From Candidatus Brocadia sapporoensis (GTDB taxonomy: Bacteria > Planctomycetota > Brocadiia > Brocadiales > Brocadiaceae), in NCBI RefSeq assembly GCF_001753675.2, contig NZ_MJUW02000056.1:1-42825 (forward strand): DNA of 42,825 nt. The letters run 5' to 3'. Position 1 is the first letter of the stretch; the number at the start of each line of letters is the position of its first letter. Shown in pieces: positions 1 to 42,825 of the stretch. The notes beneath the pieces were generated by a model that was not told the origin of the DNA, ran no database searches, and saw only the letters and a list, made by a program, of their open reading frames with translations. A program made the position numbers and the translations under genes.

Positions 1-95
1 TTTCTGTAATGGTCTTTTCATGTTCTCTCATGCACCCCAGTTTAGCTTATTTAGCTCTGTTTGTCCAGTAATATTTGTGGGACATGCTAAGCTCA

Positions 96-120
96 AGAGG
101 GGAGTATAAAAGCCCCCTCT
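96..120. repeat. Short inverted repeat upstream of the first gene
   Basis: AGAGGGG at 96-102 pairs with CCCCTCT at 114-120 across an 11-base loop. It ends 18 bases before the ATG at 139. There is no T-run, so it is more likely a genome-type GC-rich palindromic repeat, or a leader hairpin, than a terminator. Nothing else is recognised in 1-95. Confidence 0.4.
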
Positions 121-138
121 CAAGAGAGTATTGCGGAC

Positions 139-519
139 ATGATCATGGAGCGGCTTAAGGCATTTGACGCCGCCATCGATGCCAGCGAAGTCCTGGAAAT
201 CGATGGCCTGTCCATTGACGGCCAACCGTGCAACGAGATCACGCAGGAAAGCCGGGTGAAGGTGATCAACCACCGGAGCGAGATGGCATACGAGGTGGAG
301 ATCGACACGATCATCAGCACGCCTTTGGACGACCTCGTAAATGCCCTGGAGACGGGGGAGTTTGTGAAGCTGTACGGGGTGACCAGGATTGTCGGGTATT
401 ACAGCAGAATATCTAACTGGAATTCCAGCAAAACCGCCGAACTAGCGGATCGCAGGCAGGGAAACTACTGGGAAAGCAAACGGGTCAACACGGAGAAGAT
501 TGGTTTATTACACGAATAA
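139..519 (+). CDS. Stand-alone glycyl-radical-like protein (NrdD C-terminal-like)
   Basis: A 126-residue protein. Residues 81-110 resemble the C-terminal glycyl-radical loop of class III (anaerobic) ribonucleotide reductase: VTRIVGYYSR, then a NWNSSK and ELADRRQGNY pattern. Gly86 occupies the place of the radical glycine. The N-terminal 80 residues are acidic and unrecognised. The paired CxxC zinc cysteines that normally precede the radical loop in NrdD are absent (only one Cys, at 31). Full NrdD is several hundred residues, so this cannot be a complete reductase. It could be a spare radical subunit, analogous to GrcA/YfiD for pyruvate formate-lyase, or a repurposed domain. The start is the ATG at 139; 145 is an in-frame alternative. 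It lies upstream of the DUF3310 gene. Confidence 0.55.
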   Translation: MIMERLKAFDAAIDASEVLEIDGLSIDGQPCNEITQESRVKVINHRSEMAYEVEIDTIISTPLDDLVNALETGEFVKLYGVTRIVGYYSRISNWNSSKTAELADRRQGNYWESKRVNTEKIGLLHE

Positions 520-534
520 TGTTTTTTGGGGTGG

Positions 535-559
535 CATGGACAAACTTTGTTTGTCCATG
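535..559. promoter_or_regulatory. Perfect 11-bp inverted repeat, operator or leader hairpin
   Basis: CATGGACAAAC (535-545) and GTTTGTCCATG (549-559) are perfect reverse complements around TTT. The palindrome sits 20 bases before the DUF3310 start at 580 and just after the stop of the upstream gene. No T-run follows, so an operator or a translational leader hairpin is likelier than a terminator. Confidence 0.5.
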
Positions 560-579
560 TTACCCTGAATGAGGACAAA

Positions 580-801
580 ATGACAGACAACGTAAATCAT
601 CCGCAACACTACAAAGGTAACGGCCTGGAGGCAATTGACGTGATAGAAGCCTTCGGCCTGGGATTCTATCTGGCCAATGCAACAAAATACATACTCCGGG
701 CGGGCAAGAAGACAGAAGACCCGTCAACGGACATTAAAAAGGCCATCTGGTATCTCAATCGGTTTTTGGAGGGCAGGAAAGATGGAAAACCTGCGGAATG
801 A
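580..801 (+). CDS. DUF3310 family phage protein
   Basis: A 73-residue protein with the DUF3310 signature: VNHPQHYKGN near the N terminus, followed by EAIDVIEAFGLGFYLANATKYILRAGKK-type sequence and a final WYLNRFLE helix. Members are common in phages, often near nucleotide metabolism or replication genes, and the molecular function is not established. The reading frame also opens at a TTG at 526, but the ATG at 580 has GAGGA five bases upstream and starts at the conserved domain edge, so I chose it. The 3' end overlaps the next gene by 20 bases. Confidence 0.8.
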   Translation: MTDNVNHPQHYKGNGLEAIDVIEAFGLGFYLANATKYILRAGKKTEDPSTDIKKAIWYLNRFLEGRKDGKPAE

Positions 802-985
802 AAGCAGCGGAATCATAAACGCACTGGAAGAAGATCTGGAACGGCTGAATTTTATCGCGTGGTATTCAGCAGCCACGCCGGAAGACCTGGAATTGGCCAG
901 GCAGAACAACGCGGAAAAGCTGGATGAATTGATCGTAAAGTATAAACACAACCTTGAATTGAATTGCCTGGTATATGGCCGCTAA
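782..985 (+). CDS. Small helical phage protein of unknown function
   Basis: A 67-residue, acidic, mostly helical protein with heptad-like spacing of Leu/Ile in INALEEDLERL and EKLDELIVKYKHNLEL. I do not recognise a family. The ATG at 782 follows a purine-rich GGAGGGCAGGAAAG ribosome binding site placed inside the DUF3310 coding sequence. The gene overlaps its neighbours at both ends (20 bases with DUF3310, 11 bases with the Gp16-like gene), which argues for translational coupling. The frame is open further upstream (to 677), but that part shadows DUF3310. Confidence 0.55.
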   Translation: MENLRNESSGIINALEEDLERLNFIAWYSAATPEDLELARQNNAEKLDELIVKYKHNLELNCLVYGR

Positions 986-1427
986 AAATACAAAACACCT
1001 GGTATTAAAGGCATTATTCGCCGAGGCAGCAAAATATGGTATTAGCCAGGAGACACTCCGGGAAGATATAGCGCCATGCGTCATCGGCAAGCGGCTGAGT
1101 GATGCAAAGGTGCAGGAAGTGGCCAGGGTGCTGGACCATATTAAGGCATTGCATGGCGTGCCTTACACCCCCAAACCCACCGCCGGCGGGGGGCAATGGA
1201 ACCGGTATGAATCCAGCAAAGCAGGGCTGCTGGAAGAGGTGAAGGATCTGGCCGTTGCCAGGTTCGGACAGGATTTTGTCGTCCCGCTCAATAACCTCTG
1301 CGCCCGGTTTGGCGAGAGTGATGGTTACCGCAAGATGCGTGTTTCGGCGTTAAAGGAAATCAAACGGCGTTTGAAAGAATTGCAAAGGGATGATCCACGG
1401 GGACAACAATTTCCTAAAGGTGAATGA
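975..1427 (+). CDS. Gp16/GemA-like phage regulator
   Basis: A 150-residue protein. The first 60 residues (helical, with KALFAEAAKYGISQETLRE and RLSDAKVQEVARVLDHI) match the layout of the Mu Gp16/GemA (DUF1018) family: a short N-terminal helix, a 'did not fall below the limit'-type helix and a later basic helical domain. Residues 85-140 form that second domain and end in a basic helix, LKEIKRRLKEL. In Mu-like phages this gene precedes the Mor activator, as it does here. The family has been linked to changes in host gene expression and DNA relaxation, but the mechanism is unclear. The start overlaps the preceding stop, and the end overlaps the Mor start by four bases. Confidence 0.65.
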   Translation: MAAKNTKHLVLKALFAEAAKYGISQETLREDIAPCVIGKRLSDAKVQEVARVLDHIKALHGVPYTPKPTAGGGQWNRYESSKAGLLEEVKDLAVARFGQDFVVPLNNLCARFGESDGYRKMRVSALKEIKRRLKELQRDDPRGQQFPKGE

Positions 1428-1852
1428 TGACGAACTGGCTGAATGACATAAAAATCGAGCAACTGCCCGCACAGTACCAGGACATCGTGCGCCATATCGG
1501 GCTGGAAAACACCGTAAAACTCGCAGGATACTACAGCAAGCTGGGATTCTATTTTTCCGAGATAAAGCCGGGCGAGCCTTTCTGCAAAGAATACCAGGAA
1601 ATGGCCGGACAGATCGGCACTGAGAACACCTTAAAGCTGGCCAGATATTTTAAAGGCGAGCTTATCTATTTTGCCGGGCTGGAAGAGGTCATACGGCAAA
1701 AGAAGTACGAATATATCGTGCAGCATTTCAAAGGCGATAATCATAAGGAACTCGCACGCGCCACACACTATAGCGAACAATGGGTCTACGAGATCCTCTG
1801 GCGGGAGCAGCAGAAGAAACGCATGGCGGCAAAGCAGTTGAAATTGTTTTAA
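1424..1852 (+). CDS. mor: Mor family transcription activator
   Basis: A 142-residue protein of the Mor/C activator type, which switches Mu-like phages from early to middle/late transcription. Residues 94-127 (KKYEYIVQHFKGDNHKELAR...YSEQWVYEIL) form the C-terminal helix-turn-helix. The N-terminal dimerisation part carries two similar segments, IGLENTVKLAGYYSKLGFYF (25-44) and IGTENTLKLARYFKGELIYF (64-83). This looks like an internal duplication, or a paired beta-helix unit. The length is close to the roughly 130 residues of Mu Mor. The start at 1424 (ATGATG) overlaps the Gp16-like stop; AAAGGTGA precedes it. Its targets should be promoters downstream of this point. Confidence 0.8.
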   Translation: MMTNWLNDIKIEQLPAQYQDIVRHIGLENTVKLAGYYSKLGFYFSEIKPGEPFCKEYQEMAGQIGTENTLKLARYFKGELIYFAGLEEVIRQKKYEYIVQHFKGDNHKELARATHYSEQWVYEILWREQQKKRMAAKQLKLF

Positions 1853-1878
1853 TTGGCGGGGGATAAAGGAGGAAAAAT

Positions 1879-1959
1879 ATGGCACTACGGGGATTCATCA
1901 TAGCGTTGTCTTTTTGTGCGGCATTCTGGTTTCTGGTGTACTGGATATTCTTTGCGTGA
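1879..1959 (+). CDS. 26-residue single-span membrane peptide
   Basis: The sequence reads MALRGFIIALSFCAAFWFLV followed by YWIFFA and TGA: almost entirely one hydrophobic helix with a single basic residue at position 4. The start is preceded by an ideal Shine-Dalgarno, AAAGGAGG, five bases upstream. The gene sits alone between the Mor gene and the palindromic operator of the ORF6N gene. Such peptides can be holin-like, pinholin-like or regulatory. No family can be assigned at this length. It was too short for routine ORF calling, and the ribosome binding site is the main evidence. Confidence 0.55.
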   Translation: MALRGFIIALSFCAAFWFLVYWIFFA

Positions 1960-1960
1960 G

Positions 1961-1979
1961 CCACAATCGCGGATTGTGG
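1961..1979. promoter_or_regulatory. Palindromic operator-like site upstream of the ORF6N gene
   Basis: CCACAATC and GATTGTGG form a perfect 8-bp inverted repeat around GCG, 38 bases before the ORF6N start at 2017. A diverged second copy (GCAATC-GCG-GATTGC, 2366-2380) lies inside the ORF6N gene just before its second half, at the equivalent position. Symmetry and placement suggest a repressor or antirepressor binding site. No -35/-10 pair is obvious. Confidence 0.5.
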
Positions 1980-2004
1980 ACGCTGTTTTGTAAAAACCTT
2001 TATG

Positions 2005-2109
2005 GGAGGAATGACAATGTTGGAAAAAGCAGGAGAAAAACGGTTGGAAGACCGTGTAATTGAGCTGCAGGGGAAACCACCCTGCATGCTGGACAAAGAC
2101 CTGGCAAGG
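2005..2109 (+). repeat. 105-bp direct repeat, copy 1
   Basis: Bases 2005-2109 are identical to 2413-2517 (offset 408, a multiple of three). The repeat starts at the Shine-Dalgarno GGAGGA and covers the first 31 codons of ORF6N copy 1. Weaker similarity extends upstream into the palindromic operator and downstream through the ORF6N domain. Confidence 0.9.
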
Positions 2110-3081
2110 ATTTATGGGGTAGAGACAAGGCGACTCAACGAGGCACGGGAAAGGAATCCCAGGAAGTTTGTTGAGGATGTGGATTATTTCCAGCTTACAC
2201 AGGACGAGGTCAAAGCTGTCGACCTCGACTGGAAAGGTGGCCATCTGCCTTATATCTACACCAAGCGGGGCGCCTATATGTTTGCCACGATCCTGAGTAC
2301 GGATGAGGCAATACAGCAGGCATTGGCAGAGTTTGAAACCCTCTCAGAGTTCCCGCGTCCGGGACGCAATCGCGGATTGCATGGACGCCATTTCACAAAA
2401 ACCATTAGTACAGGAGGAATGACAATGTTGGAAAAAGCAGGAGAAAAACGGTTGGAAGACCGTGTAATTGAGCTGCAGGGGAAACCACCCTGCATGCTGG
2501 ACAAAGACCTGGCAAGGGCTTATGGGGTCGAGACAAGAGCACTAAATCAGGCACGGGAGAGAAATCCAAAGAAGTTTACGGAAGGGGTAAACTTCTATCA
2601 ACTCACAAAGGAGGAGGTCACCGTTTGTGATCACCTTGGAGAAGCCGATAAATACAGGTCGTCGCTGCCTTATGTTTATACCGAAGAGGGCGCCTATATG
2701 TTTGCCACGATCCTGAATACCGATGAGGCTATAAGGCATGCAATGGCTATTGTAAAAGGCTTTTGCACCTATTCGCTGCTTATGGAAGAGGTTAAGTCGG
2801 GCAGGATTACCCTAAAGCCGAATCCGCAGCCGGAGAGAAACGAAGTCGTCTTTGAAAACATGAGGAGGGAGTTGCTGGAGCGGTCGCCACTCTGGAGGAA
2901 GATCCTTCGGTATAAAGGGCTTGGCCTGAACCATCATGAGATTGCACTGCTAACCCATAAACAGATAGCCACCGTCCGGAGAAACGTCCGCCGGATGGAG
3001 GCTTGCGGTCTCCTTGTGCCTCCGCAAAATCTGCCGAAACTCCAGAAGTGCGTGGAGTATTTCAAAAACCGGTTGAATTAG
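2017..3081 (+). CDS. ORF6N-domain antirepressor-like protein with two fused ORF6N copies
   Basis: The protein has 354 residues. Residues 1-108 and 137-250 are two copies of an ORF6N domain (VIELQGKPPCMLDKDLARIYG, then ETRRLNEARERNPRKF), the DNA-binding domain common in phage antirepressors. The second copy is followed by a C-terminal region with winged-helix character (KILRYKGLGLNHHEIALLTH, TVRRNVRRMEACGLLV, about 290-335). The start is the ATG at 2017, six bases after GGAGGA; an ATG at 2011 is too close to it. The linker (about 109-136) is translated DNA matching the upstream leader and operator, which shows a tandem gene duplication fused by loss of the first gene's 3' half. A second start at 2425 would give an intact single-domain protein. 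The role is probably control of lysogeny or late expression (inference). Confidence 0.8.
   Translation: MLEKAGEKRLEDRVIELQGKPPCMLDKDLARIYGVETRRLNEARERNPRKFVEDVDYFQLTQDEVKAVDLDWKGGHLPYIYTKRGAYMFATILSTDEAIQQALAEFETLSEFPRPGRNRGLHGRHFTKTISTGGMTMLEKAGEKRLEDRVIELQGKPPCMLDKDLARAYGVETRALNQARERNPKKFTEGVNFYQLTKEEVTVCDHLGEADKYRSSLPYVYTEEGAYMFATILNTDEAIRHAMAIVKGFCTYSLLMEEVKSGRITLKPNPQPERNEVVFENMRRELLERSPLWRKILRYKGLGLNHHEIALLTHKQIATVRRNVRRMEACGLLVPPQNLPKLQKCVEYFKNRLN
2413..2517 (+). repeat. 105-bp direct repeat, copy 2
   Basis: Identical to 2005-2109. It retains the Shine-Dalgarno GGAGGA (2413-2418) and the ATG at 2425, so an internal translation start of a 218-residue protein is possible. Confidence 0.9.
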
Positions 3082-3244
3082 GTCTTTGGCAACTTTTTAT
3101 TATAAGGTTAAACCCACCCCTGACCCCTCCCAGGAGGGGACTTCCTTTGAATCCTCTCCCAAGAGGGGAATAAGAAAATTCTAAACCGGCTTAAAAGACA
3201 TCTCCCCCAAAATCGTAGTACAATTCCCTCGTCATTCATCTCCT
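3082..3244. repeat. Intergenic GC-rich palindromic repeats
   Basis: CCCCTCC (3124-3130) pairs with GGAGGGG (3133-3139), and CCTCT at 3154 pairs with AGAGG shortly after. The wording (ACCCCTCCCAGGAGGGG) matches the palindrome at 5276-5291 ahead of the small terminase gene, so it belongs to a dispersed repeat family. No gene is seen here. Confidence 0.6.
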
Positions 3245-3281
3245 GTTCCGTGTTGGGCTTCGCCCAACACGGAACTTTTTT
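3245..3281 (+). terminator. Strong rho-independent terminator
   Basis: GTTCCGTGTTGGGC (3245-3258) pairs perfectly with GCCCAACACGGAAC (3262-3275) around TTC, followed by six T residues. It ends the regulatory block (Mor, ORF6N) before the lipoprotein gene. The next block therefore needs its own promoter or antitermination. Confidence 0.9.
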
Positions 3282-3310
3282 AAAAAAAATTTTTTGGGAG
3301 GAAAAAAGCC

Positions 3311-4156
3311 GTGCACGCCAAAACCCGTTTCCCGTTGTTCGTATTTCTTAGCATCCTGTGCATCTGCGCCATAAGCCTTTCCGGCTGCAAGGAGAGGCGC
3401 AAGGCGCTGGTCACGGCGCATACCGCGGTGGGGCAATTGCTCGCGTCCACCAAAGATCAGGCTAAATCACTCTATGCACAAAAGGTGATTAATCAGCAGA
3501 CCTATAATTCCATCCGCATCAACTGGCTCCGGGCTCAGTCGGGCTACATAAAAGCGTCAGATGTCCTGGAGAAGATTATCGATACGGATTCGGCGGATAT
3601 AACGTCCTACACGGAGCTGATCACGCAGGTCAGCACGATTCTTTCCGATATAGGGCTATGGCTGGATGAACCGCCAGCGCAAAACCCACAACAAACAGAA
3701 GGAGGCAGCACGAATGAACCCGGCGTCGATCGTACAGTTAATTACCCAGCTCCTGCCACTCATCACGAACCTGGTAGCGGAGATTCAGAAGTCGCAGGCG
3801 CTGAACGAGCAGGACAAGGAAGCGTTGAAAAAGTCGGTCAGGGATATGAAGGAAAAAGTGGCGTCAGCGACCTGGGAAAGCTGAAGGTCGTGTCTGTCAG
3901 CGAAGCCACGTACGGCGCCAGCGATTCAATCCGGATCTATGGCATCACGGAAATGGTCAAAGAGGTGCTCGTATGGGTGTCCGTTGGCAGTATTGTGTAT
4001 ACCCTGGACGGCAGCGAGCCGGTTTTGACCGATGGGGTGTCGTCTCTGGCAATATCCCAATGCCTTACTCTTGATGCGGCACAGGCGACCCGGTTCCGGG
4101 CAAAGGCGTCGATGTCCGGCACGCGGTTGCATGTGATGATATTGGTGTCGTTATAA
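3311..4156 (+). CDS. Phage lipoprotein whose frame runs on through two downstream genes
   Basis: A GTG start preceded by GGGAGG. Residues 1-26 are a lipoprotein signal peptide ending in the lipobox LSGC (Cys26), so the product should be lipidated and exported. Residues 27-120 are helical. No stop follows until 4156, giving 281 residues. From about 3713 to 3884, however, the codon third positions in this frame are A/T-rich, while those of the overlapping 3714-3884 frame are G/C-rich. Residues about 135-190 are therefore probably not functional sequence. The likeliest explanation is a small indel that removed the original stop. Position before an XhlA-like protein suggests a lysis role such as an outer-membrane spanin (inference). 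Confidence 0.55.
   Translation: MHAKTRFPLFVFLSILCICAISLSGCKERRKALVTAHTAVGQLLASTKDQAKSLYAQKVINQQTYNSIRINWLRAQSGYIKASDVLEKIIDTDSADITSYTELITQVSTILSDIGLWLDEPPAQNPQQTEGGSTNEPGVDRTVNYPAPATHHEPGSGDSEVAGAERAGQGSVEKVGQGYEGKSGVSDLGKLKVVSVSEATYGASDSIRIYGITEMVKEVLVWVSVGSIVYTLDGSEPVLTDGVSSLAISQCLTLDAAQATRFRAKASMSGTRLHVMILVSL
3714..3884 (+). CDS. Small amphipathic helical phage protein
   Basis: A 56-residue protein starting MNPASIVQLITQLLPLITNL and continuing with a charged helix (EQDKEALKKSVRDMKEKV). The ATG at 3714 lies eight bases after AAGGAGG, a strong ribosome binding site. G/C-rich third positions favour this frame over the overlapping lipoprotein frame. The first half is hydrophobic and the second a charged helix, fitting a membrane-associated or oligomerising peptide. 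No family is recognised. Confidence 0.65.
   Translation: MNPASIVQLITQLLPLITNLVAEIQKSQALNEQDKEALKKSVRDMKEKVASATWES
3890..4156 (+). CDS. Probable separate small phage protein
   Basis: It shares the frame of the lipoprotein gene but probably starts at the GTG at 3890, six bases after the 3884 stop, preceded by GAAGG. The 88 residues read as a compact beta-rich protein: IRIYGITEMVKEVLVWVSVG, then IVYTLDGSEPVLTDG and ATRFRAKA. The third positions are G/C-rich here. The TLDGSEP wording resembles small beta-sandwich modules in phage structural proteins. I do not recognise a specific family. Confidence 0.5.
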   Translation: MSVSEATYGASDSIRIYGITEMVKEVLVWVSVGSIVYTLDGSEPVLTDGVSSLAISQCLTLDAAQATRFRAKASMSGTRLHVMILVSL

Positions 4157-4175
4157 CTAACCTGGGGGCATAATA

Positions 4176-4460
4176 ATGGGCGATGATTGTAGTGTGTCGA
4201 AATACTGCGACGTGGCGTTAAAGCTGGAAGAGATACACGGCGAGATCAAGAGCCAGCTCAGCTCCGGGAATGAGATCATGAAGGCAATGAGGGCGTCTCA
4301 GGAAGCCTTTGCGGATCGGGTGGAAAAGATTGTTGAGAAACAGGACCAGCGCATCGTTTCCATGGAAAAAAAAGTATGGTACGCGTCGGGTGGCATGTCC
4401 GCTGGGGTTGCGGCAATTACCGCGGCCATCGCAAAGTTCTTTGGAGGAGGAAACGGGTGA
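4176..4460 (+). CDS. XhlA-like membrane protein, putative holin accessory
   Basis: A 94-residue protein. Residues 12-66 are a charged coiled coil (LEEIHGEIKSQLSSGNEIMK, VEKIVEKQDQRIVSMEKKV), and residues 67-90 form one transmembrane helix (WYASGGMSAGVAAITAAIAKFF). An N-terminal coiled coil plus C-terminal anchor is the layout of XhlA/hemolysin-type cell-lysis proteins. A GGGGGC-type leader precedes the ATG. The stop overlaps the next start (GTGA). Holin function is plausible but unproven. I see no recognisable endolysin beside it. Confidence 0.55.
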   Translation: MGDDCSVSKYCDVALKLEEIHGEIKSQLSSGNEIMKAMRASQEAFADRVEKIVEKQDQRIVSMEKKVWYASGGMSAGVAAITAAIAKFFGGGNG

Positions 4461-4696
4461 ATAGGGACCGGATTTTCAAACAGGGGTTGATTGCGCACAA
4501 GAAAGACCGGCTTGCCGAACTGGAGATCAAGGCAGACCGGTGTCGTAAGGATATTAATATTTACCTCTTTTCCTATGAAGGGATTAAGGGTATGGAGTTC
4601 GATAAGGCACGTCAGGCGTTTGAAGACCTGAGCTGTGCTGTGGATGAATACAAGGTGCTCAGGGAAGAGATGCGGCGTATTGAAAATGAATTATGA
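4457..4696 (+). CDS. Small coiled-coil phage protein
   Basis: A 79-residue, highly charged helical protein (LAELEIKADRCRKDINIYLF, EYKVLREEMRRIENEL). A GTG start at 4457 overlaps the preceding stop as GTGA and lies six bases after GGAGGAGG. The frame is open upstream to 4376, but that part shadows the XhlA-like gene. It overlaps the next gene by 11 bases. Size and position resemble the small coiled-coil proteins near lysis genes in Mu-like phages. The function is unknown. Confidence 0.6.
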   Translation: MNRDRIFKQGLIAHKKDRLAELEIKADRCRKDINIYLFSYEGIKGMEFDKARQAFEDLSCAVDEYKVLREEMRRIENEL

Positions 4697-5210
4697 TTAC
4701 CCGCTGCTGGACACGCTGGAAAATTGCGGGATTGATCTGGTGGCATATGTTGTCGACCGGGATTTTAAAAACGCCATGCAGTATATAGAAAAAGACGATC
4801 TGGTGGGCTATGGGGTTCTGGGGCTGCTTAAGGCAGCCAGGAAGTATGATCCGGCAAGAGGCGTCAGCTTTGTGACATTTGCATGCAAAAAGGCGCGGCA
4901 AGCCATCATGAGTTTTGTGCGGCAAAAATGCCAGAAGGCAAACATATCCTTAAACGCCTTAAACCTGAACCCGTATGACAATACGGATTTGTTCGCGGAA
5001 TACGATGCGGAAGATGAAATGGCCTATGTCCGGTGTGTGGTTAACGGGCTGCCCGAACCACACAAAGGGTTTGTCGGGATGTATTATCTCGATGAAATAT
5101 CGGTAAAAGAGACGATGCAGGCGACAGGATTGAAAAGAAATGCGCTATTCCGGCTACGGACACAATCCCTGGCTCTGTTGAAACTAAGGATAGGGAATAA
5201 TCCAAGATAA
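4686..5210 (+). CDS. Sigma-70 family RNA polymerase sigma factor-like protein
   Basis: A 174-residue protein. Residues 36-80 (KDDLVGYGVLGLLKAARKYD, then RGVSFVTFACKKARQAIMSF) match sigma region 2, which binds core polymerase and the -10 element. Residues 120-168 (LPEPHKGFVGMYYLDEISVK, ETMQATGLKRNALFRLR) have the length and helix pattern of region 4. About 40 acidic residues separate them. The start ATG at 4686 overlaps the preceding stop. Mu-type phages normally drive late genes through Mor/C with the host sigma factor. A phage-encoded sigma factor immediately before the terminase genes suggests direct control of late transcription, but this is inference. Confidence 0.75.
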   Translation: MNYDYPLLDTLENCGIDLVAYVVDRDFKNAMQYIEKDDLVGYGVLGLLKAARKYDPARGVSFVTFACKKARQAIMSFVRQKCQKANISLNALNLNPYDNTDLFAEYDAEDEMAYVRCVVNGLPEPHKGFVGMYYLDEISVKETMQATGLKRNALFRLRTQSLALLKLRIGNNPR

Positions 5211-5213
5211 AGA

Positions 5214-5291
5214 GTGGCGAGTGGACAGTGGACAGTGGACAGTGGAGAGCCACTAACCACTAACCACTAACCTAACCCCTCCCGGGAGGGG
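5214..5291. repeat. Heptanucleotide tandem tract and GC palindrome
   Basis: GTGGACA repeats in tandem at 5221, 5228 and 5235, with variants GTGGCGA (5214) and GTGGAGA (5242). CACTAAC follows three times (5251, 5258, 5265). A perfect 16-bp palindrome CCCCTCCCGGGAGGGG (5276-5291) ends the tract and supplies the GGGAGGGG ribosome binding site for the gene at 5302. The unit is period 7 and too short for CRISPR. Confidence 0.85.
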
Positions 5292-5301
5292 ATTATAGAA
5301 T

Positions 5302-5748
5302 ATGAGCAAATTCCAGGACTATTACAAAGATGCAGAGCGCCTGTCGGTAAAGGAAGGCAAGACACAGCGTGAGATATCCGAGCTGCTCGGCATCTCGGAA
5401 AAGACGATCTCCCGATGGTCGTCCGATGGCGAATGGATGCGGCAGCGCAAGGAATATCTGGTATCCACCCGCACCGGCCCTGCGGACAAGCTGAAGAAGA
5501 CGCTTATAGAAATGCTGGAGCAGATTAATCCGCGGGACATCCTGGAAAGCACGAGGATAACGGACCAGATCACAAAGATCATTGCCGCAATCGAGAAGAT
5601 TGAAGGCGGCAGGGACGTGCTGGGCGCTACGATCGAGACAATGGACAGGTTCACCAGATACCTCATGCGCGCTGAAGAAGACAAACAACTGATCGGAAAG
5701 ATATCGGAGCGTATCCACGGATTTTTCGAAGAAACGAGAAGAATGTAG
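5302..5748 (+). CDS. Terminase small subunit-like protein with N-terminal HTH
   Basis: A 148-residue protein. Residues 10-45 form a helix-turn-helix (GKTQREISELLGISEKTISRW). The rest is a long helical region (KLKKTLIEMLEQINPRDILE, then ITDQITKIIAAIEKIEGG), as expected of the oligomerising part of small terminases. It lies directly before the large terminase gene, which is the usual order. Its likely job is to recognise phage DNA and present it to the motor. The ATG at 5302 follows the GGGAGGGG supplied by the palindromic repeat. Similar HTH proteins in this position are annotated DUF1804 in transposable phages. Confidence 0.75.
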   Translation: MSKFQDYYKDAERLSVKEGKTQREISELLGISEKTISRWSSDGEWMRQRKEYLVSTRTGPADKLKKTLIEMLEQINPRDILESTRITDQITKIIAAIEKIEGGRDVLGATIETMDRFTRYLMRAEEDKQLIGKISERIHGFFEETRRM

Positions 5749-5783
5749 GTCAATACGGTCTATAGGGCATATAAGGCCAATAG
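5746..5783 (+). repeat. TAGG(T/A)C-type spacer repeat, copy 1
   Basis: It begins at the TAG stop of the small terminase gene and reads TAGGTCAATACGGTCTATAG, then GGCATATAAGG. It is related to the AT-rich spacers at 7434, 13653 and 15050, which are built from GTCTTATA and ACTTATAGG units. The rest of the gap to 5870 (pyrimidine-rich, CTCCTCCCCC) shows nothing further. Confidence 0.55.
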
Positions 5784-5870
5784 CTCAAACGGAGCACGAA
5801 AAGGCCTGTTCAGGGAGGAGCCGATCGATTACTGCGTCCGCTCCTCCCCCTTAATCCCGTGGGAAATACT

Positions 5871-7436
5871 ATGATAATCAAAAAATTCTCCCGTCGCGAA
5901 TACGAACTCAGGGCAAAAGAGATCATCGCCCGCATGAAACAGGAGACTACGCCCTTTAAAGACAACTCCGAAAAGGCGAAAAAGGAGCGTATTGAACGGG
6001 CAAAGAAAGACCGTCTCTGGTTCTTTGTGACCTATTTCCCCCATTATTTCTCCAAACCCTTTGGCGATTTCCACAGGGAGTGGAACACCCTGGCCGACGT
6101 GGCTGACGAACCGGTCTTTATCGCTGCGCCCCGTGAGCATACCAAATCGACATTCTTCACCCTGGGCGTGCCGGTGCATGATATCTGTGCGGGAAAGAGG
6201 CATTTTATCCTGATCATCTCCGATACGGAAGACCTGGCTGCCGACTTCTCCCAGTTCATACAGCTTGAACTGGAGGAAAACGAGCGGATTAAGCAGGACT
6301 TCGGCGATCTGACTAACCAGGGCAACTGGGAATCGAAGGATTTTATTACGAAAAACGGCATCCGGGTAAAGGCGCGTGGACGTGGACAAAGGGTCAGGGG
6401 TCTCAGAAACCGGCAATACCGCGTGGATCGCATTGTGATTGACGACCTGGAAAACGATAAAAACGTTAAAAACCCGCGGCTGATTAAAGAAGGGATTGAC
6501 TGGCTGCTGGAAGCGGTGATCAACACCCTGGCAGAAGGTGGATCCATGACCATGATCGGGACGTTACTCTCAAAAAAGAGCGTCCTGGCGCAGATGATTG
6601 CGATGAAGGAAGAGGTTCCGGTTACAAACCTGAACCCGCATAAGGATAAAGGGGTGGGTGAAAACCCCCGTTTTATTTCGCGTCTCTACAAGGCCCTGGG
6701 CGATGACGGCAAACCCCTCTGGCCTGGCGGATGGACAAAGGAGCGCCTTACGCAGAAGAGGAAGCTGATTGGCTCCATACGGTTCAACAAGGAATACCAG
6801 AACGATCCGAAAGACGACGAAGGGTTATTCCGTGAAGAATGGATACGGTACTACCATCCCGAAGAGGTAATCGGCAAAACCCTGCGAAAATACGCAGCCA
6901 TTGACCCGTCTATGGAATCAGGGGCATCCAGCGACTACAAGGCCATCATCACCATCGGCATCGATCTGGAAGGCATTATCTACGTCCTGGACGCATTCAT
7001 CCGCAGGTGTTCGGTGGATACCATGGCGCGGGTGGGCTATAGCCGGTATGAGGAGTATAACCCGCTTGTTATGAGCATGGAAGAAAACGCCCTGGGCGAG
7101 TTTGCCAATAGCCCGTTTCTGCTTGTCTCGCGGGACAAGAAATATCAGTTGCCCTTAAAAGGGATAAAACAGACGATTTCAAAGGAGGCCAGGATCGGCA
7201 GGATATCGCCCCACGTGGAGCGCGGGCTGGTCAGATTCAGAAAAGGGCAGGGCGATCAGGACTTGCTGATCGAGCAGTTAATCTATTTCCCCTCGTCTGC
7301 GGTCAATGACGACGGCCCCGATGCCCTTGAGGGCGCCATTGACCTGGCTGAAAAAGGATCCGGCGTGATTGAATATCAGTCCACCGGCAAAAGGCGGCCA
7401 TCGATGGGCAGGGAAATGGCGAGATTTACAGCATAG
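5871..7436 (+). CDS. Terminase large subunit (DNA packaging ATPase and nuclease)
   Basis: A 521-residue protein. The ATPase domain has a deviant Walker A loop APREHTKST (86-94), a Walker B strand RIVIDDLE (187-194) and a coupling motif MIGTLLS (228-234). The RNase H-like nuclease domain begins about 340, with first acidic motif AAIDPS (D345), a middle EEN (404-406) and a last acidic motif DDGPDALEGA (480-489). It cuts and pumps concatemeric or host-joined DNA into proheads at the portal. Residues about 248-266 (VPVTNLNPHKDKGVGENP) look like an insertion coded by a dispersed repeat (see 6614-6641). The ATG at 5871 is preferred to the GTG at 5859, but neither has a clear ribosome binding site. 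Confidence 0.9.
   Translation: MIIKKFSRREYELRAKEIIARMKQETTPFKDNSEKAKKERIERAKKDRLWFFVTYFPHYFSKPFGDFHREWNTLADVADEPVFIAAPREHTKSTFFTLGVPVHDICAGKRHFILIISDTEDLAADFSQFIQLELEENERIKQDFGDLTNQGNWESKDFITKNGIRVKARGRGQRVRGLRNRQYRVDRIVIDDLENDKNVKNPRLIKEGIDWLLEAVINTLAEGGSMTMIGTLLSKKSVLAQMIAMKEEVPVTNLNPHKDKGVGENPRFISRLYKALGDDGKPLWPGGWTKERLTQKRKLIGSIRFNKEYQNDPKDDEGLFREEWIRYYHPEEVIGKTLRKYAAIDPSMESGASSDYKAIITIGIDLEGIIYVLDAFIRRCSVDTMARVGYSRYEEYNPLVMSMEENALGEFANSPFLLVSRDKKYQLPLKGIKQTISKEARIGRISPHVERGLVRFRKGQGDQDLLIEQLIYFPSSAVNDDGPDALEGAIDLAEKGSGVIEYQSTGKRRPSMGREMARFTA
6614..6641 (+). repeat. Dispersed 28-bp repeat inside the terminase gene, copy 1
   Basis: Matches 27381-27408 at 27 of 28 positions and 27671-27698 at 25 of 28. 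Here it is translated in-frame as VPVTNLNPH. The two other copies are in the near-noncoding right end of the prophage. Confidence 0.75.
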
Positions 7437-7464
7437 GTCTTATAAGACTTATAGGACATATTTT
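7434..7464 (+). repeat. TAGGTC-type spacer repeat, copy 2
   Basis: It begins at the TAG stop of the large terminase and fills the whole gap to the portal ATG: TAGGTCTTATAAGACTTATA, then GGACATATTTT. GTCTTATAAGAC is itself a perfect 12-bp palindrome. AGGA within it may act as the portal ribosome binding site. Confidence 0.7.
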
Positions 7465-9039
7465 ATGAAAAAACCAATAACCGACGAAATAACAACCATC
7501 AGAAACGATATAGTCATGGACTATATCGGCAGAACGGCGCTGAATCCCGACTCGCTGCTGAGGCTTGAAGGCAGCGGAAAAGGAATTGAGGTATATGAAG
7601 ACCTCCTGCGCGATTCAGAAGTCAGCTCCGCGCTGCAAACAAGGAAACTGGCTGTGGTGGGTAAGGAATGGGAGATCATCCCGGCGTCCGATGACCCCGA
7701 AGACGTGAAGATAGCGGACTTCGTAAAGGATGTATTCCTGGGCTTTGGCTATGACGATACGCGCAGGTCGCTCTTATCCGGGATTGTGCTGGGGTATAAG
7801 CCCGCTGAAATCCTGTGGGAATATTCTGAGGGCGACGTCTGGATTAAGGACGTTGTCGGGAAGGCATCCCGGCGCTTTGTCTTTGGCCTGGACGGTAATC
7901 TGCGATTGCTCACCCTGCAGAACATGATCGAAGGCGAGGAGCTGCCCGAACGGAAATTTATCGTGTACCGGAACGTCTCTGATAACGGCAGCTATTATGG
8001 AGACGGGCTTGGCAGGAATCTGTACTGGCCGGTATGGTTCCGTAAGAACGGCATTAAATTCTGGGCAATCTTCTGCGATAAATTCGGCTCGCCAACGGCG
8101 ATCGGTAAATATCCACCCGGCACCCCAAAGGAGCAACAGGACAAACTCCTGGACGCCGTTGAGGCGATACAACAGGAATCCGGCATTAAGATACCCGATA
8201 CCATGACCATAGAACTTCTGGAAGCGGCACGGACGGGCTCTATAAACACCTATGAAACGTTTTGCGCCTACATGGATAAAACGATCAGTAAGGTATTGCT
8301 GGGCCATAGCGCGGCGACAGAATCCACACCAGGCAGGCTGGGGAACGAGCAGCAATCGGTGGATATACGGAAGGATTACATCAAGGCCGATGCCGATTCA
8401 TTGTGTGAGTGCCAGAACAAGACGCTTATCCCCTGGCTGGTGGACTATAACTTCCCGAACGTGAAGGCGTATCCAAAGGTATGGATCCGCACGGAAGAGG
8501 AAAAGGATTTAAAGCCGCTTGCCGACCGAGATTTGATATTAGTCAGGGATTTGCGCCTGCCGGTGACGAAGCGGTATTTTTACGAAACCTACGGCATTCC
8601 GCAACCGGAGGACGGGGATGAATTGGTTGAGATGCCACAAACACAACCTCCTTTGTTCCCCTTTGTTAATGGGGAGAGACAACCCCCTTTGTCCCCCTTT
8701 ATTAAGGGGGATTTGCAGAATCAGCAATTTGGTGAATCCAGGTGTCCGCACTGCTTTGCCGGTAATAATTCCTCCTACCAGAGGGATAGGGGGTTGTTTC
8801 CTGATCAACAGACAATTGACGATACCATAGAGTCCCTGAAACCCGCAGACCTGCAGAAACAGATGGAAGGGGTATTAAAACCCATCATCGACATGATCCG
8901 GAGCGGATTAGACTATAACAAGATTCTGGAGAATCTTGCGGAGGCATATCCTGATATGGAGGACAAAGGTCTGGACGATATGCTTACGAGGGCCATCTTC
9001 GTAAGTGAACTCTGGGGGAAACTCAATGCCGGACGCTGA
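7465..9039 (+). CDS. DUF935 family portal protein (Mu gp29-like)
   Basis: A 524-residue protein of the Mu gp29-type portal family, forming the ring through which DNA enters the head. Recognisable parts are the N-terminal YEDLLRDSEVSSALQTRKLA with AVVGKEWEIIPA (about 35-70), the central FCDKFGSPTAIGKYP (about 208-222), and LLGHSAATESTPGRLGNE (about 277-294). Residues about 394-418 (PPLFPFVNGERQPPLSPFIK) are unlike portals. They are coded by GC-rich palindromic repeats, so the domain tolerates a repeat-derived insertion. The ATG at 7465 follows the AT-rich spacer; the frame opens at 7369 inside the terminase gene. It overlaps the MuF gene by 14 bases. Confidence 0.88.
   Translation: MKKPITDEITTIRNDIVMDYIGRTALNPDSLLRLEGSGKGIEVYEDLLRDSEVSSALQTRKLAVVGKEWEIIPASDDPEDVKIADFVKDVFLGFGYDDTRRSLLSGIVLGYKPAEILWEYSEGDVWIKDVVGKASRRFVFGLDGNLRLLTLQNMIEGEELPERKFIVYRNVSDNGSYYGDGLGRNLYWPVWFRKNGIKFWAIFCDKFGSPTAIGKYPPGTPKEQQDKLLDAVEAIQQESGIKIPDTMTIELLEAARTGSINTYETFCAYMDKTISKVLLGHSAATESTPGRLGNEQQSVDIRKDYIKADADSLCECQNKTLIPWLVDYNFPNVKAYPKVWIRTEEEKDLKPLADRDLILVRDLRLPVTKRYFYETYGIPQPEDGDELVEMPQTQPPLFPFVNGERQPPLSPFIKGDLQNQQFGESRCPHCFAGNNSSYQRDRGLFPDQQTIDDTIESLKPADLQKQMEGVLKPIIDMIRSGLDYNKILENLAEAYPDMEDKGLDDMLTRAIFVSELWGKLNAGR
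8648..8718 (+). repeat. Palindromic repeats embedded in the portal gene
   Basis: CCCCCTT-TATT-AAGGGGG (8693-8710) is a perfect inverted repeat and CCCC(8658-8661)...GGGG(8671-8674) a shorter one, within two related units beginning CCTTTGTTCCCCTTTGTTAA and CCTTTGTCCCCCTTTATTAA. These are typical dispersed intergenic repeats, here read in-frame. Confidence 0.75.
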
Positions 9040-10315
9040 TCTCATGTACGCCATAGGATTGCCGCCGGAAAAGGCGATTGAATATTTTAAGGCAAAGGGG
9101 TACCAGATCACCTGGAACTGGTATGAAATGCTTAACGAGGCGCACGCAAAGGCATTCACGGTGGCAAAGGCTATGAATCTCGATATCTTGCAGGATATAA
9201 GGGGTATGGTGCAGAAGGCTCTGGATGAAGGCATTACTTCTGATACGTTTGTAAAGGAACTGGAACCCACCCTGAAGGCAAAGGGATGGTGGGGGAAAGT
9301 CATGGGTGAGGACGGGAAAGAGGTTCAATTGGGATCGCCCCGCCGTCTGAAGAATATCTACCGGAACAATCTCCAGTCTGCTTACATGGCTGGCAGATAC
9401 CAGGCGTTTATGGAAAATGTGGATGACCGGCCCTACTGGCAATACGTGGCGGTGCTGGATGGCAGGACGCGTCCTGCCCATGCACAGCTTCACGGAAAGG
9501 TCTTCCGGTATGACGACCCGTTTTGGAACGACTTTTACCCGCCTATTGACTGGGGATGCAGGTGTCGCGTGAGGGCGCTGGACCATGAGAATGTACAAGA
9601 GCGTAATTTGCGGGTTGAAAAGACGTCTCCGGAGAATCTGACAACGGAAGACCGGATTATGCCTATGGGTATACAGACCTCCGTGGGACTGTATAAAGAC
9701 CCGGTAACCGGAGAAAAGACCGTGACCGGCAAGGGCTGGAGCAATAATCCCGGCGCCGCGTGGCAAATGGACGTGATGGCTTATGAGAAATCGCTGGAAT
9801 TGCCCCCGAATATCCGGCAAAAGTTTATCGGCGAGATGGCCAGGGCGAAGATACACCAGGAGATGTTCCCTTCGTGGGTGGATGGGATACTCGCGAAGCA
9901 AAAGGCGAAGGGTTTTGCAATAACTGTTGGGTGGATGGATGACGTTTTATTGAATAAGCTTAGAGAAAAGGGAGCAGAGCCGAAGACGCCCGTGATCGTT
10001 ACGAATGACAAAAACATCATGCATGCCATAAGAGATGCAAAAATTCTGAAAGAGGCCGCCCTGAGCGTTGATGAGATTAAGCGAATCCCGGAAGTTATAA
10101 GAAATCCTGAGGCCATTCTCTTTGATGCAGAAAAACAAAACATTCTCTATGTGTTTAGCTCAGGCACGGACGACAGGAAAAACAAGATCGTTGTGGAAAT
10201 AAACTGGGATTTGAAAAAGAAGGGAGTCGTTAATTTTGTGAACACTGCTGGCAAGGTGTCTTTGTATAACCTGAGGGAGAAAAAATACACGGTGATAAAA
10301 GGAGTATTGGAATAA
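9026..10315 (+). CDS. MuF-type minor head protein with C-terminal PBECR-like nuclease domain
   Basis: A 429-residue protein. Residues 105-185 are the MuF (gpF/SPP1 gp7) domain, with YRNNLQSAYMAGRY, VLDGRTRPAHAQLHGKVF and the final PPIDWGCRCRV. This protein is packaged in small numbers and connects to the portal. Residues about 318-429 form a second domain: ITNDKN-type start, His333 in IMHAIRD, IPEVIRNPEAILFD, ILYVFSSG, KIVVEI and FVNTAGKVSLYN. This is the layout of the phage Barnase-EndoU-ColicinE5/D-RelE-like (PBECR) nuclease domains fused to MuF proteins, which are thought to be ejected with the DNA. GGGGGAA precedes the ATG at 9026; a GTG at 9005 is the alternative. No immunity gene follows. 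Confidence 0.85.
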   Translation: MPDADLMYAIGLPPEKAIEYFKAKGYQITWNWYEMLNEAHAKAFTVAKAMNLDILQDIRGMVQKALDEGITSDTFVKELEPTLKAKGWWGKVMGEDGKEVQLGSPRRLKNIYRNNLQSAYMAGRYQAFMENVDDRPYWQYVAVLDGRTRPAHAQLHGKVFRYDDPFWNDFYPPIDWGCRCRVRALDHENVQERNLRVEKTSPENLTTEDRIMPMGIQTSVGLYKDPVTGEKTVTGKGWSNNPGAAWQMDVMAYEKSLELPPNIRQKFIGEMARAKIHQEMFPSWVDGILAKQKAKGFAITVGWMDDVLLNKLREKGAEPKTPVIVTNDKNIMHAIRDAKILKEAALSVDEIKRIPEVIRNPEAILFDAEKQNILYVFSSGTDDRKNKIVVEINWDLKKKGVVNFVNTAGKVSLYNLREKKYTVIKGVLE

Positions 10316-10441
10316 TGCAGAATGGATGGCCGGCTTCTTCCCATCATATCGCTGCCGGTTGATACCCGGAAACGCCGTAGGCAACGCCGAAAATTTCCTA
10401 CTGTCATCCTGCACTATTCCTAAAAGAATTATATCACACCT
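10316..10441. other. Short gap without a recognisable gene
   Basis: 126 bases between the MuF and gpG-like genes. There is a GCCGTAGGCAACGCC segment, but no reading frame or strong hairpin that would encode an immunity partner for the nuclease domain. Confidence 0.5.
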
Positions 10442-10957
10442 ATGATTGAAATCAAGGTAGAAGACGGAGAGGTAAGAGGGTTATTAAACCGGCTGTCGGG
10501 ACGCATGCAGAATCTGAGCCCGGTCATGCGGGCCATATCCGGAATTATGCACGACGCCGTTGAAGAGAACTTTGAGCGGGAAGGGCGTCCGAAATGGAAA
10601 AAACTGGCCAAATCCACAGAGGAGCAGAGGGCGAAAAAGGGAAAATGGCCCGGAAAGATACTCCAGCTAAGCCAGGGTGGACTGGCTGCCGCCAATACGC
10701 AGGGATACAACAATCATTCGGCCTGGGTAAGCAACAACAAAGAGTATGCCGCCGCTCAGCAGTTCGGAACGCGCCCGTTTATTATCCGTCCCAAAAACAA
10801 ACCATACTTGCGGTTTCAGATCGGGGACAAATGGGTAACGAAGAAAGAGATACATCATCCGGGCATACCAGCCAGGCCATTTATGAAACTGACGCCAGGC
10901 GATCTGGAAAAGATAAAACAAAAGATTGGAAGTTACCTTGTGGATGGCAATGTATGA
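10442..10957 (+). CDS. Phage virion morphogenesis protein (Mu gpG-like)
   Basis: A 171-residue protein of the tail-completion/virion morphogenesis family. The typical order is seen: an N-terminal strand with MIEIKVEDGEV, a helix ending MHDAVEENFEREGRPKWKKL (about 36-57, the most conserved stretch), then ILQLSQGGLAA, YAAAQQFGTRPF (about 101-112), and the C-terminal IPARPFMKLTPGDLEKI with a final helix. In Mu-like phages it acts during assembly at the head-tail interface. No clear ribosome binding site precedes the ATG at 10442. Confidence 0.8.
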   Translation: MIEIKVEDGEVRGLLNRLSGRMQNLSPVMRAISGIMHDAVEENFEREGRPKWKKLAKSTEEQRAKKGKWPGKILQLSQGGLAAANTQGYNNHSAWVSNNKEYAAAQQFGTRPFIIRPKNKPYLRFQIGDKWVTKKEIHHPGIPARPFMKLTPGDLEKIKQKIGSYLVDGNV

Positions 10958-11001
10958 TTTGGGATGCAGGGATGGCACATTTAAATGCCCCAACGGCTTC
11001 C

Positions 11002-11099
11002 CTTGACATGTTCAAAAACTGTCAAGAAAATGCCCTGCGTGTCTAGATCGATCAAAACGCTCCGGAGGGCTTATAAGGGCTTTAAATGCGTTTTTGCGG
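11002..11099 (+). repeat. Imperfect direct repeat flanking the zinc-ribbon pseudogene, copy 1
   Basis: It starts CTTGACA, contains TGTCAAGAAAA 20 bases on, and ends TTTAAATGCGTTTTTGCGG. The same order of words recurs at 11461-11556. The remaining gap sequence (10958-11001 and 11100-11124) shows no gene. Confidence 0.6.
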
Positions 11100-11135
11100 T
11101 TTTTGGATTTCGGATTTTAAATTCAGGAGGAATGA

Positions 11136-11465
11136 ATGATGATTACAAGTCCATCAAAGGCGATTAAACAGGAATGCTATTGATGTCTTGGTGAGGTAAG
11201 AGGCAGGACGTGTCAAAGCAAGATTTGTAAGTTAAACGACAAATCCCTATCGAAATTGAAACGGATAAAGGCGCATTGTATGGATTGCGTGGAAACCAAA
11301 CAAGAAGTGAAAGATTGCACGGGAAGGCTTTTGCACGAGACACGACTTTACTATCTGCATCCGTATCGTTTTGGGACAAATCCTAAGCGAAAAGGTATTG
11401 GAAACAAAAACCCATGCCTGGACGGGCTAAGGGCTTTCCAAAAACATGAACTCACGAAGACTTGA
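11136..11465 (+). pseudogene. Cysteine-rich zinc-ribbon phage protein interrupted by an in-frame TGA
   Basis: The ATG at 11136 follows AGGAGG by five bases. The frame reads MITSPSKAIKQECY, TGA (11181-11183), then CLGEVRGRTCQSKIC. It continues through IKAHCMDCVETKQEVKDC to a conserved-looking end, LHPYRFGTNPKRKGIGN. It resembles small phage proteins with repeated CxxC knuckles and a PYRxGTNPxRKGIG tail. The stop replaces the second x of the first CxxC (C-Y-stop-C). Apart from that the frame is intact for 110 codons. A cysteine usual before the LHPYR segment is Tyr here, which favours decay. Readthrough, selenocysteine or a sequencing error remain possible. A shorter product could start at the TTG at 11256. 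Confidence 0.6.
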
Positions 11466-11556
11466 CAGGGTGTCAAGATTGTCAAGAAAACGGTGTGGCT
11501 GGTATCGGGCGCTTGGGGTATTCCGAAGTGTTTTGGTGGCGTTTAAATGCGTTTTA
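11461..11556 (+). repeat. Imperfect direct repeat flanking the zinc-ribbon pseudogene, copy 2
   Basis: CTTGACAGGGTGTCAAG begins the copy, followed by TGTCAAGAAAA and ending GGCGTTTAAATGCGTTTTAG. It matches 11002-11099 in order and spacing. The pair may mark a lost second copy of the zinc-ribbon gene. The stretch 11557-11631 holds nothing recognised. Confidence 0.6.
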
Positions 11557-11631
11557 GTTCGAGCGGTATAAAACAGGGGTTCAAATTGTAAAGGAACCCG
11601 CATGAAATAGAATAGAATGAAATCGTTAGTG

Positions 11632-11658
11632 CAGAGACGCACGGCCGTGCGTCTGTAC
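11632..11658. repeat. Palindromic repeat (AGACGCAC family), copy A, intergenic
   Basis: AGACGCACGGCCGTGCGTCT (11635-11654) is a perfect 20-bp palindrome, followed by GTAC. It lies 18 bases before the protease start. Related copies B, C and D are inside the protease gene, and half-copy E lies at 16017. Confidence 0.9.
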
Positions 11659-11675
11659 TATTTGAGGAGTAATTG

Positions 11676-12854
11676 ATGCAAAACACAGAACAGTGGATAC
11701 CGGTTTTTAAGACCGGCACGCATACGGATTCAGCAGGCAATGAAAAGACCTGGACGGATGCAGACCTGGATAAGATCGCTGCAAGTTATCATCCGGCAGG
11801 GCACGAAGCTCCGGTCGTTATCGGGCATCCGAAAGACAACAGCCCGGCTTTTGGCTGGGTGGAAGGGTTAAAACGGGAAGGAGATATCCTCTACGCTAAA
11901 TTTAAAGACCTTGTGCCCGAATTTGTGGATATGGTGCGCAAGGGGTTATTCAAAAAGCGATCCATCTCACTGTATCCGGATTTGGGATTAAGACACGTGG
12001 GGTTTTTAGGCGCCGTGCCACCGGCAGTGAAAGGACTTCCGGACGTGGCGTTTAACGATAAAGACGGGATTATTATTGAATTTGGCGATTGCAAGACATG
12101 TAAGGGCTGTGAACAATTAAACAATTTTTGCGCAACCGTAGAGGCGCACAGCCGTGCGTCTGTACAAAATGCGGGAAAGGAAGTGAAGATGAAGTGGTTT
12201 GAGTGGATGAAGAAAAAGGCCGCTGACGAAGGGGTGACGATTGATGATGCCCAATCGTTCAGCGACGTAGAGACGCACGTTCGTGCGTCTGTACCGGCAG
12301 CGGTGGATATTGAGGCCGAGGTGGCAAAGAGGGTGAAGGCGATGGAGCGGGAATTTGCCGAAAAATTAGCCGCAGAGACGCAAGGTCTTGCGTCTCAAAA
12401 GGCAGCGCTGGAGACGGAAAAGGCAAAGCTGGCGGCTGCGAAGGCTGAAAAGGTAAAGGCGGATATCAAAGATTTCTGCGAGGGGCTTTGTAAAGAAGGG
12501 AAACTCACCCCGGCCATGACGAAGCACGGCATGGGGATGCAGACCTTTCTTGAGCGGATTGCGGAGATCGAGGCACCGGTTGAGTTTTCTGATGGCGATA
12601 CGAAGAAAACTCAAACGCCGTTCGACTTTATGACGTCTTTCCTCTCGTCTTTTAAGAAGCAGATCGAGTTTGGCGAGGTTGCCGGTGCGGATAAGGATAT
12701 CGGCAGAAAAGGCAACGCAGGTGAAAAGATCGCCGTGCTCATAAAGGACAAGATGGAGAAGAATAAGGACATGTCTTACAAACTGGCATTTACTGAGGTG
12801 CAGAAAGAGCACCCGCAATTGGTGCACGAATACAAGGAGGATTTATGGCAATAG
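11676..12854 (+). CDS. Mu gpI-like prohead protease fused to scaffold
   Basis: A 392-residue protein. Residues 1-135 are the maturation protease: WTDADLDKIAASYHP, the conserved VIGHPKDNSPAFGWVEGL (48-65), LFKKRSISLYPDLGLRHVGF (91-110) and LGAVPPAVKG. Ser98 and His107 are the likeliest catalytic residues by comparison with HK97-type prohead proteases. Residues 172-392 are a scaffold: a charged coiled coil (VAKRVKAMEREFAEKLAAET) and a helical tail. Three palindromic repeats are read in-frame (about residues 155-164, 198-207 and 232-241). GAGGAG precedes the ATG at 11676; TTG at 11673 is adjacent. A CKTCKGC motif (139-145) in the linker is unexplained. Confidence 0.85.
   Translation: MQNTEQWIPVFKTGTHTDSAGNEKTWTDADLDKIAASYHPAGHEAPVVIGHPKDNSPAFGWVEGLKREGDILYAKFKDLVPEFVDMVRKGLFKKRSISLYPDLGLRHVGFLGAVPPAVKGLPDVAFNDKDGIIIEFGDCKTCKGCEQLNNFCATVEAHSRASVQNAGKEVKMKWFEWMKKKAADEGVTIDDAQSFSDVETHVRASVPAAVDIEAEVAKRVKAMEREFAEKLAAETQGLASQKAALETEKAKLAAAKAEKVKADIKDFCEGLCKEGKLTPAMTKHGMGMQTFLERIAEIEAPVEFSDGDTKKTQTPFDFMTSFLSSFKKQIEFGEVAGADKDIGRKGNAGEKIAVLIKDKMEKNKDMSYKLAFTEVQKEHPQLVHEYKEDLWQ
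12138..12165 (+). repeat. Palindromic repeat (AGACGCAC family), copy B, coding
   Basis: GTAGAGGCGCACAGCCGTGC then GTCTGTAC; the arms carry one or two mismatches. Translated in the protease frame as VEAHSRASV. It lies in the linker just before the nested scaffold start. Confidence 0.85.
12189..12854 (+). CDS. Nested scaffold protein (Mu gpZ-like) from an internal start
   Basis: The ATG at 12189, in the frame of the protease gene, is preceded by GGGAAAGGAAG and begins MKWFEWMKKKAADEGVTIDD, which reads like a native N terminus. It would give 221 residues, mainly coiled coil, matching the scaffold half of the protease-scaffold fusion. In Mu and lambda the scaffold is likewise made from an internal start in the protease gene. 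Two palindromic repeats (copies C and D) fall inside it, adding VETHVRASV and AETQGLAS. Expression from this start is inferred. Confidence 0.6.
   Translation: MKWFEWMKKKAADEGVTIDDAQSFSDVETHVRASVPAAVDIEAEVAKRVKAMEREFAEKLAAETQGLASQKAALETEKAKLAAAKAEKVKADIKDFCEGLCKEGKLTPAMTKHGMGMQTFLERIAEIEAPVEFSDGDTKKTQTPFDFMTSFLSSFKKQIEFGEVAGADKDIGRKGNAGEKIAVLIKDKMEKNKDMSYKLAFTEVQKEHPQLVHEYKEDLWQ
12267..12294 (+). repeat. Palindromic repeat (AGACGCAC family), copy C, coding
   Basis: AGACGCACG-TT-CGTGCGTCT (12271-12290), flanked by GTAG and GTAC. Translated in-frame as VETHVRASV, the same frame and nearly the same peptide as copy B. Confidence 0.9.
12371..12397 (+). repeat. Palindromic repeat (AGACGCAC family), diverged copy D, coding
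   Basis: GAGACGCAAG-GT-CTTGCGTCTC (12375-12396) is a perfect inverted repeat. Read in-frame as AETQGLAS inside the scaffold coiled coil. The arm sequence differs from copies A-C but symmetry is kept. Confidence 0.8.
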
Positions 12855-13240
12855 AGAACCGGTGTATAGACGTGACGTTTGAGGCCGGAGAAGACCTCTC
12901 AAACGATCAGTTTCGTATTGTAGTCCTGGCAAGCGGTAAGGTGCGCAGGCCGGACTCCTCATCTGAAATCCCGCTGGGAGTGCTGCAAAATGCCCCGGCA
13001 TCCGGCGAAGCTGCCGTTGTAAGGCTTATAGGGATAAGCAAGGTGCAGCTGGGAGAGACGGTGGCGGAGAACGAGTGGGTAAAGCTCGAGTACTCAAGCG
13101 CATCGGACGCTGGCAAGGGTCTGGATGCAGATGGAGCTCTTGACCTTGCCGTAGGAAGGTGTCTTGCCGGTGGGGATGAGGATGAACTTGGCGAGGTATT
13201 ACTTTCCGGTGCGGTTCATCAGGTAAACGCAGTATCGTAA
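12845..13240 (+). CDS. Capsid decoration-like protein, paralogue 1
   Basis: A 131-residue protein beginning MAIENRCIDVTFEAGEDLSN. Conserved points shared with the next gene are RRPDSSSEIPLGVLQNAPAS, the AAVVR strand and the AxDAGK turn near residue 90. This is the layout of DUF2190-like small beta proteins that cover capsids of Mu-like phages. The ATG lies nine bases after AAGGAGG and overlaps the protease stop by ten bases. The C terminus (DEDELGEVLLSGAVHQVNAV) resembles the 'value, no change' strand of such proteins. Confidence 0.7.
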   Translation: MAIENRCIDVTFEAGEDLSNDQFRIVVLASGKVRRPDSSSEIPLGVLQNAPASGEAAVVRLIGISKVQLGETVAENEWVKLEYSSASDAGKGLDADGALDLAVGRCLAGGDEDELGEVLLSGAVHQVNAVS

Positions 13241-13254
13241 CTTAAGGAGGACTT

Positions 13255-13650
13255 ATGGCAACAGAAAATGGAGTACTGGATTTGTCGTTCGAGGCCGCAG
13301 AGAGCCTTACGAATGACCAGTACCGGTTTGTGGTGTTGACAACCGATAGTCCGGCAAAGGTACGCAGGCCGGACGCACAGAATGAAATCCCTTTTGGCGT
13401 TCTGCAAAACGCCCCTGCCTCCGGCGGAGCCGCTGTGGTGCGCAGGCTTGGAGTGACAAAATTGCAGGCAGGTGCCGCGTTAACGAACAACACCTTTGTG
13501 CGCATTGAGTACAATGACGCAGCAGACGCAGGCAAGGCTGTGCCCCTTGTGGCGAATGAAGGTTATGCGGTGGGCCTGGTGGTTGGCAGTGCATCGGCTG
13601 AGGATGATTTGGCGACCGTGGATCTGATACCGGCAACGCCGGGAATCTAA
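13255..13650 (+). CDS. Capsid decoration-like protein, paralogue 2
   Basis: A 131-residue protein of the same length as paralogue 1 and clearly homologous: MATENGVLDLSFEAAESLTN, then RRPDAQNEIPFGVLQNAPAS, GAAVVRRLGVTKLQ and DAADAGK. AAGGAGG precedes the ATG. The two genes are a tandem duplication with 15 bases between them. Two forms may occupy different capsid positions or be alternatives. The family assignment rests on position and fold pattern rather than an exact match. Confidence 0.7.
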   Translation: MATENGVLDLSFEAAESLTNDQYRFVVLTTDSPAKVRRPDAQNEIPFGVLQNAPASGGAAVVRRLGVTKLQAGAALTNNTFVRIEYNDAADAGKAVPLVANEGYAVGLVVGSASAEDDLATVDLIPATPGI

Positions 13651-13652
13651 CA

Positions 13653-13688
13653 GCATAAGTCATATAGGACTTATAGGACTTATTTTTT
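13653..13688 (+). repeat. TAGGAC-type spacer repeat, copy 3
   Basis: Three nearly tandem units: CATAAGTCATATAGGACTTA, then TAGGACTTATTTTTT. It lies between a TAA stop and the ribosome binding site of the exported protein gene. Confidence 0.7.
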
Positions 13689-13700
13689 GGGAGGAAGAAC

Positions 13701-14045
13701 ATGAAGAAGATTGGATATTTAGCAGGTATCCTGGCCATCCTGCTCATACCTGCAGGGGGTGCCCATGCCCAGAGCTATAAATTGATGACGACGGATGCCG
13801 GACAGAAGTTGTTTTTCGGATCAACAACGCTTGGCGTCGGATCAAAAACCGTAAATGTGTTGCCCACGGGGACGGTGACGTCGGCAGTTGCAGCAGTGTC
13901 GCAGGGTTTGCAATCAGGCACGGACACGGTACGGCTGGTCGTTACGAAATCTAAAGGCAATATCACGATACAAGCGTATTCAGCAGTGGGAACGAATACG
14001 TCGTCTACGGCAATTGTGGATTATATGGGCGTCGGAACGCCTTAA
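13701..14045 (+). CDS. Exported protein encoded within the capsid operon
   Basis: A 114-residue protein. Residues 1-23 are a textbook Sec signal peptide: MKKIG, a hydrophobic core YLAGILAILLIP and a cleavage site GGAHA-Q. The mature part (about 91 residues) is rich in Thr, Ser, Val and Gly, suggesting a small beta-protein. It has no cysteine and no further membrane span. GGGAGG lies nine bases upstream of the ATG. It sits between decoration and major capsid genes, where exported proteins are not expected. Possible roles are a cell-envelope or superinfection protein (inference). No family is recognised. Confidence 0.75.
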   Translation: MKKIGYLAGILAILLIPAGGAHAQSYKLMTTDAGQKLFFGSTTLGVGSKTVNVLPTGTVTSAVAAVSQGLQSGTDTVRLVVTKSKGNITIQAYSAVGTNTSSTAIVDYMGVGTP

Positions 14046-14075
14046 TTCAGTTATTATTTTCAGGAGGGTAACACA

Positions 14076-15053
14076 ATGACACAACCAAACACGCGGTCGC
14101 AGCTTGTTGCCGGGCCGCTGCAAAACGTAAGCATTGCATACCGCAACAAAAGCTACATAGCTGACAGGGTTTTTCCTATTATTGACAACGTGCCGCCGGA
14201 TGCGAAGATTGCCCGATATCTCAAAGGCGCATGGTTCAGGGATGAGGCCGGGATTCGTGGCCCGGGTGCACGGGCAAACCGCGGGGGATATCCAGTGGAT
14301 TACCTGGATATTTCAACCGTAGAATACGCTTTTGCAAAGGAAGTGACGGACGAAGACAGGGAAATTGCGAGGCTGGGCAATGCTCCACCGCTGAACCCTG
14401 ATCAGGACGCTATAGAGTTTGCAACGGACAAGATAGATTTAAAAAAGGAGCGCAGGACGGCCGCCATTGTGCTTGGTTCTACCTGGTCTGGTGCTGCCGG
14501 TGAAGATGCGGATGGGAAATGGGCTGCCGGTACCGGAAACACATTCCTGGAGGACGTGAGGCTGAGGGTGGGAACGATACGCGCAAATACCGGGATGAAA
14601 CCCAATGTCCTGGTTGTGGATTTTGGCACCTACAACAGCCTTAAAGAAGAGTCCACGGTCCTGAGCAAGATTCAATATACTGAACGTGCTGTATTAACAA
14701 AGGAGCTCCTTGCAGCCATCCTTGAGCTTGATGAAGTGCTTATCGGTGAAGCAATATACTCCACAGCGAAGGAAAAGAAGGACGGTACGGACTTTACGGC
14801 AAGCAACATTTGGGAAAAGAATGCCGGTAAAGGCTCCGCATTTCTCTTCTACCGTCCGCCAGTTGCAGGACTCAAGACCCTGAGTGCGGGTTATCAGGCC
14901 CGGAAGTCATATCTCCAGGGCGGAGGAAGGCGAATAACCACCTGGAGAGAACCGGCAGAACACCAGGATGTTTATGAGGTGGCCGAAGAGACGCACATCC
15001 TTCAGGTCGGAGCCGATCTGGGATTTCTCTGGTACGACACGCTTTCAACATAG
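14076..15053 (+). CDS. Major capsid protein
   Basis: A 325-residue protein by size and position: after protease, scaffold and decoration genes, before DUF1320. Useful segments are SIAYRNKSYIADRVFPIID near the N terminus (about 19-37), EVTDEDREIARLGN (about 89-102) and KPNVLVVDFGTYNSL (about 180-194). Near the C terminus come FLFYRPP and QARKSYLQGGGRRITTWREP (about 273-297) with a final VEVAEETHILQ-like strand, the typical order of HK97-fold capsids of transposable phages. Mass should be near 36 kDa. AGGAGG precedes the ATG at 14076. No N-terminal delta domain is obvious, in keeping with a separate scaffold. Confidence 0.85.
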   Translation: MTQPNTRSQLVAGPLQNVSIAYRNKSYIADRVFPIIDNVPPDAKIARYLKGAWFRDEAGIRGPGARANRGGYPVDYLDISTVEYAFAKEVTDEDREIARLGNAPPLNPDQDAIEFATDKIDLKKERRTAAIVLGSTWSGAAGEDADGKWAAGTGNTFLEDVRLRVGTIRANTGMKPNVLVVDFGTYNSLKEESTVLSKIQYTERAVLTKELLAAILELDEVLIGEAIYSTAKEKKDGTDFTASNIWEKNAGKGSAFLFYRPPVAGLKTLSAGYQARKSYLQGGGRRITTWREPAEHQDVYEVAEETHILQVGADLGFLWYDTLST

Positions 15054-15070
15054 GTCTTATAGGTTATATA
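15050..15070 (+). repeat. TAGGTC-type spacer repeat, copy 4
   Basis: Starts at the TAG stop of the major capsid gene (TAGGTCTTATAGGTTATAT) and fills the gap up to the ATG of the next gene. Confidence 0.6.
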
Positions 15071-15498
15071 TGTCCTATTCCAATTTAACAGACATTGAAA
15101 AGCTGCTTCCGGAAACGGCAATCATTCAATTGACGGATGATGAAAATATCGGTACAGCAAATGAAACACGGGTAAATGAATCTATCGCACAGGCCGATGC
15201 GGAGATTGACAGCTATTGCGGGGGACGGTACACCGTCCCCTTTGCTGCCGTGCCAGATATTGTGAAGAAGATATCCGTGGACATCGCCATTTACAACCTC
15301 TATTCGAGAAGAGTTGAGGAGATACCGGAAACCAGGGCAGAGAGGTATAAGAATGCGATACGGCAATTGGGCGACATTGCATCGGGCAGGATATCCATCG
15401 GAGAACCCGGTAGTATTGTAACCGAGGCTGGCGGGGTGCAGACAAACACAACGATGGACGACAGGGTCTTTACGAAAGGCACGATGGTGAGTTTCTGA
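15070..15498 (+). CDS. DUF1320 family head-tail connector (Mu gp36-like)
   Basis: A 142-residue protein with the DUF1320 pattern: an N-terminal helix YSNLTDIEKLLPE, then ETRVNESIAQADAEIDSYCG (about 38-57), GRYTVPF, and a helical core VKKISVDIAIYNLYSRR (about 70-86) followed by YKNAIRQLGDIASGRISIG. Mu gp36 belongs to this family and joins head and tail. The ATG at 15070 is placed at the end of the AT-rich spacer; no strong Shine-Dalgarno is seen. The frame is open upstream inside the capsid gene. Confidence 0.8.
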   Translation: MSYSNLTDIEKLLPETAIIQLTDDENIGTANETRVNESIAQADAEIDSYCGGRYTVPFAAVPDIVKKISVDIAIYNLYSRRVEEIPETRAERYKNAIRQLGDIASGRISIGEPGSIVTEAGGVQTNTTMDDRVFTKGTMVSF

Positions 15499-15499
15499 T

Positions 15500-15937
15500 A
15501 TGACATACTCTATAGCGCAAATCGAAGATTCGATTGTTGTATATTTGCAATCGTTCGCTCCGCTCAGCAGTGTTTGCAAGACGATCTCGTCATATCACGG
15601 AGAGATTGACGATCTCGTGTCACAGGCGTCGCAGCTCATTATTCGCTTGCCTGCCATTTACGTGCTCTATGGCGGATCCAATTTCGATGAGACGGCCAAC
15701 CGCTCGTATGACGAGGAGGCGAGTTTTACGGTAATCGTTATCGCAAAGGATTTGCGGGGTAATGACAAGCTGCGGGCGGCCATATATCCGATCCTGGAAG
15801 ATGTTAAAACACGCCTGACCGACAATGATCTTGGAATGGATATTGAGCCGCTTCATCCGGTGCGGATAGAGCCAACATTGATTACCAGGGCATTCAGTAT
15901 TTATAGCTTCGACATACAGACGTCATTTTCATGGTGA
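15500..15937 (+). CDS. DUF1834 family protein (Mu gp37-like)
   Basis: A 145-residue protein with the DUF1834 layout: an N-terminal helix SIAQIEDSIVVYLQSF, a central beta strand LPAIYVLYGGSNFDET with FTVIVIAKDLRGND, a helix LRAAIYPILEDVKTRL and a final sheet. Mu gp37 is the neighbour of gp36 in phage Mu, and the order is kept here. Its likely job is tail terminator or connector. One base separates its start from the preceding stop. Confidence 0.75.
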   Translation: MTYSIAQIEDSIVVYLQSFAPLSSVCKTISSYHGEIDDLVSQASQLIIRLPAIYVLYGGSNFDETANRSYDEEASFTVIVIAKDLRGNDKLRAAIYPILEDVKTRLTDNDLGMDIEPLHPVRIEPTLITRAFSIYSFDIQTSFSW

Positions 15938-16059
15938 AAGAAACCATCGTGAACGTTATAGATTCCTGGCATTATTTAGAAGCGTTTCTGTTTCTTATGG
16001 CGCTTTATATAGTGGTCCGTGCGTCTGTACGGTGTTTATTATTTTTATGGGAGGAATGA
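15931..16059 (+). CDS. 42-residue membrane peptide containing a repeat-derived segment
   Basis: An ATG at 15931 overlaps the DUF1834 stop (ATGGTGA). The peptide is MVKETIVNVIDSWHYLEAFL, then FLMALYIVVRASVRCLLFL and WEE. One hydrophobic helix covers about residues 18-40. The VRASV part is encoded by a half-copy of the AGACGCAC palindrome family (16017-16030), in the same frame as in the scaffold gene. The stop overlaps the ribosome binding site GGGAGGAATGA of the next gene. Whether it is expressed is uncertain. Overlap with both neighbours is the best support. Confidence 0.4.
   Translation: MVKETIVNVIDSWHYLEAFLFLMALYIVVRASVRCLLFLWEE
16017..16030 (+). repeat. Palindromic repeat (AGACGCAC family), half-copy E
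   Basis: CCGTGCGTCTGTAC equals the right half of copies A-C. The left arm is missing, so the copy cannot form the hairpin. Confidence 0.65.
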
Positions 16060-16063
16060 GATT

Positions 16064-16291
16064 ATGTATCGCCTGAAACCTAATGTTCCGGATTTCGAAG
16101 TAGTTGACGGCCCATATGCCGGGCGGAAATATACGTCAGGCCAAATCTACAACGAAATACCAGCGGAAGAACGGCATAAATTTGACCCGGAATTTACTCC
16201 TTCTTTATTCCCCTCCGAAGGAGAACCATTGTCCCCCGCTGGCGGGGGTGCAGGGGGTGGAAAAAAGAAGAAAGTGGAGGTTAACCAATGA
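16064..16291 (+). CDS. Small head-tail region protein with repeat-encoded tail
   Basis: A 75-residue protein. Residues 1-46 (MYRLKPNVPDFEVVDGPYAG, then KYTSGQIYNEIPAEE) resemble the small DUF2635-type proteins next to tail tube genes, a short beta unit of unknown job. Residues 47-75 (FPSEGEPLSPAGGGAGGGKK) are low complexity and coded by GC palindromes (16233-16248). This suggests that repeat insertion replaced or extended the C terminus. GGGAGG precedes the ATG. The stop overlaps the tail tube start (ATGA). Confidence 0.6.
   Translation: MYRLKPNVPDFEVVDGPYAGRKYTSGQIYNEIPAEERHKFDPEFTPSLFPSEGEPLSPAGGGAGGGKKKKVEVNQ
16233..16248. repeat. GC-rich palindrome in coding sequence
   Basis: CCCCCGC-TG-GCGGGGG is a perfect inverted repeat, preceded by CCCCTCCGAAGGAG, which is also partly symmetric. 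It is read in-frame as SPAGGG. Confidence 0.75.
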
Positions 16292-17556
16292 CCAGGAATT
16301 ATCTTGCCAATTATGACCTGCTGGCCGTCTCCGCAAATACAAAAGAAACGGCATTAAACACGGAACAAACCTTAGACACCTCGCTGCTCATAGACAAATC
16401 CAATATCCTGCAGTTAGACAAGCGCCGGGAGAGTAATTCCGATGAGCTGACCGGAAAGGAAGAGGCAGACACCGTCTACGACCTTGGCTCCCTCTCCGCG
16501 GCCACCCTCGATTTCCCGAAGGCGCAGGCTCAGCACTTTGCCTTTGGGCTTACTTACGGGCTGGGCACAAGAAGCACTGCGGGATGGGGCGGAGGCTATA
16601 AACACACCATAACGCCAACAAGCGATATCACAAACCCGACATTTACGGCAGCCATGCGCCTCGGCTCTACGATCCTTAAGCGCCGGTTTGCATCCAACAT
16701 AATCGACACCCTGACGGCCACCTTTGAAAAAGACGCCTGGGCAAAGCTGTCTCTGGGCATCAAAGGCACGGGGAAGTATACCGATAACGTAACAACGGAA
16801 AAAGTAACGGCGGATTATAACGCCACCACCTTCACCCTTGCAGCCAATGGCGTGCAGGGAAGCACGGCAGCGCTGCGCCTGGACAACGTCCATAGGATAA
16901 GGGTGCAGGTGCCGGCGACAAACGAGTGGAAAGAGGTCGTGTATACTGTGGTATCCGATGCAACGCCTGCCGTGATAACCTTCACGGCGCCCGGAGGCGC
17001 AGCGACGCCCACTACGTATGAAATTATGTATGTGCCCACGGAAGCGGCATGGTGCACGTTCCCGGCCAGAGTGGTTGAACCACCGCTCAGGACGGCCGGA
17101 CTTGTGTTTAAAATCGGCGGAAAGTGGGACGGTTCTGCATTTAATGGCGGGCGCACGTTAAGCGCCGAGGTTTCTTCCGTGGAATATAACCTGAATAATC
17201 AAATGCTGGTTGAGTTTCGCATCGGGGGAAACGATACTTATGCGAACTATATCCTGAGGCAGGGCAGGTTGCAGACATTGAAGCTGAACCGTGAGGCGAG
17301 GGATTTCATCCTGCAGCAGCACATGATCGATAATGAATATTTCGGCGTGCAGATCAACGCCGTGGGGGCTGAGTTTGAATCCGGCAAGAACTATTATGCC
17401 AATCTCGTGTTCCCGCGCTGCAACGTGCTCAAGGCCCCTCTGAGCGTCAACGGCAAGGTGCTGGCTGAGGCGGGGGATATTGCCGTGCTGGAAGATGACA
17501 CGTATGGTTCCGTCTGGGCACAGGTGGCCAATAAAGTGGCCACGTATGGGGCGTAA
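16288..17556 (+). CDS. Major tail tube protein
   Basis: A 422-residue protein starting MTRNYLANYDLLAVSANTKE, with LNTEQTLDTSLLIDKSNILQ (about 24-43), typical of the tail tube proteins of B3-like transposable siphophages. Then DLGSLSAATLDFPKAQAQHF (about 67-86), a central beta region, and a C-terminal GKNYYANLVFPRCNVLKAPLS strand (about 368-388). A long Thr/Val-rich insertion (about 165-255) looks like an added Ig-like surface domain. It polymerises into the non-contractile tube around the tape measure. ATGA overlap with the preceding stop. Confidence 0.8.
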   Translation: MTRNYLANYDLLAVSANTKETALNTEQTLDTSLLIDKSNILQLDKRRESNSDELTGKEEADTVYDLGSLSAATLDFPKAQAQHFAFGLTYGLGTRSTAGWGGGYKHTITPTSDITNPTFTAAMRLGSTILKRRFASNIIDTLTATFEKDAWAKLSLGIKGTGKYTDNVTTEKVTADYNATTFTLAANGVQGSTAALRLDNVHRIRVQVPATNEWKEVVYTVVSDATPAVITFTAPGGAATPTTYEIMYVPTEAAWCTFPARVVEPPLRTAGLVFKIGGKWDGSAFNGGRTLSAEVSSVEYNLNNQMLVEFRIGGNDTYANYILRQGRLQTLKLNREARDFILQQHMIDNEYFGVQINAVGAEFESGKNYYANLVFPRCNVLKAPLSVNGKVLAEAGDIAVLEDDTYGSVWAQVANKVATYGA

Positions 17557-17560
17557 TGAA

Positions 17561-17959
17561 ATGGGAAAAAAATACACAATCGGCAATAAAACCTATATCC
17601 AGAAACCGCTCGTCTGGGGGCAGATAAAGCAGATCATACCCCTGTTTCAGTCATTCACGGTACTGGAGCAGATTAATTATGCTTCCATTGCAGGCATTCT
17701 TGGCGACAATCTGTCAAAATTCCTTGCCATTGTGCTTACGGAAGAGGGGCAGGAGATCCGGAAAAAGAACCTTGACGAAGTGATTTCGGCAATTGAATAT
17801 GAGATCACGGCCGAACAGGTCGTGCAAGTGGTGGAAGATTTTTTCGTCTGCAACCCGGCAGCGTCACTCTTGGAAAGGCTGACGGGGATCATGGCGGGGA
17901 TGAAGATGCCGACTGGATCGAACCGGCAATCATCGCCCTTGCAGGCGGAGACATTATAA
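17561..17959 (+). CDS. Tail assembly chaperone (gpG-type)
   Basis: A 132-residue protein beginning MGKKYTIGNKTYIQKPLVWG, with a helical core (QIKQIIPLFQSFTVLEQINY, then LDEVISAIEYEITAEQVVQV) and VVEDFFVCNP (about 89-98). Its place between tail tube and tape measure genes is that of the lambda G/GT chaperones. The ATG follows the tail tube stop by two bases. A perfectly phased T-TTT-TTC heptamer (17839-17845) and a later GGGG run lie where a -1 shift would join it to the open frame ending at 18192. The 0-frame C terminus after about residue 115 is low complexity. Confidence 0.7.
   Translation: MGKKYTIGNKTYIQKPLVWGQIKQIIPLFQSFTVLEQINYASIAGILGDNLSKFLAIVLTEEGQEIRKKNLDEVISAIEYEITAEQVVQVVEDFFVCNPAASLLERLTGIMAGMKMPTGSNRQSSPLQAETL
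17839..17845 (+). promoter_or_regulatory. Candidate -1 programmed frameshift heptamer
   Basis: T TTT TTC in the zero frame (codons GAT TTT TTC of the chaperone) fits the X_XXY_YYZ rule. The -1 frame is open from about 17800 to 18192 and has no ATG of its own. A second possible slip point is the GGGG at about 17896-17899. Placing the shift there would keep more of the well-formed zero frame. Confidence 0.5.
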
Positions 17960-18192
17960 AAAGGGACGATATCCTTTGGCATTATACGCCTGAGGAATGC
18001 AAGCCCTGGCTTGAGTACCGGAGCCGTGAAATATTGTTCCGCGAGTCTGTGCTGGCGTTTATGGGAGCAGGAAATGACGGGAAGGCAAAGAAAAAGGGAA
18101 AGGGATGCGATGCCAGGCAAAAGGCTGTGTGTAAATATGAGTATGGCGAGTTCTTTGAATGGGCGTGCGGGAATTGCACTACCCGAAAATGA
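17845..18192 (+). CDS. Frameshift extension of the tail chaperone (gpT-type)
   Basis: The -1 frame from the slippery site reads through DADWIEPAIIALAGGDIIKR, ILWHYTPEECKPWLEYRSRE and a basic, cysteine-containing tail (KAKKKGKGCDARQKAVCKYE, EFFEWACGNCTTRK). The composition is that of a real protein, there is no in-frame ATG, and the preceding gene ends early in low-complexity sequence. By analogy with lambda gpGT this would be made as a fusion of about 210 residues and would recruit the tape measure. The exact shift point is uncertain. Confidence 0.6.
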   Translation, partial: RLQPGSVTLGKADGDHGGDEDADWIEPAIIALAGGDIIKRDDILWHYTPEECKPWLEYRSREILFRESVLAFMGAGNDGKAKKKGKGCDARQKAVCKYEYGEFFEWACGNCTTRK

Positions 18193-18422
18193 GAACGAAT
18201 ATTACAACAATAATCAGCGCAATTACGGGTGGTTCCTTGTACAGGTGGCGAAATGAAAGGGAACTGGCGTTGGCAGGTTGTTGCGGTTGCCTTTCTGCAG
18301 ATATCCGGCGGCAATTGCTGAATGTCTGTTTGCAATGCAGCCAGGAGCGTAAGGCGCACAAAAAAGCGATAAAAAATATTGCTGGTCCCATAAGAAAAAG
18401 TATAACAGGAAAACAGATATGA
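18189..18422 (+). CDS. Small cysteine-rich protein coupled to the tape measure gene
   Basis: A 77-residue protein starting at an ATG that overlaps the previous stop (ATGA) and ending with a stop that overlaps the tape measure start (ATGA). The middle holds LAGCCGCLSADIRRQLLNVC and LQCSQERKAHKKA: five cysteines in about 22 residues, possibly a metal-binding knuckle. The C terminus is basic (KAIKNIAGPIRKSITGKQI). No family is recognised. The double coupling is the main evidence that it is translated. Confidence 0.5.
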   Translation: MRTNITTIISAITGGSLYRWRNERELALAGCCGCLSADIRRQLLNVCLQCSQERKAHKKAIKNIAGPIRKSITGKQI

Positions 18423-20365
18423 GTCAACGAGTAGATTTAATCATCAGTTGTGTCAATAATACCAATAAAGCGCTCCAGGAAATTACCTCATCATTTCAGG
18501 GTCTGGCCGCAAAAGTTGCCGTGTGGAACTATTCATTTCAATCCGTTGCCGGCAATATCGGCAAGGCTTATGACCTGCTCCTGGCAAAGACCGTTGCCAC
18601 GGGAGACGCCCTCTATAAAATGAGCCAGCGCACCGGCATGAGCGTGGAGGCGTTGTACGAGCTGAAATCCGTTGCTGAGTCCTCGGATATCGGCTTTGAT
18701 GAGATGGGCATGGCAATTGGCGCACTATCCAGAAACCTGCTGGAGGCCAAGACCAAGGCTGGCGACGCTCGGGCAATATTTCAGACGCTCGGAATTGATA
18801 CGGCAAAACCACTTGGGGACGTTATAAAAGACCTGGCGGTGCGATTCTCCCAAATGCGGGACGGCGAGGATAAAATGGCGCTGTCGATGCAGCTGTTTGG
18901 GCGGAGCGGATCGCAGATCATACCCGTGCTTAACGATATAGCGCAGGGAGGCCAGAACATTGCAAAGGCATTCTCCGAAGAATCCGCTTTGGCGGCCAAT
19001 AAATTCAGCAGTAATATCGGCGCTTTAAAACGCAATATGAGCGAGCTGACATACGCCATTGGCAATGAGCTTATGCCGACACTCAATAAGATGTTTGACG
19101 TCCTGAACTCATCTGCGGTAAAAAGCCTTGCCCCGATATTCAATGCATTTGCCGCGATTGGCCTGGTAAACAAGGGCATCAATAAGGCGCTTGATTACAC
19201 GATGGGCAGGGAGATCCCGGAAGTCAATGCCGCTATTGCGCCAGGGGAGCGGAAGTCGGTTGCGCCGAAAATAACCACGGAGAGTGAGCAGAAACAAATA
19301 AGCGATGACCGCCGCAAGTGGATGGAATGGGAATGGCAGTATGCCGATACCGTGGATAAGGCAGGGCAGGAAATCCTGGACAACTTAGACAAACGGGACA
19401 AGGCCGAGAAAGAGCACGCAAGGACACTCCAGGCAGCCCGTGAGGCTGAAATCCAATTGCAAATCAAAGAGATAGACCTTTCACAGCAAAACCTTGCTAT
19501 AAACAAGCCCGAAGCCACGCGGCAGCGGGTGCAGCTATATAAGGAGCTCCAGAAAATACAAGAAGAGTATCTTGCCGGGCTGGACAAGGAGAAAGACCCT
19601 GCATCCTGGTACGCACAACAGAATGCTATTAACGAGACAAGGCAGGCACTTGTTGAGCTTAATCTGGCCATGAAGGAGCAGTTCGGCACGCTTTCGGAAG
19701 GCATGGTTTATGGTTTTGGAAAGTATATGCAGGACGCTAATACAGCCTTTCAATCGGGCGCTCAGTTTGCAAAAGACGCAGCCCAGGCAATGCATGATTC
19801 ATTTCAGCAGGTTTTCTTTGACGGCCTGCAGCTTAAGTTTAAATCGCTGGGAGACTATTTTAAAGGCTTCCTGAAAACGATACAGCAGGCATGGGCAAAG
19901 GCCATGGCCGATATGATGAGCAAGGCAATGGGTGCTGGCTTTGATTGGCTTGGGGGCTTGCTGGGCATTGCAGGGGCCGGATTAGGCGGCGGGTTTGGTG
20001 GTGGAGAAAGCGGAGGACTTGCAATTTTTGGGCATTCCGGAGGAAGAGTTTCAGCAAATGGAATCATTCCCAGGTTTCACGCTGGCGGACTGTCCGGGGA
20101 CGAAGTGCCTGCGATCCTGCAAAGAGGTGAATACGTAGTGAGCAGGCGTGGAGTCGATATGCTCGACAAGATTAATAATGGGCAATTCGGCGGGGGAAAA
20201 GACCCCGCCATGATTGTTCAACAAACAGTAAATTTTAATGTCTCGTCGCTGGACGGACAGGATTCAGCGCGAGTATTGAAGAATCAGGCTGGGACTATCC
20301 GGCAAATAGTCAGCGAGGGTATTCAGCAATCAAGGACATACGCCAGCCAGATAAGAGGAGGGTAG
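18419..20365 (+). CDS. Tail tape measure protein
   Basis: A 648-residue protein. N-terminal helices (VNNTNKALQEITSSFQGLAA) are followed by the conserved tape measure core ALYKMSQRTGMSVEALYELK (about 61-80) with FDEMGMAIGALSRNL, then LFGRSGSQIIPVLNDIAQGG (about 159-178). The middle (about 285-430) is a charged coiled coil, followed by a hydrophobic Gly-rich stretch (about 510-540, possibly membrane-inserting). The C-terminal module FHAGGLSGDEVPAILQRGEY, VVSRRGVDML is common in tape measures. The short length (648) predicts a tail of roughly 100 nm by the usual rule of about 1.5 angstroms per residue. Confidence 0.88.
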   Translation: MSQRVDLIISCVNNTNKALQEITSSFQGLAAKVAVWNYSFQSVAGNIGKAYDLLLAKTVATGDALYKMSQRTGMSVEALYELKSVAESSDIGFDEMGMAIGALSRNLLEAKTKAGDARAIFQTLGIDTAKPLGDVIKDLAVRFSQMRDGEDKMALSMQLFGRSGSQIIPVLNDIAQGGQNIAKAFSEESALAANKFSSNIGALKRNMSELTYAIGNELMPTLNKMFDVLNSSAVKSLAPIFNAFAAIGLVNKGINKALDYTMGREIPEVNAAIAPGERKSVAPKITTESEQKQISDDRRKWMEWEWQYADTVDKAGQEILDNLDKRDKAEKEHARTLQAAREAEIQLQIKEIDLSQQNLAINKPEATRQRVQLYKELQKIQEEYLAGLDKEKDPASWYAQQNAINETRQALVELNLAMKEQFGTLSEGMVYGFGKYMQDANTAFQSGAQFAKDAAQAMHDSFQQVFFDGLQLKFKSLGDYFKGFLKTIQQAWAKAMADMMSKAMGAGFDWLGGLLGIAGAGLGGGFGGGESGGLAIFGHSGGRVSANGIIPRFHAGGLSGDEVPAILQRGEYVVSRRGVDMLDKINNGQFGGGKDPAMIVQQTVNFNVSSLDGQDSARVLKNQAGTIRQIVSEGIQQSRTYASQIRGG

Positions 20366-20366
20366 C

Positions 20367-20969
20367 GTGGCCGATTTCAATCGCATATTCAATCCAACAG
20401 AACATACCTACCCTGAATTTCCGACCGGCTTTGAGTCGTGGTCTATAAGCGGCAAGGCGCAATTTGACACGGCCTTGCAGGTGGGCAGGCAATGGACGGA
20501 GAAATACGGCATCATCCCGGCAAAAGACGCAAACGCAAGGTCTTTTTTTTCCTATATCAACGAACTGTATCACGCCAGGACGATATTTGACATAGTACAC
20601 CTGGACATGCAGACTCCGGCAAATGCGCCAATTACCGGCGCTATTAGCGTAAATGGCGCTAATCAAACCGGCACAATGATCAACGTAACCAGTACGCTCA
20701 ATAAGATCTTAAAAGCCGGAGACATTATAAAATTTGCCGGATTAAATCTTGTTTACAACATCAAGACCGACATGACATCGCCAACAGCCGGATCAATCAG
20801 CATATATCCGCCAATCTTTGCCGGTGGAAGCCCATCTAATGGTGCAACAATCACGATTACGGGGGTAAAATTCAGAGCTGCTTTAACCGGATCTCTTAAG
20901 ATGCCTGCTCGCTCTGGCGGAACTACTTACTACGCCGGCCTGACTTTAACCTTTAGGGAATGCCCATGA
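20367..20969 (+). CDS. Distal tail protein-like
   Basis: A 200-residue protein with a GTG start after GAGGAGG. Residues 1-75 (FNRIFNPTEHTYPEFPTGFE, then FFSYINELYHARTIFDIVHL) are followed by a beta domain with AISVNGANQTGTMINVTSTL and LKAGDIIKFAGLNLVYNIKT (about 95-140), a common module in distal tail proteins of transposable siphophages. It comes directly after the tape measure, where the distal tail ring is encoded. The stop overlaps the next ATG (ATGA). Confidence 0.6.
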   Translation: MADFNRIFNPTEHTYPEFPTGFESWSISGKAQFDTALQVGRQWTEKYGIIPAKDANARSFFSYINELYHARTIFDIVHLDMQTPANAPITGAISVNGANQTGTMINVTSTLNKILKAGDIIKFAGLNLVYNIKTDMTSPTAGSISIYPPIFAGGSPSNGATITITGVKFRAALTGSLKMPARSGGTTYYAGLTLTFRECP

Positions 20970-21709
20970 ACATTGTGTATCTGTTTGAATTTGATTTTTC
21001 AATCATCAAAGATATTACGGGCTTTGCTGACGCTGGCGGCGGGAATACGACTGTTACTTGTGTAGCGCACGGGCTTTCAAACGGAAACTCCTGCTCTATT
21101 CTCGGCACGGATGCCTTTGATGGAACATTTACCATTTCAAATGTAGCTGCGGATAGTTTCCGCATTGCCCGTGCGTATGTAGCTGGCGACACAAAGGGTT
21201 ATCTGGATATTCCTCAGCCTGTTTATATTTGTACGGCGGCGCAAAATATTGTGTATGATAGTAAGACCTGGAGCGGTGTCGGCGGCAATATGGCATTCGA
21301 CAAGGTATCGTCAACGAGCGATTTAAGCAGCTATGGGGTAAATATTACGTTGTCGGGCGTTGACAGGAGCATTATTGCTTTGGTGCTGCAAAAAAAATAC
21401 GTGGGAAGGGTTTGTAAAATGTATCTGATGCAATATAAAGATGACGGAACGATAGACGGCACACCATTGCTATTGTTCTGGGGACTCATAAACGGAGGTT
21501 TCCGGATATCAGAAGACCTTACGAACGACGTCCCGACGTGCACGGTAGTCGCCAGGATGACCGACAGACTTGGCGAGATCGAGGTGATAACCGGAGTGCA
21601 GACAAATATTGCATCGCACCAGAGGATCAGTCCTGGGGACATGTTCTTCCGAAATGTACCTGGTTTGCGAACAAAAGAGATACAACTAAAACAGAAAATG
21701 AAAAAATGA
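20966..21709 (+). CDS. DUF2163-like baseplate hub protein with inserted beta domain
   Basis: A 247-residue protein (ATG at 20966, overlapping the previous stop; 20960 is an alternative). It begins MNIVYLFEFDF and continues after an insertion at YICTAAQNIVYDSKTWSGVG, then VSSTSDLSSYGVNITLSGVD, as in the DUF2163/BR0599-like baseplate family. The insertion (about 16-75: ITGFADAGGGNTTVTCVAHG, NGNSCSILGTDAFDGTFTIS) matches a small beta module found repeatedly in phage tail proteins ('HGLsnG...G...dG.f.i'). The C-terminal QRISPGDMFFRNVPGLR is typical. A structural role at the tail tip is likely. Confidence 0.65.
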   Translation: MNIVYLFEFDFSIIKDITGFADAGGGNTTVTCVAHGLSNGNSCSILGTDAFDGTFTISNVAADSFRIARAYVAGDTKGYLDIPQPVYICTAAQNIVYDSKTWSGVGGNMAFDKVSSTSDLSSYGVNITLSGVDRSIIALVLQKKYVGRVCKMYLMQYKDDGTIDGTPLLLFWGLINGGFRISEDLTNDVPTCTVVARMTDRLGEIEVITGVQTNIASHQRISPGDMFFRNVPGLRTKEIQLKQKMKK

Positions 21710-22113
21710 TAATCGATAAACATTACGAGCTTGTTAAATGGATTGACGGGTTGCTTGGCTGCAAATATCAATGGGGCAAGATTGATTGTGTTAGCCTTGC
21801 AATCGGCGGCATCCGAACAATATTCCCGGAGTCATTTGACGACCTGAATACGTGGGACACAAAGGAAGGCGCATTGCGTGAGTACACAAGGCACGGATCG
21901 CTTGTTGAGTATTTACAGAAACATGGCTGGCAGAAGATACCCAAAAATTATGTACAAAGCGGAGACGTTATTATATTGGACACAAAACCAATGCAAACGG
22001 CATCCGTAGCAATTGATGGTAAATGCCCTCTGATTGATCCCGACAAAGGTGTATATATGAAGTCTCTGTTTGAGTTGGATAACTGGCAGGCTTTCCGGTT
22101 TGTTGGAGGATAA
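21706..22113 (+). CDS. NlpC/P60-like tail tip hydrolase (DUF6950 type)
   Basis: A 135-residue protein. KYQWGKIDCVSLAIGGIR (about 20-37) contains the likely nucleophile Cys28 in the W-G-x-x-D-C pattern of NlpC/P60 peptidases. GDVIILDT (about 86-93) and a later SVAIDGK strand complete the small fold; the usual catalytic His in this strand is not evident (VAIDG in place of VGIxxG-H), so activity is uncertain. It lies between the hub gene and the tip gene, as in lambda (K). The ATG overlaps the preceding stop. Confidence 0.7.
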   Translation: MIIDKHYELVKWIDGLLGCKYQWGKIDCVSLAIGGIRTIFPESFDDLNTWDTKEGALREYTRHGSLVEYLQKHGWQKIPKNYVQSGDVIILDTKPMQTASVAIDGKCPLIDPDKGVYMKSLFELDNWQAFRFVGG

Positions 22114-22116
22114 ATA

Positions 22117-25100
22117 ATGCCCGCAGTAGTATGGATACCGATGGCAATAAGTGCTGGTATGATGATGGCGCAATATGCCATTCAAAAGTTTACGCAGAAG
22201 CCGTTAAAGCCTGGCGAGCGGAATATAACTGCCAGCATCACAGACACCCGTAAATACCTGTCTGTTGGTTATGGCAGAATCAAGCAAGGTATTGACATCG
22301 TATTTCACGCGGCTGATCCTGGTAATCAGCAAGTATATTGGTATATCGGCGCAATTGGCGTTGGCGAGATTGAGCATGTAGACGCCTTATATTTTGATAA
22401 TAATAGGGCAGCTTCCTGGGCTGATGGACAAGATGCAACTTCGGCTGGAGCGCTGACTCCGTATGCTGGATTTATTAATACGGCCGCATACAAGGGAAAG
22501 TCTGCGCAAAATGCAAACTCTACGATAATAAACCTATTCCCCGATAGCTGGGACTCTAATTGCACGGGCAATTACGTTGCTTATTTTTTGGGTTCAATAA
22601 ATCTGGATGCAAAAGTATTCCCAAACGGGTTACCGAATGATATTGGCGTGGTTGTAAAACAATTAAAAGTGCAGGACGTGCGGGATGGTTCCTGGCCGAA
22701 CGCTACACCGGCGTATAGCACAAATCCTGTACTTGCAATTTTGGACTATTTCGTTGGCAAAAAGGATGCAAGGGGCAATAAGATTTATGGACACGGTGCA
22801 CTGCCTGGCGAAATCGATACGGCAAGCTGGATTGCGGCCGCAAACTATTGCGATGAGCTTGTCGGTACTCCGGTAAGCGATCCTGTGCCGCCTGCTGTGA
22901 AATTGCTGAATGAATCCGGCAATCTAACCACAAACACCAAATACCGTTACAAAATAGCATATCGGGATGCAGGCGGAAATCATACAGCCGCAAGCAAAAA
23001 ATCAAACCCCGTAACTACGACCGACAAAAAAACCAAAGTGAAGATTATTGTTCAGGCATGTGAGGCATCAACTATTACCAAGATTGATATTTACCGTAAC
23101 GTAGCAGGAGATATGACTACGTTCAAGCTTGCTGGAACAATCGATAATAGCACCAGTGCGGGGGAGCTGATTTGGACAGATTCCGTTGCCGATGCGTCTT
23201 TGGGGGCTGCTGCACCTACGACAAATAACACTTCTTCCGGAGGCCAGCAACAAAAGCGATTTGAAATTGGCGGGCTGGTGCAAAACGAAAACGATGTTAA
23301 ATCGAATATTGAAAAATTACTTACGTCGTGCCGGGGTAATATTGTTTACAATATGGGTAAATATTCCTTTTTCATCCGCAAGGCTGGTAGTGCTGTGGGC
23401 TTTGAAATAACCAAGGACAATATCGTGGGCAACTGGAGTTTTGAGACTCCTGGCATACAGCCGACCTGCAATCAGATTAAGGCATCCTTCACAAACCCTA
23501 AAAAGAAATGGGATACCGATTTTGTTTATTGGCCGGATTTGCGAAGAAACAATAAGTATCTTGCAGAAGACGCTATGCAGGAAAATGAAAGGACGATCGA
23601 TTTATTATATACCACAAACAAAACAACCGCCTTGCAAATAGCGCAGGTTATTCGCAAAGAATCACGGCAGGGAATCAGGTGCAGTTGCATTTGTAATTAT
23701 TCGGCAATTGTTTTGAAATATGGCGATATTGTGCCAGTGACATATGATCGGCTGGGTTGGTCGCAAAAGAAATTCTGGGTTACCTCAGTCGATTATTATC
23801 CGAACGCTACAATTGGCATTGGGCTTGAGGAATATGACGCCACGTGTTACGATTATGAGACGTTAAGCCTCGATACATCTGGCTCAGACGATACAGATCT
23901 TCCGGACATCAATGATCCTCCCGACAGCGTCAGCAAGGTGGTATTCCTTGAGCACAAGAATACGCAAAATGCCGATAGCGTGATTGACTTGTCGGTAACA
24001 TATGATAATCCAACCTCGCCCTTTTGGGCATATTCAAACGTATACTGGAAACCTGAAAGTGACTCAAGACGAGTGCGATATTACAAATTTGACGACAACT
24101 CAAACAATTATGTAACGGATTGTGGTAATGATAGGGCGGATTTGACTTTATACGGCTCAGCTGAATGGACAACGGGAAAATTTAATTACGGAGTTTTGTT
24201 CGATGGCACATCCGGATATGCAAGTGCAAAGCCAGTTATTACCGAAGAGGTAACGGTGTCGTTCTGGTTTTATCGCAAGTCAGTGAATGCATCAAGACGT
24301 GACTTTTTGATTTATAATGGTACTGCTGTATCCAAAAGCGGTTTTTATATTTACTTTGAAACTAACTCTCACACGCTAAAGTACTATCTTGTAACTCAGA
24401 CCAGCGGCGGAACGAAAACAGAACAAACTATATCCTACAATATGGTGGCATCTCTTAATGCCTGGCATCATGTCGTTTGCACTTACAGCATAAACACAGG
24501 CAAGCAACGTATGTTTATCAATAACGCATTTGCAGCCGGAGCGGGACATACGGCGGGAAATACCATCGTGCCAAACACCAATCCTGATTTATTGGTGGGC
24601 GCTACGGTTGGAGCTAATTATATTAATGCCATTATCGATAGCTTAGTCATCTACGATGAGATATTGGAGCCGGATGAAATTGATAACCTGTACAACAATC
24701 GCCCGGTTTATTTGGACGTTCGCAAAGTCAGGCATTACAAATTAACTGAAGGTAGCGGAACCCTCTTATGTGATAGCGGCAGCGACAAAGCCAATATGAC
24801 ATTATATAACGGTGTAGGTTGGGGCAACGACGGCGGCGACATATTGATTTTTGATGGCGTTAATGACTATGCTGATGCAACCGTTTTGAACAACGAGGAG
24901 ATAACATTGTCATTCAGATTCAAGCGTTTGGCCGTAAAAGTGGGATCAGCTGGTTACTTCCTGAATAACAGAAATGCAACCGACAATGACGGATATTGTA
25001 TCTATTTTGACGACAATTCCCATGTTCTTAAATGGTTGCTCGTTACTCAGGACTCAAGCAACAATAAGACATCAAAAACAGCGACCTATGATATGGTCAA

Positions 25101-27324
25101 CTCTACAGATGGTTGGCATCAGATAACGGTGACGTATGACGCCTTTTCCGGGAAACAAACGCTGTCGATCGACGGCATTGCCCGGGACTACCAAATGCAC
25201 CCTGCAGGTAATACCATCGTGCCGCCTAATAGGACGGCTATGCAATTGGGCAGCGGATATGCAGCCAATTATTCCCATGTGCAGATAAAGAGTTTTGTTT
25301 TGTATTCTGAAGCACTATCCGATGCTGATGTTTATAACCTGTATTGTTTTGACACCTATTATATTTCAGCAAACAATTATGATTTTCTTACTAAAATAGA
25401 TAAGTCAAACAGCAATGTGTTTGAAGTAAGTAACCTGCAACGCTTCCAAACCTACCATTTCAAAATATTGTCGGTTAATACCTTTGGCGTCATGCAGGAT
25501 TTTTCGACGTCCGTTGTCTTCACGCATACCATTGGCGATACGAACACAATGGACGATATTGATCCAAATACGATTAATATCACAGTGACTACAACCGACA
25601 ACGTTAATCACCGGATACAGGTCTCATGGGTATACAATATAAATACCTATGTTTCAGATTACGTTCGGGATTACCGGCATTTTAATGTTGCTATCTCTTC
25701 AAGTAATTCGTGGGATGGAGTTGTGTTGAGCGACATAACCAATACTACCTGGTATTCGTGTCCCGTGTCTGCGGGTACGTGGTATTTCCTCGTTGAAGCG
25801 GTTGACGCTAACGGGAAGACATCTAACGCCACGACACTTGCAAGTAAGGCGTTTACGGTTACTGATCAGGATGGCGGAGTCATTGTTGTTGGCGGTGGGC
25901 AGCCGGCATGGACTGACATTATCACCGGCAACTTTACGACCGGCACAAAGACAGATACGGAAAGGAAAGTCGGACCTGGCGGCCTTTACTATTTATGGTT
26001 AACGCAGAATCAGATCTCCAACCCATCATTCAATACGAATCTAACCGGATGGACGATAGAGAAGGGGTCCTGGGTTAGAAGTACCGCAAGATATTATTCG
26101 TCACCGGCGTCGTTAAAGCGGGCGGCTTGTGATAAAGCTGTAAGCTGTTACACAGAGTTGGGGAGTGTGATTAATGGTTATAAAAACTACATTTTCTCAG
26201 CCTGGGTGTATTCAAGCTCCAAAAATACCGACCGTATTGGATTATATTTTGACTATGCCTTTCATGATCCCTATAAAGAATACTATCTGTATTCTAATTA
26301 TCATAGCGGCAATAGCTCGTGGCAACGGCTGGATATAAGGTTCACGTCTGATCAATATGCCCCGGACACTTTTTATTTAAAAGCAATGACGGATAAAGCA
26401 AGTGAGTCCGGCGCCTTTTTTGATAATTTTTATTTTGGTGTGGTTAGCGGAGGTTATACAAGCCTTGCATATGACAGGGGCAATGGTGCGCCCAATGTTT
26501 CTAAAGTATTCAAGATATCGACACCTACAATTGGCACAGATGAAAATACCGAAGGGAAAATAACCATAAGCGTAGGCACTAGTGCAGATGATTCCTTGTA
26601 TACCTGGTATTCTGGACTTGAAGTCGGCGCATTGCAAATAACTGCAAAACGATACATACGATATAGAATCCAATTTAGCAACTCCGGACCGGTAGATACC
26701 TTATATATAAAGGATGACTTGAAATTGTCATGGTCTGATCCCATTACAGCCTCAGTCAATTTCCCCGCTGCGTTTAGTTGGGACGGCACTTTAAGCAAGG
26801 CGTCTGTCGGCGGCAATATTGACTTAACAAGCGGTAATAACGTTACCATTGCAAACACAACGGCAAACAAAAACATAGCATTGAGTACAAGTGGGACTGG
26901 CGTTGTAACGGTAAACGGTAAAAATGTAGGCATGAATTTGCAGGTATTTTCTTATGAGTTTAGCCCTGCTAAATCAACTACCTATTACTTTGGAGCATCG
27001 GCTGCGCCTGCACGAACAAACGGAGCTAAGGCAAGGTTGTATTTCCCTGTTTCCGGAACAATAACATTGGCTCGTATCTACTCGAGGGCGAACAATGTTG
27101 CGGGGACTGGTGAAAATTGGTCGCTGTATATCAGAAGAAACGACACGACCGATACATTGATACAGACGGTTGGCGTAGCAGGTGCAGATCGTACATGGGT
27201 CAATACATCATTGGCAATAGCGGTATCGGCAGGGGATTATATGGAAATAAAGTGCGTTACTCCTAATTGGGCTACTGCTCCAACGGACGTTTCATTTTCC
27301 GGAGTAATTTACATTACATTTTGA
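22117..27324 (+). CDS. Tail tip/host specificity protein with tandem LamG-like domains
   Basis: A 1735-residue protein. The N-terminal part (about 40-260 and 380-590) matches J-type tail tip hubs (YLSVGYGRIKQGIDIVFHAA; VLAILDYFVGKKD), interrupted by an Ig-like insertion (about 258-376). Two concanavalin/LamG-like domains follow at about 651-866 and 870-1078, each with YKFxD...FDGxxxYA and a WHHVVCTYS or WHQITVTYD core. Fibronectin-like segments occupy about 1080-1245. A carbohydrate-binding-like unit (ISNPSFNTNLTGWTIEKGSW) is at about 1300-1445, and a Gly/Thr-rich end domain of about 125 residues is the probable receptor-binding tip. GGAGGATAAATA precedes the ATG. AT content is higher here than in the head genes. 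Confidence 0.85.
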   Translation: MPAVVWIPMAISAGMMMAQYAIQKFTQKPLKPGERNITASITDTRKYLSVGYGRIKQGIDIVFHAADPGNQQVYWYIGAIGVGEIEHVDALYFDNNRAASWADGQDATSAGALTPYAGFINTAAYKGKSAQNANSTIINLFPDSWDSNCTGNYVAYFLGSINLDAKVFPNGLPNDIGVVVKQLKVQDVRDGSWPNATPAYSTNPVLAILDYFVGKKDARGNKIYGHGALPGEIDTASWIAAANYCDELVGTPVSDPVPPAVKLLNESGNLTTNTKYRYKIAYRDAGGNHTAASKKSNPVTTTDKKTKVKIIVQACEASTITKIDIYRNVAGDMTTFKLAGTIDNSTSAGELIWTDSVADASLGAAAPTTNNTSSGGQQQKRFEIGGLVQNENDVKSNIEKLLTSCRGNIVYNMGKYSFFIRKAGSAVGFEITKDNIVGNWSFETPGIQPTCNQIKASFTNPKKKWDTDFVYWPDLRRNNKYLAEDAMQENERTIDLLYTTNKTTALQIAQVIRKESRQGIRCSCICNYSAIVLKYGDIVPVTYDRLGWSQKKFWVTSVDYYPNATIGIGLEEYDATCYDYETLSLDTSGSDDTDLPDINDPPDSVSKVVFLEHKNTQNADSVIDLSVTYDNPTSPFWAYSNVYWKPESDSRRVRYYKFDDNSNNYVTDCGNDRADLTLYGSAEWTTGKFNYGVLFDGTSGYASAKPVITEEVTVSFWFYRKSVNASRRDFLIYNGTAVSKSGFYIYFETNSHTLKYYLVTQTSGGTKTEQTISYNMVASLNAWHHVVCTYSINTGKQRMFINNAFAAGAGHTAGNTIVPNTNPDLLVGATVGANYINAIIDSLVIYDEILEPDEIDNLYNNRPVYLDVRKVRHYKLTEGSGTLLCDSGSDKANMTLYNGVGWGNDGGDILIFDGVNDYADATVLNNEEITLSFRFKRLAVKVGSAGYFLNNRNATDNDGYCIYFDDNSHVLKWLLVTQDSSNNKTSKTATYDMVNSTDGWHQITVTYDAFSGKQTLSIDGIARDYQMHPAGNTIVPPNRTAMQLGSGYAANYSHVQIKSFVLYSEALSDADVYNLYCFDTYYISANNYDFLTKIDKSNSNVFEVSNLQRFQTYHFKILSVNTFGVMQDFSTSVVFTHTIGDTNTMDDIDPNTINITVTTTDNVNHRIQVSWVYNINTYVSDYVRDYRHFNVAISSSNSWDGVVLSDITNTTWYSCPVSAGTWYFLVEAVDANGKTSNATTLASKAFTVTDQDGGVIVVGGGQPAWTDIITGNFTTGTKTDTERKVGPGGLYYLWLTQNQISNPSFNTNLTGWTIEKGSWVRSTARYYSSPASLKRAACDKAVSCYTELGSVINGYKNYIFSAWVYSSSKNTDRIGLYFDYAFHDPYKEYYLYSNYHSGNSSWQRLDIRFTSDQYAPDTFYLKAMTDKASESGAFFDNFYFGVVSGGYTSLAYDRGNGAPNVSKVFKISTPTIGTDENTEGKITISVGTSADDSLYTWYSGLEVGALQITAKRYIRYRIQFSNSGPVDTLYIKDDLKLSWSDPITASVNFPAAFSWDGTLSKASVGGNIDLTSGNNVTIANTTANKNIALSTSGTGVVTVNGKNVGMNLQVFSYEFSPAKSTTYYFGASAAPARTNGAKARLYFPVSGTITLARIYSRANNVAGTGENWSLYIRRNDTTDTLIQTVGVAGADRTWVNTSLAIAVSAGDYMEIKCVTPNWATAPTDVSFSGVIYITF

Positions 27325-27380
27325 CTTTGATTTTAAAAAGTTGATCCACAAGGTGCTTTCGGCAACACAGATCAAGGTTG

Positions 27381-27408
27381 GGTTCCGGCTACAAACCTGA
27401 ACCCGCAT
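27381..27408 (+). repeat. Dispersed 28-bp repeat, copy 2
   Basis: 27 of 28 bases match the copy inside the terminase gene at 6614-6641. It lies in non-coding sequence here. Confidence 0.75.
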
Positions 27409-27453
27409 GGGGGACGCAAAGAAAAGATGAAGAATGCCTTGCGATATACAATG

Positions 27454-27477
27454 ATTTGGCGGAACTTTCCGCCAAAT
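27454..27477. terminator. Inverted repeat, possible late terminator 1
   Basis: ATTTGGCGGAA (27454-27464) and TTCCGCCAAAT (27467-27477) are perfect reverse complements around CT, followed by GAAAAAATT on this strand. The T-run is weak, so bidirectional terminator or protein-binding palindrome are both possible. Confidence 0.4.
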
Positions 27478-27514
27478 GAAAAAATTAGATTCAACAACAT
27501 CAAGGACTTATGAC

Positions 27515-27542
27515 TTTTGGCGGCGGAATTATTCCGCCAAAA
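27515..27542. repeat. Inverted repeat related to 27454-27477
   Basis: TTTTGGCGG (27515-27523) pairs with CCGCCAAAA (27534-27542). The arms share TTTGGCGG with the preceding palindrome 60 bases upstream. AAAGGAGG (27545-27552) follows directly. Confidence 0.55.
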
Positions 27543-27557
27543 TGAAAGGAGGGCGCA

Positions 27558-27842
27558 GTGGACGGAAGGGAAAGCGTTACTAAAAAATTGGGATGTTTGC
27601 AGGATGCTCGACCAGGGTGTCGATCCGCGAGGAGAGTGTCGCAGTCGGCCTGCAAAGGATTGGAAGGTTTGGTCCAGGTTGCAAACCTGAACCCGCATAG
27701 GGAATATCCCACTACCTTGAAATTGCCGGATAGTATCGGGAATTCTAAAAAAGAAAGGGAGGTAATTGATGGAAGAAAAACAGGATTTAATAGCGAAGGA
27801 TGGGCAGGAACTAAAACGGTTAAAGGAGCACAGGGAATTTGA
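27558..27842 (+). CDS. Doubtful small reading frame at the right end
   Basis: A GTG start five bases after AAAGGAGG would give 94 residues. The composition (Gly, Arg, Ser, Thr-rich) shows no fold signal, and part of the frame is the 28-bp repeat (copy 3), read as VQVANLNPH. The final third shadows the next reading frame. It is listed because of the ribosome binding site only. Confidence 0.25.
   Translation: MDGRESVTKKLGCLQDARPGCRSARRVSQSACKGLEGLVQVANLNPHREYPTTLKLPDSIGNSKKEREVIDGRKTGFNSEGWAGTKTVKGAQGI
27671..27698 (+). repeat. Dispersed 28-bp repeat, copy 3
   Basis: 25 of 28 bases match 6614-6641, and the last 17 bases (CAAACCTGAACCCGCAT) are identical in all three copies. Confidence 0.7.
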
Positions 27843-27981
27843 TGAGTTCGTTGGATATTTGAAGGCAACTAATGATTTTAAAACCGTGATCCACAAGTCT
27901 GGCAAAAGAACCCTTTCGCAACCCTTGTGCCACACACACCACGCCCTACACCTGCAACAATTTGGCATGTCTTTAGCTTAG
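27769..27981 (+). CDS. Last phage-like gene, small charged helical protein
   Basis: A 70-residue frame starting MEEKQDLIAKDGQELKRLKE after GGGAGG (nine bases upstream). Residues 1-45 are a charged amphipathic helix followed by FDEFVGYLKATNDFKTVIHK, which looks genuine. From about residue 46 (TLSQPLCHTHHALHLQQF) the composition changes to that of non-coding DNA. The gene may therefore have lost its natural end, perhaps near the prophage-host junction. Function unknown. Confidence 0.4.
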   Translation: MEEKQDLIAKDGQELKRLKEHREFDEFVGYLKATNDFKTVIHKSGKRTLSQPLCHTHHALHLQQFGMSLA

Positions 27982-28075
27982 GTACATTTTTCAAACGCCG
28001 TTTGATACCATCGAACCGCAAATTTTGGTCTCGTTTGTTAGTTTTCCTATAAAAGTTTATCGCTCGATTACAAAA
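27982..28075. other. Probable prophage right border
   Basis: Between the last phage-like frame and the nth stop codon. It contains TCAAACG-C-CGTTTGA (perfect inverted repeat, about 27990-28004) and several CG(N)TT-type words, which might be transposase binding sites. I could not fix the terminal CA or the 5-bp target duplication without the left end. Confidence 0.4.
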
Positions 28076-28723
28076 TTATCGACTCCTTGTCACTCCCACC
28101 CTTTTACAAAAGACATTGACAGGACAAATGCTGCATTTCGGAGAGACAGGAACACAGATGTTTTGACCAAATGTAACAAGGATATCGTTTATGGTAAGCC
28201 AATTTTTTTTGGGAAGTTTTTCACGGAGGGCAAATTCAGTCTCGTGAGGATTCCCTGTTTTAACATATCCCCAGCGATTGGTGATCCGGTGAACATGGGT
28301 ATCCACACAGATACCCGGTTTTTGATATCCCAAAGTCACCACAAGATTCGCTGTTTTGCGGCCTACACCATTAAGTTTTAATAATTCATCAATTTCATCA
28401 GGCACCTTACCCGAGTATGTTTTAATCAATACCGCACAAATCTCTTTGATCTTCCTCGCCTTTATTCGATAAAATCCAACCGGATAGATAATTTTTTCCA
28501 ACTTTTCTGCAGGAATCTTTTCCATCTCTTCTGGATTATCGGCCAGGGCAAAGAGCCGGTCTGAAGCTTCGCGGGTGGTCCTATCCTTTGTTCTGAGGCT
28601 TAAAATACAGGAAATAAGTACGTGAAACGGGGTTCGTTCACGGGAAATGGTTGTAACGATGGGCTCGACAAACCGTCTATTTTCTCGCTCAAGAATTCTG
28701 AGGACTTTATGAATATCAAACAA
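28076..28723 (-). CDS. nth: Endonuclease III, DNA glycosylase/AP lyase
   Basis: About 216 residues. The helix-hairpin-helix LNGVGRKTANLVV carries the catalytic Lys of the family, ICVDTHVHRI carries the catalytic Asp, and the C-terminal C-x6-C-x2-C-x5-C (CVPVSPKCSICPVNVFC) holds the 4Fe-4S cluster. It removes oxidised pyrimidines in base excision repair. The frame is open to a TTG at 28756, but that reaches into a terminator hairpin. The TTG at 28721-28723, giving LFDIHKVLRILERENRRF at the N terminus, fits family length better. Start uncertain. It is the first host gene after the prophage and appears intact. Confidence 0.92.
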   Translation of the reverse strand: MFDIHKVLRILERENRRFVEPIVTTISRERTPFHVLISCILSLRTKDRTTREASDRLFALADNPEEMEKIPAEKLEKIIYPVGFYRIKARKIKEICAVLIKTYSGKVPDEIDELLKLNGVGRKTANLVVTLGYQKPGICVDTHVHRITNRWGYVKTGNPHETEFALREKLPKKNWLTINDILVTFGQNICVPVSPKCSICPVNVFCKRVGVTRSR

Positions 28724-28740
28724 ATTAACTCTTTTAATAA

Positions 28741-28779
28741 AAGCGGCAACATGCAAACTGCGTTTACATGTTGCCGCTT
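28741..28779 (-). terminator. Terminator hairpin between the MIP channel gene and nth
   Basis: AAGCGGCAACATG (28741-28753) and CATGTTGCCGCTT (28767-28779) are perfect arms. Minus-strand transcripts from the channel gene would end with a T-run (TTTTATT) after the stem. CTTTTT on the other side could also serve + strand transcripts. Confidence 0.75.
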
Positions 28780-28831
28780 CTTTTTAAGTTTCTGTTTTAG
28801 AACAACAAGATTTACCCTATGCTTGTGATTC

Positions 28832-29518
28832 CTATTTTCTCACATCTGCAAAGAGTTGATCATATACGAAACCCGCAACAATTCCACCCAGAATCGGTCC
28901 AATCCACCAGACATAGTGATGGGTAAACTGCCCGGACGCAATAGCGGGACCAAAAACACGCGCAGGATTCATTGCACCCCCGCTGATTGTCCCACCAATC
29001 ATAGCCCCAAAAAGCGTCACCATACCAATAGCGACACCCGCAAACCCTGCAGTAGCCCTCTTATCTACTAATGTCCCATAGACAGTAAAGACCAGGAAAA
29101 AAGTAACAATAAACTCCATTAATATGCCACGACCGATTGAAACGCCGGGAGATAACATGCAGGTACCTAGATATACCGTGTTCAACGCCTCGGGAAAGAG
29201 CACTTTCAATGCCAGTCCCGCAATTATTGCGCCGGTAATTTGAGAGAGAATATACATAATTGCTGTATTGGGATCCATTCTTTTGCTAATCCAAAATGAG
29301 ATCGTCACAGCCGGATTTACATGGGAGCCAGAAATATAACTCGTTGCATAAATAACGACAATCATTACCACACCATATGCAATAGAAATACCCAAAAGAC
29401 CTAACCCCTGCCCCCCTTCCCGCCTCAAATAAAAATCAGCGCATACGGCGCCTGCAGCTATAAATACTAGCGTGAAGGCTCCAACCAACTCTGCCATATA
29501 TTTTTTGTACGCTTTCAT
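28832..29518 (-). CDS. MIP-family channel (aquaporin/glyceroporin-like)
   Basis: A 228-residue integral membrane protein with six predicted helices and two NPA half-helices, SGSHVNPAVT (N68) and GGAMNPARVFGPA (N184, R187). These form the pore for water or small uncharged solutes. Aligning by hand to E. coli AqpZ puts Tyr48, Ala172, Gly181 and Arg187 at the aromatic/Arg filter. The filter lacks the His of water-specific channels and should be wider. Glycerol, urea, ammonia or similar solutes are possible (inference). Upstream (29519-29700) is AT-rich and probably holds the promoter. It is separated from nth by a terminator. Confidence 0.9.
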   Translation of the reverse strand: MKAYKKYMAELVGAFTLVFIAAGAVCADFYLRREGGQGLGLLGISIAYGVVMIVVIYATSYISGSHVNPAVTISFWISKRMDPNTAIMYILSQITGAIIAGLALKVLFPEALNTVYLGTCMLSPGVSIGRGILMEFIVTFFLVFTVYGTLVDKRATAGFAGVAIGMVTLFGAMIGGTISGGAMNPARVFGPAIASGQFTHHYVWWIGPILGGIVAGFVYDQLFADVRK

Positions 29519-30165
29519 TCATTTTCTCCCATATTTTTTATCTGAATTCTTTCTTCATACGTAACATAAACGTTTATATATTAACAATCATCTGATGCTG
29601 TAAATTTTCAGAAATAAAATTTAAGCTATCATTATTCTATACACTAACTAAAGTTCTCTACCAATCTTAAACTACCTCCTTTCAAAATTGTAATTTATAC
29701 ATAACTACGCTAAATGCATAAATTTGTAGCAAATTAACACAATCAACGAACCCTGTCAAGCAAAAAGATTTTTTCCAATTTTGCCAATACATGAAGGCCG
29801 ATAAAACCTTTGTATGGGGTTGGTTTCCCGATAAGAGCGGTGCAATCGTCTTCGCTTCTATCCTATACACAGCGTCATTCATCCGATACGAATATGCCAT
29901 TCCCGCGGAAGCGGGAATCCAGAAAAACATGGAATCCCGGGTCAAGCCCGGAATAACAGACAGGTGCAAATTTATGTCGCTATGTATAGTATCAATTATT
30001 CAATAAGCGCGGCAGGTCATACGCTGTAAAAAATTTTTCAAGAAAGTAGGAATGGAATAATTTCCGAAGAGGTGGTTGCCGGAGGAAAAGAACATAACAC
30101 AATAATAATGTATCGGCATAACCAGATAAACCAAAGCAACAGTCACTCAACGCTTGATTCCCCCC
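29519..30165. other. Intergenic region with a 105-bp repeat
   Basis: No convincing gene. AT-rich sequence upstream of the MIP gene is followed by a segment around 29790-29880 of no recognised content, then the repeat at 29885-29989. A 71-codon frame at 29791 covers the repeat and is not credible. Confidence 0.6.
29885..29989 (+). repeat. 105-bp dispersed repeat, copy 1
   Basis: About 94 of 105 bases match the reverse complement of 34912-35016, with no gaps and mostly transitions. It contains ATTCCCGC-GGAA-GCGGGAAT and a second CCGGG(N)CCCGG hairpin, flanked by GATACGAATATG and CTATGTATAG. No transposase is inside, so it may be a MITE-like or REP-pair element. Confidence 0.85.
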
Positions 30166-31623
30166 TCACAAACCATCATTATTGATTTTTTGAGCATAAA
30201 GGTCCCAATAATTCTTATCTTTCTGACGGCCATCCTGCCAGGTAATAATTGCCCCACCAGTTCCATCTCCAACTAACACAGGAAAACACTGGGTATCAGA
30301 AGCCGTCGAGATAGCGACTCCATTTTTTTTCCATAAAGGCATACCTTTCCTATCGATTCGTTGTGCATACACATCAAAGTCAGCCGGGAAACCACGATTA
30401 TCATTCCATGCAAGTATTGCACCACAATTGTTATCGCTGACTATAGACACACGATTTTGAATACCGGATTCTATACATATTGCGGTACCATTGTCTTCCC
30501 ATTGAACACAACCAGAAATATCTATGCGCTGAGCAAAGATATTGAAATCTCCACTGCGCATATCCCACCAGGCACTTATGGCACCTCCAGCTCCATCAGT
30601 AGTAATCACCGGATAATTTTGGTTTCCCGGTGCAGTACATAAGGGAATTCCATTGAGCAACCACTGCACTGCCCCATTCCCATCAATCTGCTGGGCAAAG
30701 ATGTCGTTATTATTGGTACCATTACGGGTATCTACCCAAGTTATGATTGCCCCTTCGGCTCCATTACTAACAGCAACAGCAAAACTTTCATGCCCTTGAG
30801 CAGTACATACCGCTATCCCAAACTTATCCCATAGCATTGTTCCGCTTGCGTCCAATCGTTGCGCATAAATATCTGCGTAATTCCTCCGAAAGTCCTGCCA
30901 CACCACAATAGCACCACCTGTGCCGTCAGATACAATTTCTGGTGCATTTTGTGCACCTGATACGCCGCAGACAAGTACCCCGTTTTTCGCCCAAAGCGTT
31001 TCTCCATTTTTATTAATTCGCTGGCCATAAAGATCCGCATAGTTCGTTCGAAAATCTTCCCAAACAATAATAGCACCTCCCACTCCATCTGATGTAATAC
31101 AGGGACTGTCCTGATCTTTCACCTCACTACAAACAGGTATCCCATCTTTCATCCATAATGTATTTCCTTTTGCATCAATACGTTGGGCATAAACATCATA
31201 ATTGCCAATACCACTTCGCATGTCATGCCACACAATTATTGCGCCCCCATCACCATCGCTTACCATTCTTGGACGTTTTTGATTTTCTGGTGCAGCACAA
31301 ACAGGTACACCGTCTTTTTGCCAAAGGGCATTCCCCTGAGCATCAATACGCTGAACATAGATATCAAAATGGATATCTCTTGCATCTTCCCATGCAATAA
31401 TAGCACCACCAACACCATCGTCAATTATTTGCGGCGAACTTTGCTGGCCGGAAGCTGTACAGATAGCCGTATTCTCCTGTGAATGAGAAGACCATGCAGC
31501 TACGGACATCTGCTGATAAACAAAGACACAAAGAAATACGCCTATTAAAGAAATGAGTATTGATCGGGACATTGTTCTTAAGGTGGTATTCATAAAATTT
31601 TTCACTGCATTATGTATGTGCAC
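30166..31623 (-). CDS. Exported eight-repeat beta-propeller-like protein
   Basis: A 485-residue protein. A signal peptide or anchor lies near residues 18-45 (SRSILISLIGVFLCVFVYQQ), with possible starts at MHIH or at the second Met, 11. The mature part is eight repeats of about 52 residues with the pattern SDGxGGAIIxWxDxR, DIYAQRIDxxG, LWxxxGxxVC. The N terminus starts with the last strand of the unit (TAIC) and the C terminus stops before it, which is the velcro closure of a propeller. Most repeats keep one Cys. It is predicted to act outside the cytoplasm. Ligand unknown. Confidence 0.75.
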   Translation of the reverse strand: MHIHNAVKNFMNTTLRTMSRSILISLIGVFLCVFVYQQMSVAAWSSHSQENTAICTASGQQSSPQIIDDGVGGAIIAWEDARDIHFDIYVQRIDAQGNALWQKDGVPVCAAPENQKRPRMVSDGDGGAIIVWHDMRSGIGNYDVYAQRIDAKGNTLWMKDGIPVCSEVKDQDSPCITSDGVGGAIIVWEDFRTNYADLYGQRINKNGETLWAKNGVLVCGVSGAQNAPEIVSDGTGGAIVVWQDFRRNYADIYAQRLDASGTMLWDKFGIAVCTAQGHESFAVAVSNGAEGAIITWVDTRNGTNNNDIFAQQIDGNGAVQWLLNGIPLCTAPGNQNYPVITTDGAGGAISAWWDMRSGDFNIFAQRIDISGCVQWEDNGTAICIESGIQNRVSIVSDNNCGAILAWNDNRGFPADFDVYAQRIDRKGMPLWKKNGVAISTASDTQCFPVLVGDGTGGAIITWQDGRQKDKNYWDLYAQKINNDGL

Positions 31624-31744
31624 TCAGAAACTGAATAAACAATTATACACTTAAAACGTCTGCGAAGAACTGAACGACCGGGATTATACAAAATCTTTCT
31701 TCTTATCCCCTACCATAATCATTGAGATGATTCCGGAAAACTTT

Positions 31745-32650
31745 TTATTTTTTTGCTCCTGCGTACAAAAGGGGATCTAATTCCACTGCTTTATTATAAA
31801 ATTTCATAGATTCATCGTACTTCCCGAGGTTATAAAAACTATTTGCCTTATTGTGCCATGCCCTTGCGCTTTTCGGGTTGATTTCGATTGCTTTATCAAA
31901 TGCCTTTATTGCATCATCGTACATACCCAGCCGGTTTAGGGTAATCCCCATATTATTCCATGCCCATGCCCTTTGAGGATTTACTTCTACTGCCTTACTA
32001 AAGAACTTCAGAGCTTCGTCATATCTCCCCAAGAGGATTAAGACATACCCTTTCCCATGCCACGCCAAATCCTCTTTCGGGTTGATTTCCATGGCTTTAT
32101 CAAATGCATACATTGCATTGTCGTATCTGAATAATGCAATCAGGTCAACACCTTTATTATACCAAGCAGCTGCAAACCCTGGTTCTGATGCAAGAACCTT
32201 GTCGTATAATGCTAAGGCCTCTTCAAACTTGCCTTGCTTATAGAGGGCAATTCCCTTATTTACCAGGGTGGAGTTAGCATTGGGATTAATACTCAACGCC
32301 CTCTCATAGGCTTTAACGGCCATATCATAATTCCCCAGACAATAGAGTGCATTACCCAGCCCGTCCCACGCCTCAAAATAACCTGGATAACGTGCTATGG
32401 AATTATTATACGCTTTGACAGCGTGTTCATACCTGCCCCGTTTATACTGCGCATTTCCATTTTTAATCCACTTCCGCGCACTGTGTTTTTTCGATGTGGT
32501 TTTATAGATTTTTCCTTGCATAGTGACAGCCCATGTGCCCTGACAAGGAAAATAGAGAGCAGCTATCAGAAAGAAAAATATCCCTTTATATAAACATCCC
32601 TCCACAAGAGTTCTGAATAAAAAAGTTATAGTAGTTAGCCTATGATACAT
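31745..32650 (-). CDS. Exported TPR-repeat protein
   Basis: A 301-residue protein from the ATG at 32648-32650. A signal peptide (CLYKGIFFFLIAALYFPCQG) is followed by a basic segment and about seven tetratricopeptide repeats (GNALYCLGNYDMAVKAYERA LSINP-type units). These make a protein-protein scaffold, probably in the periplasm or paryphoplasm. The frame stays open to 32851, but that part overlaps the promoter region of mqnB and is less protein-like. It is divergent from mqnB with a 221-base gap and convergent in orientation with no close partner. Confidence 0.8.
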   Translation of the reverse strand: MYHRLTTITFLFRTLVEGCLYKGIFFFLIAALYFPCQGTWAVTMQGKIYKTTSKKHSARKWIKNGNAQYKRGRYEHAVKAYNNSIARYPGYFEAWDGLGNALYCLGNYDMAVKAYERALSINPNANSTLVNKGIALYKQGKFEEALALYDKVLASEPGFAAAWYNKGVDLIALFRYDNAMYAFDKAMEINPKEDLAWHGKGYVLILLGRYDEALKFFSKAVEVNPQRAWAWNNMGITLNRLGMYDDAIKAFDKAIEINPKSARAWHNKANSFYNLGKYDESMKFYNKAVELDPLLYAGAKK

Positions 32651-32871
32651 ATCCTTAAGATTATCTGACAAATCATGCCGGTGTTCGACAAACAAAAACC
32701 AACACAATGAATTTAGCATCTTATAAAAATCATCCTTCAAAATCAAACAATTAATAAAGCATACCATAATCTTGATTAAAACCAAGGGTACATATAAAAA
32801 AGAAAAATTTGCCGTGACTTTTTCAAATCGTTTCCTATAAAATACCACCATACCTTTAAGGAAACGACTTT

Positions 32872-33564
32872 ATGAAATTACTTGTTGTTGCAGCAACCCT
32901 CCCTGAAATTAAACCGCTCATGTCATCTCTCGGACAGGGCGAAGCCAAAGACTTTAGCACAAAGACGCTCCATTATCACCAATTGAGCATAGATACACTT
33001 ATTACCGGGGTCGGACTTATGCATACGGCCTATTTCATGGGAAAAGTTTTAGCGAAAAATACCTATGATCTGGCATTACAATTTGGAATTGCAGGTAGTT
33101 TCAGGAAAGATATTGCACCTGGCGTGACCGTGAACGTTATAGAAGAGACCGTAGCGGATTTAGGCGCCGAAGATAAAGATAATTTTTTGGATGTAACAGA
33201 ATTACACCTCTTGCCGCCGGACCAATTCCCTTATCAAGCTGGCAAATTAGTGAACACAACCGCAGACTCAGTGTATGGGGTATCCGCGCTGAAAAAGGTA
33301 AAAGGCATCAGCGTTAATAAAGCCCACGGTTATCAATACAGTATTGACAAAATCATTTTGAAATACAATCCTGACATTGAAAGTATGGAAGGGGCGGCAT
33401 TTTTTTATGCCTGTTTTATGGAACGTCTCCCCTGTCTTCAAATCAGAGCTGTTTCAAATTATATAGAAGACAGAAACAAAGACCGGTGGAACATCCCCCT
33501 GGCTATCGGAAATCTCAATAAAATCGCTTTAAAAATTATTCATCATATTACCGAGCACTTATAA
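32872..33564 (+). CDS. mqnB: Futalosine hydrolase
   Basis: A 230-residue nucleosidase-fold enzyme. It removes the base from futalosine (or 6-amino-6-deoxyfutalosine derivatives) to give dehypoxanthinylfutalosine in the alternative menaquinone pathway. Diagnostic segments are LLVVAATLPEIKPL at the N terminus, the FGIAGSF loop, DIESMEGAAFFYACF (about 173-187, substrate Glu in SMEGAAF) and AVSNYIEDRNKDRWNIPLAI. TTTAAGGAAACG lies before the ATG. mqnD follows 167 bases later on the same strand; mqnA, mqnC and mqnE are not in the window. Confidence 0.88.
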   Translation: MKLLVVAATLPEIKPLMSSLGQGEAKDFSTKTLHYHQLSIDTLITGVGLMHTAYFMGKVLAKNTYDLALQFGIAGSFRKDIAPGVTVNVIEETVADLGAEDKDNFLDVTELHLLPPDQFPYQAGKLVNTTADSVYGVSALKKVKGISVNKAHGYQYSIDKIILKYNPDIESMEGAAFFYACFMERLPCLQIRAVSNYIEDRNKDRWNIPLAIGNLNKIALKIIHHITEHL

Positions 33565-33730
33565 AACCATAACGCCGCAACCGGAAGAATTTGACCAAGA
33601 AGAAGTCGAAGGACGCAAAGAAAAACTTACCAAAAAGATGTTTTTACAATAAAATTACAAAGAATTTTTTGATGATTTTTCATGGACAAAAGCCTGCAAA
33701 AGTCCGTTTTATAAAGGAATGCCTTAGCGT

Positions 33731-34588
33731 ATGAAACTAACTCTCGGTATTTCCCCCTGTCCCAACGACACCTTTATCTTCGATGCCATGATAAATAATA
33801 AAATTGATACAGAAGGAATATCGTTTGAATTGGTCGTCAACGACGTGGAAAAACTAAATACACTCGCCTTTCGTCATGCCTTAGACATCACAAAACTCAG
33901 CTATTACTCCTATGTTTACGTAACCAACCAATATGTTTTGTTAGATGCAGGAAGTGCTCTGGGCAAAAATTGTGGACCATTATTCATTACAAAGTCGGGA
34001 AAACAAAAATCAGACTTTGAAGGCCGGGTCATCGCCATTCCAGGAAAATACACTACTGCTAATTTTTTATTAAGTATGGCATTTCCGCGGGTAACAAATA
34101 AAGTCGAAATGCTTTTTTCAGAAATCGAAAATGCCATTGTACACGACACGGTAGATGCGGGTGTCATCATCCACGAGAATCGGTTTACCTATCAGAGGAA
34201 AGGGCTGGTTAAAATTATGGACTTGGGAGAATATTGGGAAACACAAACAAGGCTCCCCATCCCTTTGGGTGGAATCGCCATAAAACGAAATATCCCTGCT
34301 GAAATTGCTCAAAAAGTAAATCGTATTGTAAGAAAAAGTGTAGAATATGCCCTTGCCTACCCCGCAGCATCCCGTGAGTTCGTCAGATGCTATGCCCAGG
34401 AGATGAACGAAATCGTCCGGAATCAACACATTCAATTATACGTTAACAACTACAGTGTTAATTTGGGCGACATCGGAAAGCAAGCCATCACAACACTTTT
34501 TGCATGGGCACGAAGAAATAAATTAATCCATAAAATCAACGAGAACCTTTTCCTTCCCTTGGCCGAATCGTTAGAGCCACCAGCGTAA
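33731..34588 (+). CDS. mqnD: 1,4-dihydroxy-6-naphthoate synthase
   Basis: A 285-residue periplasmic-binding-fold lyase that converts cyclic dehypoxanthinylfutalosine to 1,4-dihydroxy-6-naphthoate. SPCPNDTFIFDAMI at the N terminus is the family signature. ALDITKLSYYSYVYV, NCGPLFITKSG (about 79-89), VIAIPGKYTTANFLL and VDAGVIIHENRFTY (about 139-152) are the other conserved blocks. In E. coli-type numbering these include the catalytic His (here His146). Together with mqnB this shows that the host makes menaquinone through futalosine, as anammox bacteria do. Confidence 0.93.
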   Translation: MKLTLGISPCPNDTFIFDAMINNKIDTEGISFELVVNDVEKLNTLAFRHALDITKLSYYSYVYVTNQYVLLDAGSALGKNCGPLFITKSGKQKSDFEGRVIAIPGKYTTANFLLSMAFPRVTNKVEMLFSEIENAIVHDTVDAGVIIHENRFTYQRKGLVKIMDLGEYWETQTRLPIPLGGIAIKRNIPAEIAQKVNRIVRKSVEYALAYPAASREFVRCYAQEMNEIVRNQHIQLYVNNYSVNLGDIGKQAITTLFAWARRNKLIHKINENLFLPLAESLEPPA

Positions 34589-35610
34589 TCGATACCGCTG
34601 CATACTTTGGCAGTGTTGATGTGCACACGTGTGTATGATCTATGCACGCCTTCCTCTCGGGCAATTCTATCCCCTTATACTCACACAGCCTCCGCGGCAT
34701 TGCTCCTATCTTTTACCAAAGTTTTCCAAAGATAATTGCACATCTTTTCTTCGGTACCCATACCTGGGTTTTGGGGTTAAGAGAGATACACAATGCAGAC
34801 TTTCTGGATCTGTTTGAATGGGGGCAAGGGCATGGCATCCGGCTCGCTATGCGTCAATTGGAGATTAACATTGCATGGAAGGGTATTTTTACACCCTTTA
34901 ATTGTAGAGATCTATACATAACGACATAAGTTTACACCTGCCTGTCATTCCGGGATTGACCCGGAATCCCGTATTTTTCTGGATTCCCGCTTCCGCGGGA
35001 ATGACATATTCGTATCTGATTACGGAAAAGCACAAATGCACATATTATGCAAAAGCCCTATCTTAACATTATGGCCTGAAGTTTTGAGTGTTCCAATAAA
35101 TCCCCATAAAAAGGGGTTTAATTCCTTCGTAAAATCTTCTATTAAACAACTCCTTCTTCATGTGCCTGTTCCTGTTAAAATATCGTTTGGAAAGATGCTA
35201 AAATTGAGAGTAAAAATGTTTGACAAGAGGGTCGTGGGGCCACTAATTGGAAGGCTTCTGTCTGGCTTTCGTGTAAGCATCTCAATACAGGCCTGACCCA
35301 GAATCACCCGGAGAATATGGTGATCTATCCTCATAAAACCAGCACAGCGCACTCACGGCTTACATCTACTACCACGTATTCACTAGACCCCGATCATTAA
35401 ACCAAAAGGGTCTTCCGTAGAGAGACACTATCTGGAAACTGGGAATACTAACCAGCTTGTTGCGTGAAAGCACAGCATCACCCCACGACACAACGTGCCT
35501 AAGGATTACAAATTATCTGCTAATTCAATAATGTGGTCAGAAAAATACGCATTAAATACACCATAGGGTATTTCAAATAAGTATGTTATTGAAACCATGA
35601 AGACAATTTG
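34589..35610. other. Long region without a convincing gene
   Basis: It holds the inverted second copy of the 105-bp repeat (34912-35016). Short frames at 34642-34929 and 35036-35296 have no ribosome binding site, no recognisable fold and partly overlap the repeat. They are probably decayed or non-coding. Confidence 0.6.
34912..35016 (-). repeat. 105-bp dispersed repeat, copy 2 (inverted)
   Basis: Reverse complement of 29885-29989 with about 11 differences. The two copies are in opposite orientation and enclose the propeller, TPR, mqnB and mqnD genes. Confidence 0.85.
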
Positions 35611-35641
35611 TTGACAATGATTCAATCGCATGACATATAGT
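35611..35641 (+). promoter_or_regulatory. Probable promoter of the first exported peptide gene
   Basis: A perfect TTGACA (35611-35616) is followed by TATAGT (35636-35641, spacing 19) or CATATA (35634, spacing 17). It lies about 90 bases before the ATG at 35729 and upstream of the shared leader motif. Confidence 0.55.
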
Positions 35642-35672
35642 AGCATATTTCAAAAAGCCAGTCGGATATAAT

Positions 35673-35684
35673 GAGAGTGTTCTC
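35673..35684 (+). promoter_or_regulatory. Shared leader element GAGAGTGTTCTC, copy 1
   Basis: Identical to 38012-38023 and at nearly the same distance from the start codon (45 against 44 bases). GAGA and TCTC form short arms around GTGT. It may be an operator or a leader RNA element common to the two exported peptide genes. Confidence 0.6.
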
Positions 35685-35728
35685 AACCGCATGGTTTAGT
35701 TTTCTGTAATCTTAAGGAGGAGAAGGAA

Positions 35729-35965
35729 ATGTTAAAGAAGTTTGGTTGTGGTATTATTGCTGTTGGTGTCTTAACGTTTGGCGCAGGTGTTGTGAATAGT
35801 TCTTTTACCTGCTCTGTAATGGCAGAAGACAAAGAAAAGGGGAAGGATGAAAAGTCTGGAGAATTGATGCCTGGCGCCATAAAGACTGCTTTCTCAGTCC
35901 CTGTTAAGTCTGAAGACAAAGACGAAGAAAAAGACAAAGAAGGAAAGTCAGGAAAGTTGATTTAG
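35729..35965 (+). CDS. Small exported charged protein, paralogue 1
   Basis: A 78-residue protein. A signal peptide, MLKKFGCGIIAVGVLTFGAG with VVNSSFTCSVMA, probably ends after VMA (about 32). The mature 46 residues are extremely charged (EDKEKGKDEKSGE and KSEDKDEEKDKEGKSGK) and hold no cysteine. TAAGGAGGAGAAGGAA precedes the ATG. Signal peptide and leader are clearly homologous to the gene at 38067, but the mature part is different. Exported, presumably intrinsically disordered. No known function. Confidence 0.75.
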   Translation: MLKKFGCGIIAVGVLTFGAGVVNSSFTCSVMAEDKEKGKDEKSGELMPGAIKTAFSVPVKSEDKDEEKDKEGKSGKLI

Positions 35966-36044
35966 CTGTTAAAATCATTACGCAGGGTATTAAAATTAAA
36001 ACAGAGCGCGAAAACGTTTTTGGGTTATGTAAAACCAAAAATTT

Positions 36045-36086
36045 ATAAACATGAAGGACAACCACGTGGTTGTCCTTCATGTTTAT
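36045..36086. terminator. Perfect 42-bp palindrome after exported peptide gene 1
   Basis: Arms of 21 bases, ATAAACATGAAGGACAACCAC and its exact complement, meet without a loop at CACGTG. It likely forms a transcript-ending hairpin, although the T-run is only TTTAT inside the arm. The companion gene has a similar CACGTG-centred hairpin. The region 36087-36650 beyond it shows no gene. Confidence 0.65.
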
Positions 36087-36652
36087 GGAGATTACTATAA
36101 GTGAACATTATCGCACAGGGCATGTGAAACAATAGCACGAACATGCTTCATTCCAGTAAGGTCATGCCTTGTCCATTGGTTCACCAGTCATTCCATAAAA
36201 TCATTCTCGAATGCCCATATTAACTTTATTCGTCACGGCAAACCACTCCGACTCTTTCAACGCTAAATCTTTCCTCATCAATCTCGTTGGCAGTGAAAAT
36301 TCTGTACAGTTTTTACACGATACCACAGGATAGTGGAATAAAGCACAAAGTCAGATTTTCAGTATAACATCTATTCACTCGACTCATTCTATTGTAACAG
36401 GAATAATCCTTGATGTTTCCGGTAAAAAAGCCAGTTGCGGGCGTGATCTGTTGTCTTGCGTAGGGTCTGAACGGAAACACGCTTTTTTTTAAAAACGGCA
36501 GGGTAGTTTTTCGCTTACTAAAATCTTTTCTTAAAATTTGCTGCTAGTCTTTTGACAAAAGGAAGGTTCTTTTCCTCATTTTTCCCATTTTTCCACTAAT
36601 TTTGGCTCGTCTGGGCATACTATCTCCCTGTCATACTGTTTTTCCACGCTTT

Positions 36653-37195
36653 TTAGGCCGCCTTTCTTAACTTATCGTGTTTCTTTCGTGCCTTCTCCTG
36701 AAGCACGTTCCCCAGTTTGTGTAAATTTGCAGCTACCACACCCCGTGCACAATACCTTTTAAATGCATGCAACCCCTTGTCCATACACCTGTCCAAGCCG
36801 TGACGTTCCAAACGATTGATGTCCGATTCCACTGCTGAGTGCTTATGTCTGCGATTCTTAAACGTCCTGCCCGACTCCTCTGCCTGTTCCTCCTGGTTTT
36901 TCCGACCCTTCCTAGTCATGATTACCTCCGGTATATACAGACTCAGCAACTCCTTGTTCTCTCGTTTGTAAAACTCCTTGTCAAAACTGATACTCCCAAT
37001 CGCGTCTTATCCAAATTGATTCAACAACCTCTCTGCCAGCGGAATCGACAATGACACCTCCGCCTCTTTCTCAACAACCTGATGCTCTACGATAAATCCC
37101 CATTGATCGCTTGCCACCAGAATGCAATGCCCTAATTCCACCCTTTTGTTTGCCTCCAAACCATATTGGCGTTTCCCTACCAAATCGCTTACCAT
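36653..37195 (-). pseudogene. Transposase relic, C-terminal half
   Basis: Read on the minus strand, fragments in more than one frame: KRQYGLEANKRVELGHCILV and EHQVVEKEAEVSLSIPLAER, a stop, then FDKEFYKRENKELLSLYIPE and the well-preserved end HKHSAVESDINRLERHGLDR CMDKGLHAFKRYCARGVVAA-type sequence. This C-terminal block, with a Glu in HSAVES, is typical of DDE transposases of the IS1182/ISNCY sort. At least one stop and a frame change make it non-functional. Confidence 0.7.
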
Positions 37196-37500
37196 GATCC
37201 GATACGTATGGCCTTTCCTGAACGATATTTCATCTATCCTGTAGATCCGGGAGCAGGAACTCCCGTCCTCTGAAGCTGCTTCTCCATGTATTGTTTGTCC
37301 AATTCTTTAACCGTATGCCAATCCAATTTCAACTCTTTGGCCACATCCTGTATCGTCATAGACCGGCATCGCCTCTCGTTTCACCTTCCCGCACCTCCGC
37401 GCAGAATGTGTCTCGTACCCACCAGACCTTCTTGGTATAATAGCTCCGGTGCGCATCACCACAACAACCGCACACCGTTTTTTTGAGTCCGAACAAGTCG
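37196..37500 (-). pseudogene. ISL3-like transposase relic
   Basis: Minus-strand frames give RRCRSMTIQDVAKELKLDWH, TVKELDKQYMEKQLQRTG and, after a stop, ISFRKGHTYRIMVSDLV, which read like the helix-turn-helix and DDE start of ISL3-type transposases. A zinc-knuckle-like CGCCGDAHRSYYTKKVWWVR lies further upstream. It joins the unrelated C-terminal relic at about 37195, so two insertion sequences are nested or fused. The stretch 37501-37900 shows no gene. Confidence 0.55.
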
Positions 37501-38011
37501 GGTAACACGTGCCTTTGCATCGCCAACTATCCCCTGTATCTCTGCCTTCGGGCGAAACCCGGGGAAATGATATTCGTCCGGGAGCCGCTTCTTTTTTCCT
37601 ATCGTTGTGTCTTGCCATTTTTTTTCATCTTCTTCAACCCCTTTTTCACCTTACTTTCATCACAACTTCTTCCCTTAAATTGTATCCACTCGTTGCTGTC
37701 GGGTTAGAAATATGCAAGTCTTGTTTTGTTCCTCTCGAGATGCCATTCCCGCATGTTTTTAGCGGGAATCCATGAGGTTTTTGGTTCACTGAATACCCGA
37801 TAAAGGTGTTCGGGTATAACAGAAACCGTATAGGCAAACTTCTAACCAGACAACGTGGAATACATATAATTGTTTCTATTATCAAGTCATCAAAGGTATT
37901 TTTAAGGTGTATGTAAAAACATACATTATTTTGAATCGTACAATAACAATTTCATTGTATTTATATCAAAAATGTAACATATTATATCTAGAAGAGCCAA
38001 CCAGGTATTTC

Positions 38012-38023
38012 GAGAGTGTTCTC
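38012..38023 (+). promoter_or_regulatory. Shared leader element GAGAGTGTTCTC, copy 2
   Basis: Identical to 35673-35684. Flanking words are also shared between the leaders (GG-TTT(G)G, GGAGGA-AAGGAAATGTTAAAGA). AT-rich sequence with TATTATAT lies upstream (about 37976-37986) and could be the -10 region. Confidence 0.6.
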
Positions 38024-38066
38024 GACGGTTTGGCTTGTGCATTCCTAATTCGAGGAGGAAAAGGAA

Positions 38067-38246
38067 ATGTTAAAGAGGTTTGGTTATAGTTTGGTTGTAG
38101 CAGGTGCGTTGATATTGGGTGTTGGTGTTGTAAATAGCGTATTGGTTGGCTCCGCTATGGCAGAGGAAAAGAAATGTGACAAATGTGGGCATACCGCAAA
38201 AGAAGGTAAAGATTGCAAGTGCGAATGCCATAAAGCGAAGCACTAA
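38067..38246 (+). CDS. Small exported cysteine-rich protein, paralogue 2
   Basis: A 59-residue protein. The signal peptide MLKRFGYSLVVAGALILGVG, VVNSVLVGSAMA resembles paralogue 1 almost residue by residue and probably ends after AMA. The mature 27 residues read EEKKCDKCGHTAKEGKDCKC, then ECHKAKH: five Cys and three His, a likely metal-binding site (CxxC, CxCxC). CGAGGAGGAAAAGGAA precedes the ATG. Too short for routine calling. Metal ligand, redox or signalling roles are all possible; none is shown. Confidence 0.75.
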   Translation: MLKRFGYSLVVAGALILGVGVVNSVLVGSAMAEEKKCDKCGHTAKEGKDCKCECHKAKH

Positions 38247-38288
38247 GATTTTAGGTAAAACATTTGGTATCGTTTAAAAAGTAATAGA

Positions 38289-38325
38289 CAAAAGGGCATC
38301 TCACGTGAGATGCCCTTTTGTTTTG
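38289..38325 (+). terminator. Rho-independent terminator after exported peptide gene 2
   Basis: CAAAAGGGCATCTCAC (38289-38304) is the exact complement of GTGAGATGCCCTTTTG (38305-38320), followed by TTTTG. Centred on CACGTG like the hairpin at 36045. Confidence 0.8.
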
Positions 38326-38418
38326 TGGAAACTGGCCGGAATTAGATGCTTTGTATAAGGTTAGCCTCCACAGATGAGTCACGTTTTCAAGTATAGCAGA
38401 ACCAAACGCTTTTGTCCG

Positions 38419-40566
38419 TTACTTTCTCCCACTTTCACACATCATCTTTACCCTAACCAATCTTATCTCTTCGTAGGAATAGCCGTCTCCGAGTTTTTCT
38501 TTTACGGGCGTTAATCTATCCATGCCAAATTTATTCAACACTTCTCGGATGTGGTTCTGCTTTTCTGAATTAACCATTCCATCGATGGATATACTTTCGC
38601 CGTTCAGAATAAGTTTTTCCAGATGAGAAACAATGGTAGACAATGCAAGTCCCCTCTTTTGTGCAATTTCATGAATTGAAAGGCGCTGCTGATAGAGTCC
38701 CAAAGTCGTTTGAACGGTAGAATATTTCGTCTGCTTTACAGGAGATTCAGAATGTTCCTGAGCGATCTGCTTTGGCATGATATGGTGTTGTTCACAATAA
38801 TCGGCGATCTCTTTTATAAATACCTTCCCGTGCTTCATTAATTTTTGATCTCCGACACCACTTATTTTTCGTAAATCGAGCAAACTCTGCGGATAATAAG
38901 TCGTCATTTCCTTTAAGCTGGTATCGTGGAAAATGATATAAGGCGGCACTCCCTCCTGATCGGCCAGTGTTTTTCGCAAAGTCCTCAGACGCTCAAACAG
39001 AGTATGATCATAGGCTTCATACTCTTCGGTCTTTTGAACAGGAAGTTTTTCCTCGGGCTTTATCAAAGAAACCTTTTCGTTACCCAATAAAACAGGTCGG
39101 CTTTTTTCGTGCAGTTTCAGAATGGGATATTCATCCCCGTCCAATCTTAAGTATCCAAACTGGATTAATTCACGGATGAACGACTGCCACTGCAACCTTG
39201 AGTATTCCTTCCCAACACCATAGGTCTTCAGGGTGTCGTGTTGGTTCTGCAATACTTTTTGATTTCTGGTGCCTAACAAGACCTCGACAATATAATTTAT
39301 CCCAAACCGTTCACCTGTCCTGTAAACACAGGATAATATCTTTTGTGCAGCAATCGTTCCATCAAACCGTTCCTTCGGTTCTAAACAGACATCACAACCC
39401 CCGCAATTCGGCCCTTCGAAGGTCTCGCCAAAATAGGCCAGCAACAACTTCCTTCTGCAAACATTACTTTCACAATACGTTATCAGTTCCCTCAATTGTC
39501 TATATGCAATCTGTTTTTCATTTTCATCCTTTTTTTGTTGAATGAAGTGTTCTATCTTGAATTTATCGGCATAACTAAAGAAGAGAATGCATTCACTTGG
39601 TAATCCATCCCTGCCGGCACGCCCGGTCTCCTGATAATATCCTTCAATACTCTTCGGTAAATCGTAATGGATCACATACCGTACGTTCGGCTTGTCAATG
39701 CCCATACCAAATGCAATCGTTGCCACAATAATCTCTACGTCGTCACGGATGAACCGTTCCTGATGCTCTGTCCTGACTTCAGCCGTAAGCCCCGCATGAT
39801 AGGGCAAAGCGCGATATCCTTTTTTCTGCAAACCCGACGCGAGGTTTTCCACAGCCTTGCGGCTCTGGCAATAAATAATTCCCGAATCCTTCCTTTGGCC
39901 CTCCAGATATTGCAGAATTTGACGAAGTGGCTCCTGTTTGGGTTTTATCTGGTAATACAGATTCTTCCGGTTAAAGCTCGCTCTGAAAACCTTACACCGG
40001 GACAGTTTCAGTTGTCTGATAATATCATCCTGAACCACTTGCGTGGCGGTGGCAGTTAAGGCTATAACAGGAATGTGAGGAAATATCTCCTTCAATATTT
40101 TTAACTGGCGGTATTCGGGGCGGAAATCGTGCCCCCATTCAGAAATACAATGCGATTCATCAATGGCAAACAGGGAGACCTTTAACCCCTGCACGAATTC
40201 GAGAAACTCAGACATCAGAAGCCTCTCAGGTGCGACATAAAGGATCTTGATCTCATGATTTGACAATTGCTGCCTTCTGGTATCAATTTCGTGATAACTC
40301 AAAGAGCTATTAATGAATGTCGCCGGAATCCCATTGGCCAACAACCCATCCACCTGGTCTTTCATCAAGGCAATTAAGGGAGAGACGACAATTGTTACAC
40401 CGCTGAAAAGAAGCGCCGGCAATTGGTAGCACAGGGACTTGCCACTTCCCGTTGGCATGAGGACAAAGACATCCCGGTGTTCCAGCACCTCCTTAATAAT
40501 ATCTTCCTGAAGCGGGTAGAAGCTTGTGTAGCCAAAATATTTTTGCAGTAAATCATACATAAGCAT
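38419..40566 (-). CDS. recQ: ATP-dependent DNA helicase RecQ
   Basis: A 715-residue 3'-5' helicase. The start is the ATG at 40564-40566 (or 40558-40560); frames open further upstream shadow the opposite gene. Helicase motifs: motif I MPTGSGKSLCYQLPA, motif II AIDESH (Ser in place of the usual Ala of DEAH), the RecQ loop SEWGHDFRPEY, and motif VI YYQETGRAGRDG. The zinc site is CESNVCRRKLLLAYFGE plus CGGCDVC. An HRDC domain lies at about 525-600. A further HTH-like end (QQRLSIHEIAQKRGLALSTI) at about 635-665 extends beyond standard RecQ. It acts in recombination and fork repair. Divergent from the SUMF1-like gene, with 94 bases between starts. Confidence 0.93.
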   Translation of the reverse strand: MLMYDLLQKYFGYTSFYPLQEDIIKEVLEHRDVFVLMPTGSGKSLCYQLPALLFSGVTIVVSPLIALMKDQVDGLLANGIPATFINSSLSYHEIDTRRQQLSNHEIKILYVAPERLLMSEFLEFVQGLKVSLFAIDESHCISEWGHDFRPEYRQLKILKEIFPHIPVIALTATATQVVQDDIIRQLKLSRCKVFRASFNRKNLYYQIKPKQEPLRQILQYLEGQRKDSGIIYCQSRKAVENLASGLQKKGYRALPYHAGLTAEVRTEHQERFIRDDVEIIVATIAFGMGIDKPNVRYVIHYDLPKSIEGYYQETGRAGRDGLPSECILFFSYADKFKIEHFIQQKKDENEKQIAYRQLRELITYCESNVCRRKLLLAYFGETFEGPNCGGCDVCLEPKERFDGTIAAQKILSCVYRTGERFGINYIVEVLLGTRNQKVLQNQHDTLKTYGVGKEYSRLQWQSFIRELIQFGYLRLDGDEYPILKLHEKSRPVLLGNEKVSLIKPEEKLPVQKTEEYEAYDHTLFERLRTLRKTLADQEGVPPYIIFHDTSLKEMTTYYPQSLLDLRKISGVGDQKLMKHGKVFIKEIADYCEQHHIMPKQIAQEHSESPVKQTKYSTVQTTLGLYQQRLSIHEIAQKRGLALSTIVSHLEKLILNGESISIDGMVNSEKQNHIREVLNKFGMDRLTPVKEKLGDGYSYEEIRLVRVKMMCESGRK

Positions 40567-40660
40567 GGTAAGGATGATACTGGTTTTTATTTCCGGAAGC
40601 AATTGGAAACAAGAGAAACTATTTTGAATTTCGAATATTCTGTGATAGACTTTTACAATT

Positions 40661-41560
40661 ATGATACGAACAGATGAAAGAAAGCAAGACCTTCCTGAGG
40701 ACATGATACTCATTGCCGAAGGGCTCTTTTTCATGGGCAGCACGAAACAGGATATTACTAACTTGCTGGAACTCGACCATAATATTGAAGCGGAACGGCT
40801 TGAAAATGAGATTCCCCAGCACAAGGTTTATTTGAATGCATACCTTATCGACAAATATCCTGTTACCAATGCTCAATATAAAAAGTTCATCGAATCCGGT
40901 GGTTATATGCAAAAGACCTTTTGGTCGGACGATGGATGGCAATATATTGTTCAAGCGAAACCGCTGGAAAACAACGAACTGGACGGCGCTTTCCACGACC
41001 AGGCGGATTGTCCGGTTGTAAACATCTCCTGGTATGAGGCAGAGGCATTTGCATCATGGGCAGGAAAAAGGCTTCCCACGGAGGCGGAATGGGAAAAGGC
41101 TGCCCGTGGAACGGATGGCAGAATATACCCGTGGGGAAATGAATTTGATAAAACGCGCCTAAACTGTGCTGAGGCCAAGATTGAAAAGCCTACCGCTGTC
41201 ACAAAATACCCGCAAGGCCAGAGTATTTACGGGTGTTTCGATATGGCAGGAAATGTATGGGAATGGACGGCAGACTGGTACGACAGTCAATACTACCGTT
41301 ACACCTCTGACAAAAACCCTCAGGGACCAACAATGGCGGAAAAAAACCCTTATTTTGGAAGACCAGAAGAAGTAGGCATCTCCATTTATGACCTGAAACC
41401 CTCTCCGACAAGCAAAGCCCTCAGCGGATGCAAAGTGTTACGCGGTGGGTCATGGAATGGGTCAGGTATTGTTCATATTCGATGCTCAAACCGGGACTAT
41501 GACGAACCCACTTACAAAAATGATACTATCGGTTTCCGTTGTGCTAAATCTCCGGAGTAG
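40661..41560 (+). CDS. SUMF1/FGE-superfamily protein
   Basis: A 299-residue protein. The C-type-lectin-like FGE fold is clear: MILIAEGLFFMGST at the N terminus, HKVYLNAYLIDKYPVTNAQY (about 54-73), CPVVNISWYEAEAFASWAGK RLPTEAEWEKAARG (about 116-150), GCFDMAGNVWEWTADWY (about 190-206) and GGSWNGSGIVHIRCSNR ... IGFRCA at the end. The cysteine pair that true formylglycine-generating enzymes use in the RGGS(x)n segment is absent. A sulfatase-activating role is therefore doubtful. It may act as an EgtB/PvdO-type or binding protein. It has no signal peptide, and its ribosome binding site is weak. Confidence 0.85.
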   Translation: MIRTDERKQDLPEDMILIAEGLFFMGSTKQDITNLLELDHNIEAERLENEIPQHKVYLNAYLIDKYPVTNAQYKKFIESGGYMQKTFWSDDGWQYIVQAKPLENNELDGAFHDQADCPVVNISWYEAEAFASWAGKRLPTEAEWEKAARGTDGRIYPWGNEFDKTRLNCAEAKIEKPTAVTKYPQGQSIYGCFDMAGNVWEWTADWYDSQYYRYTSDKNPQGPTMAEKNPYFGRPEEVGISIYDLKPSPTSKALSGCKVLRGGSWNGSGIVHIRCSNRDYDEPTYKNDTIGFRCAKSPE

Positions 41561-41717
41561 AACTTTTGCAAAAGTTACCTACATAAATAAATCAAAAAAA
41601 GATAGCTTGTCAATCCATGACAAACGCAGAATAACATTTGCAATAATTTAACTTTAAAAAAAACAGGGGCGAAGCATTTGCCTGATTCATTATGGACGTG
41701 TTCAAAAAGGAGTCACT

Positions 41718-42671
41718 ATGAATATTCTTGTTTCCGGGTCATTGGCTTATGACAGGATTATGGACTTTCCGGGAAAGTTTTCTGATCACATACTTCCGGA
41801 TAAAATCCATATACTGAACGTATGTTTTACGATAAATGGATTAGCCGAGAATTTTGGAGGCACTGCCGGCAATATTGCTTACGCACTTTCCCTCATGGGT
41901 GAAACCCCAACCATACTCGCCACGGCAGGACGTGATTTTGAACCTTACCGTAACTGGTTAACACAGCGCAATATTTCTACACAGCATATAAAGATCATTC
42001 CCGAAGAACTAACGGCTGGTGCCTATATAACCACAGACAAGTCCGACAATCAAATAACGGCGTTCAATCCGGGAGCAATGAAATACAGTTCCAGCTTTCA
42101 TTTCGATGCTATTGATGCCCAAAAAGCCCTTGCTATTGTTGCACCGGGAAATTTAGGTGATATGGTCAATTTCTCTAATACCTATAAGAGGAAAGGTATC
42201 GACTATATCTTTGATCCGGGGCAATCCCTGCCTGCATGGACGAAAGAACTGTTAACAGATTTGATCAGTGGGTCAAAAATATTTATCTGTAATGACTACG
42301 AGCTACAATTAACCCAGGAAAAAACCGCAATGGCTGTTGAAGATATCCTGGAAAAGACGAAAACACTCATTGTAACAAAAGGGGAATATGGCTCCGTCGT
42401 CATGCAGAGAGAAAACAACAAAATACGGAGTACAGATATCCCCATCGCTAAAGCCCACCAGGTAAATGACCCTACCGGGGCTGGTGATGCTTACCGGGCG
42501 GGATTAATTAAAGGTCTCGCATCATCAAATCATGATATCATTCATGCGGCAAAGATAGGGGCTGTTTGTGCCGCTTATTGTGTAGAAGTATATGGCCCAC
42601 AGAATTATCATTTCACCTATGAATCATTTAATGAGCGATTCGGCGCTACTTTTGGAGAAAAGGCTTTTTAA
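41718..42671 (+). CDS. PfkB-family carbohydrate/nucleoside kinase
   Basis: A 317-residue ribokinase-fold enzyme. FGGTAGNIAYALSLMG (about 46-61) is PfkB motif 1. VNDPTGAGDAYRAGLIKGLA (about 251-270) is motif 2, with the catalytic Asp in GAGDA and the anion hole GAGD. The substrate is not resolved; the N-terminal VSGSLAYDRIMDFPGKFSDH and the lid residues (AYITTDKSDNQITAFNPGAM) resemble adenosine-kinase-like PfkB proteins of anaerobes. AAAAAGGAGT precedes the ATG. About 154 bases to the window end show no further gene. Confidence 0.88.
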   Translation: MNILVSGSLAYDRIMDFPGKFSDHILPDKIHILNVCFTINGLAENFGGTAGNIAYALSLMGETPTILATAGRDFEPYRNWLTQRNISTQHIKIIPEELTAGAYITTDKSDNQITAFNPGAMKYSSSFHFDAIDAQKALAIVAPGNLGDMVNFSNTYKRKGIDYIFDPGQSLPAWTKELLTDLISGSKIFICNDYELQLTQEKTAMAVEDILEKTKTLIVTKGEYGSVVMQRENNKIRSTDIPIAKAHQVNDPTGAGDAYRAGLIKGLASSNHDIIHAAKIGAVCAAYCVEVYGPQNYHFTYESFNERFGATFGEKAF

Positions 42672-42825
42672 AATTAGTCATTAAGCTTTTGTAACTATTC
42701 AGCGTACTTTTGCTCACAAACACTATGAGTGAACAAAATATTGATTCTGTAATTCCGAAGGGATGTCATGATTATAGCATATCGTTATGCAATGACGGTT
42801 AACCCTGTAGGGGTGGCATGGTATC
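42672..42825. other. Window end, no gene seen
   Basis: AT-rich sequence without a credible start, hairpin or repeat. Confidence 0.5.

Follow-up and report, generated by a model that had tools for sequence, protein, structure and literature searches.

Copies of a putative double-foot GTAG REP in and beside a prophage protease/scaffold gene of an anammox planctomycete

While REPs by default sit near gene borders, intragenic copies occur in many genes, some of them in-frame, as set out by Di Nocera et al. (2013, PMC3733652). For one type, the double-foot REPs, in-frame copies are already known inside the tnpA_REP genes of subclass 2.4 (Quentin et al. 2018, PMC6006769), and a REP within its own transposase gene was therefore dropped here as a novelty. 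Palindromic elements are likewise known from Rickettsia (RPEs). Here, we describe a palindrome of this kind that is repeated in a phage head gene; the open-access literature searched yielded no description of several REPs within one phage head gene, and a search of the literature for the palindrome DNA or its peptide string returned nothing relevant.

The window, by which we mean the whole stretch analysed (42,825 nt of contig NZ_MJUW02000056.1, Candidatus Brocadia sapporoensis), holds prophage genes and, from about 28.8 kb, host-type genes for an aquaporin, menaquinone synthesis, RecQ and a sugar kinase. The genome encodes hydrazine synthase alpha (HZS_alpha), which identifies the host as an anammox planctomycete. 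Four copies, A to D, of the 28-base near-perfect palindrome GTAGAGACGCACGGCCGTGCGTCTCTAC lie within 11631-12396, in and just 5' of a single prophage gene (Table 1). The initial annotation had taken this recipient for a phage head gene, and the profile match to head maturation protease/scaffold proteins bears that out, with 62 phage records matched and with neighbours that include a Mu-like portal, a MuF-like protein, a Mu-type virion morphogenesis protein, a scaffold-like protein and the major head protein; on either side are genes for terminase, tape measure and fibres. Among 392 genomes of the phylum, a search for homologues of the protease returned only one more. Elsewhere in the window, the portal gene (7468-9036) carries another small repeat family, in-frame CCCCTTT..AAGGGG palindromes read as PPLFPFVNGE and PPLSPFIKGDL (window 8679-8714 and nearby) with a 36-bp match in locus L025 of genome G015, and the anti-repressor gene (2002-3078) has an internal duplication (2005-2212/2413-2620, 86% identical) and two ORF6N-type stretches.

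Table 1. Palindrome copies and the genes that carry them, in window coordinates
Feature	Position	Strand	Sequence	Context
Copy A	11631-11658	.	GCAGAGACGCACGGCCGTGCGTCTGTAC	Intergenic, non-coding; 17 nt 5' of protease ATG (11676)
Copy B	12138-12165	.	GTAGAGGCGCACAGCCGTGCGTCTGTAC	In-frame VEAHSRASV; protease-scaffold linker; 23 nt 5' of probable scaffold ATG (12189)
Copy C	12267-12294	.	GTAGAGACGCACGTTCGTGCGTCTGTAC	In-frame VETHVRASV; scaffold part
Copy D	12372-12396	.	GCAGAGACGCAAGGTCTTGCGTCTC, sub-variant AGACGCAAGGTCTTGCGTCT	In-frame AETQGLASQ; helical scaffold part
Half-copy E	16019-16030	+	GTGCGTCTGTAC	12 bases; VRASV in small ORF
Head maturation protease/scaffold gene (phrog_976)	11676..12854 (ORF 11673..12854)	+		E 3e-83; carries B, C and D
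Probable nested scaffold ORF	12189..12854	+		Own start MKWFEWM..., AAGGAAG before it

The pattern AGACGCACNNNCGTGCGTCT, searched on both strands of the window with up to three mismatches, gave eight matches against a mean of 0.05 in 100 dinucleotide shuffles of the same DNA, the maximum being two. All of the copies that had been listed from the sequence at the outset were recovered, including half-copy E, which falls beyond the interval first indicated, the peptides claimed for B, C and E were read as given, and B, C and D share one frame; E itself could be a chance match or a decayed copy. Copies A to C end 3' in GTAC, and copy D is without a 3' foot. Since a stem change in D is compensated (CAAG..CTTG) and the similarity between copies reaches little into their flanks, they are unlike simple tandem duplicates. 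Other repeats in the window include a TATAGG/CTTATA-type repeat at prophage gene borders (7428-7467, 13650-13689, 15045-15084), partly read as HRSYKTYRTYF-like peptides; a GGTTC...GAACC-armed repeat (6607-6645, 27374-27412, 27664-27702), similar palindromes to which adjoin RAYTs in other Brocadiaceae (L040, L184); and, in the host part, a perfect 42-bp palindrome without a loop (36045-36086) that is likely a terminator or another repeat.

By its motifs and architecture, the palindrome is assigned to the 'double-foot' GTAG REPs, a type associated with subclass 2.4 of the RAYT (TnpA_REP) transposases. The element has GTAG...CTAC/GTAC ends and arms of 10-14 bp, and the family consensus, GTAGAGACGCAC....GTGCGTCTCTAC, in which the GTAG positions have frequencies of 0.83-0.95 at both ends (200 copies), shows the GT[AG]G 5' and C[TC]AC 3' ends on a long stem that mark a double foot. 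It also behaves as REPs in general do, being 20-40 bp long, mostly extragenic and present in several copies per genome, though this genome has four, all in the prophage. What counts against the assignment is that GTAG is here paired with CTAC, or nearly so with GTAC, whereas the usual REP foot is unpaired. A MITE, which would measure 70-300 bp and have terminal inverted repeats and a target duplication, was considered and rejected for an element of 28 bp.

The tie to the transposase is seen in relatives. RAYT genes located via the ORFs around palindrome copies, in Brocadiaceae and in distant phyla, Bacteroidales included, contain the same palindrome in-frame. It lies there between the HUH and Tyr motifs, in the loop that runs from the HUH motif to a later SISSFxxGFKS motif; many of these genes have matching palindromes both upstream and downstream. 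In a comparison of motifs, the RAYTs observed have NHLH/NHIH, WQ and YIRTNP/YIxNNP, where subclass 2.4 has NH[IFV]H, WQ and YIxNNP. Other RAYTs of the clade contain different internal palindromes that match their own flanks, and the palindrome is missing from the RAYT genes that score best against PF01797. This genome's one RAYT of the clade is without such a palindrome and the only copies are those of the prophage, so no enzyme that could have mobilised them is apparent here. Separately, in a set of Brocadiaceae RAYT genes (L214-L236), internal and flanking palindromes agree within each RAYT and differ between RAYTs, which makes the set suited to testing transposase-REP co-evolution.

A pattern search of the host genome, as the initial annotation had advised, found the element confined to the prophage, with one divergent relative elsewhere (C116:10370). 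Twenty of 59 related genomes, this one included, carry the palindrome, with 0-18 copies per genome across the Brocadiaceae. G015, from another genus, has five copies: four around the homologous prophage, and one in a 362-bp segment that is 95.6% identical to prophage DNA. Beyond the Brocadiaceae, the exact element occurs, among the matches listed, in Bacteroidales, Spirochaetes, Desulfobacterota, Cloacimonadota, Chloroflexus and others, while in IMG/VR it is carried by 13 stretches. One 15-kb viral contig there (L163/L168, IMGVR_UViG_3300027852_000244) is dense in copies, several of them in a frame that reads RDARPCVST. When the Brocadiaceae copies were tabulated by coding status, 55 of 84 proved non-coding, 12 lay in RAYT genes and 17 in other ORFs.

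An alignment of the scaffold with relatives lacking the element had also been suggested, and it places copies C and D in stretches missing from eight of eight: G015, whose protein is 54% identical, the IMG/VR relative L159 and six other phages. On these alignments C and D are taken to be derived insertions. The linker that holds copy B is filled in other ways. In L159 it contains the same REP, read as VETHSRASL, 38 nt 5' of a scaffold ATG with a strong Shine-Dalgarno sequence (GGAGGAG); in G015 it contains an unrelated CCCCCTTT/AAAGGGGG palindrome, read as PPLEKGG, and an CCCCCTTT-type palindrome also stands upstream of the G015 protease at the position equivalent to that of copy A. A linker of HsdM (L277-L295) similarly carries this REP in five Brocadiaceae genes, a TTGACAATGGA repeat in five and neither in three. 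A clean empty/filled pair with a simple gain of 28-30 nt was not found, and the filled HsdM sites also differ in their flanking codons. The Met at 12189, common to the window, G015 and L159, probably starts a nested scaffold; in all three a linker palindrome is followed by a ribosome-binding-like sequence and this conserved Met, and in phage KS10 a nested gp29 is annotated. An AlphaFold model built from two sequences (mean pLDDT 56) has copy B in a low-confidence stretch, which fits a linker and is not evidence for one.

The arrangement is very probably the product of repeated REP insertion, with copies kept at sites that leave the frame open and that the protein can accommodate. The element would be a short mobile palindrome spread by RAYT/TnpA_REP HUH transposases of subclass 2.4. 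Since copies are found in prophages and not in the rest of each genome, the phages may have gained them in other hosts or while a cognate RAYT was present; the prophage lineage here probably acquired its copies, moved by the transposase, in cells that had one, and this genome no longer shows it. The surviving insertions would then be those that do no harm: A precedes the protease gene, B occupies the linker just ahead of the nested scaffold start, and C and D fall in a loosely constrained part of the scaffold, their peptides being presumably neutral.

The positions of A and B admit a second reading, which we regard as unlikely, in which both form RNA hairpins that adjust the translation of protease and scaffold or their stability, and C and D are by-products. 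On this improbable account, the prophage lineage would have co-opted mobile palindromes from unrelated families, each independently, to serve as hairpins ahead of the starts of the protease and the nested scaffold, where they would help to set the protease:scaffold ratio, and the in-frame peptide would be the price of a hairpin at an internal start. The short distances from A and B to an ATG (Table 1) agree with such a role, as do the placement of the L159 copy before its strong Shine-Dalgarno sequence, the presence of an unrelated palindrome at both corresponding positions in G015 and the folding of these RNAs, which is better than that of shuffles (z -1.9 to -4.3). Against it, a linker palindrome of any kind is found in only one of six more distant phages, L159 is without a palindrome before its protease, hairpin sequence and distance vary, and placement at gene borders is the REP default according to PMC3733652.

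Repeated insertion has also to account for the reading frame, which had been described initially as always the same of six. Because either strand of the palindrome yields almost the same peptide, the distinct frames number three instead of six: frame 0 gives V-E/Q-T-H-G-R-A-S-L/V on either strand, frame 1 gives RDARPCVST, and frame 2 meets a TAG stop from the GTAG end, unless that end is GTAC. With three frames, one of them with TAG, the agreement of B, C and D within one gene is weak evidence alone. The favouring of one frame nevertheless extends well beyond the window, as a bias and not a rule. Of 21 copies within RAYTs, 20 use frame 0, and the one that does not sits in an N-terminal extension. 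Among the 17 Brocadiaceae copies in other ORFs, 14 are in frame 0 (one of these in a broken RAYT) and three in frame 1. When homologues were merged, terminal elements dropped and coding status judged from codon usage outside the element, 22 non-RAYT genes had frame 0 only, eight frame 1 only, two both and none frame 2. The bias is towards frame 0 (frame 0 against frame 1, one-sided binomial p 0.008, for a sample drawn by DNA pattern in which gene independence is approximate). A second palindrome family, GGGACACGG, is read in frame 1 inside its RAYTs, so the frame used depends on the palindrome family. The common frame would follow from the TAG in one of the three frames and from VETHGRASL being seemingly better tolerated than RDARPCVST.

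The initial annotation had likened the repeat to the Rickettsia elements, and the likeness stands in so far as a dispersed palindrome lands in genes with the frame intact; it fails in length and lineage, the present element being a putative 28-bp double-foot GTAG REP linked to RAYT. Identity with an RPE was rejected, as these measure 100-150 bp (PMC3767692) and belong to Rickettsiales, not to an anammox planctomycete. That the repeat is nonetheless an RPE-like coding element, with selection on the peptide itself keeping the frame constant, is highly improbable: in-frame insertion, a preferred frame and the recurrence of V-E-T-H-G-R-A-S-L in unrelated proteins would fit, but two thirds of the Brocadiaceae copies are non-coding, 8-10 genes use the other frame, and both size and taxa differ. 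Scarcely credible at all are ancestral scaffold peptides whose DNA likeness arose by coincidence or codon convergence, since the B peptide does recur at the same place in L159, but as the same REP matching at 26 of 28 DNA bases between proteins merely 36-44% identical, while the absence of C and D from G015, L159 and the six phages refutes ancestry for those two, and A lies outside any gene.

Taken as repeated REP insertion, the locus would place phage structural genes within the reach of RAYT-type palindromes and would mean that a prophage can hold a REP family missing from the rest of its host genome. A single linker struck by unrelated repeat families, in the phage protease-scaffold protein and also in HsdM, may mark insertion-tolerant seams in proteins, and VETHGRASL-like peptides in unrelated anammox and Bacteroidales proteins would be REP translation products, not domains.

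Among known systems, the Mu-like protease/scaffold genes gp28-gp29 of BcepMu and KS10 belong to the same gene family and have a nested scaffold, but those phages are without such a REP insert. The Rickettsia and Wolbachia palindromic elements also land in genes frame-intact, with suspected hot spots, although they measure 100-150 bp, belong to Rickettsiales and have no demonstrated sequence relation to the window element. The GTAG REPs of PMC3733652 are 20-40 bp GTAG-tagged palindromes, mostly intergenic with some copies translated in genes; the recipients named there are cellular genes, and in the window element the GTAG is paired. The element itself is grouped with the double-foot REPs of TnpA_REP subclass 2.4 (PMC6006769). 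The window copies differ from these in their location, a head gene of a prophage, in that no cognate transposase was detected in the genome, and in a 3' foot that is often GTAC; the family as a whole has in common with them a long stem with GT[AG]G at one end and the complementary C[TC]AC at the other, in-frame copies inside the transposase gene, between its HUH and Tyr motifs, as well as on its flanks, and a distribution scattered over phyla.
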